From Azoarcus sp. (GTDB taxonomy: Bacteria; Pseudomonadota; Gammaproteobacteria; Burkholderiales; Rhodocyclaceae): a stretch of 64,000 nucleotides of DNA. The DNA is taken from assembly GCA_020725025.1 (NCBI GenBank), contig DYFV01000018.1, positions 1 through 64,000 of the forward strand, read 5' to 3'. Shown here piece after piece: positions 1-64,000 of the stretch. Positions within the stretch are counted from its first letter, which is position 1. Each line of letters starts with the position of its first letter. The position numbers were made by a program, and so were the translations under genes. A model generated the notes under the pieces. It had not been told where the DNA came from. It did not search any database and was given only the letters and a program-made list of their open reading frames with translations.

Positions 1-2164
1 AGTGGCCGATGTTGGTCATGCACGAGCCGATGAAGACCTCGTCGATCTTGTCGCCGGCGACTTCGGAAAGCAGCTTCACGTCGTCCGGGTCGTTCGGGCA
101 GGCGACGATGGGCTCCTTGATGTCGGCGAGATCGATCTCGATCACGGCGGCGTACTCGGCGTCGGCATCACCCGAGAGCAGCTCGCCGTTGGCGATCCAG
201 TCTTCCATGGCCTTGATGCGGCGCTTGAGGGTGCGGGCATCCTGGTAGCCGTTGGCGATCATCCACTTCATCAGGGTGATGTTCGAGTTCATGTACTCGA
301 CGATCGGCGCCTTGTTGAGATGGACCGTGCAGCCCGCCGCGGACCGCTCGGCCGAGGCGTCGGTGAGCTCGAAGGCCTGCTCGACCTTCAGATCCGGCAG
401 GCCTTCGATCTCGAGGATGCGGCCGGAGAAGACGTTCTTCTTGCCCTTCTTCTCGACGGTCAGCAGGCCCTGGCGGATGGCGTAGAGCGGGATGGCGTTG
501 ACCAGGTCGCGCAGCGTGACGCCCGGCTGCATCTGGCCCTTGAAGCGCACCAGCACCGACTCGGGCATGTCCAGCGGCATCACGCCGGTGGCGGCGGCGA
601 AGGCCACCAGGCCGGAGCCCGCCGGGAAGGAGATGCCGATGGGGAAGCGGGTGTGGGAGTCGCCGCCGGTGCCGACCGTGTCCGGCAGCAGCAGGCGGTT
701 GAGCCAGGAGTGGATCACGCCGTCGCCCGGACGCAGGGCCACGCCGCCGCGGGTGGAGATGAAGCTCGGCAGCTCGCGGTGCATCTTCACGTCCACCAGC
801 TTCGGGTAGGCCGCGGTGTGGCAGAAGGACTGCATCACCAGGTCGGCGGAGAAGCCGAGGCAGGCGAGGTCCTTGAGCTCGTCGCGGGTCATGGGGCCGG
901 TGGTGTCCTGGGAGCCGACGGTGGTCATCTTGGGCTCGCAGTAGGTGCCCGGGCGGATGCCCTGGCCTTCCGGCAGACCGCAGGCGCGGCCGACCATCTT
1001 CTGCGCCAGCGAGAAACCCTTGCCGGTGTCGGCGGGGGCCTGGGGCAGGCGGAACAGGGTCGAAGGCGGCAGGCCCATCGCTTCGCGCGCCTTGGCGGTG
1101 AGGCCGCGGCCGATGATCAGCGGAATGCGGCCGCCGGCGCGCACTTCGTCGAGGATCACCAGGGTCTTGAGCTGGGATTCGGCGATCACGGCGCCGTTCT
1201 TGAGCGCGGTGACCTTGCCGGTGGCCTGATCGACCCGGAGCTCGATCTCGTCGCCCATGTCCATCTGACCGGCGTCGATCTCGATGGGCAGCGCGCCGGC
1301 GTCTTCCATGGTGTTGAAGAAGATCGGGGCGATCTTGGAGCCCAGGCACACGCCGCCGAAGCGCTTGTTCGGCACGAAGGGGATGTCTTCACCGGTGAAC
1401 CACAGCACCGAGTTGGTCGCCGACTTGCGCGAGGAGCCGGTGCCCACCACGTCGCCCACGTAGGCGACCAGGTTGCCCTTGGCCTTGAGCTCCTCGAGGA
1501 ACTTCACCGGACCGCGCACGCCCGGCTCTTCCGGGGTGATGCCCGGACGGGGGTTCTTCAGCATGGCCAGCGCGTGCAGCGGGATGTCGGGGCGCGACCA
1601 GGCGTCCGGGGCGGGCGACAGGTCGTCGGTGTTGGTCTCGCCGGTGACCTTGAACACGGTCAGCTTCTGCGAGGCAGGCACTTCCGGGCGGCTGGTGAAC
1701 CACTCGGCGTCGGCCCAGGACTGCATCACCGCCTTGGCGTTGGCGTTGCCCTTTTCGGACAGCTCCTTCACGTCGTGGAAGTAGTCGAACATCAGGAGGG
1801 TCTTCTTCAGACCCTCGGCGGCGACCGCGCCCACTTCGGCGTCGGCCAGGAGATCGATCAGCGGCTTGATGTTGAAGCCACCCAGCATGGTGCCCAGCAG
1901 CTCGGTCGCCTTGGCGCGGGAGATCAGCCCACAGGCTTCCTCGCCCTTGGCGACCTTGGCCAGGAACTCGGCCTTGACCTTGGCGGCGTCATCCACACCG
2001 GCCGGGACGCGATGGGTGAGGAGCTCGACCAGGAAGGCTTCCTCGCCGGCGGGCGGGTTCTTCAGCAGGGCGACGAGTTGTTCGGTCTGCTGCTTCGACA
2101 GGGGCAGCGGCGGGATGCCGAGGGCGGCACGCTCGGCGACATGGGCACGGTAGGCTTCAAGCAC
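1..2164 (-). CDS. acnB: Aconitate hydratase B (partial, C-terminus beyond window edge)
   Basis: AcnB interconverts citrate and isocitrate in the TCA cycle. Many AcnB proteins also hydrate 2-methyl-cis-aconitate. The reading frame starts [18 protein letters not shown] and follows the E. coli AcnB order throughout, including the swivel domain [15 protein letters not shown] and the block [20 protein letters not shown]. About 721 codons are visible. The frame runs off the left edge just after [11 protein letters not shown], so only the first [4Fe-4S] cysteine (C715) is present here. The start is GTG at 2164, preceded by GGAAGGAAG; the nearby ATG at about 2176 is out of frame. It is transcribed divergently from acnA. 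A perfect TATAAT and an inverted repeat lie 70-90 bases upstream. Confidence 0.95.
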
Positions 2165-2584
2165 GGCGACTTCCTTCCATTTTTTGTGACGGTGGCTGGG
2201 CATCCGGGCGAGTGGCCCGAACGGGCTCCAGCAGATTATATGTCTTTTATAAGACTTGCGGTGCAACGCAACACGAGGAAGCTTCGGAACGGTGCAACGC
2301 GCCCCCCGCGCGCCGCCTCGCGGGGCCGGATTCTACCGCGGGAGACCCCGCCTCGACACGGCGGCGCTCCCTTCCCGGCCCGCTAAAATTGCCTTGTGGA
2401 CGGGTTTTCACTACACCGGGGACAGGGCGCGACACGGAACGCTGGCCGCGGGGCGGGCTCCAACGGGCGGACGGGTGGTGCGCCGGACCTGGAAGCGCGC
2501 CCGTTTGCGGCGCACGATCGTTCGACGGGGACGCGACTCGAGCCGTACCGGCTCGCAGCGGCCCACCCCATAGGAGAACAGGCG
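2165..2584. other. 420-base divergent intergenic region acnB/acnA
   Basis: There is no convincing gene here. The acnB side holds TATAAT on the minus strand (2240-2235) and an inverted repeat at 2242-2255. The acnA side has a TAAAAT hexamer at 2384-2389 that could be a -10 element without a good -35, and AGGAGA close to the acnA start. The middle (about 2295-2380) is very GC-rich with short complementary runs. Confidence 0.6.
2235..2266 (-). promoter_or_regulatory. Putative acnB promoter with overlapping inverted repeat
   Basis: Read on the minus strand, TATAAT occupies 2240-2235 and TTGCAC lies at 2266-2261, 20 bases apart, longer than ideal. The inverted repeat GTCTT-TTAT-AAGAC (2242-2255) fills most of the spacer, so a bound repressor would block RNA polymerase. 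The regulator is unknown. Confidence 0.45.
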
Positions 2585-5290
<2,706 letters not shown>

Positions 5291-5301
5291 GCGCCGGGCC
5301 G

Positions 5302-5343
5302 GCTCGAGCCCCGATGCCCGCCGGGGCACATCGGGGCTCGAGC
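5302..5343 (+). terminator. Large perfect hairpin downstream of acnA
   Basis: A 15-bp perfect inverted repeat (5302-5316 and 5329-5343, arms GCTCGAGCCCCGATG and its complement) encloses a 12-base loop. It lies 11 bases after the acnA stop. There is no T-tract, so it is not a canonical intrinsic terminator, but position and strength fit 3'-end formation or mRNA protection. It coincides with the point where the next gene loses its signal peptide. Confidence 0.55.
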
Positions 5344-6207
5344 TGCGTCGCATTGGCCACGGGCAGCGCACAGGCAGCCGTCACCATCATTCCCCAGAGC
5401 GCGCTCGTCCCGTCGACGACGCTCTACACCGACGATCTCGGAATCGGCATCGGCAACACCCTGGTCATGACCGGAGGCGGCAATGCGGCCAACGTCGGGG
5501 GCGCCAGCGGACGCAACGACGACGGATACGGCGGGCCGATCGCCTTCGGGTTCGACTTCACCCTGTTCGGCAACACCTACACCAGCTTCTTCGCCAACAA
5601 CAACGGCAACATCACCTTCGACAGCGGGCTGTCGGCTTTCACGCCCACGGGGCTCCAGGGAACCACCCAGCCGGTGATCTCTCCGTTCTTCGCGGACGTG
5701 GATACCCGCAATGCGCTGAGCGGCGTGATGTCGCTGCAGACCCATTCGAGCGCGGCCGGCGACGAGGTGATCGTCACCTTGCCGAACGTCGGCTACTACG
5801 ACGCACAGGGGAATCCCCTCAACACCTTCCTGCTCGTGATCCGCTCCGACGACTATGACATTCCCGAGGGCGAGGGCCAGGCCGGCTTCTTCTGGACCGA
5901 GATGGGCTGGGAAGTCGGCTCGGCGAGCGGCGGAGGCGAGGGCGGGCTGTGTGTGGGCGAGGGCGGCATCGGCACCGACTGCGTCCCGGCTGCCGTCGGT
6001 TTCGGCGACGGGCAGAGCAACGGCTATGTTCTGGAAGGCTCCACCTTGAACGGGATCGCCGATGTGGTCGAGAACCACCGCCTGTGGGTGAGCCTGGTGG
6101 GTGGCGTGCCGCAGGTACCCGAGCAGAGCATGCCCGAACCGGGCACCCTGCTGCTCATGCTCGCCGGTGCACTGGCGATGGCAGGAAGCGCCCGGCGCAA
6201 GTCCTGA
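5314..6207 (+). CDS. PEP-CTERM protein with NIDO-like domain, 5'-truncated (possible pseudogene)
   Basis: The C-terminus MPEPGTLLLMLAGALAMAG followed by SARRKS is a PEP-CTERM sorting signal (PEP box, hydrophobic segment, basic tail), recognised by exosortase in exopolysaccharide-producing bacteria. The body contains FGFDFTLFGNTYTSFFANNN and PVISPFFADVDTRN, typical of NIDO-like extracellular domains. The N-terminus is odd. The only in-frame ATG (5314) lies inside the acnA hairpin, has no Shine-Dalgarno, and yields MPAGAHRGSSC before VALATGSAQA. Only the end of a signal peptide with its AQA cleavage region remains; the basic n-region and most of the hydrophobic core are missing. I infer a deletion fused the gene to the acnA terminator. 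Exact start uncertain. Confidence 0.6.
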   Translation: MPAGAHRGSSCVALATGSAQAAVTIIPQSALVPSTTLYTDDLGIGIGNTLVMTGGGNAANVGGASGRNDDGYGGPIAFGFDFTLFGNTYTSFFANNNGNITFDSGLSAFTPTGLQGTTQPVISPFFADVDTRNALSGVMSLQTHSSAAGDEVIVTLPNVGYYDAQGNPLNTFLLVIRSDDYDIPEGEGQAGFFWTEMGWEVGSASGGGEGGLCVGEGGIGTDCVPAAVGFGDGQSNGYVLEGSTLNGIADVVENHRLWVSLVGGVPQVPEQSMPEPGTLLLMLAGALAMAGSARRKS

Positions 6208-6229
6208 CGCCCATCTTCTCCTCCGAGCC

Positions 6230-6245
6230 GGCCCGCCTGCGGGCC
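6230..6245. terminator. Short GC hairpin between convergent genes
   Basis: Seven-base perfect stem GGCCCGC/GCGGGCC with a two-base gap sits between the PEP-CTERM stop (6207) and the stop of the convergent DUF502 gene (6251). There is no T-run, so the assignment as a transcript end is tentative. Confidence 0.25.
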
Positions 6246-6250
6246 CGCGA

Positions 6251-7006
6251 TCATTCGGAGCGGTCGACCGCTCCGGCCGCTCCTTGCGCTGGCGGAGGCG
6301 CGGTCGGGCCGGCCTCCCCCTGCGCCCGTACCGTCTCGGAGGCACCCTGGGCTCGAAAGCGGATGCGCTCCGGCGAGGTGGCCCCGCCGGTCATGACGAA
6401 GCTCATCGCCTCGTCCATGGTCCAGTCGGTCGAGATCACCTTCGATACGGGCACGATCTCGATGTAGCCGGAGGTGGGGTTCGGCGAGGTCGGCACGTAC
6501 ACCGCCGCGAGTTCCTCGCCGGTCGCCTCGTCCCGGATCACCCGTGTGACGAAGCCCACCGCCTTCATGTCGGGCGACGGGAACTCGATCAGCACGACGC
6601 GCTGGACTCCGGTCGGCTTCTCCTTGACGGCCGCCAGGAAGCGCTTGGTGCCGCCGTAGATGGCCGCCACCATCGGAATGCTGTGCACCAGCCGCTCGAG
6701 CCAAGCGATGATGCGCTGCCCGATCACCTGGGTCGCCATCCATCCGAGCAGAAGGATCACCGCCACCGTGATCACCACGCCCAGCACGGACTGGAAGAGC
6801 GGCTGCAGAAGGAAGTCCGCCACCGCCGGCGCGGTGCGGCGGATCGCCCGCGAGAGCGCGCCTACCCACGGCGCGCCCATCCGCGAGAGCTGCGAGAAGA
6901 TGAAATCGAACACCAGCCAGGTGACCCACAGCGGTGCGGCGGTGAGTACGCCGACAATGAAGTAGCGGCGCAAGTGCTTGAGGCGGTCCTGAGCGTGCGG
7001 TTTCAT
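6251..7006 (-). CDS. DUF502 family membrane protein
   Basis: 251 residues. Two hydrophobic segments flank a short loop: about residues 15-36 (YFIVGVLTAAPLWVTWLVF) and 71-95 (VLGVVITVAVILLLGWMATQV). The conserved block SIPMVAAIYGGTKRFL and a soluble domain with YVPTSPNPTSGYIEIVP are the DUF502 signature. The C-terminal 30 residues are low-complexity (A, P, G, E). Function is not established; it is an inner-membrane protein. I chose ATG 7006 (MKPHAQDRLKHLRRYFI) rather than an ATG 24 codons upstream because family members begin with a short basic N-terminus before the first membrane segment. Divergent from ychJ. Confidence 0.85.
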   Translation of the reverse strand: MKPHAQDRLKHLRRYFIVGVLTAAPLWVTWLVFDFIFSQLSRMGAPWVGALSRAIRRTAPAVADFLLQPLFQSVLGVVITVAVILLLGWMATQVIGQRIIAWLERLVHSIPMVAAIYGGTKRFLAAVKEKPTGVQRVVLIEFPSPDMKAVGFVTRVIRDEATGEELAAVYVPTSPNPTSGYIEIVPVSKVISTDWTMDEAMSFVMTGGATSPERIRFRAQGASETVRAQGEAGPTAPPPAQGAAGAVDRSE

Positions 7007-7141
7007 CGGGCGGCGGGGACGATCGGAACGGCGCCTGTCTGGCGCATGAGGCAAGTGTAACAAGGGCACCGACGCCACGCGGAGCGTATCGGACGGCTAT
7101 CGGCGACAATGACGCCCTTTCCGTCACGACGCCCCATCGCC

Positions 7142-7531
7142 ATGGCCGCCACCCCCTGCCCCTGCGAATCCGGCAAGCCCTACGCCGACTGCTGCGCGCC
7201 GCTCATTGCCGGCACGCGCCCGGCCCCCGATGCGGAAGCGCTCATGCGCAGCCGCTACACCGCCTTCACCCTGCGCGACGAAGCCTACCTGCTGGCGACC
7301 TGGCACCCCTCCACCCGCCCGGCGGCCCTCGATCTCGCCGCCGAACCGGTACCCAAGTGGATCGGGCTGCAGGTGCGCCGCCGCGAGCGCACCGGCCCGG
7401 ACAGTGCCGAGGTGGAGTTCGTCGCACGCTACCGCGTCGGCGGGCGCGCCCACCGGCTGCACGAGACCAGCCGCTTCCTGCGGGAGGACGGCGCGTGGCG
7501 CTACGTGGATGGCACGCTCCACGAATCCTGA
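7142..7531 (+). CDS. YchJ family protein (UPF0225)
   Basis: 129 residues. It begins with a SEC-C zinc motif (CPCESGKPYADCC, residues 5-17), then the YchJ body with AEALMRSRYTAFTLRDEAYL and the terminal FLREDGAWRYVDG. SEC-C motifs bind zinc and occur in SecA and many small bacterial proteins; the role of YchJ itself is unclear. I chose ATG 7142, just before MAATPCPC. An upstream in-frame ATG at 7109 would add an unconserved 11 residues. Confidence 0.88.
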   Translation: MAATPCPCESGKPYADCCAPLIAGTRPAPDAEALMRSRYTAFTLRDEAYLLATWHPSTRPAALDLAAEPVPKWIGLQVRRRERTGPDSAEVEFVARYRVGGRAHRLHETSRFLREDGAWRYVDGTLHES

Positions 7532-7568
7532 AGCCCCGGTGGCGGCATACCGGGCGAGGCGTACGGCC

Positions 7569-7574
7569 TATAAT
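7569..7574 (+). promoter_or_regulatory. Putative -10 element for the DUF6394/potassium channel pair
   Basis: Perfect TATAAT 33 bases before the GTG start at 7607. No good -35 hexamer is found 16-18 bases upstream, so only the -10 is proposed. Confidence 0.4.
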
Positions 7575-7606
7575 GCCGCCCACCTGCATACGCCAACGGA
7601 TTTGCC

Positions 7607-7990
7607 GTGAACCTCGAGAAAGTCATCTTCGGCTTCTTCATCGTACTGGCCGCCACCCTCAATTTCGGCTTTTTCGTGGGCGACATCGACGTGGCGGCCC
7701 ACCACGACATCTACGAGCTGTTCGCGGCGCTGGTGGTGAGCCTCATCGCCACGGTGCTCAAACTCGGCGACCGCACGCAGATCGGGGCGGTGCACCTCTC
7801 CACCAGCCTGGTGGCCGACCTGCAGCTCATCGCCGCGGCGCTCGCCTGGGGCTATGCGGTCCACGTCTCGCCGGCCGGCCTCACCCCGGAAATGACCGCC
7901 CGAGTGGTGTCCCTCTCGGGCGGCGCGCTGTTCGCCAACGTGGTGTCGGTGGTGATCCTGATCGCCGAGACCATCATGCAGCGGCGCTGA
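7607..7990 (+). CDS. DUF6394 family small membrane protein
   Basis: 127 residues with three or four hydrophobic segments: about 6-25 (VIFGFFIVLAATLNFGFFVG), 38-52 (ELFAALVVSLIATVLK), 70-88 and 104-123. No enzymatic motif is visible. The start is GTG at 7607. The stop at 7990 is 13 bases from the ATG of the potassium channel gene on the same strand, and a TATAAT lies upstream of the pair, so the two are probably co-transcribed and may act together. I assign the family from overall resemblance; the function is unknown. Confidence 0.7.
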   Translation: MNLEKVIFGFFIVLAATLNFGFFVGDIDVAAHHDIYELFAALVVSLIATVLKLGDRTQIGAVHLSTSLVADLQLIAAALAWGYAVHVSPAGLTPEMTARVVSLSGGALFANVVSVVILIAETIMQRR

Positions 7991-8003
7991 GGCCCGTCGC
8001 CCG

Positions 8004-9719
8004 ATGACGCCGCTGCCGCGCCATCACAGCATCTTCTTCCTGATCATGCGGCGCCTGCGCGCGCCGCTGATCCTGCTCATCAGCATCATGGCGATCTCGG
8101 TGCTGGGGCTCACGCTCGCACCGGGTGTGGACGCTCAGGGCAACGTTCATTACCTGAGCTTCTTCCACGCGCTCTACTTCATGAGCTACACCGCCACCAC
8201 GATCGGCTTCGGCGAGATCCCCTACGCCTTTTCCGAGCAGCAGCGGCTATGGGTGATTGCCTGCATCTACATGTCGGTGATCGGATGGGCGTACACGATC
8301 GCCTCGGTGTTCGCCCTGCTCGCCGACCGCAGCCTGCGCCACGCCATCGACACCCAGCGCTTCCTGCGAGCGGTCGCGCGGCTGGCCGAGCCCTTCTACC
8401 TGGTGTGCGGCTACGGCGAGACGGGGCGGCTCATCTGCGGCGCTCTCGACCGGCTCGGCTACCGCGCGGTCGTGGTCGAGCTCGACGAGGGCAAGGTGGG
8501 CGAAATCGAGCTCCATAGCTATCACGCCGACGTGCCGGCGCTGGCCGCGGACGCCTCCAATCCGGGGACGCTCAAGTTCGCCGGCCTGACCCATCCGCAG
8601 TGCGCCGGGGTGATCGCGCTCACCAACGACGACAGCGCGAACCTCGCCATCGCGATCGCGGCGCGCCTGCTCGCGCCGGGAGTGCCGGCCCTGTGCCGCG
8701 CCGAGAATCCGGAGACGGCCGCCAACATGGCGTCCTTCGGCACCCGCCACATCATCAATCCCTTCGAGAAGTTCTCGGAGTACCTGACGCTCGCGCTGCA
8801 CGCACCGGCGGCGTGGCAGCTCCTCGCCTGGCTCACCGGCCTGCCCGGCACCACGGTGGAGCGCCAGCGCCAGCCCCCGCGCGGCAACTGGATCCTGTGC
8901 GGACGGGGACGCTTCGGGCGCATGATGGTGGCCGCCATGGATCGCGAGGCGGTCCCGGTGACCATCATCGACCTCCACCCGCCGGAGGACATCACCCACC
9001 GCTGGGTGCAGGGCGACGGCACCGGCGCGGCAGCCCTCGAACAGGCCGGCGTCCGCCAGGCGGTGGGAATCGTGGCGGCGACCAGCAACGACATCGACAA
9101 CCTCTCCATCGCGGTGACCGCGCGCGAGCTCAACCCCTCGCTCTTCGTCATCGTGCGCCAGAACCACTACACCAACCACGCGCTCTTCGATGCCTTCGAC
9201 GCCGATCTCAGCGTGGTGCCGAGCGAGATCATCGCCCACGAGTGCCTGGCCATCCTCACCACCCCGCTGCTGGTACCCTTCCTCGACGAGATGCGCGCCC
9301 GCGACGACGCCTGGAGCAACGCGCTCCTGGAACGGCTCACCGGGCGCTTCGGATGGAACGTGCCGGCCGTGTGGAGCATAAGAGTAGATGCCTCGCACTC
9401 GCCGGCGCTCGAGTGCGAGCTGAAACGGGCCCACAACATCACCCTTGGCGAGATCCTGCGTGCACCGCACGATCGGAGCGAGGCGCTGCCCTGCGAGCCC
9501 CTGTTCCTCCACCGCGCGGATGGCACGCAGATCGCGCTGCCGCGGGAAGACATGCCGCTGCGCGTCGGCGACGAGCTGCTGCTGGCCGGGCGCCGCAGCG
9601 CCCAGCGCGAGCTCGATCTCACCCTGTACAACGAGCACGCCCTCACCTATGTGCTGACCGGTCGCGAAGCGCCGGGCGGCTGGGTTTGGGAGCAGCTCGC
9701 GCGCTGGCGTCGCGCCTGA
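8004..9719 (+). CDS. Potassium channel with two RCK/TrkA-N domains
   Basis: 571 residues. An N-terminal ion-channel unit has two membrane helices (about 19-40 and 83-107) around a pore loop TATTIGFGE (residues 63-71). It continues into a first Rossmann domain (CGYGETG, glycines 136, 138, 141) and a second (CGRGRFG, glycines 300, 302, 305), then TrkA-C-like sequence. RCK domains bind NAD(H), nucleotides or ions and gate the pore. The selectivity filter reads TIGFG rather than the usual TVGYG; this variant is known in potassium channels but less common. The protein should form a tetrameric inner-membrane channel. It follows DUF6394 by 13 bases. Confidence 0.88.
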   Translation: MTPLPRHHSIFFLIMRRLRAPLILLISIMAISVLGLTLAPGVDAQGNVHYLSFFHALYFMSYTATTIGFGEIPYAFSEQQRLWVIACIYMSVIGWAYTIASVFALLADRSLRHAIDTQRFLRAVARLAEPFYLVCGYGETGRLICGALDRLGYRAVVVELDEGKVGEIELHSYHADVPALAADASNPGTLKFAGLTHPQCAGVIALTNDDSANLAIAIAARLLAPGVPALCRAENPETAANMASFGTRHIINPFEKFSEYLTLALHAPAAWQLLAWLTGLPGTTVERQRQPPRGNWILCGRGRFGRMMVAAMDREAVPVTIIDLHPPEDITHRWVQGDGTGAAALEQAGVRQAVGIVAATSNDIDNLSIAVTARELNPSLFVIVRQNHYTNHALFDAFDADLSVVPSEIIAHECLAILTTPLLVPFLDEMRARDDAWSNALLERLTGRFGWNVPAVWSIRVDASHSPALECELKRAHNITLGEILRAPHDRSEALPCEPLFLHRADGTQIALPREDMPLRVGDELLLAGRRSAQRELDLTLYNEHALTYVLTGREAPGGWVWEQLARWRRA

Positions 9720-9761
9720 TCCCCTCAGAGGGCAAACGCGGTGGTCGGCGGGCTGCGAACC

Positions 9762-9992
9762 TCAGCCGCCGTGCCCCTCCATCGCAACCAGCTCGACGCG
9801 CTGCCCGGCGAACTCGACGGCCTGGCCGGGACGCAGCTTGGCACGCTTGCGCGACTCGAGCCGTCCGTCGACCTTCACCAGCCCCGCTTCCACGGCGGCG
9901 TGAGCTTCACCCCCGGTGCCGGTGAGTCCCGTGGCCTTGAGCAGTTGATCGAGCTGGATGTAGTCGCCGCGTACGGCAAAGGAAACGGTCAT
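9762..9992 (-). CDS. S4-domain RNA-binding protein
   Basis: 76 residues containing an S4 fold: YIQLDQLLKATGLTGTGGEA, then GLVKVDGRLESRKRAKLRPG. This YbcJ-like family consists of free-standing S4 domains that bind structured RNA; the RNA target is not known. The start ATG at 9992 overlaps in opposite sense an in-frame ATG of the neighbouring + strand frame, so the divergent spacer to the adenylyltransferase gene is only about 100 bases. Convergent with the potassium channel gene. Confidence 0.85.
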   Translation of the reverse strand: MTVSFAVRGDYIQLDQLLKATGLTGTGGEAHAAVEAGLVKVDGRLESRKRAKLRPGQAVEFAGQRVELVAMEGHGG

Positions 9993-10092
9993 GGCGAACT
10001 CCTGGGTGGCGACGGGCGCGCACGCGCATAAAATGGCCGGATTCGAAAAACGCGAGCGTACACCGCTTGCCCGCCCCGTGCCGACAACCATC

Positions 10093-10959
10093 ATGCCGGA
10101 ATCGCTTCTGCCCCGCATCGACCGCACCTGCGCCCTCGCCCAGGCAATCGGCGCCCTGCAGCCCATCCGCACCGAGCGCACGGTGGTACACGACGGCGGC
10201 ATCGCCTTCGGCGTGCGCTGGGTGTCCTCGCTCGCGCGCAAGGACGCGGCACGGGTGAGCGCCGCGGTGACGCGCAAGCCGGACTTCAATCCCTTCCTGC
10301 CGCCGGAGCCGGCCCTCACGGTCGGTGTGCTGGGAGACGCCCACCTCATGGTGCTCAACAAGTACCCGGTGATCGCGCGCCATCTGCTCATCGTCACCCG
10401 CGCCTTCGAGGCCCAGACCGAACCCCTAACGCGGGCGGACTTCGACGCGCTGGCCGCGGTAATGGCCCAGCTGGGAGGCCTGGGCTTCTACAACGGCGGC
10501 ACCGAGGCCGGCGCCAGCCAGCGCCACAAGCACCTCCAGTGGATCCCCGAGACCGACGAGGGCGCGAGCCTCGCCGCCTTCACCGCCGGCCTGCCGCCGG
10601 ATCTCGCCGCCGGCGTCGCCGTCGCGAACGCTCGGCTGCCCTGGCGTCACCGCTTCGTACGTCTCGCCCACAGTACCTCCTCGCGCACGCTTGCCGGCGC
10701 CGACCTGCACGGCGCCTTCCGGCTCGCCTGCGAAGCCCTGGGCATCGACGCCGACGGCGAACCCATGCCGCCCTACAACCTGCTGGTATGGCGCGACTGG
10801 CTGGCGGTGATTCCGCGCCGATGTGAGAAGAGCGCCGGCATCTCGGTGAACGCGCTGGGCTTCGCCGGCTCGCTCTTCGTGCGCGAGCCCGGGCAGATCG
10901 AAACGATCCGCGCGACCGGCCCCCTCAGGCTGCTCGCGGACGTTGGCGCCCCGGCCTGA
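10093..10959 (+). CDS. ATP adenylyltransferase (Ap4A phosphorylase type)
   Basis: 288 residues. HIT-superfamily protein: the catalytic motif QRHKHLQWIP holds H145, H147 and Q149. The N-terminal DUF4922-type and C-terminal ATP adenylyltransferase segments (PYNLLVWRDWLAVIPRR) are both present. The family phosphorolyses diadenosine tetraphosphate to ADP and ATP, linking it to alarmone clearance. The preferred start is ATG 10093 (MPESLLPRIDRTCALAQ). In-frame ATGs at 9991 and 10033 would add unconserved residues and run into the divergent S4 gene. Stop at 10959 is directly followed by the stop of the convergent YkgJ gene at 10960. Confidence 0.88.
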   Translation: MPESLLPRIDRTCALAQAIGALQPIRTERTVVHDGGIAFGVRWVSSLARKDAARVSAAVTRKPDFNPFLPPEPALTVGVLGDAHLMVLNKYPVIARHLLIVTRAFEAQTEPLTRADFDALAAVMAQLGGLGFYNGGTEAGASQRHKHLQWIPETDEGASLAAFTAGLPPDLAAGVAVANARLPWRHRFVRLAHSTSSRTLAGADLHGAFRLACEALGIDADGEPMPPYNLLVWRDWLAVIPRRCEKSAGISVNALGFAGSLFVREPGQIETIRATGPLRLLADVGAPA

Positions 10960-11319
10960 TCAGGCCGCGCGCGGCAAGGGCGCGAACGGCAGCGGCGGCA
11001 GCCCGATGGTGGCACGCAGCTCGTCGCACTTCGGGTTCGGCGTGCCGTCCTCGAAATAGACCGGAAACTCCCGGCACGGCGTAGGGCGCTGCTCGTAGAT
11101 GGTGCAGAACACCCGCTCGCCCACCGTGCCGGCGAGAGCCGAGCAGCGACGGGGCAGGTCGTTGCTGCCCTTCATGCAGCGCAGGTAGGGATTGAGCTTC
11201 TCGGTCATCTCGGCCGGCACGAAGCCGCCCGGCGCGTCGTCGGCCTCGGCCCAGTAGAAGGAAATGCGGAAATGGGTGCAGCAGATGCCGCAGTCGAGAC
11301 AGGGATTGAAGTCGCTCAT
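10960..11319 (-). CDS. YkgJ family cysteine-cluster protein
   Basis: 119 residues. The N-terminal [11 protein letters not shown], a central RCSAL, then [15 protein letters not shown] form the YkgJ/UPF0153 pattern of cysteines thought to bind a metal or Fe-S centre. The biochemical role is not known. Start ATG 11319 places [11 protein letters not shown] at the N-terminus as in relatives; a longer frame upstream is not conserved. A second YkgJ-like gene lies just upstream on the same strand (11430-11783), separated by 110 bases. Confidence 0.88.
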
Positions 11320-11429
11320 GGAAGAATTCGCAGCGGGCGGGCGCGCGGATTCTAGCGGTTCCCATGGCGAACGCAATGGGCACAAAAATGCTTTTGTACC
11401 AATAATTTATGGGCGAATATAAACCCCCG

Positions 11430-11779
11430 TCAGGTCAATCTCCCGAGCGGTGCCAGACCGTGCCGCACCCGCGCCCGGTCGCACCCCTCTTCACCGATGC
11501 CGAGCGCGGCGTTGGGTGCGAAATCACGGCAGGGCGAAGGCCGGCTGTCGTAGAGGCCGCAGCGCACCCGCACGCCGATCTCCCCCTCTAGCGCGACGCA
11601 GCGCGGCGGCGCGGCGTCGGTGCCGCGCATGCGCACGAGCGTCGCGGTGACCGGGACCGTGAGCGCATCCGGCACGCCGCCGGACATGGCGCTCTCCAGC
11701 TCCGAGCAGTGGAAGTCCACCCGGAAGGCGGCGCAGCACGCGCCGCAGCGCGTGCAGTGGTCCTCGCGGACGGAGTTGC

Positions 11780-11783
<4 letters not shown>
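11430..11783 (-). CDS. Second YkgJ-like cysteine-cluster protein (TTG start, coupled)
   Basis: 117 residues. It carries the family cysteines (HCTRCGACCAAF, PRCVALEG, CGLYDSRPSPCRDF, EEGCDRAR). The first residues LSNSVREDH are read from TTG at 11783. That codon overlaps the TGA stop of the upstream UPF0149 gene in the sequence GATTGAGC, a classic translational-coupling arrangement. No ATG is available at a sensible position. Paralogous to the gene at 10960-11319 but diverged. Function unknown. Confidence 0.8.
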
Positions 11784-12487
<704 letters not shown>

Positions 12488-12498
12488 TGCTTGCTCCG

Positions 12499-13212
12499 TC
12501 AGGGTGTCGGGCGGGCGCGGGCCCCGCCGGTGTCGCTATCGTCCGCGTCGAGGTCGCACACCACGCGATACAGCGGCTGGCCCGAGTCGCGATACTTGCG
12601 CTCGAAGGGGGTGAGCGGCGCAGGCGCCTCGAAGCCCTCCCAGCCTACCGTGCGCCCGGTCGTCCGCGCCAGGGCGAGCGCGAACTCCTCGATGTAGACG
12701 CGCCAGTTGCTCCGGCATTCGAGCACGCCGCCGAGCTTCGCCACGAAGGGGAACACGGGGTGGGCATGCCAGCGCCGCGCCAGATGGCCGATCTTGGGCC
12801 AGGGATTCGGGTACAGGATGTAGTGCCGCGCGAGCGTGAGCCCGGCCTCGTGGCACAGGCGCCAGTAATCGACCAGGTCGGCGCGCACGAAGACCATGTT
12901 GGCGGGCAGGAGCGCGTCCGGATAGGGCTTGCGCCGCGCGAGGCGGTCCTGCGACTGGTCCACCCCGATCACCCAATGCTCGGGATGGGCGCGGGCAAGC
13001 TGGATGGTGCTGTGCCCCACGCCGCAGCCGGCGTCCAGGATGAGCGGCGCACGCCCGTCCCAGCCGGCGAGGCTCTCGGTGAAGGCGGCCCGGTTGTAGT
13101 CGGCGTAGGGTTTGCGGAAGGGCTCCGCGAGGTGGCGCTCGACGCGGCGCAGCAGCTGCTCATGGACGCCGGCCTGGGCGCTGCTGGGGATACGGGAGTT
13201 GGCGTAGCTCAT
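12499..13212 (-). CDS. TrmB-like SAM-dependent methyltransferase (tRNA guanine-N7 family)
   Basis: 237 residues. The SAM motif LDAGCGVGHS (59-68) and a block aligned with the TrmB hallmark identify the family, whose characterised members make m7G46 in tRNA. In E. coli TrmB the hallmark reads PDPW..K.RH..RR; here it is YPNPWPKIGHLARR. The conserved His (H143), Arg (R146) and the C-terminal T-x-F-E (T201, E204) remain. The two signature aspartates are Asn here: N136 in PNPW and N169 in RSNW. It may therefore be a paralogue with altered activity. I do not assign trmB for this reason. First gene of a likely operon with UPF0149 and YkgJ. Confidence 0.75.
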   Translation of the reverse strand: MSYANSRIPSSAQAGVHEQLLRRVERHLAEPFRKPYADYNRAAFTESLAGWDGRAPLILDAGCGVGHSTIQLARAHPEHWVIGVDQSQDRLARRKPYPDALLPANMVFVRADLVDYWRLCHEAGLTLARHYILYPNPWPKIGHLARRWHAHPVFPFVAKLGGVLECRSNWRVYIEEFALALARTTGRTVGWEGFEAPAPLTPFERKYRDSGQPLYRVVCDLDADDSDTGGARARPTP

Positions 13213-13292
13213 GAATCGGGCGGACGGCAGGTGGCGGAGGCAAGGATGCTGCCCGCCGCAGTAAAGCGCCTATTGTACGAGCAATCCATCCC

Positions 13293-13321
13293 TTGCAATT
13301 ACCCCCCTCATCCGCGATAAT
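13293..13321 (+). promoter_or_regulatory. Putative rpmE promoter
   Basis: TTGCAA (13293-13298), a 17-base spacer and GATAAT (13316-13321): near-consensus sigma-70 hexamers with ideal spacing, 63 bases upstream of the rpmE ATG. Confidence 0.6.
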
Positions 13322-13383
13322 TCACGGTTTCCATCAGCACCCAGGGCGGCCACATTCACCGCCCGCTCGTTCAAGGATCCGCC

Positions 13384-13602
13384 ATGAAAGCCGACACCCA
13401 TCCGAAGTACGCAGAAGTCGAGGTGACCTGCTCCTGCGGCAACGTGTTCACGACTCGCTCCACGCTCGGCAAGCCCGCGCTGCACGTCGAAGTGTGCGCT
13501 GCCTGCCACCCCTTCTATACCGGCAAGCAGAAGATCGTCGACACCGCCGGCCGCGTCGAGCGTTTCCGCCAGAAGTACGGCAACGTCCAGCGTCTGGGCT
13601 GA
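13384..13602 (+). CDS. rpmE: 50S ribosomal protein L31, zinc-binding type
   Basis: 72 residues. The N-terminal MKADTHPKY and the cysteine pattern CSC (16, 18) plus CAAC (37, 40) followed by HPFYTGKQK identify the zinc-containing (C+) L31 of the large ribosomal subunit. The complete gene lies between a well-spaced promoter and an intrinsic terminator, so it is a monocistronic unit. Divergent from the TrmB-like gene. Confidence 0.97.
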
Positions 13603-13640
13603 GCTGCGCGCCCGGCGCCCCGGGCCGGATGTGGAAAGAA

Positions 13641-13662
13641 GGCAGCCTCGGCTGCCTTTTTT
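13641..13662 (+). terminator. Intrinsic terminator of rpmE
   Basis: GGCAGC-CTCG-GCTGCC hairpin (13641-13656) followed by six T residues, 38 bases after the rpmE stop. A canonical rho-independent terminator. Confidence 0.9.
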
Positions 13663-13813
13663 GTTAGCCCGGCCGATCCGGCTCGACGGCCGCGCCGGCA
13701 CCGACTCACCCCGCTCGCCGATACCGCCTGCAGAACGGGATCGTGCGCGGGATGCCGGCTAGAATTGCGCCTTCGGGCCCGCGCCTCCGCTACGAGCGAC
13801 AAGAACAAAGCGC

Positions 13814-15454
13814 ATGACGAGTGATCCGCAGCCTCCCTCCGCGATGCAGCGCTACCTGTTCGGCCCGGCCGGACTGGCCCTGCTCGTCGCGCTCTACCTG
13901 CTGCCCGGCCTGATCGGCCACGACCCCTGGCGAGGCGACGACGCGCGCTACTTCGGCCCCGTCCTGAGCATGCTTCAAGGCGAAGGGCTGCTCTTTCCCA
14001 CCATCGCGGGCGAACCCTCGACGGAATTCCCCCCGCTCTACTACTGGACGAGCGCCTTGCTCGCCGCCATCGGCGACGCCGTACTGGCCGTGCACGACGC
14101 GGCCCGGCTCGCCACCGCGCTGTTCACCGCCCTGACCATTTTCTGGATCGCCCGCGCGGCTCAGCGCCTGTACGGCAAGCAGGCGCGCATGCCCGCGGCG
14201 CTGCTCACCCTCGGCACCCTGGGCCTCGTGGTCCACGCCCACGAGATGCAGCCCATGGTCGCCCTGATGGCGATGCAGGCCCTCACGCTCGCCGGGCTCG
14301 CGCTGGTGCCCGCCCGCCCCGTGGCGGGCAGCGTCCAGGCCGGCCTGGGCGCCGCGCTGGCCTTCCTCGCCGGCGGCCTGCCGGGCCTGTTGCTCACCCT
14401 GCCGCTTTTCGTGGTGGTCGTGGTGCTGAGCCCCGAATGCCGCAACCCGCGCGCCAGCGCCGGCCTCATCCTGGGGCTGTGCCTCGCGGTCGTGGTCGCG
14501 GCCATCTGGCCGCTGCTGCTGCATTACCAGGCGCCCGGCCTGCTCGCCCAGTGGTGGCAGGCCGAGTGGGCGCGCTTCGGCGACGACCCCCTGCGGATGA
14601 AGGATGCCGGAACCCTGCTGGAGCTCCTGGGCTGGTTCGTATGGCCCCTTTGGCCGATCGCCGCCTGGGCCCTGTGGCGCGCCCGTCGCCAGCTCGTCCA
14701 CATCGGGTCGGCCCTGCCGATCGCCGCGGTGCTGTCCGCGCTGGCATGGATCGTGGGCAACGGCAGCCTCGCACCGCCGGCGATGCTGCCTCTCATCGCG
14801 CCCTTCGCGCTGCTCGCCGCCGCCGGCGTCCCGACCCTGCGGCGCGGCGCGGCGAACGCCTTCGACTGGTTCGCGATCATGACCTTCGCCGTCTTCGTGG
14901 TGCTGGTATGGATCGCCTGGACCGCCCAGGTGTTCTTCTGGCCGCCGGGCCTCGCCCGCCACCTGGCGCGCGTCGCCCCCGGCTTCGAGCTGCGCGGCAC
15001 CACGACCCAGGCCGTGCTCGGCATCACGATCGTGGTCACCTGGGTAGCCCTCGCATGGCGCATGCCGCGCTCGCCCAGCCGCGCGCCGGCGAACTGGGCG
15101 ATGGGCATGACCATGCTGTGGTGCCTGGCGGTGGTGCTCCTGATGCCCTGGTTCGACTACGACCGCAGCTACCGTCCGGCAGCCACCTCGCTTTCCATCG
15201 CGCTCGCCGGGGAGCGGCCCGGCTGCGTCGCGGCGATAGGCCTGTCGGCGAGCCAGCGCGCTTCCTTCCACTACTTCGCAGGGCTGCGGCCCGAGCGGGT
15301 CACCGGCAACGAGACGGCGTGCCCCTTCCTGCTGGTCTATGCGGATCGGAATTCCGCCGCGGTCACGCCGGCCGCCCCCTGGCAGCCGATCTGGGAGTAC
15401 CGGCGCGGCGGTGGACGTCAACTGGAAATCTTCAGGCTGTATCGGCGCGATTGA
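13814..15454 (+). CDS. GT39/ArnT-like membrane glycosyltransferase
   Basis: 546 residues with about eleven to twelve hydrophobic segments (first at 16-33, GPAGLALLVALYLLPGLI). It has the lumenal loop motif HDPWRGDDARYFGPVLSMLQ soon after the first helix and EFPPLYYWTSAL, typical of the dolichyl-phosphate-mannose/ArnT superfamily. Such enzymes transfer sugar from a polyprenyl-phosphate donor to lipid A or protein on the periplasmic side. The acidic DD pair in HDPWRGDDA fits the catalytic first loop. Donor and acceptor cannot be told from sequence, and no arn genes are nearby. ATG at 13814; a TAGAAT (13760-13765) upstream may be its -10. Confidence 0.8.
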   Translation: MTSDPQPPSAMQRYLFGPAGLALLVALYLLPGLIGHDPWRGDDARYFGPVLSMLQGEGLLFPTIAGEPSTEFPPLYYWTSALLAAIGDAVLAVHDAARLATALFTALTIFWIARAAQRLYGKQARMPAALLTLGTLGLVVHAHEMQPMVALMAMQALTLAGLALVPARPVAGSVQAGLGAALAFLAGGLPGLLLTLPLFVVVVVLSPECRNPRASAGLILGLCLAVVVAAIWPLLLHYQAPGLLAQWWQAEWARFGDDPLRMKDAGTLLELLGWFVWPLWPIAAWALWRARRQLVHIGSALPIAAVLSALAWIVGNGSLAPPAMLPLIAPFALLAAAGVPTLRRGAANAFDWFAIMTFAVFVVLVWIAWTAQVFFWPPGLARHLARVAPGFELRGTTTQAVLGITIVVTWVALAWRMPRSPSRAPANWAMGMTMLWCLAVVLLMPWFDYDRSYRPAATSLSIALAGERPGCVAAIGLSASQRASFHYFAGLRPERVTGNETACPFLLVYADRNSAAVTPAAPWQPIWEYRRGGGRQLEIFRLYRRD

Positions 15455-15472
15455 CGACGCCCGCGCGCCGCC

Positions 15473-15643
15473 TCAACCGTAGATCAGGCAGGTGCCGGGC
15501 GGGGCGACGCGCGGCGTGAAGTAGCCGAGCGCCCAGAAGAAGGCGATCACGAGCGCGATCACGATGAGCGTGCGGCGCCGCGCCTGGAGCCAGCGCGCGA
15601 GCGCCGACAGACACTCACGGAAGGAGCTGCAGGAAGTTGTCAC
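15473..15643 (-). CDS. Putative 56-residue single-span membrane protein
   Basis: A short frame overlaps the end of orn and runs to 15473. Translated from GTG 15643 it gives an N-terminal amphipathic stretch ([14 protein letters not shown]), one clear transmembrane helix [18 protein letters not shown] (residues 25-42), and a tail [15 protein letters not shown]. Positive residues before the helix predict the N-terminus in the cytoplasm. The hydrophobic segment and adjacency to orn argue for a real gene. The start is uncertain and no homologue is recognised. Confidence 0.45.
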
Positions 15644-16166
15644 GGTAGTGGCGAAGCTCCGCGATCGACTCGTGGATGTCGGCGAGCGCCTCGTGCTTGC
15701 CCTTCTTCTCGACCGCCTTGTAAACCGCCGGCCGCCAGCGCCGCGCCAGCTCCTTGAGGGTGGAGACGTCGAGGTTGCGGTAGTGGAACCAGGCCTCGAG
15801 CGCGGGCATGTACCGCGCTAGGAATCGCCGGTCCTGGCAGATCGAGTTGCCGCACATGGGCGAGGTGCGCTTGGGCACGTACTCCTGAATGAAGGCGAGC
15901 ATCCGCGCCTCGGCCTCGGCTTCGCCCACGGTCGACGCCTTTACACGGTCGATCAGGCCCGACTTGCCGTGGGTGTTGCGGTTCCACTCGTCCATCGCCT
16001 CGAGCACCGAGTCGGGCTGATGGACGGCGATGACGGGCGCCTCGGCGACGGTCCGCAGCTCGCCGTCGGTGACGACGATGGCGATCTCGAGGATGCGGTC
16101 GCGGTCCGGTTCGAGGCCGGTCATCTCCATGTCCAGCCAGATGAGGTGATTCTGATCCTGTGCCAT
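15615..16166 (-). CDS. orn: Oligoribonuclease
   Basis: 183 residues. A DEDDh 3'-5' exonuclease that degrades 2-5-mer RNAs and is needed to clear pGpG from c-di-GMP breakdown. The DEDD motifs are visible: [20 protein letters not shown] (ExoI, D and E), [10 protein letters not shown], a central [12 protein letters not shown], and the terminal [15 protein letters not shown] (ExoIII, H and D). ATG at 16166. Divergent from the M48 protease gene with about 80 bases between starts. Confidence 0.96.
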
Positions 16167-16245
16167 AATCGTTCGGCCCGCTTGAACAAAGCCGGGATTG
16201 TGGCATAGATCCGCTTTCCGCCGCCGCTCCGTCCCCACCTCCCGA

Positions 16246-17499
16246 ATGTCGCCAAACGCCTTCGCCACCCTCTTCTTCGCCGCCATCCTGCTCACCACGC
16301 TGGCGCGGCTCGCGCTCATGCGGCGCCAGATCCGCCACGTCCGGGAACGGCGGGGCACGGTTCCCGAGCCCTTCGCCGAGACGATCAGCCTGGAGTCGCA
16401 CCGCAAGGCGGCCGACTACACCGCCTCCCGCATGGGCCTGGGGATGCTCGACGTCGTGGTGGGCACGCTGTTCGTGCTCGCGCTCACCCTCGGCGGCGGG
16501 CTGCAGGCGATCCACGCCGGGCTCGGCGCCTGGCTCGAGCCCGGCACGATCCCGCACGGCGTGGCGCTGCTCGCGGCGCTCGGGGTGCTCGGCTGGGCGG
16601 TCGACCTGCCGTTCGCCCTGTGGCGCACCTTCGTGATCGAGAAGCGCTTCGGGTTCAACCGCATGACGCCGAGGCTCTTTCTAGCGGACCTCGCGCGCGA
16701 GGGGCTGCTCGCCGCCGTGATCGGCCTGCCGGTGCTCGCCGCCGTACTGTGGCTGATGGGCGCCATGGGCGAGCGCTGGTGGCTGTGGGTGTGGCTGTTC
16801 TGGATCGGCTTCAACCTGCTCGCACTCTTCGTGTGGCCGACCTTCATCGCCCCGCTCTTCAACAAGTTCACGCCCCTGGCCGACGAGGCCCTCAAGGCGC
16901 GCGTCGAGCGCCTGCTCGAGCGCTGCGGCTTCCGCGCCAAGGGACTCTACGTGATGGACGGCTCGCGCCGCTCGGCCCACGGCAATGCCTATTTCACCGG
17001 CTTCGGTGCCGCCAAGCGCATCGTCTTCTTCGATACGCTTCTGGAGAAACTGAACGCCGACGAGGTCGAGGCCGTGCTCGCCCACGAGCTCGGCCACTTC
17101 CACCATCGTCACGTATGGAAGCGGCTGGCGGTCAGCGCCGCGATGAGCCTCGCCATGCTGTGGCTGCTGGGCTGGCTCATGCAGCAGGGGTGGTTCTTCG
17201 CCGGCCTGGGCGCCCCCGCCGGCGGCACCGCGGTGGCGCTGGCGCTCTTCGCCCTGGTGCTGCCGGTTTTCGCCTTTCCGCTGGCGCCGGTGATGAGCCA
17301 CTGGTCGCGGGTGCACGAGTTCGAGGCCGACGCCTATGCCGCCCACCACACCCGGGCGGACGACCTCGTCAGCGCGCTGGTGAAGCTCTACCGCGACAAC
17401 GCTGCGACGCTGACCCCCGACCCGCTCTATTCGCGCATCTTCGACTCGCATCCGCCGGCGGTGCTGCGGGTGGCACGTCTGCGGGAACAAGGGCAGTGA
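16246..17499 (+). CDS. M48 family (Ste24-like) membrane metalloprotease
   Basis: 417 residues. The zinc motif HELGH (H280, H284) is in [12 protein letters not shown], with a third ligand in EFEADAYAA; about seven hydrophobic segments surround it. The N-terminal region and [19 protein letters not shown] match Ste24/CAAX-protease-like proteins. Bacterial homologues are inner-membrane quality-control or processing proteases. The ATG at 16246 is chosen because the family starts with a hydrophobic segment ([18 protein letters not shown]) at the N-terminus. It ends 16 bases before rsgA and is probably co-transcribed with it. Confidence 0.9.
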
Positions 17500-17515
17500 A
17501 CCTGGCGGCCGGACG

Positions 17516-18439
17516 GTGAAGCATCGTTCGTCGCGCCATGGGGCAGGCACCCTTCAGGGGGTCGTGACCGCCGCCTTCGGGCGCCACTACGAGGTGGAGA
17601 TCGCGGGTACGGACACGCGCCTGAGCTGTTATCCGCGAGGCAAGAAGAGCGTGTTCGCCTGCGGCGACGAGGTGGACGTCGCCCCGAGCGGCAGCGGCCA
17701 GGGCGTCATCACCCATCTTCATCCGCGCCGCAACCTGCTGTGGCGCTCCGACGCCTTCCGCGAGAAGCTGATCGCCGCCAACCTGAGCCTCGTGGTGATC
17801 GTCGTTGCGACCGAGCCGCCCTTCTCGGATCTGCTCGTGTCGCGCTGCATCAGCGCCGCCGAGAGCCAGCAGCTCGACGTGCTGATCGTGCTCAACAAGG
17901 CCGATCTCGCCGAGCGCCTGCCGGCCGCCCGCCAGGCGCTCGCCCCCTTCGCTGCGCTGGGCTACCGCGTGGTCGAGCTCTCCGCATTGGCGGGCGTCGG
18001 CGCGCTCGCGGAACACCTGGCCGGGGCACGCAGCATCCTGGTCGGCCAGTCCGGCATGGGAAAGTCCACCCTGACCAACGCCCTGGTGCCCGAGGCCGGC
18101 GCCGCCACCCGCGAGATCTCCGAGGCCCTGGCGAGCGGCAAGCACACCACCACCTTCGCGCGCCTCTACCCTTTCGACGGGGGCTGGCTCATCGACAGCC
18201 CGGGCCTGCAGGCCTTCGGCCTGGCCCACCTCGACCAGGACGATCTGGCCGCGAGCTTCGTGGAGTTCCGGCCCCATTTGGGCCGCTGCCGCTTCCGCGA
18301 TTGCCGGCACGACGCCGAACCGGGCTGCGCGCTGCACGCCGCGCTCGACACCGGCGAGATCCATCCGCGCCGCTTCGAGCACTACCGCCTGATCCGCGAC
18401 GAGATCGTGACGGCCCGGCGCCAGGCGCAGGGCTGGTAG
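17516..18439 (+). CDS. rsgA: Ribosome small-subunit-dependent GTPase A
   Basis: 307 residues. A circularly permuted GTPase that assists late 30S maturation. Order seen: OB fold (about 12-70), G4 NKAD, then G1 GQSGMGKST and G3 DSPG, followed by the zinc module CRFRDCRHDAEPGC. The start is GTG 17516 (KHRSSRHGAGTLQG); no better start is seen. Convergent with the Anbu gene, whose stop is 7 bases away. Confidence 0.95.
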   Translation: MKHRSSRHGAGTLQGVVTAAFGRHYEVEIAGTDTRLSCYPRGKKSVFACGDEVDVAPSGSGQGVITHLHPRRNLLWRSDAFREKLIAANLSLVVIVVATEPPFSDLLVSRCISAAESQQLDVLIVLNKADLAERLPAARQALAPFAALGYRVVELSALAGVGALAEHLAGARSILVGQSGMGKSTLTNALVPEAGAATREISEALASGKHTTTFARLYPFDGGWLIDSPGLQAFGLAHLDQDDLAASFVEFRPHLGRCRFRDCRHDAEPGCALHAALDTGEIHPRRFEHYRLIRDEIVTARRQAQGW

Positions 18440-18446
18440 GCACCGC

Positions 18447-19199
18447 TCATTCCGTCGCTAGTCCGGCCAGCAGGTCGCTCGGATTCGGCAGGTCGTTGAA
18501 GGCGGTGCGCAGCGCCTCGCCCCAGCGGGTGCGGATCATGGTGTAGTACGGATCCCGCACGTCGATGTGAGCCGAGGTGGCGATCGTCAGCTCGTCGGTG
18601 CGCAGCACGGTGAGATCGAAGGGCGGGCCGACCGAGAGATTGGAGCGGATGGTCGAGTCCATGGAGATCAGCGCGCACTTGGCCGCCTCCTCCAGGCGGG
18701 TGTCGCTGCGCAGCACGCGGTCGATGATGGGCTTGCCGTACTTCGATTCGCCGATCTGGAAGTAGCGCGTCTCCGGCGTGGCCTCGATGAAGTTGCCGGC
18801 CGCGTAGATGCTGAACAGCCGCGGCGGCTCGCCGTCGATCTGACCGCCCAGGATGAGCGAGACGCTGAAATCGATGCCGAAGTCGTGGAGCGCGGCGGCG
18901 TCGCGCCGATGCACCTCGCGCAGGGTTTCACCCACATGGCGGGCGCCTTCGAAGAGATTCGGCACGTTCCACAGGCTGGGGCGGCCGTCGGGCGCGCCCA
19001 TCGCCTCGCGCAGCATCGACACCAGCGACTGGGTGATGGCGAGGTTGCCCGCGCTCATGAGCACCATGACGCGCTCGCCCTGGCGCTCGAAGATGTTGGT
19101 CTTGCGGAAGGTGCTGATGTGATCGACACCGGCGTTGGTGCGCGAGTCCGACAGGAACACCATCCCGGCGTCGAGCAGCATGCCGACACAGTAGGTCAT
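18447..19199 (-). CDS. Anbu, proteasome-type protease
   Basis: 250 residues. HslV/proteasome-beta-like N-terminal-nucleophile fold with Thr2 right after the initiator Met (MTYCVGMLLDAGMVFLSDSR), the residue expected to be the nucleophile. GNFIEATPETRYFQIGESKYGKPIIDR is typical of Anbu, the ancestral proteasome-like peptidase. Anbu forms helical or ring assemblies; its substrates remain unclear. It is the third gene of an operon with an ATP-grasp and an alpha-E protein, as in many genomes. 83 bases separate it from the alpha-E stop. The transglutaminase-like gene often found in this cluster is absent here. Confidence 0.9.
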   Translation of the reverse strand: MTYCVGMLLDAGMVFLSDSRTNAGVDHISTFRKTNIFERQGERVMVLMSAGNLAITQSLVSMLREAMGAPDGRPSLWNVPNLFEGARHVGETLREVHRRDAAALHDFGIDFSVSLILGGQIDGEPPRLFSIYAAGNFIEATPETRYFQIGESKYGKPIIDRVLRSDTRLEEAAKCALISMDSTIRSNLSVGPPFDLTVLRTDELTIATSAHIDVRDPYYTMIRTRWGEALRTAFNDLPNPSDLLAGLATE

Positions 19200-19282
19200 G
19201 AGAACCCCCCCGGGTCATGGACAGAGGCAGGTTACGCCGCGCCCGCCACCGGGGCAAGGTGGGAGCGCGGCGGCGCCCCGCC

Positions 19283-20236
19283 TCACATGCGCGGCGACAT
19301 GGGGACCAGGAAATCGTTGGCGATGCGGTAGCCGAGGTCGTGCACCCGGTCGAGGAGCCGCACCAGGTATTCGTGGAGGCCGCCGTGCATGATGTCCTCC
19401 ACCCGGCCGAAGCGCAGGGAAGCCTCGAGCTCGCCGGCACGCCGCTCGGTTTCGACCGAGTGCGAGTTGGCCACCACCCGCAGGTTGCTGTAGACCTCCT
19501 TCATGCAGCGCGCCAGCGAGCGCGGCATGTCGGCGCGCAGCAGCAGGAGCTCGGCCACCCGTGCCGGCGTGATCAGGTCGCGGTAGACCCGCCGGTACAC
19601 CTCGAAGGCGGACACCGAGCGCAGCAGCGCGCTCCACTGGTAGTAGTCGGCCGCCCCGCCCTCCACCTCGCCCGCGGGGAGCAGCAGCTGGTACTTCACG
19701 TCCAGGATCCGCGCGGTGTTGTCGGCGCGCTCGAGGAAGGTGCCGATGCGGATGAAGCGCAGCGATTCGTCCTGCAGCATGGTGCCGATGGTGACCCCGC
19801 GCGAGAGGTGCGAGCGGTACTTCACCCAGTCGAAGAACTCGCTCACCCCGGTGTCGGCGAACCGCTCCGGCGTGAAGTCGCGCATCCGCAGCCAGGTGCC
19901 GTTGGTGGTCTCCCACAGCTCGGAGGTCAGGGTGCCGCGCACCGCGTGCGCGTTCTCGCGGGCAGCGCGCAGGCAGTTGCGGATGCTCGAGGGGTTGTTC
20001 GGATCGAAGATCATGAACTCGAGCACCGCGTCGGAGTTGAGCTCCGCATGGCGCTGGTGGTAGGCCCCCTCCAGGCCCATGATGCGCAGGGTGGCGCCCC
20101 ACGCCTGCTCCTCCTGCACCGAGGATTGGGGCATCAGCGACATGCGGTGGTTCACGTCGAGGATGCGCGCGATGTTCTCGGCCCGCTCCATGTAGCGAGC
20201 CATCCAGTAAAGGTGGTCGGCAGTACGGCTCAGCAT
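19283..20236 (-). CDS. Alpha-E domain-containing protein
   Basis: 317 residues, mostly helical. It begins MLSRTADHLYWMARYMERAE, the alpha-E (COG2307) signature, and continues with repeated arginine/tyrosine-rich helices. The family is tied to the circularly permuted ATP-grasp protein, encoded here 13 bases upstream, and both occur with Anbu. The pair is thought to make or modify peptide-like products, but no reaction is firmly established. Confidence 0.9.
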   Translation of the reverse strand: MLSRTADHLYWMARYMERAENIARILDVNHRMSLMPQSSVQEEQAWGATLRIMGLEGAYHQRHAELNSDAVLEFMIFDPNNPSSIRNCLRAARENAHAVRGTLTSELWETTNGTWLRMRDFTPERFADTGVSEFFDWVKYRSHLSRGVTIGTMLQDESLRFIRIGTFLERADNTARILDVKYQLLLPAGEVEGGAADYYQWSALLRSVSAFEVYRRVYRDLITPARVAELLLLRADMPRSLARCMKEVYSNLRVVANSHSVETERRAGELEASLRFGRVEDIMHGGLHEYLVRLLDRVHDLGYRIANDFLVPMSPRM

Positions 20237-20249
20237 TCTTCGTTCTCCC

Positions 20250-21668
20250 TCAAGCCTCGAGCACCCAGGTGTCCTTGGTGCCGCCCCCCTGGGACGAGTT
20301 CACCACCAGCGATCCCTCCCGCAGGGCCACGCGGGTGAGCCCGCCGGCGACCAGTTGCACCTCCTCGCCCGAGAGCACGAAGGGACGCAGGTCGATGTGC
20401 CGCGGCGCGATACCCGACTCGACGAAGGTCGGGCAGGCCGACAGCGCCAGCGTGGGCTGGGCGATGTAGCGCTCGGGGTGCTCCACGAGGATCCGGCGGA
20501 AGCTCTCGATCTCCGCCTTGGTGGCGGCCGGCCCGACCAGCATTCCGTAGCCGCCCGCCCCGTGCACCTCCTTGACCACCAGCTCTGGCAGGCGGTCGAG
20601 GACGTAGGCGAGGTCGTCCTTCTTGCGGCACATGTAGGTCGGCACGTTGTGCAGAAGCGGCTCCTCGCCCAGGTAGAAGCGGATCATCTCCGGCACGTAG
20701 GGGTAGATGGACTTGTCGTCGGCCACGCCACTGCCGATGGCGTTGGACAGCGTCACGCGCCCGGCGCGGTAGGCGCCCAGCAGGCCCGGCACTCCGAGCA
20801 CCGAATCGGGGCGGAAGGCGAGCGGATCGAGGAAATCGTCGTCCACCCGCCGGTAGATCACGTCCACCCGCTGGGGACCCTGGGTGGTACGCATGAAGAC
20901 CTGCTCGTCCTTGACGAACATGTCCTGCCCTTCCACCAGCTCCACGCCCATCTGCTGGGCGAGGAAGGCGTGCTCGAAGTAGGCACTGTTGTAGGCGCCG
21001 GGGGTGAGCACCACCACGGTGGGATCGGTGACGCCGGTCGGGGCGACGCTGCGCAGCATCTTCAGCAGCATGTCGGGGTAGCGCTCCACCGGCGCCACCC
21101 GGTAGCGCGAGAACAGCCGCGGGAAGAGCCGCATCATCATCTTGCGGTTCTCGAGCATGTAGGACACGCCCGAAGGCACCCGCAGGTTGTCTTCCAGCAC
21201 GTAGTACTCCCCCTCGCCCGCGCGCACCACGTCGACCCCCGCGATATGGGCGTAGATGCCGCCGGGCACATCGACGCCCTGCATCACCCGCCGGTACTGC
21301 CCATTGTCGAGCACCTGCTCGCGCGGGATGTGGCCTGCCTTGAGGATCTCCTGGTCGTGATAGATATCCCGGATGAAGGCGTTGAGCGCCTTCACGCGCT
21401 GGCGCAGACCGGCTGCCAGGGTGCGCCACTCCTGGGCCGGGATGATGCGGGGGATGATGTCGAAGGGGATGAGCCGCTCCGTGCCGGCGTTCTCCCCGTA
21501 GACGGCGAAGGTGATGCCATAGCGGTGGAAGAGCGCATCCGCCTCCGCCCGCTTCTGCGCCAAGCGCTCCGGCGGCATCTCCGCCAGCCAGTTCGCGTAG
21601 GCGGCGTAGTGCGCCCTTACCTTCCCCGCCGCATCGGTCATCTCGTTATAGAAGTGTTCGACTGTCAT
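20250..21668 (-). CDS. Circularly permuted ATP-grasp type 2 protein
   Basis: 472 residues. Conserved blocks RLIPFDIIPRIIPAQEWRTL, PSGVSYMLENRKMMMRLFPR and VKEVHGAGGYGMLVGP match COG2308, circularly permuted ATP-grasp enzymes that probably form an amide bond. First gene of the Anbu operon (ATP-grasp, alpha-E, Anbu). ATG at 21668. The substrate is unknown. Confidence 0.92.
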   Translation of the reverse strand: MTVEHFYNEMTDAAGKVRAHYAAYANWLAEMPPERLAQKRAEADALFHRYGITFAVYGENAGTERLIPFDIIPRIIPAQEWRTLAAGLRQRVKALNAFIRDIYHDQEILKAGHIPREQVLDNGQYRRVMQGVDVPGGIYAHIAGVDVVRAGEGEYYVLEDNLRVPSGVSYMLENRKMMMRLFPRLFSRYRVAPVERYPDMLLKMLRSVAPTGVTDPTVVVLTPGAYNSAYFEHAFLAQQMGVELVEGQDMFVKDEQVFMRTTQGPQRVDVIYRRVDDDFLDPLAFRPDSVLGVPGLLGAYRAGRVTLSNAIGSGVADDKSIYPYVPEMIRFYLGEEPLLHNVPTYMCRKKDDLAYVLDRLPELVVKEVHGAGGYGMLVGPAATKAEIESFRRILVEHPERYIAQPTLALSACPTFVESGIAPRHIDLRPFVLSGEEVQLVAGGLTRVALREGSLVVNSSQGGGTKDTWVLEA

Positions 21669-21842
21669 GACCTCTTACCCGCCTCTCGGTAGTTCTTCTC
21701 TCACATTCTAGGCAGCGAAAAGCATGCCAGTGGCGGGAGTCGCCGGGCTGGGCGGTCCGGGCGGACCGGGCCCCTTCGCGGACGCACCATTCCGGTGCAT
21801 GACCCCGATCGATGCAATGGGGCTGGTGCATGCGCCGGCACC

Positions 21843-21872
21843 AAAAAAAAACCCCGCCACGCGGGCGGGGTT
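21843..21872 (-). terminator. Intrinsic terminator of the thiolase gene
   Basis: On the minus strand a perfect ACCCCGCC/GGCGGGGT stem (21851-21858 and 21864-21871) is followed by a run of T (the plus-strand A run 21843-21850). It lies 24 bases beyond the thiolase stop. The rest of the 227-base spacer 21669-21895 shows nothing else. Confidence 0.9.
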
Positions 21873-21895
21873 CTCTTGCTGCGGGCGAGGCCCGA

Positions 21896-23077
21896 TCAGA
21901 CGCGTTCCCAGATGGTGGTGATGCCCTGGCCGCCGCCGATGCACATGGTGGCCATGCCGTAGCGGCCGCCGGTGCGCTGCAGCTCGTGCAGCAGCTTGGT
22001 GATGATCACCGAGCCGGTGGCACCCACCGGGTGACCCAGGGCGATGGCGCCGCCGTTGGGGTTGGTCTTGGCCGGATCGAGCTCCAGGCCCTTGCACACG
22101 GCCAGCGACTGGGCGGCGAAGGCTTCGTTGGACTCGATGAGGTCGATCTTGTCCAGGGTGAGGCCGGCACGCTGCAGCGCGAGCTTGGAGGCCGGGATCG
22201 GACCTTCGCCCATCACGTCGTTGGGCACGCCGGCGATGGCGTAGGAGACGAGGCGGGCGATCGGCTTGTGGCCGGCCGCGGCAGCCTTGCCCGCCTCGGC
22301 CATCACCAGGAAGGCCGCGGCGTCGTTGATGCCCGAGGCGTTGCCCGCGGTCACCGAGCCATCCTTCTTGAAGGCGGGCTTCATCTTGGCGAGCGCTTCC
22401 ATGGTGGTCGCGCGCGGGTGCTCGTCGGTGTCGAACACGACGGGGCCCTTCCGGGTCTCGAAGGTGATCGGGACGATCTGGTCCTTGAAGTAGCCGGCGG
22501 CGATGGCGGCCGCGGCGCGCTTCTGCGACTCCAGCGCGAAGGCGTCCTGGTCCTCGCGGGTGATGCCCCACTTGGAGGCCAGGTTCTCGGCGGTGATGCC
22601 CATGTGGCCCACGCCGAAGGGATCGGTCAGCACCGCCACCATGGCGTCGATCGCCTTGGTGTCGCCCATGCGCGCGCCCGAGCGCAGCGCCGGCAGCAGG
22701 TAGGCGCCGCGCGACATCACTTCCACGCCGCCGCCGATCGCGTAGTCGGCATCACCCAGCATGATGGCCTGGGCCGAGTTCACCACGGCCTGTTGGGCCG
22801 AGCCGCACAGGCGGTTCACGGCGAAGGCCACGGAATCCATAGACATGCCGCCCTGGATGGTGGCCACGCGGGCCACGTACGGATAGCGCGACTCGGTCGG
22901 GATGCAGTTGCCCACGGTGGCAAAAGTGACCTGCTTGGGGTCGACGCCGGCGCGGGCGATCGCCTCCTTCACCACCAGGCCGCCCAGCTCGGCCGGCTCC
23001 ATGTCCTTCAGCGAGCCCCCGAAACCACCCACCGCCGAACGGACCGCACTCAACACAACGACTTCACGACTTGCCAT
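21896..23077 (-). CDS. Acetyl-CoA C-acyltransferase (thiolase)
   Basis: 393 residues. A biosynthetic-type thiolase: nucleophile C91 in NRLCGSAQQ, H349 in ALGHPVGATG and C379 in MCIGGGQG. Such enzymes condense two acetyl-CoA to acetoacetyl-CoA for polyhydroxyalkanoate synthesis, or cleave 3-ketoacyl-CoA. No phaB or phaC is adjacent, so the pathway is open. ATG 23077 follows GAGGAGGGAGT, a strong Shine-Dalgarno, with the conserved N-terminus MASREVVVLSAVRSAVG. An own terminator follows. Confidence 0.93.
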   Translation of the reverse strand: MASREVVVLSAVRSAVGGFGGSLKDMEPAELGGLVVKEAIARAGVDPKQVTFATVGNCIPTESRYPYVARVATIQGGMSMDSVAFAVNRLCGSAQQAVVNSAQAIMLGDADYAIGGGVEVMSRGAYLLPALRSGARMGDTKAIDAMVAVLTDPFGVGHMGITAENLASKWGITREDQDAFALESQKRAAAAIAAGYFKDQIVPITFETRKGPVVFDTDEHPRATTMEALAKMKPAFKKDGSVTAGNASGINDAAAFLVMAEAGKAAAAGHKPIARLVSYAIAGVPNDVMGEGPIPASKLALQRAGLTLDKIDLIESNEAFAAQSLAVCKGLELDPAKTNPNGGAIALGHPVGATGSVIITKLLHELQRTGGRYGMATMCIGGGQGITTIWERV

Positions 23078-23100
23078 CGATACTCCCTCCTCAAAGACTC

Positions 23101-24027
23101 CTAACGGCCGACCCAGCTCGCGATCGCAAGCAGGGCCAGCACCAGCAGACAGAGCACCAGGGCGCGCCACACCAGCCCCACCGTGCTCTGCATGAAATCG
23201 GCGTCCGCCTCGTCACCCACGCCCATCTCCGGCCGTTCGACGATCTCGCCGGACTCGTGCACCGGCATCCCCAGCCGCACGCCCAGCGCCCCGGCGCCCG
23301 CCGCAATGAGGACGCCCGCGGGCCGGTCGGGCCACAGCATGGACTGCGTCCGCCAGCAGAACACCGCATCCTCGAAATCGCCCACCACGGAGAACGACGC
23401 CGCCGTGAAGCGTGCCGGCAGCCAGTCGATCACCTCGAACGCGCGCCGCGCGAAGCTGCCGAACGCCCCGAATTCGACATCGCGCCGCCGCCCCCATTCT
23501 TCCGCGAGATAACGCGAAAGCCGATACATGACCGCGCCGCTCGGACCGGGCAGCACGATGAACCAGAAGATCACCCCGAAGACGTTGCGATGCGCCCCGA
23601 CCAGCGCCTGCTCGATCGCCAGCCGCGCCACCTCGCTCGAGCTCGCCTCCACGTACTGCCCCCCGCGCCACTCGCCGAGCAGGCTCCGCGCCCGGGGCAG
23701 CTCTCCCATCCGGAGCGCGAGATGGATGTCGGTAAAGAAATGGCTCTCCTGGCGAAAGCCCATAGTCAGGTATAGCACCCCGATGTTGAAGGCAAAGGCC
23801 AACAACGGGTGAAGCTCCCACAGCAGGAAGTAGATCAGCGCGCATCCGAGCGTGGCGAGGACGACGAGCAGCAGCCACGCGATGCGCCCGTTGCGCGCCT
23901 GACCATCGTTGAAGCGCTCCACCAGCACGCCGGAAAGCCGGCCGAGGGGATCCAGGACGATCTGCCGGACCGGCAATGGACGAACCTGCTCGATGAGCAG
24001 GGCGACGATCAGCGAAAAAAGCGTCAT
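23101..24027 (-). CDS. CobD/CbiB-family membrane protein
   Basis: 308 residues with at least four hydrophobic segments (about 2-14, 50-73, 75-90, 288-305). It starts MTLFSLIVALLIEQVRPLP, as CobD/CbiB-like proteins of betaproteobacteria do, and carries FRQESHFFTDIHLALRMGEL, EALVGAHRN-type and VVGDFEDAVFCWR blocks. True CbiB attaches aminopropanol to cobyric acid. This standalone lineage, not near other cobalamin genes, may do something else, so no gene symbol is given. The ATG at 24027 is preferred over an upstream ATG because the family begins there. Confidence 0.85.
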   Translation of the reverse strand: MTLFSLIVALLIEQVRPLPVRQIVLDPLGRLSGVLVERFNDGQARNGRIAWLLLVVLATLGCALIYFLLWELHPLLAFAFNIGVLYLTMGFRQESHFFTDIHLALRMGELPRARSLLGEWRGGQYVEASSSEVARLAIEQALVGAHRNVFGVIFWFIVLPGPSGAVMYRLSRYLAEEWGRRRDVEFGAFGSFARRAFEVIDWLPARFTAASFSVVGDFEDAVFCWRTQSMLWPDRPAGVLIAAGAGALGVRLGMPVHESGEIVERPEMGVGDEADADFMQSTVGLVWRALVLCLLVLALLAIASWVGR

Positions 24028-24187
24028 GCGGGCTGAGGTGTGGGAAAGGCCCTTGGGCCGGTCGTTTTCGGCCAAGATACCACAAAAGCGTGGCCATATT
24101 GTGCATTGCGGCGAACCCAGGGAGACGGTACCGAATACCACCATGGGGTAGGCCGGAACGCCATACCGGAAACCGTGGATATGGCGG

Positions 24188-24802
24188 TCAATCCTGCATC
24201 AGGAAGCGATAGAGCGATATCAGCATTCCCGCCGTCGCGCCCCAGATGAAGTGGTCCCCGTAGGGCATGGCGTAGAACTCGCGCACCCGCCCCTCGTGCT
24301 CCATGCGATGACGCTGATGGTTGGCCGGATCGAGGAAGAAGGCGAGCGGCACCTCGAAGGCCTCGGCCACTTCGAACGCGTCGAGCTCGAGCTCGAAGGG
24401 CGGATGGACGAGACCGACCACCGGTGTCACGCGGAATCCGGTGCCCGTCAGATAGTCGGGAAGCGCGCCGAGCAGCTCGACGCGCTCGGGATCGAGCCCG
24501 ATCTCCTCCTCCGTCTCGCGCAAGGCGGTCATCACCGGCGAAAGGTCGTGCTCCTCCACCCGGCCGCCGGGGAAGCTGATCTGGCCCGGGTGGTGGTGGA
24601 GATGGTCGGTGCGGCGGGTGAGCAACACGGTGAGCGCGTCGGGGCGGGCGACCAAAGGCACCAGCACGGCCGCGGGGATCGGCGTCAGCCCCGCCGGCAG
24701 CGCTTCCTCGATCTCAGTGGCCGGCATTGCGACGTGCAGGAACACGGACCGCAACGCACTCGCATCCAGTTGCTTCAACTTTTCCCGACAGTCGACGTTC
24801 AC
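24188..24802 (-). CDS. NUDIX CoA pyrophosphatase
   Basis: 204 residues. The Nudix box is complete: GGRVEEHDLSPVMTALRETEEEIGL contains G-x5-E, REtxEE and G. It is preceded by the NuCoA signature LLTRRTDHLHHHPGQISFPG, typical of enzymes that cleave CoA and its derivatives to phosphopantetheine and 3',5'-ADP. Translation appears to start at GTG 24802 (VNVDCREKLKQLDASALRSVFL). The function of cleaning CoA species is inferred from family. Confidence 0.9.
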   Translation of the reverse strand: MNVDCREKLKQLDASALRSVFLHVAMPATEIEEALPAGLTPIPAAVLVPLVARPDALTVLLTRRTDHLHHHPGQISFPGGRVEEHDLSPVMTALRETEEEIGLDPERVELLGALPDYLTGTGFRVTPVVGLVHPPFELELDAFEVAEAFEVPLAFFLDPANHQRHRMEHEGRVREFYAMPYGDHFIWGATAGMLISLYRFLMQD

Positions 24803-24994
24803 GACCGCAAGCTACCACAAGCGGGCGGCGGACTGCATCTCCAGCCGCCTTCACACCAAGAAGTCTGGGGAAGTTCACCCGTTTTCGGGGAATACCATAA
24901 ACATGTCCATCCGTGCCAACCGCTCGTCACCCCTAATGAAACTTCCATCGCGCCGCGCTTGAGAAGCACTTCCACCCGGCATAGCGTGACCGCC

Positions 24995-25474
24995 ATGAAA
25001 CCGAACCGTGGGTTCACCCTGATCGAGCTGATGATCGCCATCACGGTGCTGGCGATCCTGCTCGGCATCGGCATACCCTCCTTCCGAGACATCATTCAGA
25101 ACAACCGCGCCACGGCCGCAACGAACGAGCTCGTCACCGCGTTGCAGCTCGCCCGCTCGGAGGCGGTGAAACGTCGGCAGAACGTCACCGTGTGTCGGCG
25201 CAATGCGGCGGGCAGCGCATGTGACAACGGTACCGACTGGGCCGCAGGCTGGCTGGTCCAGAGTGGCGGGACGGTCATCAAGGTCTGGGATCCCCAAAGC
25301 GGCAACCCGGCCTTTAACGCATCCGCCAACACCGTGACCTTCCAGTCTTCCGGCCGTGCAACCAGCGCCGTGAGTTTCACCATCACCTTCCCTGACTGCA
25401 CGGGCCAGCAGAGCCGGACGGTGGACGTCGCTGCCACCGGCCGCGTCAACACCACGAGAAACGCCTGCCCATGA
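24995..25474 (+). CDS. fimT: Type IV pilus minor pilin, FimT/GspH family
   Basis: 159 residues. Class III leader MKPNRG is cleaved before FTLIELMIAITVLAILLGIG, with Glu at position +5 of the mature pilin; the GspH domain follows (ELVTALQLARSEAVKRRQNVTVC). FimT/FimU initiates pilus assembly and has been linked to DNA uptake. First gene of the minor-pilin operon; its stop overlaps the pilV start (ATGA). The spacer 24803-24994 has no clear promoter. Confidence 0.9.
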   Translation: MKPNRGFTLIELMIAITVLAILLGIGIPSFRDIIQNNRATAATNELVTALQLARSEAVKRRQNVTVCRRNAAGSACDNGTDWAAGWLVQSGGTVIKVWDPQSGNPAFNASANTVTFQSSGRATSAVSFTITFPDCTGQQSRTVDVAATGRVNTTRNACP

Positions 25475-25935
25475 ACCCAGAACCTCACCCGCCCTTCGCG
25501 CGCTCCCGCCGAACGCAACAACCGGGAGGGCGGCATGGCGGCGCCACGCTGATCGAGGTGCTCGTCGCGATCGTCGTGCTGTCGGTAGGGCTGCTGGGCC
25601 TCGCCGGCCTGCAGATGACGGGGCTCCAGAGCAATCACAGCGCCTACCTGCGATCGCAGGCGACGCTGCTCGCCTACGACCTCGCCGATCAGATGCGGGC
25701 CCGTCGCGCGGCAGCGCTCACCGGCGCCTTTGCGGACAACAGCGCGGGGGACCGCGCCACCTGGGACGCCAACGTTACGTCCTTGCTCGGCCCGGGCGCC
25801 CAGGGAACCCTCGTGATGAACGGCGGACAGGCCACGATCACGATCCGGTGGAACGACAATCGCGGCCGTATCAAGGGGGAAAACGACAACGCCGCGGTCG
25901 ACATGGTGAGCTTCGTTTACAGGACCGAGATATGA
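25471..25935 (+). CDS. pilV: Type IV pilus modification protein PilV
   Basis: 154 residues. A 24-residue basic leader ends GGRHGG before ATLIEVLVAIVVLSVGLLGLAG, the PilV signature, with the conserved Glu. PilV is a minor pilin of the priming complex. It overlaps fimT at the start and pilW at the end by ATGA overlaps, indicating coupled translation. Confidence 0.9.
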   Translation: MNPEPHPPFARSRRTQQPGGRHGGATLIEVLVAIVVLSVGLLGLAGLQMTGLQSNHSAYLRSQATLLAYDLADQMRARRAAALTGAFADNSAGDRATWDANVTSLLGPGAQGTLVMNGGQATITIRWNDNRGRIKGENDNAAVDMVSFVYRTEI

Positions 25936-26945
25936 ACGCGGAATGCGGCCGGCGCCAGAAGGGTCTCACCATCGTCGAATTGATGGTCGGGTTGGTCCTC
26001 GGCCTTTTCCTGCTCGCCGGGGTGATCCAGGTGTTCGTCTCCAGCAAGCAGGCGTTTCGCACCAACGAGGGGCTCTCGCGGGTGCAGGAGAGCGGGCGTT
26101 TCGCCATGGAGTTTCTCCTGCGCGACATTCGCCAGGCGGGCTTCAAGGGCAGTTGCACCAGCGAGGTCAACAATCTCCTGAACACCGCGAGCCCGAGCTA
26201 CAGCGAGGCGCTCTACAGCCTCGACGGCGGCATCTTCGGCTGGAACGACACCGCCGGAACGCAGTCCGGAACCATGGTCGGCTACCAGAACAGCACCGAC
26301 GTCGTCCTGCTCAAGCACGCCGCCCGGGCGTCCGGCGCCACCGCCAGCGGCAATACGCCGGCGAATGCGAACACGATCAACCTGACCAGCGCCAGCAGCA
26401 TTCCCAAGGATGCGATCATCGTGGTGGCCGACGCCCGCGGCTGCGACATCTTCCAGAATCGCAGCAACGACAACGCCAACAACCTCACACGCGGCAACAC
26501 CGGCGACCCGGGCAACCTCAACCCGGGCGCATTCGACTTCAGCCACGCCTACGACTCCAGCATGGAGATCCTCAGCTTCCGCAGCGTGCTCTACTACATC
26601 GGCACCGGGGCGAGCGGCCTGCCCGCCCTTCGCCAAATCCGCTTCGACCTCGGCAACGCCCCGATCGAGGAAGAACTCGTCGAGGGCATCCTCGACATGC
26701 AGGTCCTCTATGGCGTGGACACCGACAACAACCGCGACGCGAACGACTATCGCACGGCGAACCTCGTGACGGACTGGGAGAGCGTGGTTTCAGCCAGGGT
26801 ATGCGTCGTCGCCATCAGCAACGAGACCAACGTCGCAACAGAATCGGTCACGCTCGGCTGCAACGGCAAGAACGTGGCCGTCCCCAACAACCGGCTCGGC
26901 CAGGTCTTCACCACCACGGTCGGTCTTCGCAACCGCCTGCCATGA
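25932..26945 (+). CDS. pilW: Type IV pilus assembly protein PilW
   Basis: 337 residues. Prepilin leader MNAECGRRQKG then LTIVELMVGLVLGLFLLAG, followed by SSKQAFRTNEGLSRVQESGRFAMEFLLRDIRQAGFKG, the PilW pattern. A minor pilin that joins PilV, PilX and FimT in the tip complex with PilY1. ATG 25932 overlaps the pilV stop; a longer upstream frame is rejected because it lacks a leader. The stop overlaps the pilX ATG. Confidence 0.9.
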   Translation: MNAECGRRQKGLTIVELMVGLVLGLFLLAGVIQVFVSSKQAFRTNEGLSRVQESGRFAMEFLLRDIRQAGFKGSCTSEVNNLLNTASPSYSEALYSLDGGIFGWNDTAGTQSGTMVGYQNSTDVVLLKHAARASGATASGNTPANANTINLTSASSIPKDAIIVVADARGCDIFQNRSNDNANNLTRGNTGDPGNLNPGAFDFSHAYDSSMEILSFRSVLYYIGTGASGLPALRQIRFDLGNAPIEEELVEGILDMQVLYGVDTDNNRDANDYRTANLVTDWESVVSARVCVVAISNETNVATESVTLGCNGKNVAVPNNRLGQVFTTTVGLRNRLP

Positions 26946-27469
26946 AAACGCTACTCTCCCTCACGCGCTCGCAGGAGCGCGGAACCGTTCTGATCGTCGC
27001 ACTCATCATGCTGCTGCTGCTGACGATGTTGGGCGTCAGCGCCATGCGCGGCACCACCATGGAAGAGCGCATGGCCGGAAACATGCGCGACCAGAGCGTC
27101 GCGTTCCAGGCAGCGGAAGCCGCCCTGCGCGAAGGCGAAGGCTGGCTGGCCCCCCTCGCCGTGCAACCCTCCCCCTGCCTGACGCTTACGGCCGGCTGCA
27201 GCGTGTTCGCGGCGGGAGTGCTGCCCGATCTGTCTTCCCAGACGGACGCCTGGTGGGCCACGAACGGTCAGACCTATTCGGGCCAGATCGCCGAGGTCGC
27301 CGCCCTGCCCCGATTCGTCCGCGAGGAGGTCGGGTTCCTGCCGGACAACCTCGATCTGAACCGTCCATCCACCGGGCGCATGGTGTATCGGATCACGGCA
27401 CGCGGAACGGGACAGACCAACGACTCGGTGGTGATTCTTCAGACCACTTACGCAAAACGCTTCAACTAA
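26942..27469 (+). CDS. pilX: Type IV pilus assembly protein PilX
   Basis: 175 residues. N-terminus MKTLLSLTRSQERG then TVLIVALIMLLLLTMLGVSAM, and EERMAGNMRDQSVAFQAAEAALREGE, the PilX signature. The +5 Glu of canonical pilins is replaced, as is usual for PilX-like pilins. It couples to pilW by an ATGA overlap and precedes pilY1 by 12 bases. Confidence 0.9.
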   Translation: MKTLLSLTRSQERGTVLIVALIMLLLLTMLGVSAMRGTTMEERMAGNMRDQSVAFQAAEAALREGEGWLAPLAVQPSPCLTLTAGCSVFAAGVLPDLSSQTDAWWATNGQTYSGQIAEVAALPRFVREEVGFLPDNLDLNRPSTGRMVYRITARGTGQTNDSVVILQTTYAKRFN

Positions 27470-27481
27470 GCGAGAACCGCC

Positions 27482-30400
27482 ATGAATGCCAATCTCTCGC
27501 GACACAGCCGGTATGGCCTGACCGCCATTTTGCTCGTGCTGTCCGGCTCCGGCACATCCGCGCCGCTGAGCCTGGCGGAGAAGCCGCTGATCACGGCCAG
27601 CGGCGTGAAGCCGAACATCATGCTCATCATCGATGACTCGGGGAGTATGGACGGAGAGCTGCTCTTTCCGACGAACGACGGGGCAATGTGGTGGCACGCC
27701 AACGACAAGAGTTTCGTCGGCAGGGACCGCAACGATTCGCTGACGTCCGCGGGGATCCTCAACTTCAACAGTGCGGGAAGCTCGGGCAGCGTCTGGAAAA
27801 AATACGTATACCTCTTCCCGAACGGCACGACCTCGGGAAGTCGGGTCTATGCGGACTCGACCAACGACCACTTCGCCGTTCCTCCGACCGGGCCTTTCGC
27901 CTTCGCCCGAAGCACCGACTACAACGGCATGTATTACGATCCGGCACAGGACTACGCCCCCTGGGTGTCCAACGGGACGTACACATTCACCGACATGGAT
28001 CCCGCATCGGCCGTCTCCGATCCGGTCCGGATCGGCGCCTCGCTCGACCTGGCGAACGACAAGGAGAGCGATGCGAGCAACTGGGTTTTCCGGTTCTATG
28101 ACGGAATGGTCATCCCGGCCGGGACGCACTACAAGAACTGGGACACGGGCAACTGGGAAACCGCGGCGTCCGACCGCACCGTAAGCGGCGACCCTAGGAA
28201 CGTCGGCGTCCGCTACTATCCCGCCACCTACTATTCCCGCGTCACGACCGGCACCTACACGGTCACCGCCGGAGCGGGGACCGAGTCGGGGAGTTGCGCC
28301 AGTCCCAACCCGGCACACTACGTCGCCTACGCGCTCGCGCCGAGCTCTCTGGTTTCCGACGAGGCCGACGCGCTCGCACCGGATGGCGCCTGCCTCAAGA
28401 AGTACGAGATCAAGGACGGCAATACCTTTCCGAGCGGACGAACCTACGCCGCCGAGTTGCAGAACTTCGCGAACTGGTACAGCTACTATCGCAAGCGCCA
28501 CATTGCGCTGCGCGGCGGTGCCGGAAAATCGTTCGAGGAGATCGGAGGCGTCCGGACTGGCGGCTTCCGTATCAACAACCGCTCCCTCCAGGGCATGTGG
28601 GACATCGACACGGAGCGCTCGAGCCTTTACTCCTTCCTTTACACCGCGGTCGGCAGCGGCGGCACGCCCAATCGCGAAGCGCTGAACTATGCGGGGCAGC
28701 AGTACGATACCAATTCCAATGTGATCACCCACAGCTGTCAGCAGAATTTCACCCTGCTCTTCACGGACGGATTCTCCAACGTCTCGAACGTGGGCGTCGG
28801 CAATACGGACGGCGACAAGGGCTCTCCCTACGCCGATACCTACAGCAACACCATGGCGGATATCGCCATGCGGTACTACGCCACGCCGCTCAGGTCGACC
28901 GACTTTCCGCCGGATACCAGCGCGGGAGTACCGACGCCCGCCGGCTGCGGGCACGACGACACACCGGCCTGGCTCGACTGCAACTCGAAGCTGCACATGG
29001 TGACCTACGGGATCACGCTCGGCGCCCGGGGGCATCTGTTCGGAGTTTCGTACTTCGACGTGCAGGACGCGTATGCAACGCCGCCTGCATGGGCCGATCC
29101 GACGCTCACTCGCAACCCCGTACAGGTCGACGATCTCTACCACGCGGCCGTCAACGGCCGGGGCGAAATGCTCAACGCAGGCAATGCCTCCGAATTGCAG
29201 GGAGCCTTGTCGACGGCACTCAGCAGCATCATTGCACGGACGCAAGGCTCGTCCGCATCCGCAACCGCAAACACCGGTTTCGTGGGAAGCGGCACGAAGG
29301 TCTATCAGGCGCGCTTCAACAGCTCCGACTGGAGCGGCCAGTTGCTTGCCTTCGGCGTGGACAGCGACACCGACAGCGCGACGTACGGCATGCTCCTGAC
29401 CAATGGACCGGGGCCGGACGGCTCGCTGTGGAACGCCGCAACCCTGATACCGGCTGCCGACTCCCGCAACATCTTTACGCGAAGCACCGGCGGAGGCGTG
29501 CCCTTCCGCTGGAATCAGCTCAGCACGGCGCAACAGGCTGCGCTCGGAAACAGCGAAAGCGTCCTGAACTACATTCGTGGAAGCGACGCAGGGGAGGTGC
29601 GGAACGGCGGAACTTACCGAAACCGCGCGACGAAGCTCGGCGACATCGTGAACTCGGCCCCCACCTACGTCGGTGCACCAGCCTTCCGCTATCTCGACGG
29701 CCTCGAAAGCCAACCGTACTCGGCATACAAGATCGCGCAGGCGAATCGCACCAAGATGATCTACGTCGGTGCGAACGACGGCATGCTCCACGGCTTCAAT
29801 GCCGACACCGGCGCGGAAGTCATGGCCTACGTGCCCGGCCGCGTTTACGGAAACCTCGCCGCGCTGACGAACGTGAACTACGGGCACAAGTACTACGCCG
29901 ACGGATCCCCGACCGTCATCGACGCGTTCGTAGGAGGTCAATGGCGCACCGTGCTGGTGGCGGGCCTCAACCGGGGCGGCCAGGGCATCTACGCGCTGGA
30001 CGTTTCGAATCCGGCCAACTTCACGGAAAGCGCCTCGAATGCCACGGCGCTCTCACTCTGGGAATTCACCGACGCGAACGATGCGGATCTCGGCTACACC
30101 TACAGCCAGCCGGCGATCGTCAAGCTGCAGACCGGCCAATGGGCAGCGATCTTCGGCAACGGCTACAACAACACCGAAGCCGACGGCAGTGCGAGCACGA
30201 CCGGAAGGGCCGTGCTCTACGTCGTGAATCTCGCGGATGGATCGGTGATAAAGAAGATCGACACGGAGGTCGGCACGGCTCAGGATCCGACCGGAGCGAG
30301 CCGCCCGAACGGCCTCGCGTCCGTCGTGGCGGTCGACCGGGACGGCGACTTCATGGTCGATGCGGTGTACGGCGGCGATCTGTTCGGCAACCTCTGGAAG

Positions 30401-31240
30401 TTCGACCTGAACAGCTCGAACGCCTCGCAATGGGGGGTGGCCTACAGGTCCGGCAACACCCCGGTTCCCCTGTTCAAGGCATGCGCGGGGACTTCGTGCA
30501 CCACTACCAATCGGCAGCCGATCACCGCCGCACCGTCGGTGGGCCGCCACCCCAACGGAAGGGGCACGCTCGTCTACTTCGGAACCGGCAAGCACCTGGA
30601 GACGACGGACAACAACGGCGCGGCAGGCGGACGCCAAAGTTTCTACGCGATCTGGGACGACGGCGCGACCGTGAGCGGGCGCAGCGCCCTGCTGAGCCAG
30701 TCCATCACCCACGAGATTGCCGCGGGCGCAACAGGCAATCCCTTCAACTTCGACGTCCGGGTGACCACCAACACGGCAATCAACTGGTCGTCGCACAAGG
30801 GCTGGTACGTAGATCTCGTCTCGCCCGGCGACGTCGAACAGGGCGAGCGGCAGGTCACGGCACCGATCCTGCGCAACAACCGGATCATCTTCACGACCAC
30901 CATCCCGAGTGACGACCCGTGCCTGCCCGGCGGCAAGAGCTGGCTCATGGAAATGGACGCGACCTCGGGATCGCGCCTGACCTTCTCGCCTTTCGATCTC
31001 AATGGCGACCGCCAATTCTCCTCGGCCGATTTCGTCACCATCACCGTGGACGGCCAGGAGGTGGCGATTCCGGTGTCGGGCATCCGGATGGCGGGGGGCG
31101 GTGCAGCGACGCCGAACGTGATGGCCACGGAGGACGGCGAGACGAAGTGCGTCTCGAGCCTGGCCGGCATGGAGTGCGTGCGCGAGAACCCGGGCCCGAG
31201 GGAAAGGGACCGTCAGTCGTGGCGCGAGTTGGGCCTGTAA
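27482..31240 (+). CDS. pilY1: Type IV pilus tip adhesin PilY1/PilC
   Basis: 1252 residues. Hydrophobic N-terminal signal (GLTAILLVLSGSGTSA), then a von Willebrand A-like region beginning IMLIIDDSGSM (MIDAS D-x-S-x-S, about residues 45-53). The C-terminal half is a beta-propeller with repeated MIYVGANDGMLHGFN- and WAAIFGNGYNN-type blades and a calcium loop DRDGDFMVDAVYGGD. Near the end DLNGDRQFSSADFV looks like a second calcium-binding loop. PilY1 controls extension and retraction, adhesion and surface sensing. Encoded directly after pilX; a strong hairpin follows its stop. Confidence 0.93.
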   Translation: MNANLSRHSRYGLTAILLVLSGSGTSAPLSLAEKPLITASGVKPNIMLIIDDSGSMDGELLFPTNDGAMWWHANDKSFVGRDRNDSLTSAGILNFNSAGSSGSVWKKYVYLFPNGTTSGSRVYADSTNDHFAVPPTGPFAFARSTDYNGMYYDPAQDYAPWVSNGTYTFTDMDPASAVSDPVRIGASLDLANDKESDASNWVFRFYDGMVIPAGTHYKNWDTGNWETAASDRTVSGDPRNVGVRYYPATYYSRVTTGTYTVTAGAGTESGSCASPNPAHYVAYALAPSSLVSDEADALAPDGACLKKYEIKDGNTFPSGRTYAAELQNFANWYSYYRKRHIALRGGAGKSFEEIGGVRTGGFRINNRSLQGMWDIDTERSSLYSFLYTAVGSGGTPNREALNYAGQQYDTNSNVITHSCQQNFTLLFTDGFSNVSNVGVGNTDGDKGSPYADTYSNTMADIAMRYYATPLRSTDFPPDTSAGVPTPAGCGHDDTPAWLDCNSKLHMVTYGITLGARGHLFGVSYFDVQDAYATPPAWADPTLTRNPVQVDDLYHAAVNGRGEMLNAGNASELQGALSTALSSIIARTQGSSASATANTGFVGSGTKVYQARFNSSDWSGQLLAFGVDSDTDSATYGMLLTNGPGPDGSLWNAATLIPAADSRNIFTRSTGGGVPFRWNQLSTAQQAALGNSESVLNYIRGSDAGEVRNGGTYRNRATKLGDIVNSAPTYVGAPAFRYLDGLESQPYSAYKIAQANRTKMIYVGANDGMLHGFNADTGAEVMAYVPGRVYGNLAALTNVNYGHKYYADGSPTVIDAFVGGQWRTVLVAGLNRGGQGIYALDVSNPANFTESASNATALSLWEFTDANDADLGYTYSQPAIVKLQTGQWAAIFGNGYNNTEADGSASTTGRAVLYVVNLADGSVIKKIDTEVGTAQDPTGASRPNGLASVVAVDRDGDFMVDAVYGGDLFGNLWKFDLNSSNASQWGVAYRSGNTPVPLFKACAGTSCTTTNRQPITAAPSVGRHPNGRGTLVYFGTGKHLETTDNNGAAGGRQSFYAIWDDGATVSGRSALLSQSITHEIAAGATGNPFNFDVRVTTNTAINWSSHKGWYVDLVSPGDVEQGERQVTAPILRNNRIIFTTTIPSDDPCLPGGKSWLMEMDATSGSRLTFSPFDLNGDRQFSSADFVTITVDGQEVAIPVSGIRMAGGGAATPNVMATEDGETKCVSSLAGMECVRENPGPRERDRQSWRELGL

Positions 31241-31246
31241 TGGGAA

Positions 31247-31283
31247 GCGCCGGTGCGATCGCCGATCGGGGTCGCGCCGGCGC
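31247..31283 (+). terminator. Hairpin between pilY1 and pilE
   Basis: Twelve-base stem (31247-31258 with 31272-31283, one G-U type pair) beginning six bases after the pilY1 stop. No T-tract. It may end part of the transcript or set the pilE level. The rest of the 151-base spacer shows nothing more. Confidence 0.4.
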
Positions 31284-31391
31284 GCACGGATTCGGACTAG
31301 GCGGCCGTGGCATCCAGGTCGATGCACGGATCGGACGCCTGAGGAACCCTGCGGCTCGACGACGCGCCGAGTCGACACAGACAGGAAGACC

Positions 31392-31817
31392 ATGAAATCG
31401 CAAGAACGCGGCATCACCCTGATCGAGCTCATGATCGTCGTTGCGATCGTGGCGATCCTCGCTTCGGTCGCCTACCCCTCCTACCAGGAGCACGTGCGCA
31501 AGGCTCGCCGCGCCGACGCGCAGAGTGCGCTGCTGGAGTTGTCGCAGTTCATGGAGCGCTACTACTCCACGAACGGCCGCTACGTCGATGGTAGCGGGAA
31601 CGCTCCCGCCCTGCCCTTCACGGAGGCACCGAAAGACGGCACGACGAAGTACTACGACCTGAGCTTCAGTGCCGGGCCGACGGCCACCACCTACACGCTG
31701 CAAGCCGCGCCGAAAGGGACGATGGCCGGCGACGGCTGCGGGTCCTTCCGCATCACCAACACTGGGCTGAAGACCCGCACCGGAGCGCTCTCCGTCGCCG
31801 AATGCTGGCGGCGCTGA
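31392..31817 (+). CDS. pilE: Type IV pilin PilE
   Basis: 141 residues. Leader MKSQERG, mature start ITLIELMIVVAIVAILASVA with Glu5; then YPSYQEHVRKARRADAQSALLELSQFMERYY, and a C-terminal cysteine pair (DGCGSFRITN ... VAECWRR) forming the D-region loop. In related organisms this pilE-type gene at the end of the pilVWXY1 cluster is a minor pilin rather than the major subunit. Mature residue 1 is Ile instead of the usual Phe. Confidence 0.9.
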   Translation: MKSQERGITLIELMIVVAIVAILASVAYPSYQEHVRKARRADAQSALLELSQFMERYYSTNGRYVDGSGNAPALPFTEAPKDGTTKYYDLSFSAGPTATTYTLQAAPKGTMAGDGCGSFRITNTGLKTRTGALSVAECWRR

Positions 31818-31853
31818 GGAGTCGGACCTGCCGGCGATCACCTGCGAGAGCGA

Positions 31854-32531
31854 TCAGAACCGCTGCTGCAAGGTCAGGACGCGTCCCTCGCGGCGCATGT
31901 CCACCCGGTTGAGCACGCTCATGCCGAGCAGCACCACGGGCAGGTCCTGCTCGTGGACCGCCGCATCCACGTTGCGCAGTGTCATCGGGCCGATCTGAAG
32001 CGAGTCGAGCTTGACCCGCCACACCCGGGTGGGACCGGCCGCCGTGAGCGAAGTCGCCGGCTCGCCGCGCCAGTAGTCGATGCGCGCACGAAGCGCGTCG
32101 CTGCGCCCGAGCGATACCAGCGACGCACCGGTATCGACGAGGAATCGCATCGGCGCTCCGTTGATGCTGCCTCCACTTTCGAAGTGCCCTTGCGAGTCGG
32201 CATGCAGGACGAGCCGGGCCGAATCGTTGGCGGAGGCGGCCCGGATCGCCTGCCCTCCCAGCGGGATCCGCGACCGCTTGCCGTCGATCTCGACGACCGC
32301 CTGGTCGCCATCCAGCGCGAGCAGCTTCACGCCTTCCGGTGTGGAGGCCCCGACGGCCACGGTGCGGGGTGCTCCTCCGTCGATCTGAAGTACTGCCCGC
32401 GACCCCATGCTGCCCACGAACTCGACTTCGGCAGCGACGCCGGCGAGCGGAGCGGCGATCGCGCTCGTCGCCAGGACAGCGAGCCAATGGCGGCCCATGC
32501 GGAAAACAGACGCGTGGCAGCGGGTGTTCAT
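31854..32531 (-). CDS. Retropepsin-like aspartic protease (clan AA), exported
   Basis: 225 residues. Signal peptide-like N-terminus (RMGRHWLAVLATSAIAAPLAGVAA), then a retropepsin fold with the active-site sequence FLVDTGASLVSLG and the later hydrophobic-hydrophobic-G element VVLLGMSVLNRV. This matches the TIGR02281-like family of dimeric bacterial aspartic proteases. Being exported, it would act in the periplasm; substrate unknown. ATG 32531 begins MNTRCHASVFRMG. Convergent with pilE. Confidence 0.85.
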   Translation of the reverse strand: MNTRCHASVFRMGRHWLAVLATSAIAAPLAGVAAEVEFVGSMGSRAVLQIDGGAPRTVAVGASTPEGVKLLALDGDQAVVEIDGKRSRIPLGGQAIRAASANDSARLVLHADSQGHFESGGSINGAPMRFLVDTGASLVSLGRSDALRARIDYWRGEPATSLTAAGPTRVWRVKLDSLQIGPMTLRNVDAAVHEQDLPVVLLGMSVLNRVDMRREGRVLTLQQRF

Positions 32532-32845
32532 GTTCGTCGCTCCGGGTACAGGCCATCTCGGGTGCCGTGGAACCGATCCACGGACGGCGAGGACGACACG
32601 ATGTCGGGTCGGGAACCCTCGCCGTATATTCGAGGCGGTAAACCATACCATGGGTCGATACGCCGACGGCACCAGCGACCGCCGGGCGCACAGCCCCGGG
32701 CGGCGAAGCAAGCCGGGCAACGCCACCCGGCCGTCGGTCGAAAAACGGGAAGCAGCGGAACGCCGCGGAGCGTCCCCATGCGACGGAACGGCCGACCACC
32801 CGGCGATCCCGGGCGCATCCTGCCCCGACCCGGCACCCACGGTCC
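32532..32845. other. 314-base spacer without a recognised gene
   Basis: Between the aspartic protease start (32531) and the stop of the second FimT gene (32846), both on the minus strand. I see no convincing coding frame, no terminator with a T-run and no well-spaced promoter. The stretch around 32625-32655 is locally AT-richer and may contain the protease promoter. Confidence 0.5.
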
Positions 32846-33439
32846 TCAGCAGTCACCCCCCACGGCCACCCGCGGCCGGCCGGTGGCGTTCAGGATGATC
32901 CGCCGACCGGCGCCGCCGTTGCAGATCTTGATCCTGCCCATCTGGAGTGCACCGCCGACCTGGCGGGTTCCTCCTGAAGCGACATACGAGACGTAGTCCC
33001 GGAGGGGACCGTTTCCGGTTCCCCGCACGCCCTCTGCGAAACCTTCCCCCACCAGCAAGACCGGCTCACCGGCACCTCGCAGCGCGTCGCCATCGGGGTC
33101 CTCGAATACGATCCAGCCGCTATGCCAACCGACATCGGCCGAACACGACCCGCCATCGGTGCTGGTGCACACCGTCACCCGCCTCCCCCGCTTCACAGCT
33201 TCCGAGCGCGCGAGGACCAGGGCCGCGAGCAGGTTGTTCGCCGAAGTCGCGAGCCGTGTGTCGCGCGTGATCGAGGCGAAACCAGGCACCGCAAGACCGA
33301 TCAGGATGCTCAGCAGCGAGAGCGCGATCATCAACTCGATCAGGGAGAAGCCGCGTGTGCAGCCCCGACGGGGCTCGCCACATGTGTTAGACGCGGCTTT
33401 CCGCACGCGCCAGATCACGGAGACTCGCTTGATGGACAT
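32846..33439 (-). CDS. Second FimT/GspH-family pseudopilin
   Basis: 197 residues. A long leader ends CTRG before FSLIELMIALSLLSILIGLA with Glu5; the GspH domain follows (LLAALVLARSEAVKRGRRVTVC), ending GRPRVAVGGDC. It parallels the fimT at 24995 but is clearly diverged and lies on the opposite strand, outside the pil operon. The leader is 30 residues if ATG 33439 is used, long for a type IVa pilin. A downstream GTG (residue 12) would shorten it to 19. It could serve the pilus or a type II-like secretion system. Confidence 0.85.
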   Translation of the reverse strand: MSIKRVSVIWRVRKAASNTCGEPRRGCTRGFSLIELMIALSLLSILIGLAVPGFASITRDTRLATSANNLLAALVLARSEAVKRGRRVTVCTSTDGGSCSADVGWHSGWIVFEDPDGDALRGAGEPVLLVGEGFAEGVRGTGNGPLRDYVSYVASGGTRQVGGALQMGRIKICNGGAGRRIILNATGRPRVAVGGDC

Positions 33440-33551
33440 CCCAGGCACCTCTCGGCAACGCCTGGCGATAATTCTATTGTCATTCCCTTTGCAATGCCAA
33501 CCGCATTTTTTGGCGGGAGGCGGGCCTCGCCGCGGCGGCGCCACAACACTC

Positions 33552-33567
33552 TTGACCGACCGGTCAA
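33552..33567. promoter_or_regulatory. Inverted repeat, candidate operator upstream of the diiron gene
   Basis: TTGACC-GACC-GGTCAA: six-base arms, four-base spacer, with ACCGGTC inside. The style resembles TetR-family operators. The cognate regulator is not in the window. Confidence 0.4.
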
Positions 33568-33583
33568 TCAATAATACGATTAC

Positions 33584-33597
33584 TTGACCCGGATCAA
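33584..33597 (+). promoter_or_regulatory. FNR/Anr-type box upstream of the diiron gene
   Basis: TTGAC-CCGG-ATCAA fits the FNR/Anr/Dnr consensus TTGAY-N4-ATCAA. It lies 83 bases before the ATG at 33680, a position compatible with activation or repression by oxygen status. Confidence 0.5.
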
Positions 33598-33679
33598 GTT
33601 CGTGATCGCCGCATCGGCGCCGGCTTCCGGAACAATCGGCACGCGCCGCCCAAATCGAAACGAGAACGAGGAGACTTGC

Positions 33680-34705
33680 ATGGCCCACAACGAAAAGCTC
33701 GCACTTACCCGGGAGTTCCCGCCCGAGACCGCTCAGCCCAACGTCTATCCCCTGTCCTGGCACAGCCAGACGGCGAAGATGGAGGAAGTGTGGGACGCCG
33801 CCCAGCGCGAGAACTGGGATCCGAAGAAGTTGCCCTGGGATACGCTCGACGTGGAGTCCTACACCTGGGAGGAGCGCGAGGCGATTGCCTACTGGTGGAC
33901 GCTGCTCTCCGTGTTCGACGCCTCCGCGCCCCCGGTCTTCGCCGAGGCCTTCATCAAGACCTACGAGGTGCATGAGGAGGACGCGGTGCGCCGCTGCTTC
34001 TTCTCGGTGACGCGGGACGAGCAGAACCACGAGCAGATGTGCGGGCTGGCGATCACCAAGTTCCTGGAGCATCCGGACCCCCTCACCTACGAGCCCAAGA
34101 CCGAGCTCGGCCGCCGGCTGCAGAAGAACGCCAAGTGGCTGTACTACAACGGCGGGCGCTACTGGACCGGCTACAAGAACGCGGTGCCCAAGTACTCGCT
34201 GGCGGTGCTCTTCTCCTCCTTCCTGATGGGCGAGATCGCCGCCGCCACCATCTTCAAGCAGATGCACGACAACTCGCGCGAGTTGGTCTTCAAGGAGGCC
34301 TTCCGCAACATCGGCCGCGACGAGGGCCGCCACATGGCCATCTGCATGGCGCTCATGGAGCGCGACTACCCGCGCCTGCCCGCCGAGGACAAGGCGGTGG
34401 TGACCAAGCAGATCCGCGCCGGTTACCTCTTCCTGTCGGCGGTGCTGTTCGAGCCGCCGATGGAGTTCTGGGACCTCCCCGAGGACTTCATTGCCAACCA
34501 GCGCGAGGCCGAGGAAGTGGCTCGCGGTGCCGGCTTCGGCGTGCCGAGCTACGAGGCGAAGCTCGAGAACTGGCGCAACGCGATGCTGAACCTCAAGGGC
34601 GTGCTCGACCGCTACGGCATCCCCTTCCCGGCGATTCCCGAGGTAGGCATCACCGGCGAGGAGATCAGCGAGATCGACATGGCGGACATCATTCCGGTGT
34701 TCTGA
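33680..34705 (+). CDS. Diiron ferritin-like (R2/BMM-fold) oxygenase-like protein
   Basis: 341 residues, helical. Two ExxH motifs, DEQNHE (E114, H117) and DEGRH (E215, H218), plus acidic residues E89 (VFAEAF) and E185 (FLMGEIAAA) give the spacing of a four-helix-bundle diiron site as in ribonucleotide reductase R2 and bacterial multicomponent monooxygenases. No R2-type nrdA partner is nearby. The next gene encodes a [2Fe-2S]/FAD/NAD reductase, so I infer a two-component NAD(P)H-driven oxygenase, hydroxylase or desaturase. Substrate unknown. ATG 33680 follows GAGGAG; the open frame upstream overlaps the regulatory sites. A 41-base hairpin separates the two genes. Confidence 0.75.
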   Translation: MAHNEKLALTREFPPETAQPNVYPLSWHSQTAKMEEVWDAAQRENWDPKKLPWDTLDVESYTWEEREAIAYWWTLLSVFDASAPPVFAEAFIKTYEVHEEDAVRRCFFSVTRDEQNHEQMCGLAITKFLEHPDPLTYEPKTELGRRLQKNAKWLYYNGGRYWTGYKNAVPKYSLAVLFSSFLMGEIAAATIFKQMHDNSRELVFKEAFRNIGRDEGRHMAICMALMERDYPRLPAEDKAVVTKQIRAGYLFLSAVLFEPPMEFWDLPEDFIANQREAEEVARGAGFGVPSYEAKLENWRNAMLNLKGVLDRYGIPFPAIPEVGITGEEISEIDMADIIPVF

Positions 34706-34729
34706 ACAGTCGCCGCCCATTCGCGGCTG

Positions 34730-34770
34730 CCGCCGCTCCTTCAGCGCCCGATGGCGGGCAGGAGCGGCGG
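34730..34770 (+). other. Intercistronic hairpin between oxygenase and reductase genes
   Basis: Perfect 11-bp stem (34730-34740 with 34760-34770, arms CCGCCGCTCCT and complement) with an inner GCCCG/CGGGC pair. It starts 25 bases after the oxygenase stop. No T-run, so probably an mRNA stability or processing element that lets the oxygenase be made in excess of its reductase. Confidence 0.5.
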
Positions 34771-34818
34771 AAGCTGCCAACATCGGCTGAACCAGGCCGC
34801 CCCAAGAGAGACAGAGCC

Positions 34819-35868
34819 ATGCAGAAGATCAAACTCCACCCCTCAGGCCGCGAGGTCGACTGCGCCGCCGGCGACACCGTGCTCGGCGCGCTCGAGAAGG
34901 CCGGCTACGCCCTGCCCAACAACTGCCGCGCCGGTGCCTGTGGCGAGTGCAAGGTCAAGGTGCTGTCGGGCCAGTTCGACCAGGGCATGGTCCTCGACAT
35001 GGCGCTGTCCCAGGAGGAGCGCAAGCAGGGCTACGGCCTGATGTGCATGGCCAAGCCCCTCTCGCCGGAGCTCGTCATCGAATGGGGCACGGACGACGCC
35101 AAGCCCAAGCTCTTTCCGCCCCGCGAGGACCAGCGCTTCGTGGTCACCGACCGGATCGTGCGCACGCCGCGCATCGTGGAGGTGCATTTCCGCCCGGTCG
35201 GACAGCCGATGCGCTACTGGCCGGGCCAGTACGTGACCCTCGGCGACGAGCGCGCCGGCGCACCGGCGCGCTGCTACTCCATCGCCAACGCCCCGCGTCC
35301 GGACGGCGAGATCACGCTGCAGATCACCCGCATCGACGAAGGCCAGACCAGCAAGTGGGTGCACGACGCGCTCAAGATCGGCGACCTGGTGAAGATCTCC
35401 GGACCCTACGGCACCTTCATCGGGGATCCCGCGGTGGAGTCGCCGGTGTTGTGCATTGCGGCGGGCTCGGGACTCGCCCCCATCCTGTCGCTCGCCGAGG
35501 CGGCGCTGCGCCGCGGCTACCGCAAGCCGGTCACCCTGCTCTTCTCGGCGCGCAACGCGGAAGATCTATATGACTACGGCCTGATGAAGTACTGGGAGAC
35601 CAAGCACCGCAACTTCACCTACCGGCCCACCCTCACCCGCGAAAGGCGCGACGGGATGCTGCACGGCCGGGTGCCGGAGGTGCTGCCGGGGCTCTTCAAG
35701 GACCTCTCGCAGCACAGCGTCTTCGTGGCGGGCGGCCCCGAGTTCGTGACAGCCTGCGTGGACGCAGCGAAGCGCCTCGGCGCCCGCGAGGAGATGATCC
35801 ACACCGAGGGGTATTTCGGACAGGCGCAGCCTCAGACAGCCCCCGAGAGCCATCTGGTCGGCGCCTGA
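34819..35868 (+). CDS. [2Fe-2S]-FAD-NAD(P)H oxidoreductase, electron donor for the diiron protein
   Basis: 349 residues. N-terminal plant-type ferredoxin with C36, C41, C44 and C76 (CRAGACGEC ... MCMAK); FR-type FAD domain with RCYS (151-154) and GPYGTF (195-200); NAD-binding domain with AAGSGLAP (214-221) and a terminal VFVAGGPEFV. This is the layout of reductases of soluble diiron monooxygenases (MmoC, DmpP and TmoF types) and of ring-hydroxylating systems. Downstream of the diiron protein, it should reduce that protein from NAD(P)H. ATG 34819. Confidence 0.9.
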   Translation: MQKIKLHPSGREVDCAAGDTVLGALEKAGYALPNNCRAGACGECKVKVLSGQFDQGMVLDMALSQEERKQGYGLMCMAKPLSPELVIEWGTDDAKPKLFPPREDQRFVVTDRIVRTPRIVEVHFRPVGQPMRYWPGQYVTLGDERAGAPARCYSIANAPRPDGEITLQITRIDEGQTSKWVHDALKIGDLVKISGPYGTFIGDPAVESPVLCIAAGSGLAPILSLAEAALRRGYRKPVTLLFSARNAEDLYDYGLMKYWETKHRNFTYRPTLTRERRDGMLHGRVPEVLPGLFKDLSQHSVFVAGGPEFVTACVDAAKRLGAREEMIHTEGYFGQAQPQTAPESHLVGA

Positions 35869-35888
35869 TGCGCGCCGGGCGGTTGCAA

Positions 35889-35922
35889 CCGCACGCGAAC
35901 CCCGATTACCGGGTGCGTGCGG
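35889..35922. terminator. Hairpin between the reductase and yjfB genes
   Basis: Stem CCGCACGC/GCGTGCGG (35889-35896 and 35915-35922) with an inner CCCG/CGGG pairing, located between the convergent stops at 35868 and 35924. Could end both transcripts. No T-run. Confidence 0.45.
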
Positions 35923-35923
35923 A

Positions 35924-36118
35924 TCAGGCGTAGGTGTTGATCGTCCCGCCCACGGTGGCACCCGGGGTGGGCGTGGCCTGAGGCAAGGTCTGGAGCAGTT
36001 GGGCCGCGTTGGCCTTCTGAAGCTCCATCGCCTTCTTCAGCATCAGGAGCGAGGCCTGTCCCTGCACGGAACCCGGCGAAGCCGCGGAAGCGGCCGATAC
36101 GGCGGCTGAAACGTCCAT
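35924..36118 (-). CDS. YjfB-like putative motility protein
   Basis: 64 residues. It matches the YjfB_N family (MDVSAAVSAASAAS, then LLMLKKAMELQKANAAQLLQTLP). The family is annotated as putatively motility-related and often adjoins flagellar genes; no mechanism is known, and no flagellar gene is in this window. Last gene of the block that begins with argD. ATG 36118. Confidence 0.8.
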   Translation of the reverse strand: MDVSAAVSAASAASPGSVQGQASLLMLKKAMELQKANAAQLLQTLPQATPTPGATVGGTINTYA

Positions 36119-36127
36119 GATGATCCC

Positions 36128-36613
36128 CTAATCGCGGAAGTTGCCGTACTGCAGCGGGAAGTCGGAGATTTCCTTCTTCACCAGCGCAATCGCTTCCTGC
36201 AGGGTATCACGCTTTGCGCCGGAAACGCGAACCGCGTCGCCCTGGATGGCGGCCTGGACCTTGAGCTTGCTGTCCTTGAGGAGCTTGACGATCTTCTTGG
36301 CGAGATCCTGCTCCACGCCGACGCGCACCTTGAGCTCCTGCTTGACCTTGTTGCCGCCGATCTTCTGCACGTCCCCGTACTCCAGGCAGCGTACGTCCAC
36401 CTTCTTGGCGGTCATCTCGGGCAGCAGGATCGCCTTCATCTGGTCGAGTTGGAAGTCGCTGTCGCCGAAGAGGGTGAGGAGCTTCTCGCTCTGCTCCACC
36501 CGCGCGTCGGTGCCCTTGAAGTCGTAGCGTCCGGAGATCTTGCGGTTGGCGACGTCGACTGCGTTCTTCAGGGAGGGCATATCGACTTCGGACATGATGT
36601 CGAAAGATGGCAT
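36128..36613 (-). CDS. YajQ family cyclic-di-GMP-binding protein
   Basis: 161 residues. Begins [20 protein letters not shown] and contains [20 protein letters not shown], the YajQ/UPF0234 hallmark. Some homologues bind c-di-GMP and act on transcription; others are linked to nucleic-acid or nucleotide binding. The Wsp-like operon with a GGDEF-EAL protein in this window makes a c-di-GMP connection plausible but unproven. ATG 36613. Confidence 0.92.
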
Positions 36614-36630
36614 GCCGTATCCCTCCGCCT

Positions 36631-36954
36631 TCAGCCGAAATGGCAGATGTAGTGGTAGGGCTCGCCCGAGACTTCGATGTCGAAGCTCGAGTCGCCCGGC
36701 ACGTCGAAAGACTGGCCGGCGCCGTAGGTCTTCCACTCCGCCTCGCCCTTCAGGCGCACACGGCAGCTGCCGGCCACGCCTTCCATGATCTCGGGGGCGC
36801 CGGTGTTGAAGGTGAGCGTGGCGGGCAGGATCACGCCCACCGACTTCTTCGTGCCATCGGCCAGCACGATGGAATGGCTCACGCACTTGCCGTCGAAATA
36901 CACGTTCGCCTTGGTGGTGACGGCCACGCCGTCGAACTTCTCGGTAATGCTCAT
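36631..36954 (-). CDS. ppnP: Pyrimidine/purine nucleoside phosphorylase
   Basis: 107 residues. Cupin-like DUF1255/YaiE protein: [28 protein letters not shown] and [28 protein letters not shown]. The E. coli homologue phosphorolyses nucleosides to base and ribose-1-phosphate. Length and motifs match the family. ATG 36954; lies 17 bases upstream of yajQ. Confidence 0.92.
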
Positions 36955-36967
36955 CGCAACAGCTTTC

Positions 36968-37195
36968 CTATTCGATACCCATGAACTTCTGGATGAAGCC
37001 CTTGGCGATGAAACCCACGAAGCCCAGGCCCAGAGCCACGAACATCCAGATCGTGCCGTACTTGCCGGCCTTGGATTCCTTCGCCAGATTGCCGATGATG
37101 AAGAGCATGTAGAGGACCAGTGCGGTCGTGAGAACCTTGACCGAGATGTCCTCGAATTCCGCGACCGTCAGGCCGAAGATGACCGGCTCGTTCAT
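36968..37195 (-). CDS. DUF2788 family small membrane protein
   Basis: 75 residues with two hydrophobic helices (about 21-37, KVLTTALVLYMLFIIGNLA, and 48-66, WMFVALGLGFVGFIAKGF). Conserved in betaproteobacteria next to argG; function unknown. ATG 37195 is chosen over an adjacent GTG at 37198. AGGGGAG precedes the start. Confidence 0.85.
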   Translation of the reverse strand: MNEPVIFGLTVAEFEDISVKVLTTALVLYMLFIIGNLAKESKAGKYGTIWMFVALGLGFVGFIAKGFIQKFMGIE

Positions 37196-37207
37196 CACCC
37201 GCTCCCC

Positions 37208-38437
<1,230 letters not shown>

Positions 38438-38501
38438 TTCGTCTTCCGCTCTACAGGCCGGCCGCACCCATGCGGCCACGATCCGTTCGTCTCGGGCGGG
38501 C

Positions 38502-39425
38502 TCAGTCCTCGACCTTGCCCAGCACCAGGTATTCCATCAACGCCTTCTGCACATGCAGGCGATTCTCCGCCTCGTCCCACACCACCGACTGCGGCCCGTC
38601 GATCACCTCGGCGGTCACCTCTTCGCCGCGATGGGCGGGCAGGCAGTGCATGAAGAGGACCTCGGGCTTGGCCGCGGCCATCATCTCGGCATCCACGCAC
38701 CAGTCGGCGAAGGCTTTCATGCGCGCTTCGTTCTCGGCCTCGAAGCCCATGGAGGTCCACACGTCGGTGGTCACCAGGTCCGCGCCGCGGCAGGCCTCGA
38801 TCGGGTCGGCGAACTCGGCGAAGTGGCCGGTGCCGTGGAGCCCCGCGCGCTCGGGCTCGACCTCGTAGCCGGGCGGGGTCGACACGTGCACCTTGAAATC
38901 CAGCACCTCGGCCGCCTGCAGCCAGGTGTTGCACATGTTGTTGGAGTCGCCCACCCAGGCCACCGTCTTGCCCTGGATCGAGCCGCGGTGCTCGATGAAG
39001 GTGAAGATGTCGGCCAGGATCTGGCAGGGGTGGTATTCGTTGGTGAGCCCGTTGATCACCGGCACGCGGGAGTTGGCGGCGAAGCGCTCGATGATCTCCT
39101 GCTCGAAGGTGCGGATCATCACGATGTCGCTCATGCGCGAGATGACCTGCGCCGCGTCCTCCACCGGCTCGCCGCGGCCGAGTTGGGAATCGCGGGTGTT
39201 GAGGTAGATCGCCGAGCCGCCCAGCTGGTGCATGCCGGCCTCGAAGGAGAGCCGCGTGCGCGTGCTCGCCTTCTCGAAGATCATCACCAGGGTGCGGTCG
39301 AAGAGCGGATGATAGGGCTCGTAGCGCTTGAACTTGTCCTTGATCCAGCGCGCGCGCGCGAAGACGTGCGCGTAGTCCTCGCGGCTGAAATCCTTGAACT
39401 GGAGATAATGCCGGGGTGCGGTCAT
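38502..39425 (-). CDS. argF: Ornithine carbamoyltransferase
   Basis: 307 residues. Converts ornithine and carbamoyl phosphate to citrulline. [10 protein letters not shown] (carbamoyl phosphate), [11 protein letters not shown], and [13 protein letters not shown] (ornithine-binding HCLP) are present. Starts 10 bases after argD. Confidence 0.96.
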
Positions 39426-39435
39426 CCTGCCACCC

Positions 39436-40608
39436 TCACTGTGCCTGATGCGCGCGCACCAGCGGAGCGAGCATCGTCACGAGCGTCTGCCCATCCTGCT
39501 CGGTGAAGGTGAGCGGCGGCAGCAAGCGGATCACGCGCTCGGCGGTCACGTTGATGAGCAGCCCGGCGTCGAGCGCCTGCCCGACGAGGGCGCCGCACGG
39601 ACGGTCGAGCTCGATGCCGATCATGAGGCCGCGTCCGCGGATGTCCACCACCCCCGGCACGCCGGCGAGCGCCTCGGCGAGCCCGGTGCGGATCGCCTCG
39701 CCCACCTTGACCGCGTTGGCCATCAGGGCGTCGTCCTCGATCACCGCCAGGGTCTCGAGCGCCGCGGCGCAGGCGAGCGGATTGCCGCCGAAGGTCGAAC
39801 CGTGGTTGCCCGGCCCGAAGAGCCCGGCGGCCCGCCCCGAGGTGAGGCAGGCGCCGATCGGCACCCCCGAGCCCAGCCCCTTGGCGAGCGTCATCACGTC
39901 CGGCTTCACGCCGGCCTGCTGGAAGCCGAACCACCGACCGGTGCGCCCGACGCCGCACTGCACCTCGTCGCAGATCATGAGCCAGCCGCGCTCGTCGCAG
40001 ACCTCGCGGAGCTCGCGCTGGAAGGCTTCGTCGGCGATGTTGATGCCGCCCTCGCCCTGGATCATCTCGAGCATCACCGCCACCACGTTGTGGTTGTGCT
40101 CGGCCACCGCGCGGATGGCGGCGATGTCCTTGTAGGGCACGCGCACGAAGCCCGACACCAGGGGCTCGAAGCCGGCCTGGGTCTTGCGATTGCCGGTCGC
40201 CGACAGGGTGGCGAGCGTGCGCCCGTGGAAGGCGTTCTCCATCACGATGATGGTGGGCAGCTCGATACCCTTCTTGTGCCCGTAGTAGCGGGCGAGCTTG
40301 ATCGCCGCCTCGTTGGCCTCGCAGCCGGAATTGCAGAAGAAGACCTCGTCCATGCCGGAGATCGCGGCCAGGCGGTCGGCGAGGGCCTCCTGCTTGGGGA
40401 TGCGGTAGAGGTTCGAGGTGTGCAGCACGCTCGCGGCCTGTTCGGCGATGGTGCGAACCAGGCGCGGGTGGTTGTGTCCCAGCGTCGAAACCGCAATCCC
40501 CGCCAGCGCATCCAGGTAGCGCTTGCCCGTCTCATCGAAAAGCCACACGCCTTCCCCGCGCGCGAATCCGACGGGCTGCCGGGCATAGGTGTTCATGAGA
40601 TGCGACAT
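39436..40608 (-). CDS. argD: Acetylornithine aminotransferase
   Basis: 390 residues. PLP-dependent class III transaminase: GCEANEAAIKLARYYG, CDEVQCGVGRTG and the lysine motif LAKGLGSGVPIG. It makes N-acetylornithine in arginine synthesis and may also serve succinyldiaminopimelate. ATG 40608 follows GAGGATATCC and gives MSHLMNTYARQPVGF. An in-frame ATG 12 codons earlier has no such spacing. First gene of the arg operon. Confidence 0.93.
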   Translation of the reverse strand: MSHLMNTYARQPVGFARGEGVWLFDETGKRYLDALAGIAVSTLGHNHPRLVRTIAEQAASVLHTSNLYRIPKQEALADRLAAISGMDEVFFCNSGCEANEAAIKLARYYGHKKGIELPTIIVMENAFHGRTLATLSATGNRKTQAGFEPLVSGFVRVPYKDIAAIRAVAEHNHNVVAVMLEMIQGEGGINIADEAFQRELREVCDERGWLMICDEVQCGVGRTGRWFGFQQAGVKPDVMTLAKGLGSGVPIGACLTSGRAAGLFGPGNHGSTFGGNPLACAAALETLAVIEDDALMANAVKVGEAIRTGLAEALAGVPGVVDIRGRGLMIGIELDRPCGALVGQALDAGLLINVTAERVIRLLPPLTFTEQDGQTLVTMLAPLVRAHQAQ

Positions 40609-40753
40609 GGATATCCTCGATCCGGATGAAGCAAAAATGCGCACGGCGGCAGGCGCCGCCGTGGATATTCGAAGGGACGATGGTAAGCGAAAGACACCCG
40701 GTTGTATAGCGCGGCCCCTGGCTTCCCGGCGGAAGCGGCACAGCGTTTTCTGT

Positions 40754-40759
40754 TAGAAT
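40754..40759 (+). promoter_or_regulatory. Putative -10 element upstream of the DUF3579 gene
   Basis: TAGAAT on the plus strand 84 bases before the DUF3579 ATG, in the 234-base divergent spacer to argD (40609-40842). The -35 is not convincing. Confidence 0.3.
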
Positions 40760-40842
40760 CCGCCCCGCTTGCGCGGTGCGAGAGGGTGGCATGGGGAATC
40801 GCACCGCGTCCCGAGACTCCCGCTGCCGAAATGGCGTGACAC

Positions 40843-41127
40843 ATGAATCAAAAGATCGAAAGCTTTGTCATCGTCGGGGTCACGAAGGGGGGACAGAAAT
40901 TCCGACCGAGCGATTGGGCCGATCGCTTGTGCGGCATCATGTCGGCGTTCGGCGCCGACCATCGCATGATGTACTCCCCCTACGTGCGCCCCGGTTGCAC
41001 TCTCAAGGGCGACAAGACCGTGGTGGTCGACGCCCGGCTCTACGACATCGAGCCGCTCGCCTACAAGTTCCTGATCAATTTCGCCAAGGACAACGACCTG
41101 CAGGTGGAGCCGATCGACGCGGTGTAG
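40843..41127 (+). CDS. DUF3579 family protein
   Basis: 94 residues. KFRPSDWADRLCGIMSAFG and MMYSPYVRPGCTLKGDKTVVVDARL are the conserved family segments. The family occurs in betaproteobacteria near argD or rpsT and lacks a known role. Convergent with rpsT. Confidence 0.85.
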   Translation: MNQKIESFVIVGVTKGGQKFRPSDWADRLCGIMSAFGADHRMMYSPYVRPGCTLKGDKTVVVDARLYDIEPLAYKFLINFAKDNDLQVEPIDAV

Positions 41128-41150
41128 ACCGCAGCGAGGGCAGCCCCCGA

Positions 41151-41181
41151 AAAGAACAACGGCGACCCGAGGGTCGCCGTT
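41151..41181 (-). terminator. Intrinsic terminator of rpsT
   Basis: Stem AACGGCGACCC/GGGTCGCCGTT (41158-41168 and 41171-41181). Read on the minus strand it is followed by GTTCTTTT. Located 24 bases beyond the rpsT stop; it may also serve the convergent DUF3579 gene. Confidence 0.75.
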
Positions 41182-41205
41182 GACGTATCTGCGAGCCCGG
41201 ATCGC

Positions 41206-41472
41206 TCAGGCCGACATCGCCTTGATCGCGGCAGACAGGCGGCTCTTGTGGCGGGCAGCCTTGTTCTTGTGGATGATCTTCTTGTCCGCGACGGAGTCGA
41301 TGGTGCTCATCGAGGAGCGAAAGACGGTCTGCGCCGCGGCCTTGTCGCCACCCAGGACGGCCTTCCGCACCGCCTTGATCGCGGTACGCAGACGGGAACG
41401 CAGGCTGGCGTTATGAGCGCGGGCCACGACCGCCTGACGGGCGCGCTTGCGGGCTTGTGCCGAATTGGCCAT
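41206..41472 (-). CDS. rpsT: 30S ribosomal protein S20
   Basis: 88 residues. [21 protein letters not shown], then [16 protein letters not shown] and [15 protein letters not shown], typical of S20. ATG 41472. Transcribed from the spacer shared with the end of the Wsp-like operon and closed by a terminator. Confidence 0.97.
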
Positions 41473-41568
41473 AGGTATTCTTCCGTTGGTTGGTTCTAGA
41501 AAACGCGCGATTGTAATACCCCAGCGCCCGTCGCGCAAGCAGCACGGCCGCCCGGTCCAATCACCGGC

Positions 41569-44526
41569 TCAATGCTTTCCGCGTGCCACCGGGTCATAGT
41601 CGCGCAGGAAGGCCGTGATCTCCTCGGCCGGTGCCGGCCGGCACAGGTGAAAGCCTTGCAGCGAGTTGCAGCTGTGCCGGGCGAGATAGGCCGCCTGGGC
41701 CTCGGTCTCGACCCCCTCCGCGACGACCCCGAGCTGCAGGTTGTGGGCGATGGCGACCACCGCGCGGCAGATCGAGGCGCTGCCGGGATCGACGGTGATG
41801 TCGCGCACGAAGCTGTAATCCACCTTGAGCCGGTCGACCGGCAGCCGCTTCAGATAGCTGAAGCTGGAGTAGCCCGTTCCGAAATCGTCGATCGCCACCT
41901 GGACCCCCTGCGCCTTCATCTGCCGCAGGAAGGAGATGAAGGTCTCGGGATCGTGCATCATCAGACTCTCGGTCACCTCCAGCTCCAGCAGATTCGGATC
42001 GAGCCCGGTCTCGGCCAGGATCCGGTTGATCGAGCCGAACAGGTCGTTCTCGCGGAACTGCGCCACGGAGAGATTGACCGAGATGGGGAAATCCGAAAGC
42101 CCCTGCTCGACCCACTCGCGATTCTGGCGACAGGCCTCCTTCAGGACCCATTCCCCGATGCGCACGATGAGCCCCGATTCTTCGGCGACGGGAATGAACC
42201 GGCCCGGCGGCACCATGCCCAGCTCGGGATGGTGCCAGCGGATGAGCGACTCCATGCCCGCGATGGCTCCGGTAGCGGCATCGAACTGCGGCTGATAGTG
42301 GAGCACGAACTCCTGGCGTACGAGCGCTTCGGCCAGGCGGTTTTCCACCTGGAGGCGCTCCGCCACGCGCACACCGAGCTCCGCCACGAACCGCTGCATG
42401 TTGTTCCGCCCCTGCTCCTTGGCGTGGTACATCGCCAGGTCGGCCGACATCAGCAGCGCGTCGGGGTCCTCGCCGTCGTCCGGGTACACGCTCACGCCCA
42501 GGCTCGCCGAGACCCGCACCGTCTCGCCGTCCTCTGGGACGATGGGCTCCGCGAGCGCCCCCTGGACCTCCTCGGCGAGCCGCAGGATGTCGGCGTCGTC
42601 GGCAACGTCGGAACAGATCAGGGCGAACTCGTCGCCACCCAGCCGGCCGAGGGTATCGCCTTCGCGCAGAGCGCGCCCCAGCCGGTCGCCGACGATGCGC
42701 AGCACCCGGTCGCCCACGTGGTGACCGAGGCCGTCGTTGATGATCTGGAAGCGGTCGAGGTCGAGACATACCACTGCCACCCGTGCGTCGTGGCGCTGGG
42801 CGAAGGCGATGGCCTGGCGCAGGCGGTCGCGCAGCAGGGCCCGGTTGGGCAGGCCGGTGAGCGCGTCGTAGTAGGCCAGGTAGTCGATGCGCGCCTCCTT
42901 GGCGAGGTAGTCGAGGGCGAAGGAGATGTCGCCCGCCACCTCCTTGAGCAACCGCAGCTCTTCCTCATCGAAGATATGCGGCTCGGGGGCATAGAGAGCG
43001 AGCACGCCCACCGGGACGCCTCCCTCGGCGAGCGGCAGCCCGATCATCGCCCGGAAGCCGCGCGAGAGCGCCTCGCCGGTCAGCGGCACGCCGGGGCAGT
43101 TGCCCACGTCGCGACAGACCACCGCGCGACCGGTACGGAGGACCTCGGCGAGCGTGCCGCCCGGCGTGGGCTCGAAACTCGCCGGCAGGGACCAGTCCTC
43201 GCCGGCCGCGCGCCACCGCTCGGATGCGCAGCATGCGGCGCGCACCATGCGGAGGCCCTCGTCCCTGACGATCCCTATCCACGCGAGCCCGAAGCCTCCG
43301 TGGTCCACCGCCATGCGGCAGGCGTCGTCGAAGAGCTCCTGCCGGTCGGTGACCCGCACGATGCAGGTGTTGATGCCGGAGAGCACCGCGTGGATGCGGT
43401 TCAGGCGGGCCACGCGCTCCTCGGCACGGGTGCGCTCGATCACCTCGGCGCGCAGCGCCGCGGTGCGCTCGGCCACCAGGCTCTCGAGATGCTCGTAGAG
43501 CCGGGCGCGCTCCAGGGCGACCGCCACCTGGTTGCCGACGGCGTCGAGCATGCGCAGCTCGTCCTGGTCGAAAGTCTCGCCGGCGCGCCCCATGAGGTTG
43601 ATGACGCCCAGGCAGCGATGATCGACCCACAGGGGGACGCTCGCGTGGGCCCCGACTGTCCGGGTACCGATGAGCCGCTCGCACTCCACCAGGAAGCTGC
43701 CGCGCTCGTGGCCGCCGCTGTGAAACGCCCGCCAGCAGGCACAATCGCCGGCGCGAGCGGGCACCTCCAGGGGCGCGGGAAGATTGCGCGCCGCGGCCAG
43801 GCGGCAGCCCCCGTCGCCCTCCGCGAGAAAGATCCAGCCGGCCTCGAAGCGGGGCAGGTCGAGCGCGGCCTGCAGGGTGCGGTCGCACACCTCCTGCTCG
43901 GTGGACACCCGGTTCAGCTCGTCGGCGATGCGGTACAGGGCGGCGAGGATCTGGTTGGAGCGGGCGATGTCCTTCTGCCGCTCCTGCAGCTCCTCGTTCA
44001 TGTGCACCGCTTCCTCGTAGGTCGAGATCAGGAGGTCGACTACCTGCTCGCGCTCCGAGGTGATGATGTGCTTCTTGCCCTCCAGGTACAGCTCCATCCC
44101 CTCGCGCAGCGTGCGCTCGCGCCGCAGCTCGAGGTTGAGCAGCATGTACTGGACCCGGGCGAGGAGCATCTTCGGGTCATAGGGCTTGCGGATGAAGTTG
44201 TCGGCGCCGCACTCGAGGCTGCGCGCCACATCCTCGGTCGCCGACAGCGAGGTGACGATCACCACCGGCACGTCCTTCAGCGCGGCATCCGACTTGATCG
44301 CCCGGCACAGCGCGTAGCCGTCCATCCGCGGCATGACGATGTCGCTGATCACGAGCGTCGGGCGTTGCGCGCGCACGGCCTCCAGCCCCTGCACGCCGTC
44401 GCGGGCGAGACGCACCGCATAGCCTTGCTCCTCCAGCAGGTAGCGCAATTGCTCGGCCTGGGTGAGGCTGTCCTCGACAATCAGGATGTCCACCGTTTGT
44501 CCGCCATCGGGCATCACGCTTGCCAT
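41569..44526 (-). CDS. Response regulator REC-GAF-GAF-GGDEF-EAL (WspR-like output)
   Basis: 985 residues. REC domain (about 10-125) with D62 as phosphoacceptor, a coiled linker, two GAF-like domains (about 195-340 and 380-540), GGDEF (630-634) with an intact RxxD inhibition site (R621, D624), and an EAL domain. There the signature is E759-S-L instead of EAL; N818, the LELEVTES motif, DDFGTGYSS (D880, D881) and K901 remain. Both diguanylate cyclase and phosphodiesterase activity are plausible. Last gene of the Wsp-like operon, where CheA-type kinase would phosphorylate D62. It plays the WspR role but is far larger than WspR (REC-GGDEF only). Confidence 0.9.
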   Translation of the reverse strand: MASVMPDGGQTVDILIVEDSLTQAEQLRYLLEEQGYAVRLARDGVQGLEAVRAQRPTLVISDIVMPRMDGYALCRAIKSDAALKDVPVVIVTSLSATEDVARSLECGADNFIRKPYDPKMLLARVQYMLLNLELRRERTLREGMELYLEGKKHIITSEREQVVDLLISTYEEAVHMNEELQERQKDIARSNQILAALYRIADELNRVSTEQEVCDRTLQAALDLPRFEAGWIFLAEGDGGCRLAAARNLPAPLEVPARAGDCACWRAFHSGGHERGSFLVECERLIGTRTVGAHASVPLWVDHRCLGVINLMGRAGETFDQDELRMLDAVGNQVAVALERARLYEHLESLVAERTAALRAEVIERTRAEERVARLNRIHAVLSGINTCIVRVTDRQELFDDACRMAVDHGGFGLAWIGIVRDEGLRMVRAACCASERWRAAGEDWSLPASFEPTPGGTLAEVLRTGRAVVCRDVGNCPGVPLTGEALSRGFRAMIGLPLAEGGVPVGVLALYAPEPHIFDEEELRLLKEVAGDISFALDYLAKEARIDYLAYYDALTGLPNRALLRDRLRQAIAFAQRHDARVAVVCLDLDRFQIINDGLGHHVGDRVLRIVGDRLGRALREGDTLGRLGGDEFALICSDVADDADILRLAEEVQGALAEPIVPEDGETVRVSASLGVSVYPDDGEDPDALLMSADLAMYHAKEQGRNNMQRFVAELGVRVAERLQVENRLAEALVRQEFVLHYQPQFDAATGAIAGMESLIRWHHPELGMVPPGRFIPVAEESGLIVRIGEWVLKEACRQNREWVEQGLSDFPISVNLSVAQFRENDLFGSINRILAETGLDPNLLELEVTESLMMHDPETFISFLRQMKAQGVQVAIDDFGTGYSSFSYLKRLPVDRLKVDYSFVRDITVDPGSASICRAVVAIAHNLQLGVVAEGVETEAQAAYLARHSCNSLQGFHLCRPAPAEEITAFLRDYDPVARGKH

Positions 44527-44539
44527 CGTCCTTCCTCGA

Positions 44540-45616
44540 TCAATCGACGCTCGCCTCGGGGGCGTCGGCGCATCCGACGACCCGCCGCAGGGCCGGTGCG
44601 ATGGCCGCGGGCGCGAGCACGTGCGCCGCAGCGCCGAGCTCCAGTGCCACGCCGGGCATCCCCGGCACGACGGCGCTTTCCAGGCTCTGGGCGATCGTCA
44701 CCGCGCCCCGGTCGCGCAGCAGCTTCAGCTCGGCCGCCCCGTCGCGCCCCATGCCCGACAGGAGCACGCCCACCGCGGCCGGTCCGAAGCTGTTCGCCAC
44801 GGAGCGGAACAGGCGGGATACGGCGGGCCGGTGGCCGTTTTCGGGCGGACCGCCGTCGAGCCGGGCGCGCACGCCGCCCAGGCCGTCCGGCTCCGCCGCG
44901 AGGTGCGCCCCGTCGGGTGCGACGTAGGCACAGCCGTGCACCAGCGTGTCGCCCTCGCCCGGCAGCAGGACCGGAAAGCCCGAGGCCTGTGCAAGCCAGC
45001 TCACGAAGCCGTCGGTGAAACCGGGCGAGATGTGCTGCGTGATCGCGACCGGCACGGGGAAGTGCTGGCCCAGGCCGGACAGGATGGTCTTCAGCACCAG
45101 CGGCCCCCCCGTGGATGCACCGATCGCCACCAGGCGCACCGGCACCCTCGGCCGCGGGTTCGTGTCGGCCGGGGCCCGCGCGGCAGGCCCACGCGGCCAG
45201 CGTCGCACCACCTTCACCGCCGCCATGAGGCGGATGGTATCGAGGAGCTTGCGCACGTCCTCGCCGACTACCCCCCACGGCTTGGCGACTATCGCCAGCG
45301 CGCCCGCCTCCACGATCCGGAAGGTGGCCGCGACCTCGCTGCGGGCGCTGCTGCTCGACACGACGACGATCGGCGTGGGCGTGCGTTCCATAATGAGACG
45401 GGTCGCCTCCAGCCCGTCCATGTACGGCATGTGGATGTCCATGGTGATCACGTCGGGCGCGAGCAGGCGCGCCTGCTCGATCGCCTCGAGGCCGTCGCCG
45501 GCCGTCCCCACGACCTCCAGGCGCGGGTCTCCGGAAATGATGTGCACCAGCTGTTCGCGCACGACGGCGGAGTCCTCCACCACCAGCACGCGCACCTGCT
45601 TGCCGCCCGCACTCAT
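44540..45616 (-). CDS. CheB-type methylesterase (WspF-like)
   Basis: 358 residues. REC domain with D60, linker, and methylesterase domain with the triad S168 (GASTGG), H195 (TQHIS) and D292 (GMGRDG). Removes methyl groups from the receptor and, when phosphorylated, resets the pathway. Its ATG overlaps the cheA stop (ATGA), so it is translationally coupled. In the Wsp layout it sits in the WspF position, just before the output protein. Confidence 0.93.
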   Translation of the reverse strand: MSAGGKQVRVLVVEDSAVVREQLVHIISGDPRLEVVGTAGDGLEAIEQARLLAPDVITMDIHMPYMDGLEATRLIMERTPTPIVVVSSSSARSEVAATFRIVEAGALAIVAKPWGVVGEDVRKLLDTIRLMAAVKVVRRWPRGPAARAPADTNPRPRVPVRLVAIGASTGGPLVLKTILSGLGQHFPVPVAITQHISPGFTDGFVSWLAQASGFPVLLPGEGDTLVHGCAYVAPDGAHLAAEPDGLGGVRARLDGGPPENGHRPAVSRLFRSVANSFGPAAVGVLLSGMGRDGAAELKLLRDRGAVTIAQSLESAVVPGMPGVALELGAAAHVLAPAAIAPALRRVVGCADAPEASVD

Positions 45617-47952
45617 AGCAGCCTCCGCACCGCGGCGAGCAGATTGTCCTGGTCGAAGCCGCTCTTCACCAGGTAGGCGTTCGCGCCCACGTCGGCCCCG
45701 CGCTCCTTGTCGCGGGGAGAATCGAGGGCGGTGACGAGGACGACCGGCAGGTCGGCGAGCCGGCGGTCCGCGCGCACCCGCGCCGTGAGGTCGAATCCTC
45801 CCATGCGCGGCATGTCCACGTCGGACACCAGCAGGTCGAAGGGCTCCGTGTGCAGGCGGGTGTAGGCATCCACGCCGTCCACCGCGGTGGTCACGCGATA
45901 GCCGGCCGACTCGAGAATCCCCTTGAGGAGGATGCGCGAGGTGATCGAATCTTCCGCCACGAGGATGGATTTCCTCTCCGGCCTCGGAGCGCGCGCGGGC
46001 CTCCGGCCGGCGAGACCGGATGCCTGCCTGGCCGATTTCGTCAGGTCGGGGAGATACAGGATGGGCACCACGCGACCGTTCCCGAGGACCGTAGCGCCGG
46101 CGATGTTGGGCACGCGGCGCAGTTGGCGGCCCAGGCTTTTCACCAGCACCTCCTGCTCGCCTATCACCTCGTCCACCTGGAACGCGATGCGCCGCTCGCC
46201 GTTGCCGCTCACCACGACCGGCATCATGGCCCGCTCCTCGCCGCCGCCCTCGGGGATCCCCAGCAGGTCGGCGAGCCTGACCAGGGCGACGGCCTCCCCG
46301 TCGATACGGATCACCTCCTGGCTTTCCAGGGTCGTCACCTCCTCGCGGCGCACGCGCTGCACCCGCTCCAATCCCATGGACGGAAAGATGAATTCCTCGC
46401 CCGCGGCCTGTACCCGCACTCCCCGGAAAGTCGCCAGACTGAGCGGGAGAACGAGCCGGAAAGTGGTCCCGAGGCCTGGTTGCGAGCTCACCGTCACCGA
46501 GCCGCCGAGCCGCTCCACCTTGTCGCGCACGATGGCGAGCCCCAGGCCGCGTCCCGAGATGTCGGTGACGAGCGGGCTGGTGCTCACGCCCGACTCGAAG
46601 ACGAGCTCGGCAAGCTGCTCCTCGTCGGCGGAAAGCGGCAGACCCAGCTTCTGCGCCGAAGCACGCAGGCGCGCGAGGTCGATCCCGGCGCCGTCGTCGG
46701 CCACCCGGATCTCGATCCGGCTGCCCTCGAGCTGGCTCACCGCCACTGTGAGGTTGCTGCGCCGCGGCTTGCCGTGGGCGGCGCGCACTTCGGGCGTTTC
46801 GATGCCATGGTCCAGGCTGTTGCGCACCAGGTGCATGAGCGGGTCGCGCACCTCCTCGAGCACACGCCGGTCGATCTCGAGCTCACCGCCGACGGCGTGA
46901 AAGGCGACCTCCTTGCCCTGCTCGCGCGCGAGGTCGCGCACCACCTTGGCCAGCGTCTCGAGGACCGCGCTGATCGGCAGCATCAAGGCGCGCTTCACGT
47001 CGTCCAGCAGCCCATCCACCTGGCTGCCCAGCGCGCGCGTGCCCTGCCCGGCCGATCTGGCGAGCGCGCCCAGCCGGGCGTCGAAGCCGCGCACGAAGGC
47101 CTCTTCGTCGCGCAGCCAGGCGAGGAGCCGGCGCAGCTGCTGCGTGTGGGGACCAAGCGCGCGTCCGGTCGCTTCGCCCGCGCCGCGCTCGAGCCGGCGC
47201 TGCAGCAGGCGCAGGTCCGGCAGCACCTTGGCCCTGGCGCGCCGATGGCGGGCGAAGGCCTCGCGAACCTCGGTGAGCTCCGCCTGCCGCGCGCGCGCCG
47301 CGAGCTTGGCCGCGAGCAGGGCCTCGGCCTGGTAGAGCACGGCATCGAGGCGGCCGACCTGGATGCGCACCGTGCTCGCCGCGTCCGACGGGCGGGGACG
47401 CTCGGGTGGCGGCGGGGTACGCTCCGCCTCGGACGGCACGTGCCGCGCGAGGGCCGGGGCACCGCCGGCAGGGGCAGGTGCGGGCTCCGCGACGGGTGCC
47501 ACCGACACCCTGGCGGACGTAGTCGGCGCGGAAGCGATGGCAGCGCCGGCGGCGGCTTCGATGCGCCGCGCGAGATCGGCCACGCCGGCACGATCGGCGG
47601 CCGAGGGCGGATGATCGATATCGGCGAGGAGCGCCTCGAGCCGCTCCACCATCGCGTGAAGCAGCCCGACCAGGGATGGCGCGAGCTCGATCCTCCCCTC
47701 CTTGGCCGCGGCCAGCACGTCCTCCGCGGCCTGGCACAGCTGCTCCATCTCGCCGCGTTCCACCGCCCGCGCCGCGCCCTTGAAGCTATGCACGTCGCGG
47801 AAGAACGCCTCCACCAGCTCCGCGCGCCGTGCCGGCTCCGGGTTCTCGTCCAGCGCGGCGAGCCCGTCCGCCATGGTGCGGACGAGCTCCTCCGCCTCCA
47901 CCCGGAAAGTGGCAAGCAGTCGCTTGAGGAAGGCGGCGCTCTGTTCGTTCAT
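45613..47952 (-). CDS. Hybrid CheA-type histidine kinase with C-terminal REC (WspE-like)
   Basis: 779 residues. HPt domain with the phospho-His H55 in DVHSFKGAAR, an A/P-rich linker (about 125-195), a dimerisation/HATPase unit (HLVRNSLDHGIE, DDGAGID, GRGLGLAIV), a CheW-like domain and a REC domain from about 660 (phosphoacceptor near D711 in VSDVDMPRMGG). This CheA-REC arrangement is that of WspE. It starts at ATG 47952, overlapping by one base the stop of the receptor gene (TGATG), and overlaps cheB downstream. Confidence 0.92.
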   Translation of the reverse strand: MNEQSAAFLKRLLATFRVEAEELVRTMADGLAALDENPEPARRAELVEAFFRDVHSFKGAARAVERGEMEQLCQAAEDVLAAAKEGRIELAPSLVGLLHAMVERLEALLADIDHPPSAADRAGVADLARRIEAAAGAAIASAPTTSARVSVAPVAEPAPAPAGGAPALARHVPSEAERTPPPPERPRPSDAASTVRIQVGRLDAVLYQAEALLAAKLAARARQAELTEVREAFARHRRARAKVLPDLRLLQRRLERGAGEATGRALGPHTQQLRRLLAWLRDEEAFVRGFDARLGALARSAGQGTRALGSQVDGLLDDVKRALMLPISAVLETLAKVVRDLAREQGKEVAFHAVGGELEIDRRVLEEVRDPLMHLVRNSLDHGIETPEVRAAHGKPRRSNLTVAVSQLEGSRIEIRVADDGAGIDLARLRASAQKLGLPLSADEEQLAELVFESGVSTSPLVTDISGRGLGLAIVRDKVERLGGSVTVSSQPGLGTTFRLVLPLSLATFRGVRVQAAGEEFIFPSMGLERVQRVRREEVTTLESQEVIRIDGEAVALVRLADLLGIPEGGGEERAMMPVVVSGNGERRIAFQVDEVIGEQEVLVKSLGRQLRRVPNIAGATVLGNGRVVPILYLPDLTKSARQASGLAGRRPARAPRPERKSILVAEDSITSRILLKGILESAGYRVTTAVDGVDAYTRLHTEPFDLLVSDVDMPRMGGFDLTARVRADRRLADLPVVLVTALDSPRDKERGADVGANAYLVKSGFDQDNLLAAVRRLL

Positions 47953-49601
47953 CAGCGCTTGTACTGGTCCAGCAGGGCCTTGAGCTTCACCCCGAGCTGG
48001 TGCAGCCGCTGGGCCGCCGCCTCGGCCTGGCGGGTGCTCGCCACGTTCTGGCTGCTCGCCTCCCGGATGTTCTGGATCGCGAGCACCGACTGGTCCATCC
48101 CGATCAGCTGCTGCTGGGCGGACACCGCGATCTGGGTCGCCAGCCCGGCCGCCTCGACGATGCTGTCGGTCAGCGCCCGGATCGACTCGCCGGCCTCGCC
48201 GGAGAGCCGCACCCCGGTCTCGACCGCGCGGCTCGCCTGCTCGGTGGCGAGGACCGCGGTGCCGGTGGCCTTCTGCACGTCCCCGAGGATGGTGCGCACC
48301 TGGCCGGTGGCCTGCTTGGACTGCTCGGCGAGGCTCTTCACCTCCTGCGCCACCACCGCGAAGCCCTTGCCCTGCTCGCCGGCCTTGGCCGCCTCGATGG
48401 CGGCATTCACCGCGAGCAGGTTGGACTGCTCGGCCAGGTCGTTCACCGTCGCGATGATCTCGCCGATCGACTGGCCCAGCTCCGACAGGCGCATGATGCT
48501 CTCCGCGATCGACTCCATCTGCTCCTGGATGCGGTGCATGGACTCCACCGACTCCTCCACCGACTTCTTGCCCCCCTGGGAGACCTCGGCGGTGCGTTGG
48601 GCCGACTCCGAGACCTGGCGCGCCCGCTCGGCGGCCTGCTGGGAGGTCTGCTTGACCTCCTCCACGGTGGCGGTGGTCTGGTTGATGGCCGTGGCCGTCT
48701 CCTCCGAGGCGGAAGCGACCTGGGCGGTGGCGGCCATGATCTCGCTGGTGGAGGCGGCGACCACGTTCGCCGTCTCGCTGGTCTCCTGGAGCAGGCGCGC
48801 GATGCGTTCCTCGCCGCGCTTGCGCTCGGTGATGTCCACGATGCTGGCGAGCACCACCGTTCCCTCCTCGGTCTCGAGCGGGCTCAGGCCGATCTCGACC
48901 GGAAACTCCATGCCGGCCTTGTTCACCGCGTACAGGTCGCGCCCGGCGCCCATCGCGCGCACGGTCGGGTCGGCCATGTAGCCGGCGCGCAGTGCCGGAT
49001 GGCGCGCGCGCATGCGCTCCGGCACCAGCATCTCCACCGGCTGCCCGAGCAGCTCCTCGCGGGTGTAACCGAACAGCCGCTCGGTCTGGAGGTTCACCAG
49101 GGTGATCCGGCCGTCCCGATTGCTGAGCACGATGGCGTGCGGGGCCGCCTCCACGACGCGCCGAAAGGTCTCCGCAGCACGCTTGCGCTCGGTGATGTCG
49201 ATGATGCTGGCGAGCACCATCGTCTCGCCCGCGACCTCGATCGGGTTGAGGCCGATCTCGACCGGGAACTCCGAGCCGTCCTTGCGCAGGGCGAACAGGT
49301 CTCGTCCACCACCCATGGCACGGGTGGTCGGCGCGACGAAGAAGCCGGCACGGTGGCCGGGATGCCTGGCGCGGAAGCGCTCCGGCACGAGCCGTTCGAC
49401 CGGCTGGCCGACGAGCTCGCCGCGGGTGTAGCCGAAGAGCTGCTCGGTCTGCGCATTGACGCGCGCGATCCGCCCCTCCCGGTCGACCAGCACGATCGCG
49501 TTGGGCGCTGCCTCGACGATCCGCCGGTACAGCTCCAGTTCGCGGTCGCGCCCGCTCCCGAAGAATCCGGCGGATGTCCGCCATTTGCTCAGGTCCAGCA
49601 T
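47952..49601 (-). CDS. Soluble methyl-accepting chemotaxis protein with tandem PAS
   Basis: 549 residues. Two closely similar PAS domains in tandem (about 25-140 and 145-262; both carry AIVL, LFGYTR, GQPVE, LVPER and EFPVEIGL) lead into a long coiled-coil signalling domain with the hairpin tip EQSNLLAVNAAIEAAKAGEQ. There is no transmembrane helix, so it should sense a cytoplasmic cue such as redox or a bound cofactor. No C-terminal NWETF-type tether is seen (end LLDQYKR). In classical Wsp the receptor (WspA) is membrane-bound and first in the operon; here it lies between the second cheW and cheA. Confidence 0.9.
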   Translation of the reverse strand: MLDLSKWRTSAGFFGSGRDRELELYRRIVEAAPNAIVLVDREGRIARVNAQTEQLFGYTRGELVGQPVERLVPERFRARHPGHRAGFFVAPTTRAMGGGRDLFALRKDGSEFPVEIGLNPIEVAGETMVLASIIDITERKRAAETFRRVVEAAPHAIVLSNRDGRITLVNLQTERLFGYTREELLGQPVEMLVPERMRARHPALRAGYMADPTVRAMGAGRDLYAVNKAGMEFPVEIGLSPLETEEGTVVLASIVDITERKRGEERIARLLQETSETANVVAASTSEIMAATAQVASASEETATAINQTTATVEEVKQTSQQAAERARQVSESAQRTAEVSQGGKKSVEESVESMHRIQEQMESIAESIMRLSELGQSIGEIIATVNDLAEQSNLLAVNAAIEAAKAGEQGKGFAVVAQEVKSLAEQSKQATGQVRTILGDVQKATGTAVLATEQASRAVETGVRLSGEAGESIRALTDSIVEAAGLATQIAVSAQQQLIGMDQSVLAIQNIREASSQNVASTRQAEAAAQRLHQLGVKLKALLDQYKR

Positions 49602-49653
49602 ACTTTTCGTCTCCTTTCGTCGTCAGCCCGGCGTGCGGGCTGCCTGCCTGTGT

Positions 49654-50280
49654 TCATGTCTCGAGCGACTCGTCGACGACCATGCGCGGATCGGCCAGCA
49701 GCACCGCCGCGTCGAGCACGGCAATGCGTCCGTCGGCGATTCCCCTCAGATAGTCGCGGCGCCGGTCGGTCAGGGTCGGCAGCGGCCCCTGCAGCCGCGC
49801 GGCGGCCAGCGTCCGCACGCCCTCCACCGAGTCGGCCAGGATGCCGAACACCATCTCGCGCGACTGCAGCACGATGACCTTGTTGAGGTCGGAGAGCCCG
49901 TCGATGGGGCGATCGAAGAACCTGCGCAGATCGACCACCGAGACGATCTCGCCCCGCAGGTTCACGATGCCCAGCACGAAGGGCGGTGTTCCCGGCAGGC
50001 GTGTCAGATCGATGAGCGGAAAGACCTCCGCCACCCACGCCGTCTCGATCGCGTAGGATTCGCCGGCGAGCCGGAACTCGATCACCTCGAGCTGCGGTCC
50101 CTCCTCCTGTCGCGATGGTGGCGCGGCCAACTCGCGCGCCCGCTCGCGCAGGATGGTCCGCGCCCGGTCGGGGCCCGGCTGCCAGGTCTGCTCCAGCGCC
50201 TCGCCCAGCGCATCCACGTGCCTGCGCACGGTGTCCCAGTCGACGGGCGCGGCGCGGCGCGATCGGGGCGTGCGGTTCAT
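49654..50280 (-). CDS. CheW-like coupling protein (WspD-like)
   Basis: 208 residues. A 60-residue N-terminal extension, then a CheW domain from about EVIEFRLAGESYAIETAWVAEV through FVLGIVNLRGEIVSVVDLRRFF. Couples the receptor to the kinase. Its ATG (50280) overlaps the cheR stop as ATGA. Longer than canonical CheW, as is WspD. Confidence 0.88.
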   Translation of the reverse strand: MNRTPRSRRAAPVDWDTVRRHVDALGEALEQTWQPGPDRARTILRERARELAAPPSRQEEGPQLEVIEFRLAGESYAIETAWVAEVFPLIDLTRLPGTPPFVLGIVNLRGEIVSVVDLRRFFDRPIDGLSDLNKVIVLQSREMVFGILADSVEGVRTLAAARLQGPLPTLTDRRRDYLRGIADGRIAVLDAAVLLADPRMVVDESLET

Positions 50281-51710
50281 GCGGCGCTCTCCATGCCGAG
50301 AATGGCTTCGATCATCCGGACCAGCTGCCCGGCCGGCAGATCGTCGGCCTCGGGCAGCGCCTGCCCCGGCGGCAGTGCCCGCAGCCCCGTCAGCGCATGG
50401 CGGTAATGCTTGGCCGCCTGGGCGTCGCGCCCCTGTGCGGCCAGGGCGTTGCCCAGCGCGAACTGGGCCACGGCGAGACCCGGCTCGAAATAGAGGCTGC
50501 GCCGGAAGGCGGCCACGGCTTCCTCCATCCGTCCCTGTTCGAGCAGGATGGAGCCACGCAGGTAGGCGCCCACCGCATCGAGCGGCTGTTGCGCGAGGGC
50601 GCGCTCGCACCAGGCGAGCGCGTCGTCGAGGCGGCCCGCATTGGCCAGCGTGCGGGCCGTGACGCGCATGGAATCGGCGTCGGCGGGCGCCTGCGCGGCC
50701 TCCCGCTCCGGCGGTCGCACGATCTCGCCGCCTCGGAACGGCCGCCCGGTCCGTGGGATGGCTGCCGGCGGCGGGTTGCCGCCTTTCGATACGGAGGATC
50801 GGCGCGCAGCAGGCGGGACCGCCGCCTCTCCCTTGCGGAACAGCAGCACACCGGGCAACCGTTCGCACACGAGACCCGGCGTCGCCGCCAGCCCCGCCTC
50901 CACCGCGCTCACCATCAACCAGCCGCCCTCGCAGAGGCTGCGCTGCAGCCGCGCCACGGCGCGCTGCACGTGCTCCGGCTGCAGGTACATCAGAACGTTG
51001 CGACAGAAGATCACGTCCATCGCGGTGGTGTTGGTGCCGACCGCGGGATACGCGTCCTCGGCAAGATTGAGGGGAAGGAAACTCACCATCGCCTTCAGGC
51101 GTTCGTCTATGCGGTAGTGGCCGTCGGGCAGGCGCTGGAAGTGCCGCGCCCTGAACTCGGGAGACGTGGTGCGGAAGGACCAGTCGCGGTAGACGCCCTG
51201 CCGCGCGATCGCGAGGGCCGCCCGGTTCACGTCGGTCGCCAGCAGCGTGATGTGCCACCGCTCCCAGTCCGGCACGCACTCCTGCAGGGCGATGGCGATC
51301 GAATAGGCTTCCTCGCCGGTGCTGCAGCCGGCGCTCCAGATGCGCAGCCGGCGGCCTTCCGCCGGCCCGCTGCCGCGCGAACGGATCAGGGGGGGCAGGA
51401 TGTGGTCGCGCAGGGCGGCGAAGGCCGCCGGATCGCGGAAGAAGTAGGTCTCACCCACCGTCAGGTGGTGGATGATGACGTCCATCGTCTCCGGGTCGAT
51501 TCCCTGCGACAGCATGCGCTCGATGCACCCGGGCACGTCCGGGCATCCCTGCTCCCGCGCCGCCACGCGCACCGCACGCGCGACCTCCGGCCAGCGGCGG
51601 CGGGGGATGTCGAGGCCCAGCACGCCGGAAAGGTGCCCGCAAAAGGCCTCCAGCAGTCCATGCGACTCGGGGTCGAGCAGTTCCGGACTATTCACCGCCG
51701 TGGACCTCAT
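50277..51710 (-). CDS. CheR-type receptor methyltransferase with C-terminal TPR (WspC-like)
   Basis: 477 residues. SAM-dependent glutamate methyltransferase: [19 protein letters not shown] is the SAM motif, [18 protein letters not shown] the CheR signature, and a P-rich linker (about 310-350) leads into tetratricopeptide repeats ([40 protein letters not shown]). WspC has the same CheR-TPR layout. ATG 51710 overlaps the end of the first cheW; GTG 51695 is an alternative start. Confidence 0.9.
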
Positions 51711-52134
51711 CCGCGACCGCCACAACTTCCGCGAGCAGGGCGTCGAGGTCGTGCACCAGGACCAGCCCATCCGGACCGCGTGCAATGCCGCGCAGCCGAT
51801 GCCCCCCGGGCAGGAACGGCTCGGCCTCGACGAAATCGGATTCCGGCCATGACGCCACGCCGCTCACTTCGTCCACCCACAGGGCCAGCGAGCGGGTCGC
51901 GACATTGACCAGCACGAACTGCGCGGCCGGCACGAGGGCGCGCGGCGGCAGGCCGAAGCGCGCGCGCAGGTCGACGACCGGCATCACCTCGCCGTGCACG
52001 TCGATCACCCCCGGAATGCCGGGATGCGCCTGCGGCAGGGGGGTGATGTCGACCGCCCGTACCACCCGCGCCGTGGCGTCCAGCGGCAAGGCGAATTGCC
52101 GCTCGTCGAGGCTGAATACCACCCCACACTGCAT
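51688..52134 (-). CDS. CheW-like coupling protein (WspB-like)
   Basis: 148 residues, a minimal CheW domain: [24 protein letters not shown] and [22 protein letters not shown]. First gene of the chemosensory operon; its stop lies inside the cheR frame. ATG 52134 (MQCGVVFSL). The promoter must lie in the divergent 256-base spacer to murJ (52135-52390), where I see no confident sigma-70 match. Confidence 0.88.
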
Positions 52135-52390
52135 CGCACCCCCCTGTGCGGCACGCAGGCAGCCTCCCCCGGCCACCCGCCCGTCTTTCTACAATAGGCC
52201 ACACCTGCCACCATGCGGTAGGTGGAGTACGGGTTTCTCACAAGTACGGCCTCCCAGGCCGGTATATACACGCGGGAGCGCCAATCGTTCCCCGGCGTCA
52301 CCAACTGTTGCGCCGCGAAACCCCGGTACCCGATGGAATGGAGTCGCGTGTCGCGCGCTATCATCACGACTTTTTCGCCCGCCACCCCGA

Positions 52391-53929
52391 ATGAACCTCC
52401 TGCGCGCCCTCGCCACCGTGAGTGGAATGACCCTGCTCTCGCGCATCCTGGGCTTCGTGCGGGATTTCGTGATCGCGCGCAGCTTCGGCGCCGGGCTCGC
52501 CACTGACGCCTTCTTCGTCGCCTTCCGGCTCCCCAACCTGCTGCGGCGCATGTTCGCGGAAGGCGCCTTCTCCCAGGCCTTCGTGCCCATCCTCGCCGAG
52601 TACAAGAACCGTCAGGGACCGGAGGAAACCCGCCGCCTGGTGGACCGGGTGGCGACCGCGCTGGCGCTGGCGGTGGCGTTGGTGGCGCTGCTCGGGGCGA
52701 TCGCCGCCCCCGCCATCGTGTGGATCTCGGCGCCCGGCTTCCGCGCCGAGCCGGACAAGTTCGCGCTCACCGTCGAGCTCACCCGCATCACCTTCCCCTA
52801 CATCCTGTTCATGTCGCTGGTGGCGTTCGCCGGCGGCATCCTCAACACCTGGAGCCGGTTCGCGATCCCGGCCTTCACGCCGGTGCTGCTCAACGTCTCC
52901 TTCATCGCGATGGCGCTCTTCGCGGCCCCCTACTTCGACCCGCCGGTGCTCGTGCTCGGCTGGGCGGTGTTCCTGGGGGGCGTGCTGCAGGTCGCGCTGC
53001 AGGTACGCCCCCTGGCGCGGCTGGGGATGCTGCCGCGCTTCGACCTCGCCCTCTCCGATCCCGGCGTGCGGCGCATCGCGAAGCTCATGGCGCCGGCGCT
53101 GCTGGGGGTGTCGGTGAGCCAGGTGTCGCTGCTCATCAACACCATCTTCGCCTCCTTCCTGGAAAGCGGCAGCGTGTCCTGGCTCTACTACGCCGACCGG
53201 CTGATGGAGTTTCCGGCGGGGCTGCTCGGGGTCGCCCTGGGCACCATCCTGCTGCCCAGCCTCTCCAAGCTGCACGCCGGCGAGGATCGCGACGGGTTCT
53301 CGTCGCTTCTCGACTGGGGCCTGCGCCTCACCCTGCTGCTCACGCTGCCGGCGGCGCTCGCCCTCGCCCTTCTCGCCGTGCCGCTCATCGCCACCCTCTT
53401 CCACCACGGCGCCTTCGGCGCCGAGGACGTCATGCAGACGCGGCTCGCGCTGGTCGCCTACAGCGTGGGTCTCACCGGGCTCATCCTGGTGAAGATCCTC
53501 GCCCCCGGCTTCTACGCCCGCCAGGACATCCGCACCCCGGTGAAGATCGCGGTGGTGACGCTCGTCGCCACCCAGGTGATGAACCTCGCCTTCATCGTGC
53601 CGCTCAGGCACGCCGGCCTGGCGCTGTCGATCGGGCTGGCGTCGCTGCTCAACGCCGGGCTGCTCTTCCGGGGCCTGCGCGCCCGCGCGGTGTACCGGCC
53701 CCAGCCGGGCTGGCTCGGCTTCGCGCTCAGGATCGCAGTGGCGCTGGCGGTGCTCGGCGCGGTGCTATGGTACGGCATGGGCAGCACGGCCAGCTGGCTC
53801 GAGCAGGACGCCCTCGCCCGCGCGCTGCGCCTGACGGTGCTGGTCACCGTGGGGGCGGCCGCCTACTTCGCGACGCTCTTCGCGCTCGGATTCCGCCTGC
53901 GCGACTTCCGCCGCCGGGGTGCAGTCTAG
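52391..53929 (+). CDS. murJ: Lipid II flippase MurJ
   Basis: 512 residues with about fourteen membrane helices. [30 protein letters not shown] and [32 protein letters not shown] are strongly conserved in MurJ/MviN. It flips lipid II for peptidoglycan synthesis. Start at ATG 52391 matches the family N-terminus; the upstream open frame is not coding. It lies beyond the Wsp-like operon from rpsT. Confidence 0.96.
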
Positions 53930-54026
53930 CGCCTCGGCATCATGGACCGGCGCGGCCGACGCCCCGGATCGCTACAATGGAATGGCATGCGATTCCCGCC
54001 AAACCCACGACCAGGAGACCCGCGGC

Positions 54027-54656
54027 ATGAAAATCACCAGCCAAAGCTTCGCCGACGGCGCACGCATTCCGGACGAATTCGCCTTCTGCAATCCGGCCGA
54101 CGCCGGGCACGTGTGCCTCGGTGCCAACCGCAATCCGCAGCTTGCGTGGAACAGCGTACCGGCCGGAACCCGCTCCTTCGTCCTCATCTGCCACGACCCG
54201 GACGTTCCGAGCCGCGGCGACGACGTGAATCAGGAAGGCCGCACCGTACCGGCGAGCCTGCCGCGGGTGGATTTCTTCCATTGGGTGATGGTCGACCTGC
54301 CGGCCGACCTGCGCGAGATCGCCGCCGGCAGCTTCTCCCGCGAGGTGACGCCGGGCGGCAAGCCCGGCCCCGAGACCGAGCACGGCGCGCGCCACGGCAT
54401 CAACGACTACACCGCGTGGTTCGCCGGCGACGAGGCGATGCGCGGCGACTACTACGGTTACGACGGCCCCTGCCCTCCGTGGAACGACGAGATCGTCCAT
54501 CACTACGTGTTCACGCTGTACGCGCTCGACGTCGAGCGCTGCGCGGTGGAGGGCCGCTTCGGCGGGATCGAGGTGAGGAATGCGATCGCCGGACACATCC
54601 TCGCCGAGGCTAAGCTCACCGGGACCTACAGCCTCAATCCCGAGGTGGCCGGCTGA
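54027..54656 (+). CDS. YbhB/YbcL family (PEBP-like) protein
   Basis: 209 residues. PEBP fold with NPQLAWNSVPAGTRSFVLICHDPD (ligand-pocket DPD), WVMVDLPADLREI and YGYDGPCPPWNDEIVHHYVFTLYALD. Bacterial homologues have no settled role. ATG 54027 follows AGGAGA; a longer frame upstream is not conserved. Its stop lies one base from the stop of the convergent gamma-glutamyltransferase. Confidence 0.9.
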   Translation: MKITSQSFADGARIPDEFAFCNPADAGHVCLGANRNPQLAWNSVPAGTRSFVLICHDPDVPSRGDDVNQEGRTVPASLPRVDFFHWVMVDLPADLREIAAGSFSREVTPGGKPGPETEHGARHGINDYTAWFAGDEAMRGDYYGYDGPCPPWNDEIVHHYVFTLYALDVERCAVEGRFGGIEVRNAIAGHILAEAKLTGTYSLNPEVAG

Positions 54657-54657
54657 T

Positions 54658-56400
54658 TCAGTACCCGGCCGCTTTTCCCTCCCGGCGCGGATCGGCCGCG
54701 CCGGCCCAGCCGCCGGGGCGGCGGACGATCACCGCGAGACCGCTGGTGAGCTCGCGCAGGACCGGCGCATGGCCGAAGGCGACGAGCCGTGCCGCCAGCT
54801 CGCGCCCGGCGGGCCGGTCCTCCACCTCGGTGGGGCCGTTGCGGCTGCCCACGTGGGGCCGTGCGAGCAGCGCGTCCGGCGCGAGCCCCCAGTCGATCAG
54901 GCCCACGATGCTCCCCGCCACGTAGTTGATGATCTGGCTGCCCCCGGGCGAACCGGTGACGGCGAAGAGCCGGCCCGCGCGGTCGAACACGAGGGTGGGC
55001 GCCATGGAACTCCTCGGGCGCTTTCCCGGGCCCACGCGGTTGGGATGCGGTCCGCGCGCGCCGGCCGGCCGGAACGAGAAATCGGTGAGCTGGTTGTTGA
55101 GCAGAAAGCCGCGCACCATGCGCCGGCTGCCGAAGGCGTCCTCGATCGACGCGGTGAGCGCGACGGCATTGCCCGCGGCATCGACGATGGACAGGTGCGA
55201 AGTCGAGGGCAGCTCCGGGGCGCGGGCGGCCGCCCCCGGGCCCGGGGCACCGGGAGGCACGCCCGGCGCAGCGCGCCCCAGGCTCTCGTCGAGGCGCAGT
55301 TGCGCGGCGCGCGAGGCGAGGTAGGCCGGCTCGACCAGCCGCTCGGCCGGGACCGGCATCGCCTTCGGGTCGCCGTACCAGGCATCCCGGTCGGCGAAGG
55401 CCAGCCGCCCGGCCTCGCTGAACAGATGGGCGGCGAAGGCCGAATCGGGGGCGAGCTCGGCCATGCGCACGCTCTCGAGCACCCCCAGCAAGGCCAGCAC
55501 CGTCCCGCCGCCCGAGCTCGGCGGCGGCATGCCGCACACCCGGTGGCGCCGATAGCTGCCGCACAGCGGCTCGCGCTCGATCGCGCGATAGGCGGCCAGA
55601 TCCTCCACGGAGAGCTTGCCCGGGTTCGGCTCGGAGGCGACCGCAGCGACGATGTCGCGAGCGATCCCGCCGGTGTAGAACGCGTCCGCGCCCGAATCCG
55701 CCACGGTGCGGAGCACCTCGGCCAGCGCCGGATTGCGCAGGGTGGCACCCACGGCCAGGGGCCGGCCGTCCGAATCGAAGAAGAGACGCCGCGCGCCCGG
55801 ATCGGCGGCGAGGAAGCGGTCGCGTGCGACGAGCGCATGCAGGCGCGGCGAGACCGGGAACCCCTCCTCCGCCAGCCGGATCGCAGGCGCGAACAGTCGC
55901 TTCCACGGCAGCCGTCCGTGCCGGGCGTGGACCGCCTCGACGAGCCGCAGGAGCCCCGGTGCCCCTACCGCGCGTCCGCCCACCGCGGCGGCGTGGAAGG
56001 CGAGCGGCTCGCCACCGGCGTCGAGAAAGAGCCCCGCATCGACACCCTGCGGCGCGGTCTCCCGCCCGTCCCAGGCGCTCACCCGCCCGGTGCGCGCGTC
56101 GTGGTGCAGCAGGAAGGCGCCGCCGCCGATCCCCGAGGACTGCGGCTCGACCACGTTGAGCACGAGGACCGCGGCGATCGCCGCATCCACCGCGCTGCCG
56201 CCCTCGCGCAGGGCGGAGAGGGCGGCATCGGTGGCATGGGGGTTGGCGGTGACGACCATGGCGCGCGGGGCGACGGCCGCCGGGCCCGGGGCGAAGCCGG
56301 TGGCGGCTTCGGGCTGGTGCGGCGTCTGGGCCGGCAGTGCTGCCGGAAAGGCCAGGGCGGCGGCGAGGAGGAAGACACAGGCGTGGCGCAGGCTGGGCAT
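54658..56400 (-). CDS. ggt: Gamma-glutamyltransferase
   Basis: 580 residues. Signal peptide (HACVFLLAAALAFPAALPAQ), then heavy and light chain of the Ntn-hydrolase. Autocleavage would occur before the nucleophile T400 in PSTSHLSIVD (E. coli has TTHYS). GSPGGSQIINYVA and PSSGGGTVLALLGVLE are family motifs. Acts on glutathione and other gamma-glutamyl compounds in the periplasm. A proline/glycine-rich insertion (about 379-395) precedes the cleavage site. Confidence 0.92.
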   Translation of the reverse strand: MPSLRHACVFLLAAALAFPAALPAQTPHQPEAATGFAPGPAAVAPRAMVVTANPHATDAALSALREGGSAVDAAIAAVLVLNVVEPQSSGIGGGAFLLHHDARTGRVSAWDGRETAPQGVDAGLFLDAGGEPLAFHAAAVGGRAVGAPGLLRLVEAVHARHGRLPWKRLFAPAIRLAEEGFPVSPRLHALVARDRFLAADPGARRLFFDSDGRPLAVGATLRNPALAEVLRTVADSGADAFYTGGIARDIVAAVASEPNPGKLSVEDLAAYRAIEREPLCGSYRRHRVCGMPPPSSGGGTVLALLGVLESVRMAELAPDSAFAAHLFSEAGRLAFADRDAWYGDPKAMPVPAERLVEPAYLASRAAQLRLDESLGRAAPGVPPGAPGPGAAARAPELPSTSHLSIVDAAGNAVALTASIEDAFGSRRMVRGFLLNNQLTDFSFRPAGARGPHPNRVGPGKRPRSSMAPTLVFDRAGRLFAVTGSPGGSQIINYVAGSIVGLIDWGLAPDALLARPHVGSRNGPTEVEDRPAGRELAARLVAFGHAPVLRELTSGLAVIVRRPGGWAGAADPRREGKAAGY

Positions 56401-56504
56401 GGGCAGGACTCCGGCTGGGCAGCCGCCAGCCTAGCACGCACCGCGGCCAACGTCGCCCGGACGGAGCGCAGCGGAATCCGGGGCGGCGGCGGACCGGATG
56501 CGGG

Positions 56505-57764
56505 CTACGGGATGGCGTAGGGCGCAAGCCGGCGCGCCACCGCCGGCAGCGCGAAGCGCGGATAGTCGGGCAGCCCGTCCACCCACGCCGGCGACACCTC
56601 CCCCTCGATCAGCGGCTGGAGGTAGCGCCGCGCCGTTTCGGTGATGTACAGGCCGTCGGCGCGAATGAACTCGCGCGGCACCCGCCGCTCCAGGTTGGCG
56701 ACGGCGGCAACGGGGACAGGCTCGACGACCCACCGGTAGGGCGCGTCGGCGAGCCTCCGGATGGCGGGCATGACCCCGTCGCGGCCGGCGAGGGCGTAGT
56801 CGACCGCGGCGCGGCCCACCGCCCGCGCGTGGGCGTGGTCGGTGGCCGAGACGAGATGGCCCGCCGCGCGCTGGAGGTAGTCGGGGATCGCCCAGTGGTG
56901 CTTGTAGCCGAGCCGGGCATGGATGAGTCGCGCGATGCACTGGCCGGCGCCGCCCAACTGCACGTGGCCCTTGGCGTCGTGATCCTGCTCCATCACCAGC
57001 GAGCCGTCTGCATGGCGGATGCCTTCCGACACCGTGATGGCGCAGTAGCCCAGGCGGCGCACCGTCTCCTCTACCTTCGCCAGGAACACCGCCTCGTCGA
57101 AGGGTACTTCCGGCAGCAGCACGATGTGGGGAGGCTCGTCCTCGTGGCGGGAGGCGAGCGCGGTGGCGGCCGCGAGCCAGCCGGCGTTGCGGCCCATCAC
57201 CTCCATCACGAAGGCGCGCCCCACCCGGCTCGCCATCGCTGCCAGGTCGAGGCCCGCCTCGCGCATGCCGGTGGCCACGTACTTGGCGGCCGAGCCGAAG
57301 CCCGGGGAGCAGTCCGTCCCCTCGAGGTCGTTGTCCACCGTCTTGGGCACGCCCACGCATACCAGCGGGTAGCCGCGCCGCTTCGCCTCGGCCGACACTT
57401 TGGCCACCGTCTCCATGGAGCCGTTGCCGCCGTTGTAGAGGAACCAGCGGATGTCGTGGGCGGCGAACACCGCGAACAGGCGGTCGTACTGTGCCGGGTT
57501 GTCCTGGGGCGGATCGAGATCGAAGCGGCAGGAGCCGAAAGCCCCGCCCGGCGTGCGCGCGAGCAGCGCGAGATCGCGCGCGGTGAGCGAGGCGGTATCC
57601 ACCAGGTCTTCGCCCAGCGCGCCGAGGATCCCGTGCCGTCCGGCAAGCACGGTGCCGACTTCGCCGGCATGCTCGCGCGCGGCCTCGATCACGCTCGCCG
57701 CCGAGGCATTGATCACCGCGGTGACGCCGCCCGCCTGGGCGTAGAAGAGGTTGGACTTCTTCAT
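56505..57764 (-). CDS. pfp: Pyrophosphate-type 6-phosphofructokinase
   Basis: 419 residues. PFK family: GGNGSMETV and GVPKTVDNDLEGTD. Lys in PKTVDND, where ATP-dependent PFKs have Gly, marks the PPi-dependent class. The enzyme interconverts fructose 6-phosphate and fructose 1,6-bisphosphate reversibly. ATG 57764. A strong hairpin lies between it and adk, which precedes it on the same strand. The phosphoryl donor is inferred from motif only. Confidence 0.88.
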   Translation of the reverse strand: MKKSNLFYAQAGGVTAVINASAASVIEAAREHAGEVGTVLAGRHGILGALGEDLVDTASLTARDLALLARTPGGAFGSCRFDLDPPQDNPAQYDRLFAVFAAHDIRWFLYNGGNGSMETVAKVSAEAKRRGYPLVCVGVPKTVDNDLEGTDCSPGFGSAAKYVATGMREAGLDLAAMASRVGRAFVMEVMGRNAGWLAAATALASRHEDEPPHIVLLPEVPFDEAVFLAKVEETVRRLGYCAITVSEGIRHADGSLVMEQDHDAKGHVQLGGAGQCIARLIHARLGYKHHWAIPDYLQRAAGHLVSATDHAHARAVGRAAVDYALAGRDGVMPAIRRLADAPYRWVVEPVPVAAVANLERRVPREFIRADGLYITETARRYLQPLIEGEVSPAWVDGLPDYPRFALPAVARRLAPYAIP

Positions 57765-57781
57765 CGGACTCCAGAATGAGC

Positions 57782-57821
57782 GCGCGGCGAGGAGCGGGAT
57801 CCGTCCCGCCGCTCGCCGCGC
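57782..57821 (-). terminator. Two-part perfect hairpin between adk and pfp
   Basis: Outer stem GCGCGGCGAG/CTCGCCGCGC (57782-57791 and 57812-57821) and inner GCGGGA/TCCCGC around a TCCG loop. Starts 24 bases after the adk stop and precedes pfp. No T-run; likely a transcript end or attenuator for adk. Confidence 0.55.
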
Positions 57822-57845
57822 TGGCCGTGCCGAACGGCTATCGGC

Positions 57846-59358
<1,513 letters not shown>

Positions 59359-59363
59359 GGCGA

Positions 59364-59555
59364 TCAGCGACGCAGGGCGTCGACCTCCTCGGCCGGCATC
59401 TGGCGCGCCTCCTCCTCCAGCATCACCGGGATGCCGTCGCGGATGGGATAGGCCAGCCGGTCGGCCTTGCACACCAGCTCCTGCTTGTCCTTCAGGTAGT
59501 CGAGCGGCCCCTTGCAGATCGGGCACACCAGGATCTCAAGCAGTCTCGCGTCCAT
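59364..59555 (-). CDS. Trm112 family protein
   Basis: 63 residues. [18 protein letters not shown], zinc-type cysteines (CPIC ... C), [16 protein letters not shown]. Homologues are small partner proteins of methyltransferases; in this operon it sits between lpxK and kdsB. It overlaps the lpxK end by 20 bases. Confidence 0.92.
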
Positions 59556-60561
59556 GCGTCAGTCTCTCCAGTATGCGTTCGGCCGCGCCTGCGGCGATGC
59601 GTGCCGTGACCGGAAACTCCCAGGTGTCGGGCAGCGCAAAAGCCGCGCATTTTACCGCATCCTTGCTCGTCATGACGCTGGCCTCGCCCGGAGCGAAGGC
59701 GAGATCGGACGGGGTGAACCGGTGGTGGTCGGGAAACGCGTGCGGCACCACCTCGATCCCCATGCCCGCGAGCTGCGCGAAGAAGCGCTCGGGCCGGCCG
59801 ATGCCGGCCACCGCGTGCACCCGCCGCCCGCGGAAGTCCGCCGCCGGGCGCGTCTCGCGCCCGTCCAGGCTGCGGAAGACATCGCCCGCGAGTGCCATCC
59901 CGAACACCGGAACGTCACCCAGGCGCCTTACCAGCACGGGCGAGATCGCTCCGTGCGCAAGCACGACGTCGACCTCGCGCAGCCGCTCCACGCCTTCGCG
60001 GAGCGGCCCCGCCGGCAGGCGCCAGCGATTGCCGAGCGTATCTTCATCGACCACAGCGACTTCGACATCGCGGGCCAGCCGATAGTGCTGCAGGCCGTCG
60101 TCGCAGACGATCACATTGCACCCGGGATGGGCAGCGAGGAGCGCACGCGCTGCGGCCGGGCGGTCGGCACCCACTGCCAGCGGACAGCCGGTGAGCCGGG
60201 CGAGCAGCACCGGCTCGTCGCCGAAACGGGCCGCCTCGCCGTCCGCGGGCACGAGCGCCACGTCCGTCACCTCCCCGCCGTAGCCGCGGCTCACGATGCC
60301 GGGAGAGAAGCCGGCCTCGCGCAGGCGCGCCACCAGCCAGGCGACGACCGGGGTCTTGCCGCTGCCGCCTACCGCGATGTTGCCTACCACGATCACGGGT
60401 ACCGGAAGACGCTCGGATCGCAGCACGCCGAGGCGGTACAGCGCGCGCCGCAGTCCCGCGAGCACGGCGAACACGGCCGCGAGCGGAAGCAGCGCGATCG
60501 CGGCGAGCGAGCGCCTGCGCCAGAAAGCGGGCGCTTCGCGTGGCGCGGACGGGCCGGACAC
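59536..60561 (-). CDS. lpxK: Tetraacyldisaccharide 4'-kinase
   Basis: 341 residues. Phosphorylates the lipid A precursor on the inner membrane. One N-terminal hydrophobic segment (about 19-36), Walker A GGSGKT (65-70), then GIVSRGYGG and [16 protein letters not shown]. The start is GTG 60561 ([10 protein letters not shown]), preceded by TGAGGCGG and located just after exbD. An in-frame ATG 21 codons upstream would overlap exbD. Confidence 0.9.
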
Positions 60562-60568
60562 GCCCGCC

Positions 60569-60997
60569 TCAGGGATTGGGATTGGGGGACTGGACCGCGA
60601 AGGTGATGTGCGCGAGGCCGGCACGCTGCGCCGCCTGCATCACGTCGATCACGCGCTGGTGGTCGGCCTTCGCGTCGCCGTTGATCACCACCACCGGCTC
60701 GGCCACGCCCGGCGTCAGGGCCCGCTCGAGCGCGGCGGCGATCGCGCCCACGTCGCGCCCGCGCACCGGTTCGCGGTTGACCAGGACCTCGCCCGCCGCC
60801 GTGACCACGACCACGATCTCCTCGGGTGCGGTGCCGGCTGCATCGGATTGCGCCGAAGGGAGGTTCACCTCCAGGCCGGAGATCTTCGAGAAAGTGGTGG
60901 TCAGCATCAGGAAGATGAGGATGACCAGCACCACGTCGATGAGCGGGATCAGGTTGATGTCCGGATCCTCGCGCCGGCCGCCGCGCAGGAAGTTCAT
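60569..60997 (-). CDS. exbD: ExbD/TolR-family biopolymer transport protein
   Basis: 142 residues. One transmembrane helix with the conserved Asp (D21) in IPLIDVVLVILIFLM, followed by a periplasmic domain. Works with ExbB as a proton-driven motor for TonB-type transport. Overlaps the exbB stop by ATGA. Confidence 0.93.
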   Translation of the reverse strand: MNFLRGGRREDPDINLIPLIDVVLVILIFLMLTTTFSKISGLEVNLPSAQSDAAGTAPEEIVVVVTAAGEVLVNREPVRGRDVGAIAAALERALTPGVAEPVVVINGDAKADHQRVIDVMQAAQRAGLAHITFAVQSPNPNP

Positions 60998-61608
60998 GCT
61001 GCCGCCCGCCGGTCGCCGTGGACCACCTCGACGAGCATGATGGCCTGCTGCTCCATGTCGATCACGAGGCTGTCGACGAGCGCCCGGAAGTGGCGCCAGA
61101 AGATGGTGGCGGGAATCGCGATGATGAGGCCCGCGCCGGTCGTGTTCAGCGCGATCGCGATGCCCTGGGCCAGCAACTGGGGGTTGGCCCCGGAGACGCC
61201 CTGCGAGGAGAAGATGTCGATCATGCCGACGATGGTGCCGAAGAGCCCCATCAGCGGGCTGATGGCGGCGATGGTGCCGAGGGTGGTGAGGAATCGCTCA
61301 AGCTCGTGCGCCACCGCACGCCCGGCCTCCTCGATCGACTCCTTCATCACCTCGCGGGAGCAGTTCATGTTGCGCAGGCCGGCGGCGAGCACCCGTCCGA
61401 GCGCCGAATGGGCCGACACGCGGTTGATCATTTCGGCCGACACGCCGTGCTGGCGCAGGTCCGCGAGCACCTGCTCCAGCAGGCCCACGGGTACGACCTT
61501 GGATCGGCGCAGGGACAGCGAGCGCTCGATGATGAGCGCGACAGCGACGACCGAGGTCAGCAGAAGCGGCCACATCGGCCAGCCCGAGGCCTGTACGAGC
61601 TCGATCAC
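60994..61608 (-). CDS. exbB: ExbB/TolQ/MotA-family proton channel protein
   Basis: 204 residues if started at GTG 61608. Three hydrophobic segments (about 12-28, 114-135 and 145-166), with GLFGTIVGMID and ALNTTGAGLIIAIPATIFW conserved. GGAG lies 9 bases before GTG 61608. TTG 61614, two codons further out, is possible but sits only three bases from that Shine-Dalgarno. No tonB gene is seen here. Heads the operon exbB-exbD-lpxK-trm112-kdsB. Confidence 0.92.
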   Translation of the reverse strand: MIELVQASGWPMWPLLLTSVVAVALIIERSLSLRRSKVVPVGLLEQVLADLRQHGVSAEMINRVSAHSALGRVLAAGLRNMNCSREVMKESIEEAGRAVAHELERFLTTLGTIAAISPLMGLFGTIVGMIDIFSSQGVSGANPQLLAQGIAIALNTTGAGLIIAIPATIFWRHFRALVDSLVIDMEQQAIMLVEVVHGDRRAAA

Positions 61609-61698
61609 GCGCAAGTTCTCCGGATGGGAAAGGCGGAACTCTAGCGTTCGCGCGACCGCAGGGCAAGGCCTCAGGCTATCGTCATGACGAGCGGCGAA

Positions 61699-61733
61699 AA
61701 ATCCACAAAACCTGTGGATAAGTATGTGGATTG
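61699..61733. promoter_or_regulatory. Cluster of DnaA-box-like sequences
   Basis: AAATCCACA (61699-61707, plus strand), TTATCCACA (61721-61713, minus strand, perfect consensus) and CAATCCACA (61733-61725, minus). The first two face each other as an inverted repeat with a five-base spacer. Confidence 0.5.
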
Positions 61734-61898
61734 CGGGCCGGTTCGGTCCAGGAAGGCCGTTCCGTCAAGCATTTCCTTGGATCGATGCAAAATTAGGCAA
61801 CACAAATTCCCTTTTTTTTCAGGCACTTGATAAATTACCCAGGAAACGCGGGGCTTTCGGGGGCGATGCTTGACAGAGCGCATAACTTGTGGATTCGC

Positions 61899-61904
61899 TA
61901 TAAT
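61899..61904 (+). promoter_or_regulatory. Consensus -10 abutting xseA
   Basis: TATAAT ends seven bases before the xseA ATG (61912), so a transcript would begin at or near the start codon. TTGACA at 61870-61875 is 23 bases away, too far for an ideal -35. Confidence 0.5.
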
Positions 61905-61911
61905 CGCGCCT

Positions 61912-63288
61912 ATGCAAAGCGACTTTTTCGGACAGCCTGCAATGCCCCGTTCCGAGCCCGCCGGAAGCGCCATTCTGAGCGTGTCCGCCCTCAATCGGCT
62001 CGCGCGCGAGACGCTGGAGGCGAAGATTCCGCTGCTGTGGGTGGCGGGCGAGATCTCCAACCTCACCCGCGCCCCCTCCGGCCACGTCTACTTCACGCTC
62101 AAGGACACGAGCGCCCAGGTGCGCTGCACCATGTGGCGAAGCCGCGCCCAGTTGTTGAGCTTCCGCCCGGAGAACGGGATGCGGGTGGAGGCACGCGCGC
62201 TTGTCACGCTCTACGAGGCCCGCGGCGACTTCCAGCTCTCGATCGAGGCGCTGCGCCGCACCGGCGTCGGGAACCTCTACGAGGCCTTCCTGCGGCTCAA
62301 GGACAAGCTCGGCGCGGAGGGGCTCTTCGACCCCGCACAGAAACGCCCAGTGCCGCGCTTCCCGCGCCGGGTGGGCGTGGTGACCTCCCCTGCGGCGGCC
62401 GCCTGGCGGGACGTGCTGGCGGCGCTCGCCCGGCGCGCACCGCACCTGGAGATCGTGCTCTACCCTGCCCCGGTGCAGGGCGATGCGGCCCCGCGCGCCC
62501 TCGCCGAGGCGGTGCGCGCCGCCTCGGCGAGGGCGGACGAGGACGGTATCGACGTCCTCCTCGTGGTGCGCGGCGGCGGCTCCATCGAGGATCTGTGGGC
62601 CTTCAACGACGAGGCCCTGGCGCGCGCCATCCGCGCCTGTCCCGTGCCGGTGGTGAGCGGGGTGGGCCACGAGACGGACGTCACCATCGCCGACTTCGCC
62701 GCGGACGTGCGCGCCGCCACACCGACCGGCGCGGCCGAGCTCGTGAGCGCGGGCTTTCATGCCGCCTGCGAGCGCCTTGCCCAGCTGGGGCGGACGATGC
62801 ACGCCACCATGGAGTACCGGCTGAACATGCTCGCCCAGCGCACCGATCGTGCCGCGCTGCGCCTCACGCATCCGCGCGAGCGACTGCGCCGCGCCGGGGA
62901 GCAGGCGGAGCGTCTGGGCCAGCGGCTGACGGACGCGATGCGGCATCGGCTCGAACGCCTGAGCGGACAGGAGCGGCTGCTCGCGCTTCGGCTCGCCGCG
63001 CGCCGTCCCGATCTCCAGGCGCGCCGTGAGCGCTGCGAGCGCGCCGGACTGCGGCTCGCCCGGGCCGGCGAGGCGCTCCTCGCGCGGCGCGCCGAGCGGC
63101 TGACCGCGCTCTCCGCGCACCTGCAGCATCTCGCCCCCCAGGCGGTCCTCGCCCGCGGCTACAGCATCACCCGCGACGGGGACGGCCGCATCCTGCGCGA
63201 CGCTGGGGAAACTCGCGCCGGAGCGCCGGTTTCGATCGAGCTCGCCCGGGGGCGATTGCGTGCTACGGTGAACAGCAGCGAGGGGTGA
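61912..63288 (+). CDS. xseA: Exodeoxyribonuclease VII large subunit
   Basis: 458 residues. Degrades single-stranded DNA with XseB. N-terminal OB fold (LSVSALNRLARETLEAKIPLLWVAGEISNL, GHVYFTLKD), catalytic GVVTSPAAAAWRD and GGGSIEDLWAFNDE, then a long helical region. ATG 61912 (MQSDFFGQPAMPR) fits relatives that begin M..FF; ATG 61942 is the alternative. No Shine-Dalgarno is visible before 61912, in line with a leaderless message. Confidence 0.93.
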   Translation: MQSDFFGQPAMPRSEPAGSAILSVSALNRLARETLEAKIPLLWVAGEISNLTRAPSGHVYFTLKDTSAQVRCTMWRSRAQLLSFRPENGMRVEARALVTLYEARGDFQLSIEALRRTGVGNLYEAFLRLKDKLGAEGLFDPAQKRPVPRFPRRVGVVTSPAAAAWRDVLAALARRAPHLEIVLYPAPVQGDAAPRALAEAVRAASARADEDGIDVLLVVRGGGSIEDLWAFNDEALARAIRACPVPVVSGVGHETDVTIADFAADVRAATPTGAAELVSAGFHAACERLAQLGRTMHATMEYRLNMLAQRTDRAALRLTHPRERLRRAGEQAERLGQRLTDAMRHRLERLSGQERLLALRLAARRPDLQARRERCERAGLRLARAGEALLARRAERLTALSAHLQHLAPQAVLARGYSITRDGDGRILRDAGETRAGAPVSIELARGRLRATVNSSEG

Positions 63289-63328
63289 TGGGAACTTCAT
63301 TGCGGTGCCGCATGCAAGGCATCCGCAT

Positions 63329-63358
63329 TTGCCACCCCCCTCAAAACCCGACTAGAAT
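63329..63358 (+). promoter_or_regulatory. Putative sodB promoter
   Basis: TTGCCA (63329-63334), 18-base spacer, TAGAAT (63353-63358), 49 bases before the sodB ATG; AGGAGA at 63395-63400 serves as Shine-Dalgarno. Confidence 0.55.
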
Positions 63359-63406
63359 GCTCGGGCTTCCAACCAACAAACCTGAAAACCGAACAGGAGA
63401 GACCAG

Positions 63407-63994
63407 ATGGAACACGTTCTGCCCCCCCTTCCGTATGCCAAGGACGCGCTCGCGCCGCACATGTCGGCCGAAACGCTGGAATATCACCACGACAAGCACC
63501 ACCAGGCCTACGTCACCAACCTCAACAACCTGATCAAGGGCACCGAGTACGAGAATCTCGATCTCGAGGCGATCGTGCGCAAGGCCCCGGCCGGCGGCAT
63601 CTACAACAACTCCGCCCAGGTGTGGAACCACACCTTCTTCTGGAACTGCCTGAAGCCGGGCGGCGGCGGCGAGCCCACCGGCGCGCTGGCCGACGCGATC
63701 AAGGCCAAGTGGGGCTCGTACGAGGACTTCAAGAAGGCCTTCTCGGCCTCGGCGGCCGGCAATTTCGGCTCCGGCTGGACCTGGCTGGTAAAGAAGGCCG
63801 ACGGCGGCGTCGACATCGTCAACATGGGTGCCGCGGGCACGCCGCTCACCACCGGTGACACCGCCCTGCTCTGTATCGACGTGTGGGAGCACGCCTACTA
63901 CATCGACTTCCGCAACCGTCGCCCCGACTTCATCGCGACCTTCCTGAATCACCTGGTGAACTGGGACTTCGCGGCGAAGAACTTCGCCGCCTGA
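63407..63994 (+). CDS. sodB: Superoxide dismutase (Fe type)
   Basis: 195 residues. Metal ligands H27 (EYHHDKHH), H75 (WNHTFFWN), D158 and H162 ([11 protein letters not shown]). Gln71 in SAQVWNHTF is characteristic of iron enzymes. Converts superoxide to oxygen and peroxide in the cytoplasm. Complete gene with its own promoter, ending six bases from the window edge. Confidence 0.96.
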
Positions 63995-64000
63995 TCGGCT

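Follow-up and report, generated by a model that had tools for sequence, protein, structure and literature searches.

Can a chemosensory operon move c-di-GMP in both directions from a cytoplasmic signal, and to which family of pathways would such an operon belong? The question is raised by a seven-gene locus of Azoarcus sp. (assembly GCA_020725025.1) lying in the first 64,000 nucleotides of contig DYFV01000018.1, the stretch that was analyzed here and is referred to as the window. Chemosensory control of c-di-GMP has its model in Wsp, which works one way, towards synthesis; a first-pass annotation of the window had described the locus as Wsp-like, departing from Wsp in a soluble receptor placed in mid-operon and in an output protein with both GGDEF and EAL domains. 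Judged by its sequence, the operon is ACF-type and not Wsp. Operons of this type are already known, and what is unusual is the pairing of sensor and output: the locus appears to stand on its own between two housekeeping genes, as an insert linking a soluble heme-type sensor to a single enzyme that may both make and break down c-di-GMP.

Table 1. Genes of the operon, the insert that holds them, and the flanking genes, in coordinates of the window.
Feature	Position	Strand	Remarks
rpsT (S20), left flank	41206..41472	(-)	
Insert between rpsT and murJ	41540..52356		approximate; flank similarity ends near here (borders by eye)
Output REC-GAF-GAF-GGDEF-EAL	41569..44526	(-)	985 aa; A-site GGDEF, I-site REGD, EAL residues complete
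cheB, REC + methylesterase	44540..45616	(-)	358 aa
cheA hybrid kinase Hpt-HATPase-CheW-REC	45613..47952	(-)	779 aa
Soluble chemoreceptor (MCP): PAS1-PAS2-MCP signaling domain	47952..49601	(-)	549 aa; 40H-like
cheW2	49654..50280	(-)	208 aa; Pfam CheW
cheR + C-terminal TPR	50277..51710	(-)	477 aa; Pfam CheR 4.3e-47, TPR
cheW1	51688..52134	(-)	148 aa; Pfam CheW 9.1e-27
murJ, right flank	52391..53929	(+)	

The seven tightly packed genes and the roles first given to them are borne out by coordinates and Pfam domains (Table 1). All are complete and in place on the minus strand in the order cheW-cheR-cheW-MCP-cheA-cheB-output, and neighbors overlap or stand 13-52 bases apart with the ATG starts as chosen here. 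The domains of all seven proteins score over the Pfam cut-offs (two PAS and MCPsignal in the receptor), and key residues are intact in CheA (H55; REC D711), CheB (S168/H195/D292; REC D60), and the output protein (REC D62, GGDEF at 630, RxxD at 621, full EAL residue set). No sigma-70-type promoter or terminator was seen in 52100-52420, where about none would be expected by chance as well. The claim of a complete chemosensory operon with a c-di-GMP output holds, and the operon carries the ACF marks of a CheR-TPR in the cluster and a multidomain response regulator as output (criteria in the available portion of PMC3447774).

A search for the gene order and a CheA tree, both proposed in the first-pass annotation, supported its reading in part. 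Scanning contigs with a seven-row CheA alignment returned at least 592 matched stretches, at least 579 of them encoding a relative, and 80 loci were kept. Of these, 36 show cheW-cheR-cheW-MCP(s)-cheA-(x)-cheB-output in full; the other 44 were not sorted singly and include loci cut by contig ends together with real variants (L051, L067, L078, L089, and L097). Record titles of the relatives span several bacterial phyla and archaea, a spread that may contain binning errors since most of the relatives are MAGs. As the order is common across phyla, a receptor in mid-operon is ordinary, and its reading as a departure had to be given up. A quick-method tree of 107 rows over the P3-P5 region, with SH-aLRT as its one measure of support, puts the window CheA in a 92-row clade of W-R-W-MCP-A-B operons (SH-aLRT 99). 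Separate from it are two CheA proteins of the same genome, labeled by gene context as flagellar-type (L010) and Chp-type (L011), and a third operon type found in the genus. A grouping of CheA with a flagellar (Fla) class had been named beforehand as the result that would speak against the proposal; the window CheA does not group with L010 or with L131, which sits beside it, the flagellar label of both being given by che-gene context only. It also lies outside the branch formed by L119 and L165, although the deeper forks have SH-aLRT values of 81-85 and the tree is without a named WspE. L165 is a Wsp-type operon (MCP-W-R-A-B-REC-GGDEF) from another genome of the same genus, in which a gene scan of the locus detected no second CheW. 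L165 is the sole Wsp-type reference of the tree and is labeled as such by context.

The soluble tandem-PAS receptor fared better: Pfam finds two PAS domains, PAS1-PAS2 spanning window positions 48806-49541 on the minus strand, no membrane segment is predicted (maximum 19-residue hydropathy 1.32), and such a receptor is atypical of the operon lineage. It is classed as 40H-like from two 14-residue insertions, one per arm, relative to 3zx6, which we take to be Tsr, a 36H receptor. Its signaling domain is 74-79% identical to those of receptors from genomes G167, G072, and G133, 61% to a second G072 receptor, and 82% to a fragment from G179. For PAS1 and PAS2 alike, the closest solved structures by sequence are the heme PAS domains of FG214 (10jx), FixL, and DosP. 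Both align to the FixL heme PAS free of gaps and fill two FixL positions, presumably those of the heme-ligand His and the distal Arg, with H80/R100 in PAS1 and H201/R221 in PAS2; these two residues were the only ones to serve as the heme-PAS test. In the same alignments FixL R206 and H214, which we assume to be further heme contacts, are not kept in PAS1, where Gly and Arg take their places. The AF2 model of PAS1 was built from a two-row alignment (mean pLDDT 80.4, poor at residues 75-78), and its PDB fold matches are the heme PAS domains of FixL, FG214, and Ec DOS/DosP at ranks 1-26. A sensory box of unstated cofactor comes next at rank 27, and LOV domains appear from rank 34 on; PAS fold matches are weakly specific.

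Among 49 PAS domains of the annotated loci, four carry both His and Arg: PAS1 and PAS2 of the window, a domain of an L155 membrane receptor, and a domain encoded by a kinase-like L021 gene. Five have the His alone, five the Arg alone, and 35 neither. In the rows listed from the PAS tree and alignment, both positions are filled in 21 of 21, as judged by eye. The tandem domains match heme PAS domains, and heme binding is predicted. PAS1 and PAS2 are 68% identical and form a pair in the PAS tree with 86/70 support, and PAS domains of PAS-PAS histidine kinases are 57-68% identical to them. Wholesale takeover of the PAS pair from such a kinase was considered and rejected on the pairing and mutual identity of the window's two domains, for which tandem duplication within the receptor gene would be at least as good an account.

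Receptors were counted in 83 related operons, the window excluded, giving 95 receptors at a signaling-domain score of at least 200 bits. A receptor with at least two predicted membrane segments is present in 77 of the operons. In five of the other six (L021, L028, L069, L090, and L100), the receptor frame starts no more than 80 bases from a contig end, two of these frames showing one membrane segment, and the sixth (L056) has a short receptor frame of 286 residues. The receptors examined in L155, L158, and L026 are all membrane-bound, CHASE3-HAMP proteins among them. Two operons have a whole soluble receptor, with five PAS domains in L188 and with a protoglobin that matches the heme transducer HemAT in L197, and in each it stands beside a membrane receptor. 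Receptors encoded elsewhere in the Azoarcus genome could also feed the operon CheA.

The best solved matches of the output protein are the GGDEF-EAL proteins 4rnh and 5m3c, presumably MorA and MucR; structure 5m1t carries the label MucR. That the output joins GGDEF and EAL domains was confirmed, but the architecture itself is already in print: among the clusters with CheR-TPR treated as ACF in the available portion of PMC3447774, there are about 20 GGDEF, one EAL, and two GGDEF+EAL regulators. What looks unusual is that both catalytic motif sets appear intact, as do the A-site, the I-site, and the other GGDEF motifs inspected. In a census of 30 REC...GGDEF-EAL outputs of this operon type, window included, the A-site is degenerate in 24 (two of them incomplete frames) and intact in six, namely the window and five outputs of one genus (L025, L204, L206, L207, and L208). 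The full EAL residue set is found in 28 outputs, and the two exceptions are cut by a contig end (L203) or split over two frames (L197); an earlier, smaller set had given 20/22 degenerate A-sites and 22/22 with the EAL set. The usual output of this lineage therefore looks like a phosphodiesterase, opposite to Wsp, and the census suggests a broad sister lineage built around c-di-GMP breakdown. In four relatives (L020, L027, L028, and L037), a separate GGDEF gene lies between cheA and cheB, so synthesis and breakdown may be paired otherwise there. The nearest relatives of the window read AADKF (L155) and VADKF (L158) at the A-site and still have the RxxD, from which the window output probably keeps an older intact GGDEF state that these sisters have lost. 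An intact GGDEF motif is no proof of a cyclase; both activities of the output are predicted, and switching of c-di-GMP both ways by the operon is possible.

The rpsT-murJ gap of the window measures 10.8 kb and holds just the seven operon genes, with pieces of intergenic sequence recognizable on both sides. In all 16 other genomes of the genus, rpsT and murJ stand head to head across 112-126 bp and the site is empty. It is equally empty in G006 and G016, congeners that carry related operons of their own; together with the genome of the window they make up the 3/17 genus genomes in which CheA of this type reaches E<=1e-100. The CheA of these two congeners is 49-50% identical to that of the window, compared with 50-52% (one 39%) in other genera or families. 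Across the order, cheW2 served as the marker for the operon type; counting the genome of the window, it was found at E<=1e-25 in 25 of 300 genomes. As the operon is patchily distributed and its site is occupied here but empty in the congeners, we infer that it was acquired horizontally as one cassette. With a GC content of 0.71 in the insert, 0.66 in the left flank, and 0.70 in the right, composition gives no sign of foreign origin, and the only candidate target-site duplication at the borders is a 7-base GC-rich match. A plasmid origin was considered and discarded: of 395 plasmid records matching CheA at E 1e-40 or better, none covers 80% of the query and all are below 60% identity, so there is no close plasmid copy among them.

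The reading that we favor, with confidence a little better than even, is an ACF-class pathway of the order W-R-W-MCP-A-B-output, acquired as a cassette, in which sensing by FixL-like heme PAS domains acts on c-di-GMP through the GGDEF/EAL output; put more broadly, it is an acquired ACF pathway that sets c-di-GMP, probably in response to a gas or to redox state. The soluble receptor array would respond to a diatomic gas, with O2 the likeliest and NO/CO as alternatives, or to the heme redox state, through its two PAS domains, and the MCP signaling domain, with CheW1 and CheW2, would set autophosphorylation of CheA at H55. Phosphate would pass from CheA to the REC domains of the output (D62), of CheB (D60), and of CheA itself (D711, a likely sink), and CheR-TPR and CheB would supply adaptation by methylation. 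Phosphorylation of the output would shift the relative weight of its diguanylate cyclase (GGDEF) and phosphodiesterase (EAL) activities; like the ligand, the direction of this response is a prediction from sequence. We also put forward, tentatively and at rather less than even confidence, a bolder proposal: a portable cassette in which a soluble tandem heme-PAS array reads intracellular gas and drives a bifunctional cyclase/phosphodiesterase, within a widespread ACF lineage whose usual phosphodiesterase output makes it the mirror image of Wsp. If this is true, the lineage took up soluble heme-type sensing on at least two occasions, as heme-type PAS here and as globin in L197.

Several other explanations share parts of this evidence. 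In a true Wsp operon, which would sense surfaces and raise c-di-GMP through its output, one would expect the same set of roles, the CheR-TPR and CheA-REC proteins, and the c-di-GMP output seen here. The Wsp gene order has the receptor first. That wspA-F synteny is conserved (available portion of PMC8552884), and the order in the window is unlike both it and L165; the receptor is soluble instead of transmembrane, the output is not a REC-GGDEF cyclase, and CheA lies outside the L165 branch. The likeness to Wsp is one of roles, and kinship is not supported: membership was rejected on order, receptor topology, and output, the CheA tree agrees on its one context-labeled Wsp-type reference, and we regard this explanation as extremely improbable. 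An old operon inherited vertically and lost from other congeners, as against an insert gained by the lineage of this strain, would account for the related operons in G006 and G016 and for an insert GC like that of the right flank. Set against this are the CheA proteins of those congeners, which at about 50% identity are no closer than those of other genera and families, their empty rpsT-murJ sites, and an insert of just seven genes, and vertical inheritance seems improbable.

The acquired ACF pathway might still work in one direction only, the GGDEF domain with its intact motif being a GTP-binding regulator and the net effect c-di-GMP breakdown. The census argues for this with its contrast between degenerate A-sites and an EAL set missing only from incomplete frames, as do the degenerate A-sites of the nearest relatives and the precedent of FimX, a GTP-stimulated EAL protein whose GGDEF is degenerate (available portion of PMC8846402); the intact A-site, I-site, and other inspected motifs of the window, and the GGDEF kept by five further outputs, all of one genus, argue against it, and we consider it unlikely though a serious contender. 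Rather doubtful, too, is an Aer- or BdlA-like receptor, in which the PAS pair would bind FAD or no ligand at all and would report energy or redox state, not gas. BdlA and McpS, with two PAS and an MCP domain, are tabled as predicted FAD binders (available portion of PMC8694187), whereas for the window the nearest solved PAS domains by both sequence and fold are heme PAS, and both of its copies have His and Arg at the FixL positions, as do all the PAS rows judged by eye.

On the favored reading, the operon may put both signs of c-di-GMP control into a single enzyme, governed by a soluble receptor that probably reads a gas, and would be a test case for how an adapting chemoreceptor array turns an oxygen or redox cue in the cytoplasm into a second-messenger level. 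Literature searches, which saw their sources in part, found no report of a degenerate-GGDEF chemosensory output or of a heme-PAS receptor feeding c-di-GMP via CheA (see also PMC9239204 and PMC6391922).

Among known systems, Wsp of Pseudomonas and Betaproteobacteria (PMC8552884, in part) is alike in the roles of its Che proteins and in its c-di-GMP output but differs in gene order, receptor topology, and CheA branch, and its WspR is a cyclase. ACF operons share the CheR-TPR, the REC fused to output domains, and in two cases GGDEF+EAL; the available portion of PMC3447774 treats them without mention of GGDEF degeneracy or of a soluble heme-PAS-type receptor. Closest by sequence are L155 (G167) and L158 (G133) of the same family, with a REC-GAF-GGDEF-EAL output; L155 is 64% identical to the window in CheA (P3-P5 region) and 64% in the GGDEF-EAL part, and one of its receptors has a PAS bearing the same His/Arg, yet both loci differ in membrane-bound receptors, a degenerate GGDEF, and an extra C-terminal REC-like part. 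BdlA and McpS of P. aeruginosa, likened here by description and not by sequence, also carry two PAS ahead of the MCP domain, but that domain is unusually short and the PAS are predicted FAD binders (PMC8694187, in part). The heme-PAS receptors IcpB, which is cytoplasmic, and Aer2, and the globin receptor HemAT, are alike as heme-based MCPs, but serve aerotaxis or aerotaxis-like sensing without a dedicated c-di-GMP output operon, as far as the available portion of PMC13401364 describes them. On the sensor side, the nearest published analogue found is a predicted PAS+globin MCP cluster of a myxobacterium, proposed for oxygen sensing (PMC6194562, in part).

The nearest relatives found for the PAS pair of the window receptor are the PAS pairs of nine PAS-PAS-histidine kinases, in which the FixL His/Arg positions are retained. 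A REC gene adjoins each of these kinases, which by visual judgement are HisKA_2-like. A soluble protoglobin-MCP is present as a second receptor of a related operon (L197).

The rpsT-murJ pair also adjoins a related operon in a Hydrogenophaga MAG, but there the operon lies on the far side of rpsT; this shared neighbourhood may reflect either chance or a hotspot. The genes cheA and cheB are separated by GGDEF genes in four related operons (L020, L027, L028, and L037), while in L188 the GGDEF gene is placed after cheA, and some of these genes carry GGEEI or GGDEI motifs.

A further chemosensory cluster of the genome encodes a CheA, which groups with the CheA proteins of three congeners in the CheA tree, and two CheW-REC (CheV-like) proteins.

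Loci discussed in the text
Feature	Coordinates	Remarks
PAS-PAS-histidine kinases (nine)		L138, L139, L141, L145, L147, L148, L149, L152, L154
Soluble protoglobin-MCP	L197:13113-14486	
Related operon, L032	L032:9899-11908	Hydrogenophaga MAG
Chemosensory cluster, L009	G000:C27:69041-74152	about 17 kb past the operon under study, outside the window

A third ACF-like operon type occurs in the genus, with the order cheR-(double CheW)-MCP-cheA-cheB-REC (L163, L164, L166, L167, and L168, the five loci counted; L169 ends at a contig edge). GGDEF-EAL-REC genes adjoin it, on both sides in four of the five, and their A-sites (the GGDEF motif position) include GMDDF, GVDDF, ASDEF, and AGDEF. A congener (G014) carries a Wsp-type operon, MCP-CheW-CheR-CheA-CheB-REC-GGDEF (L165).
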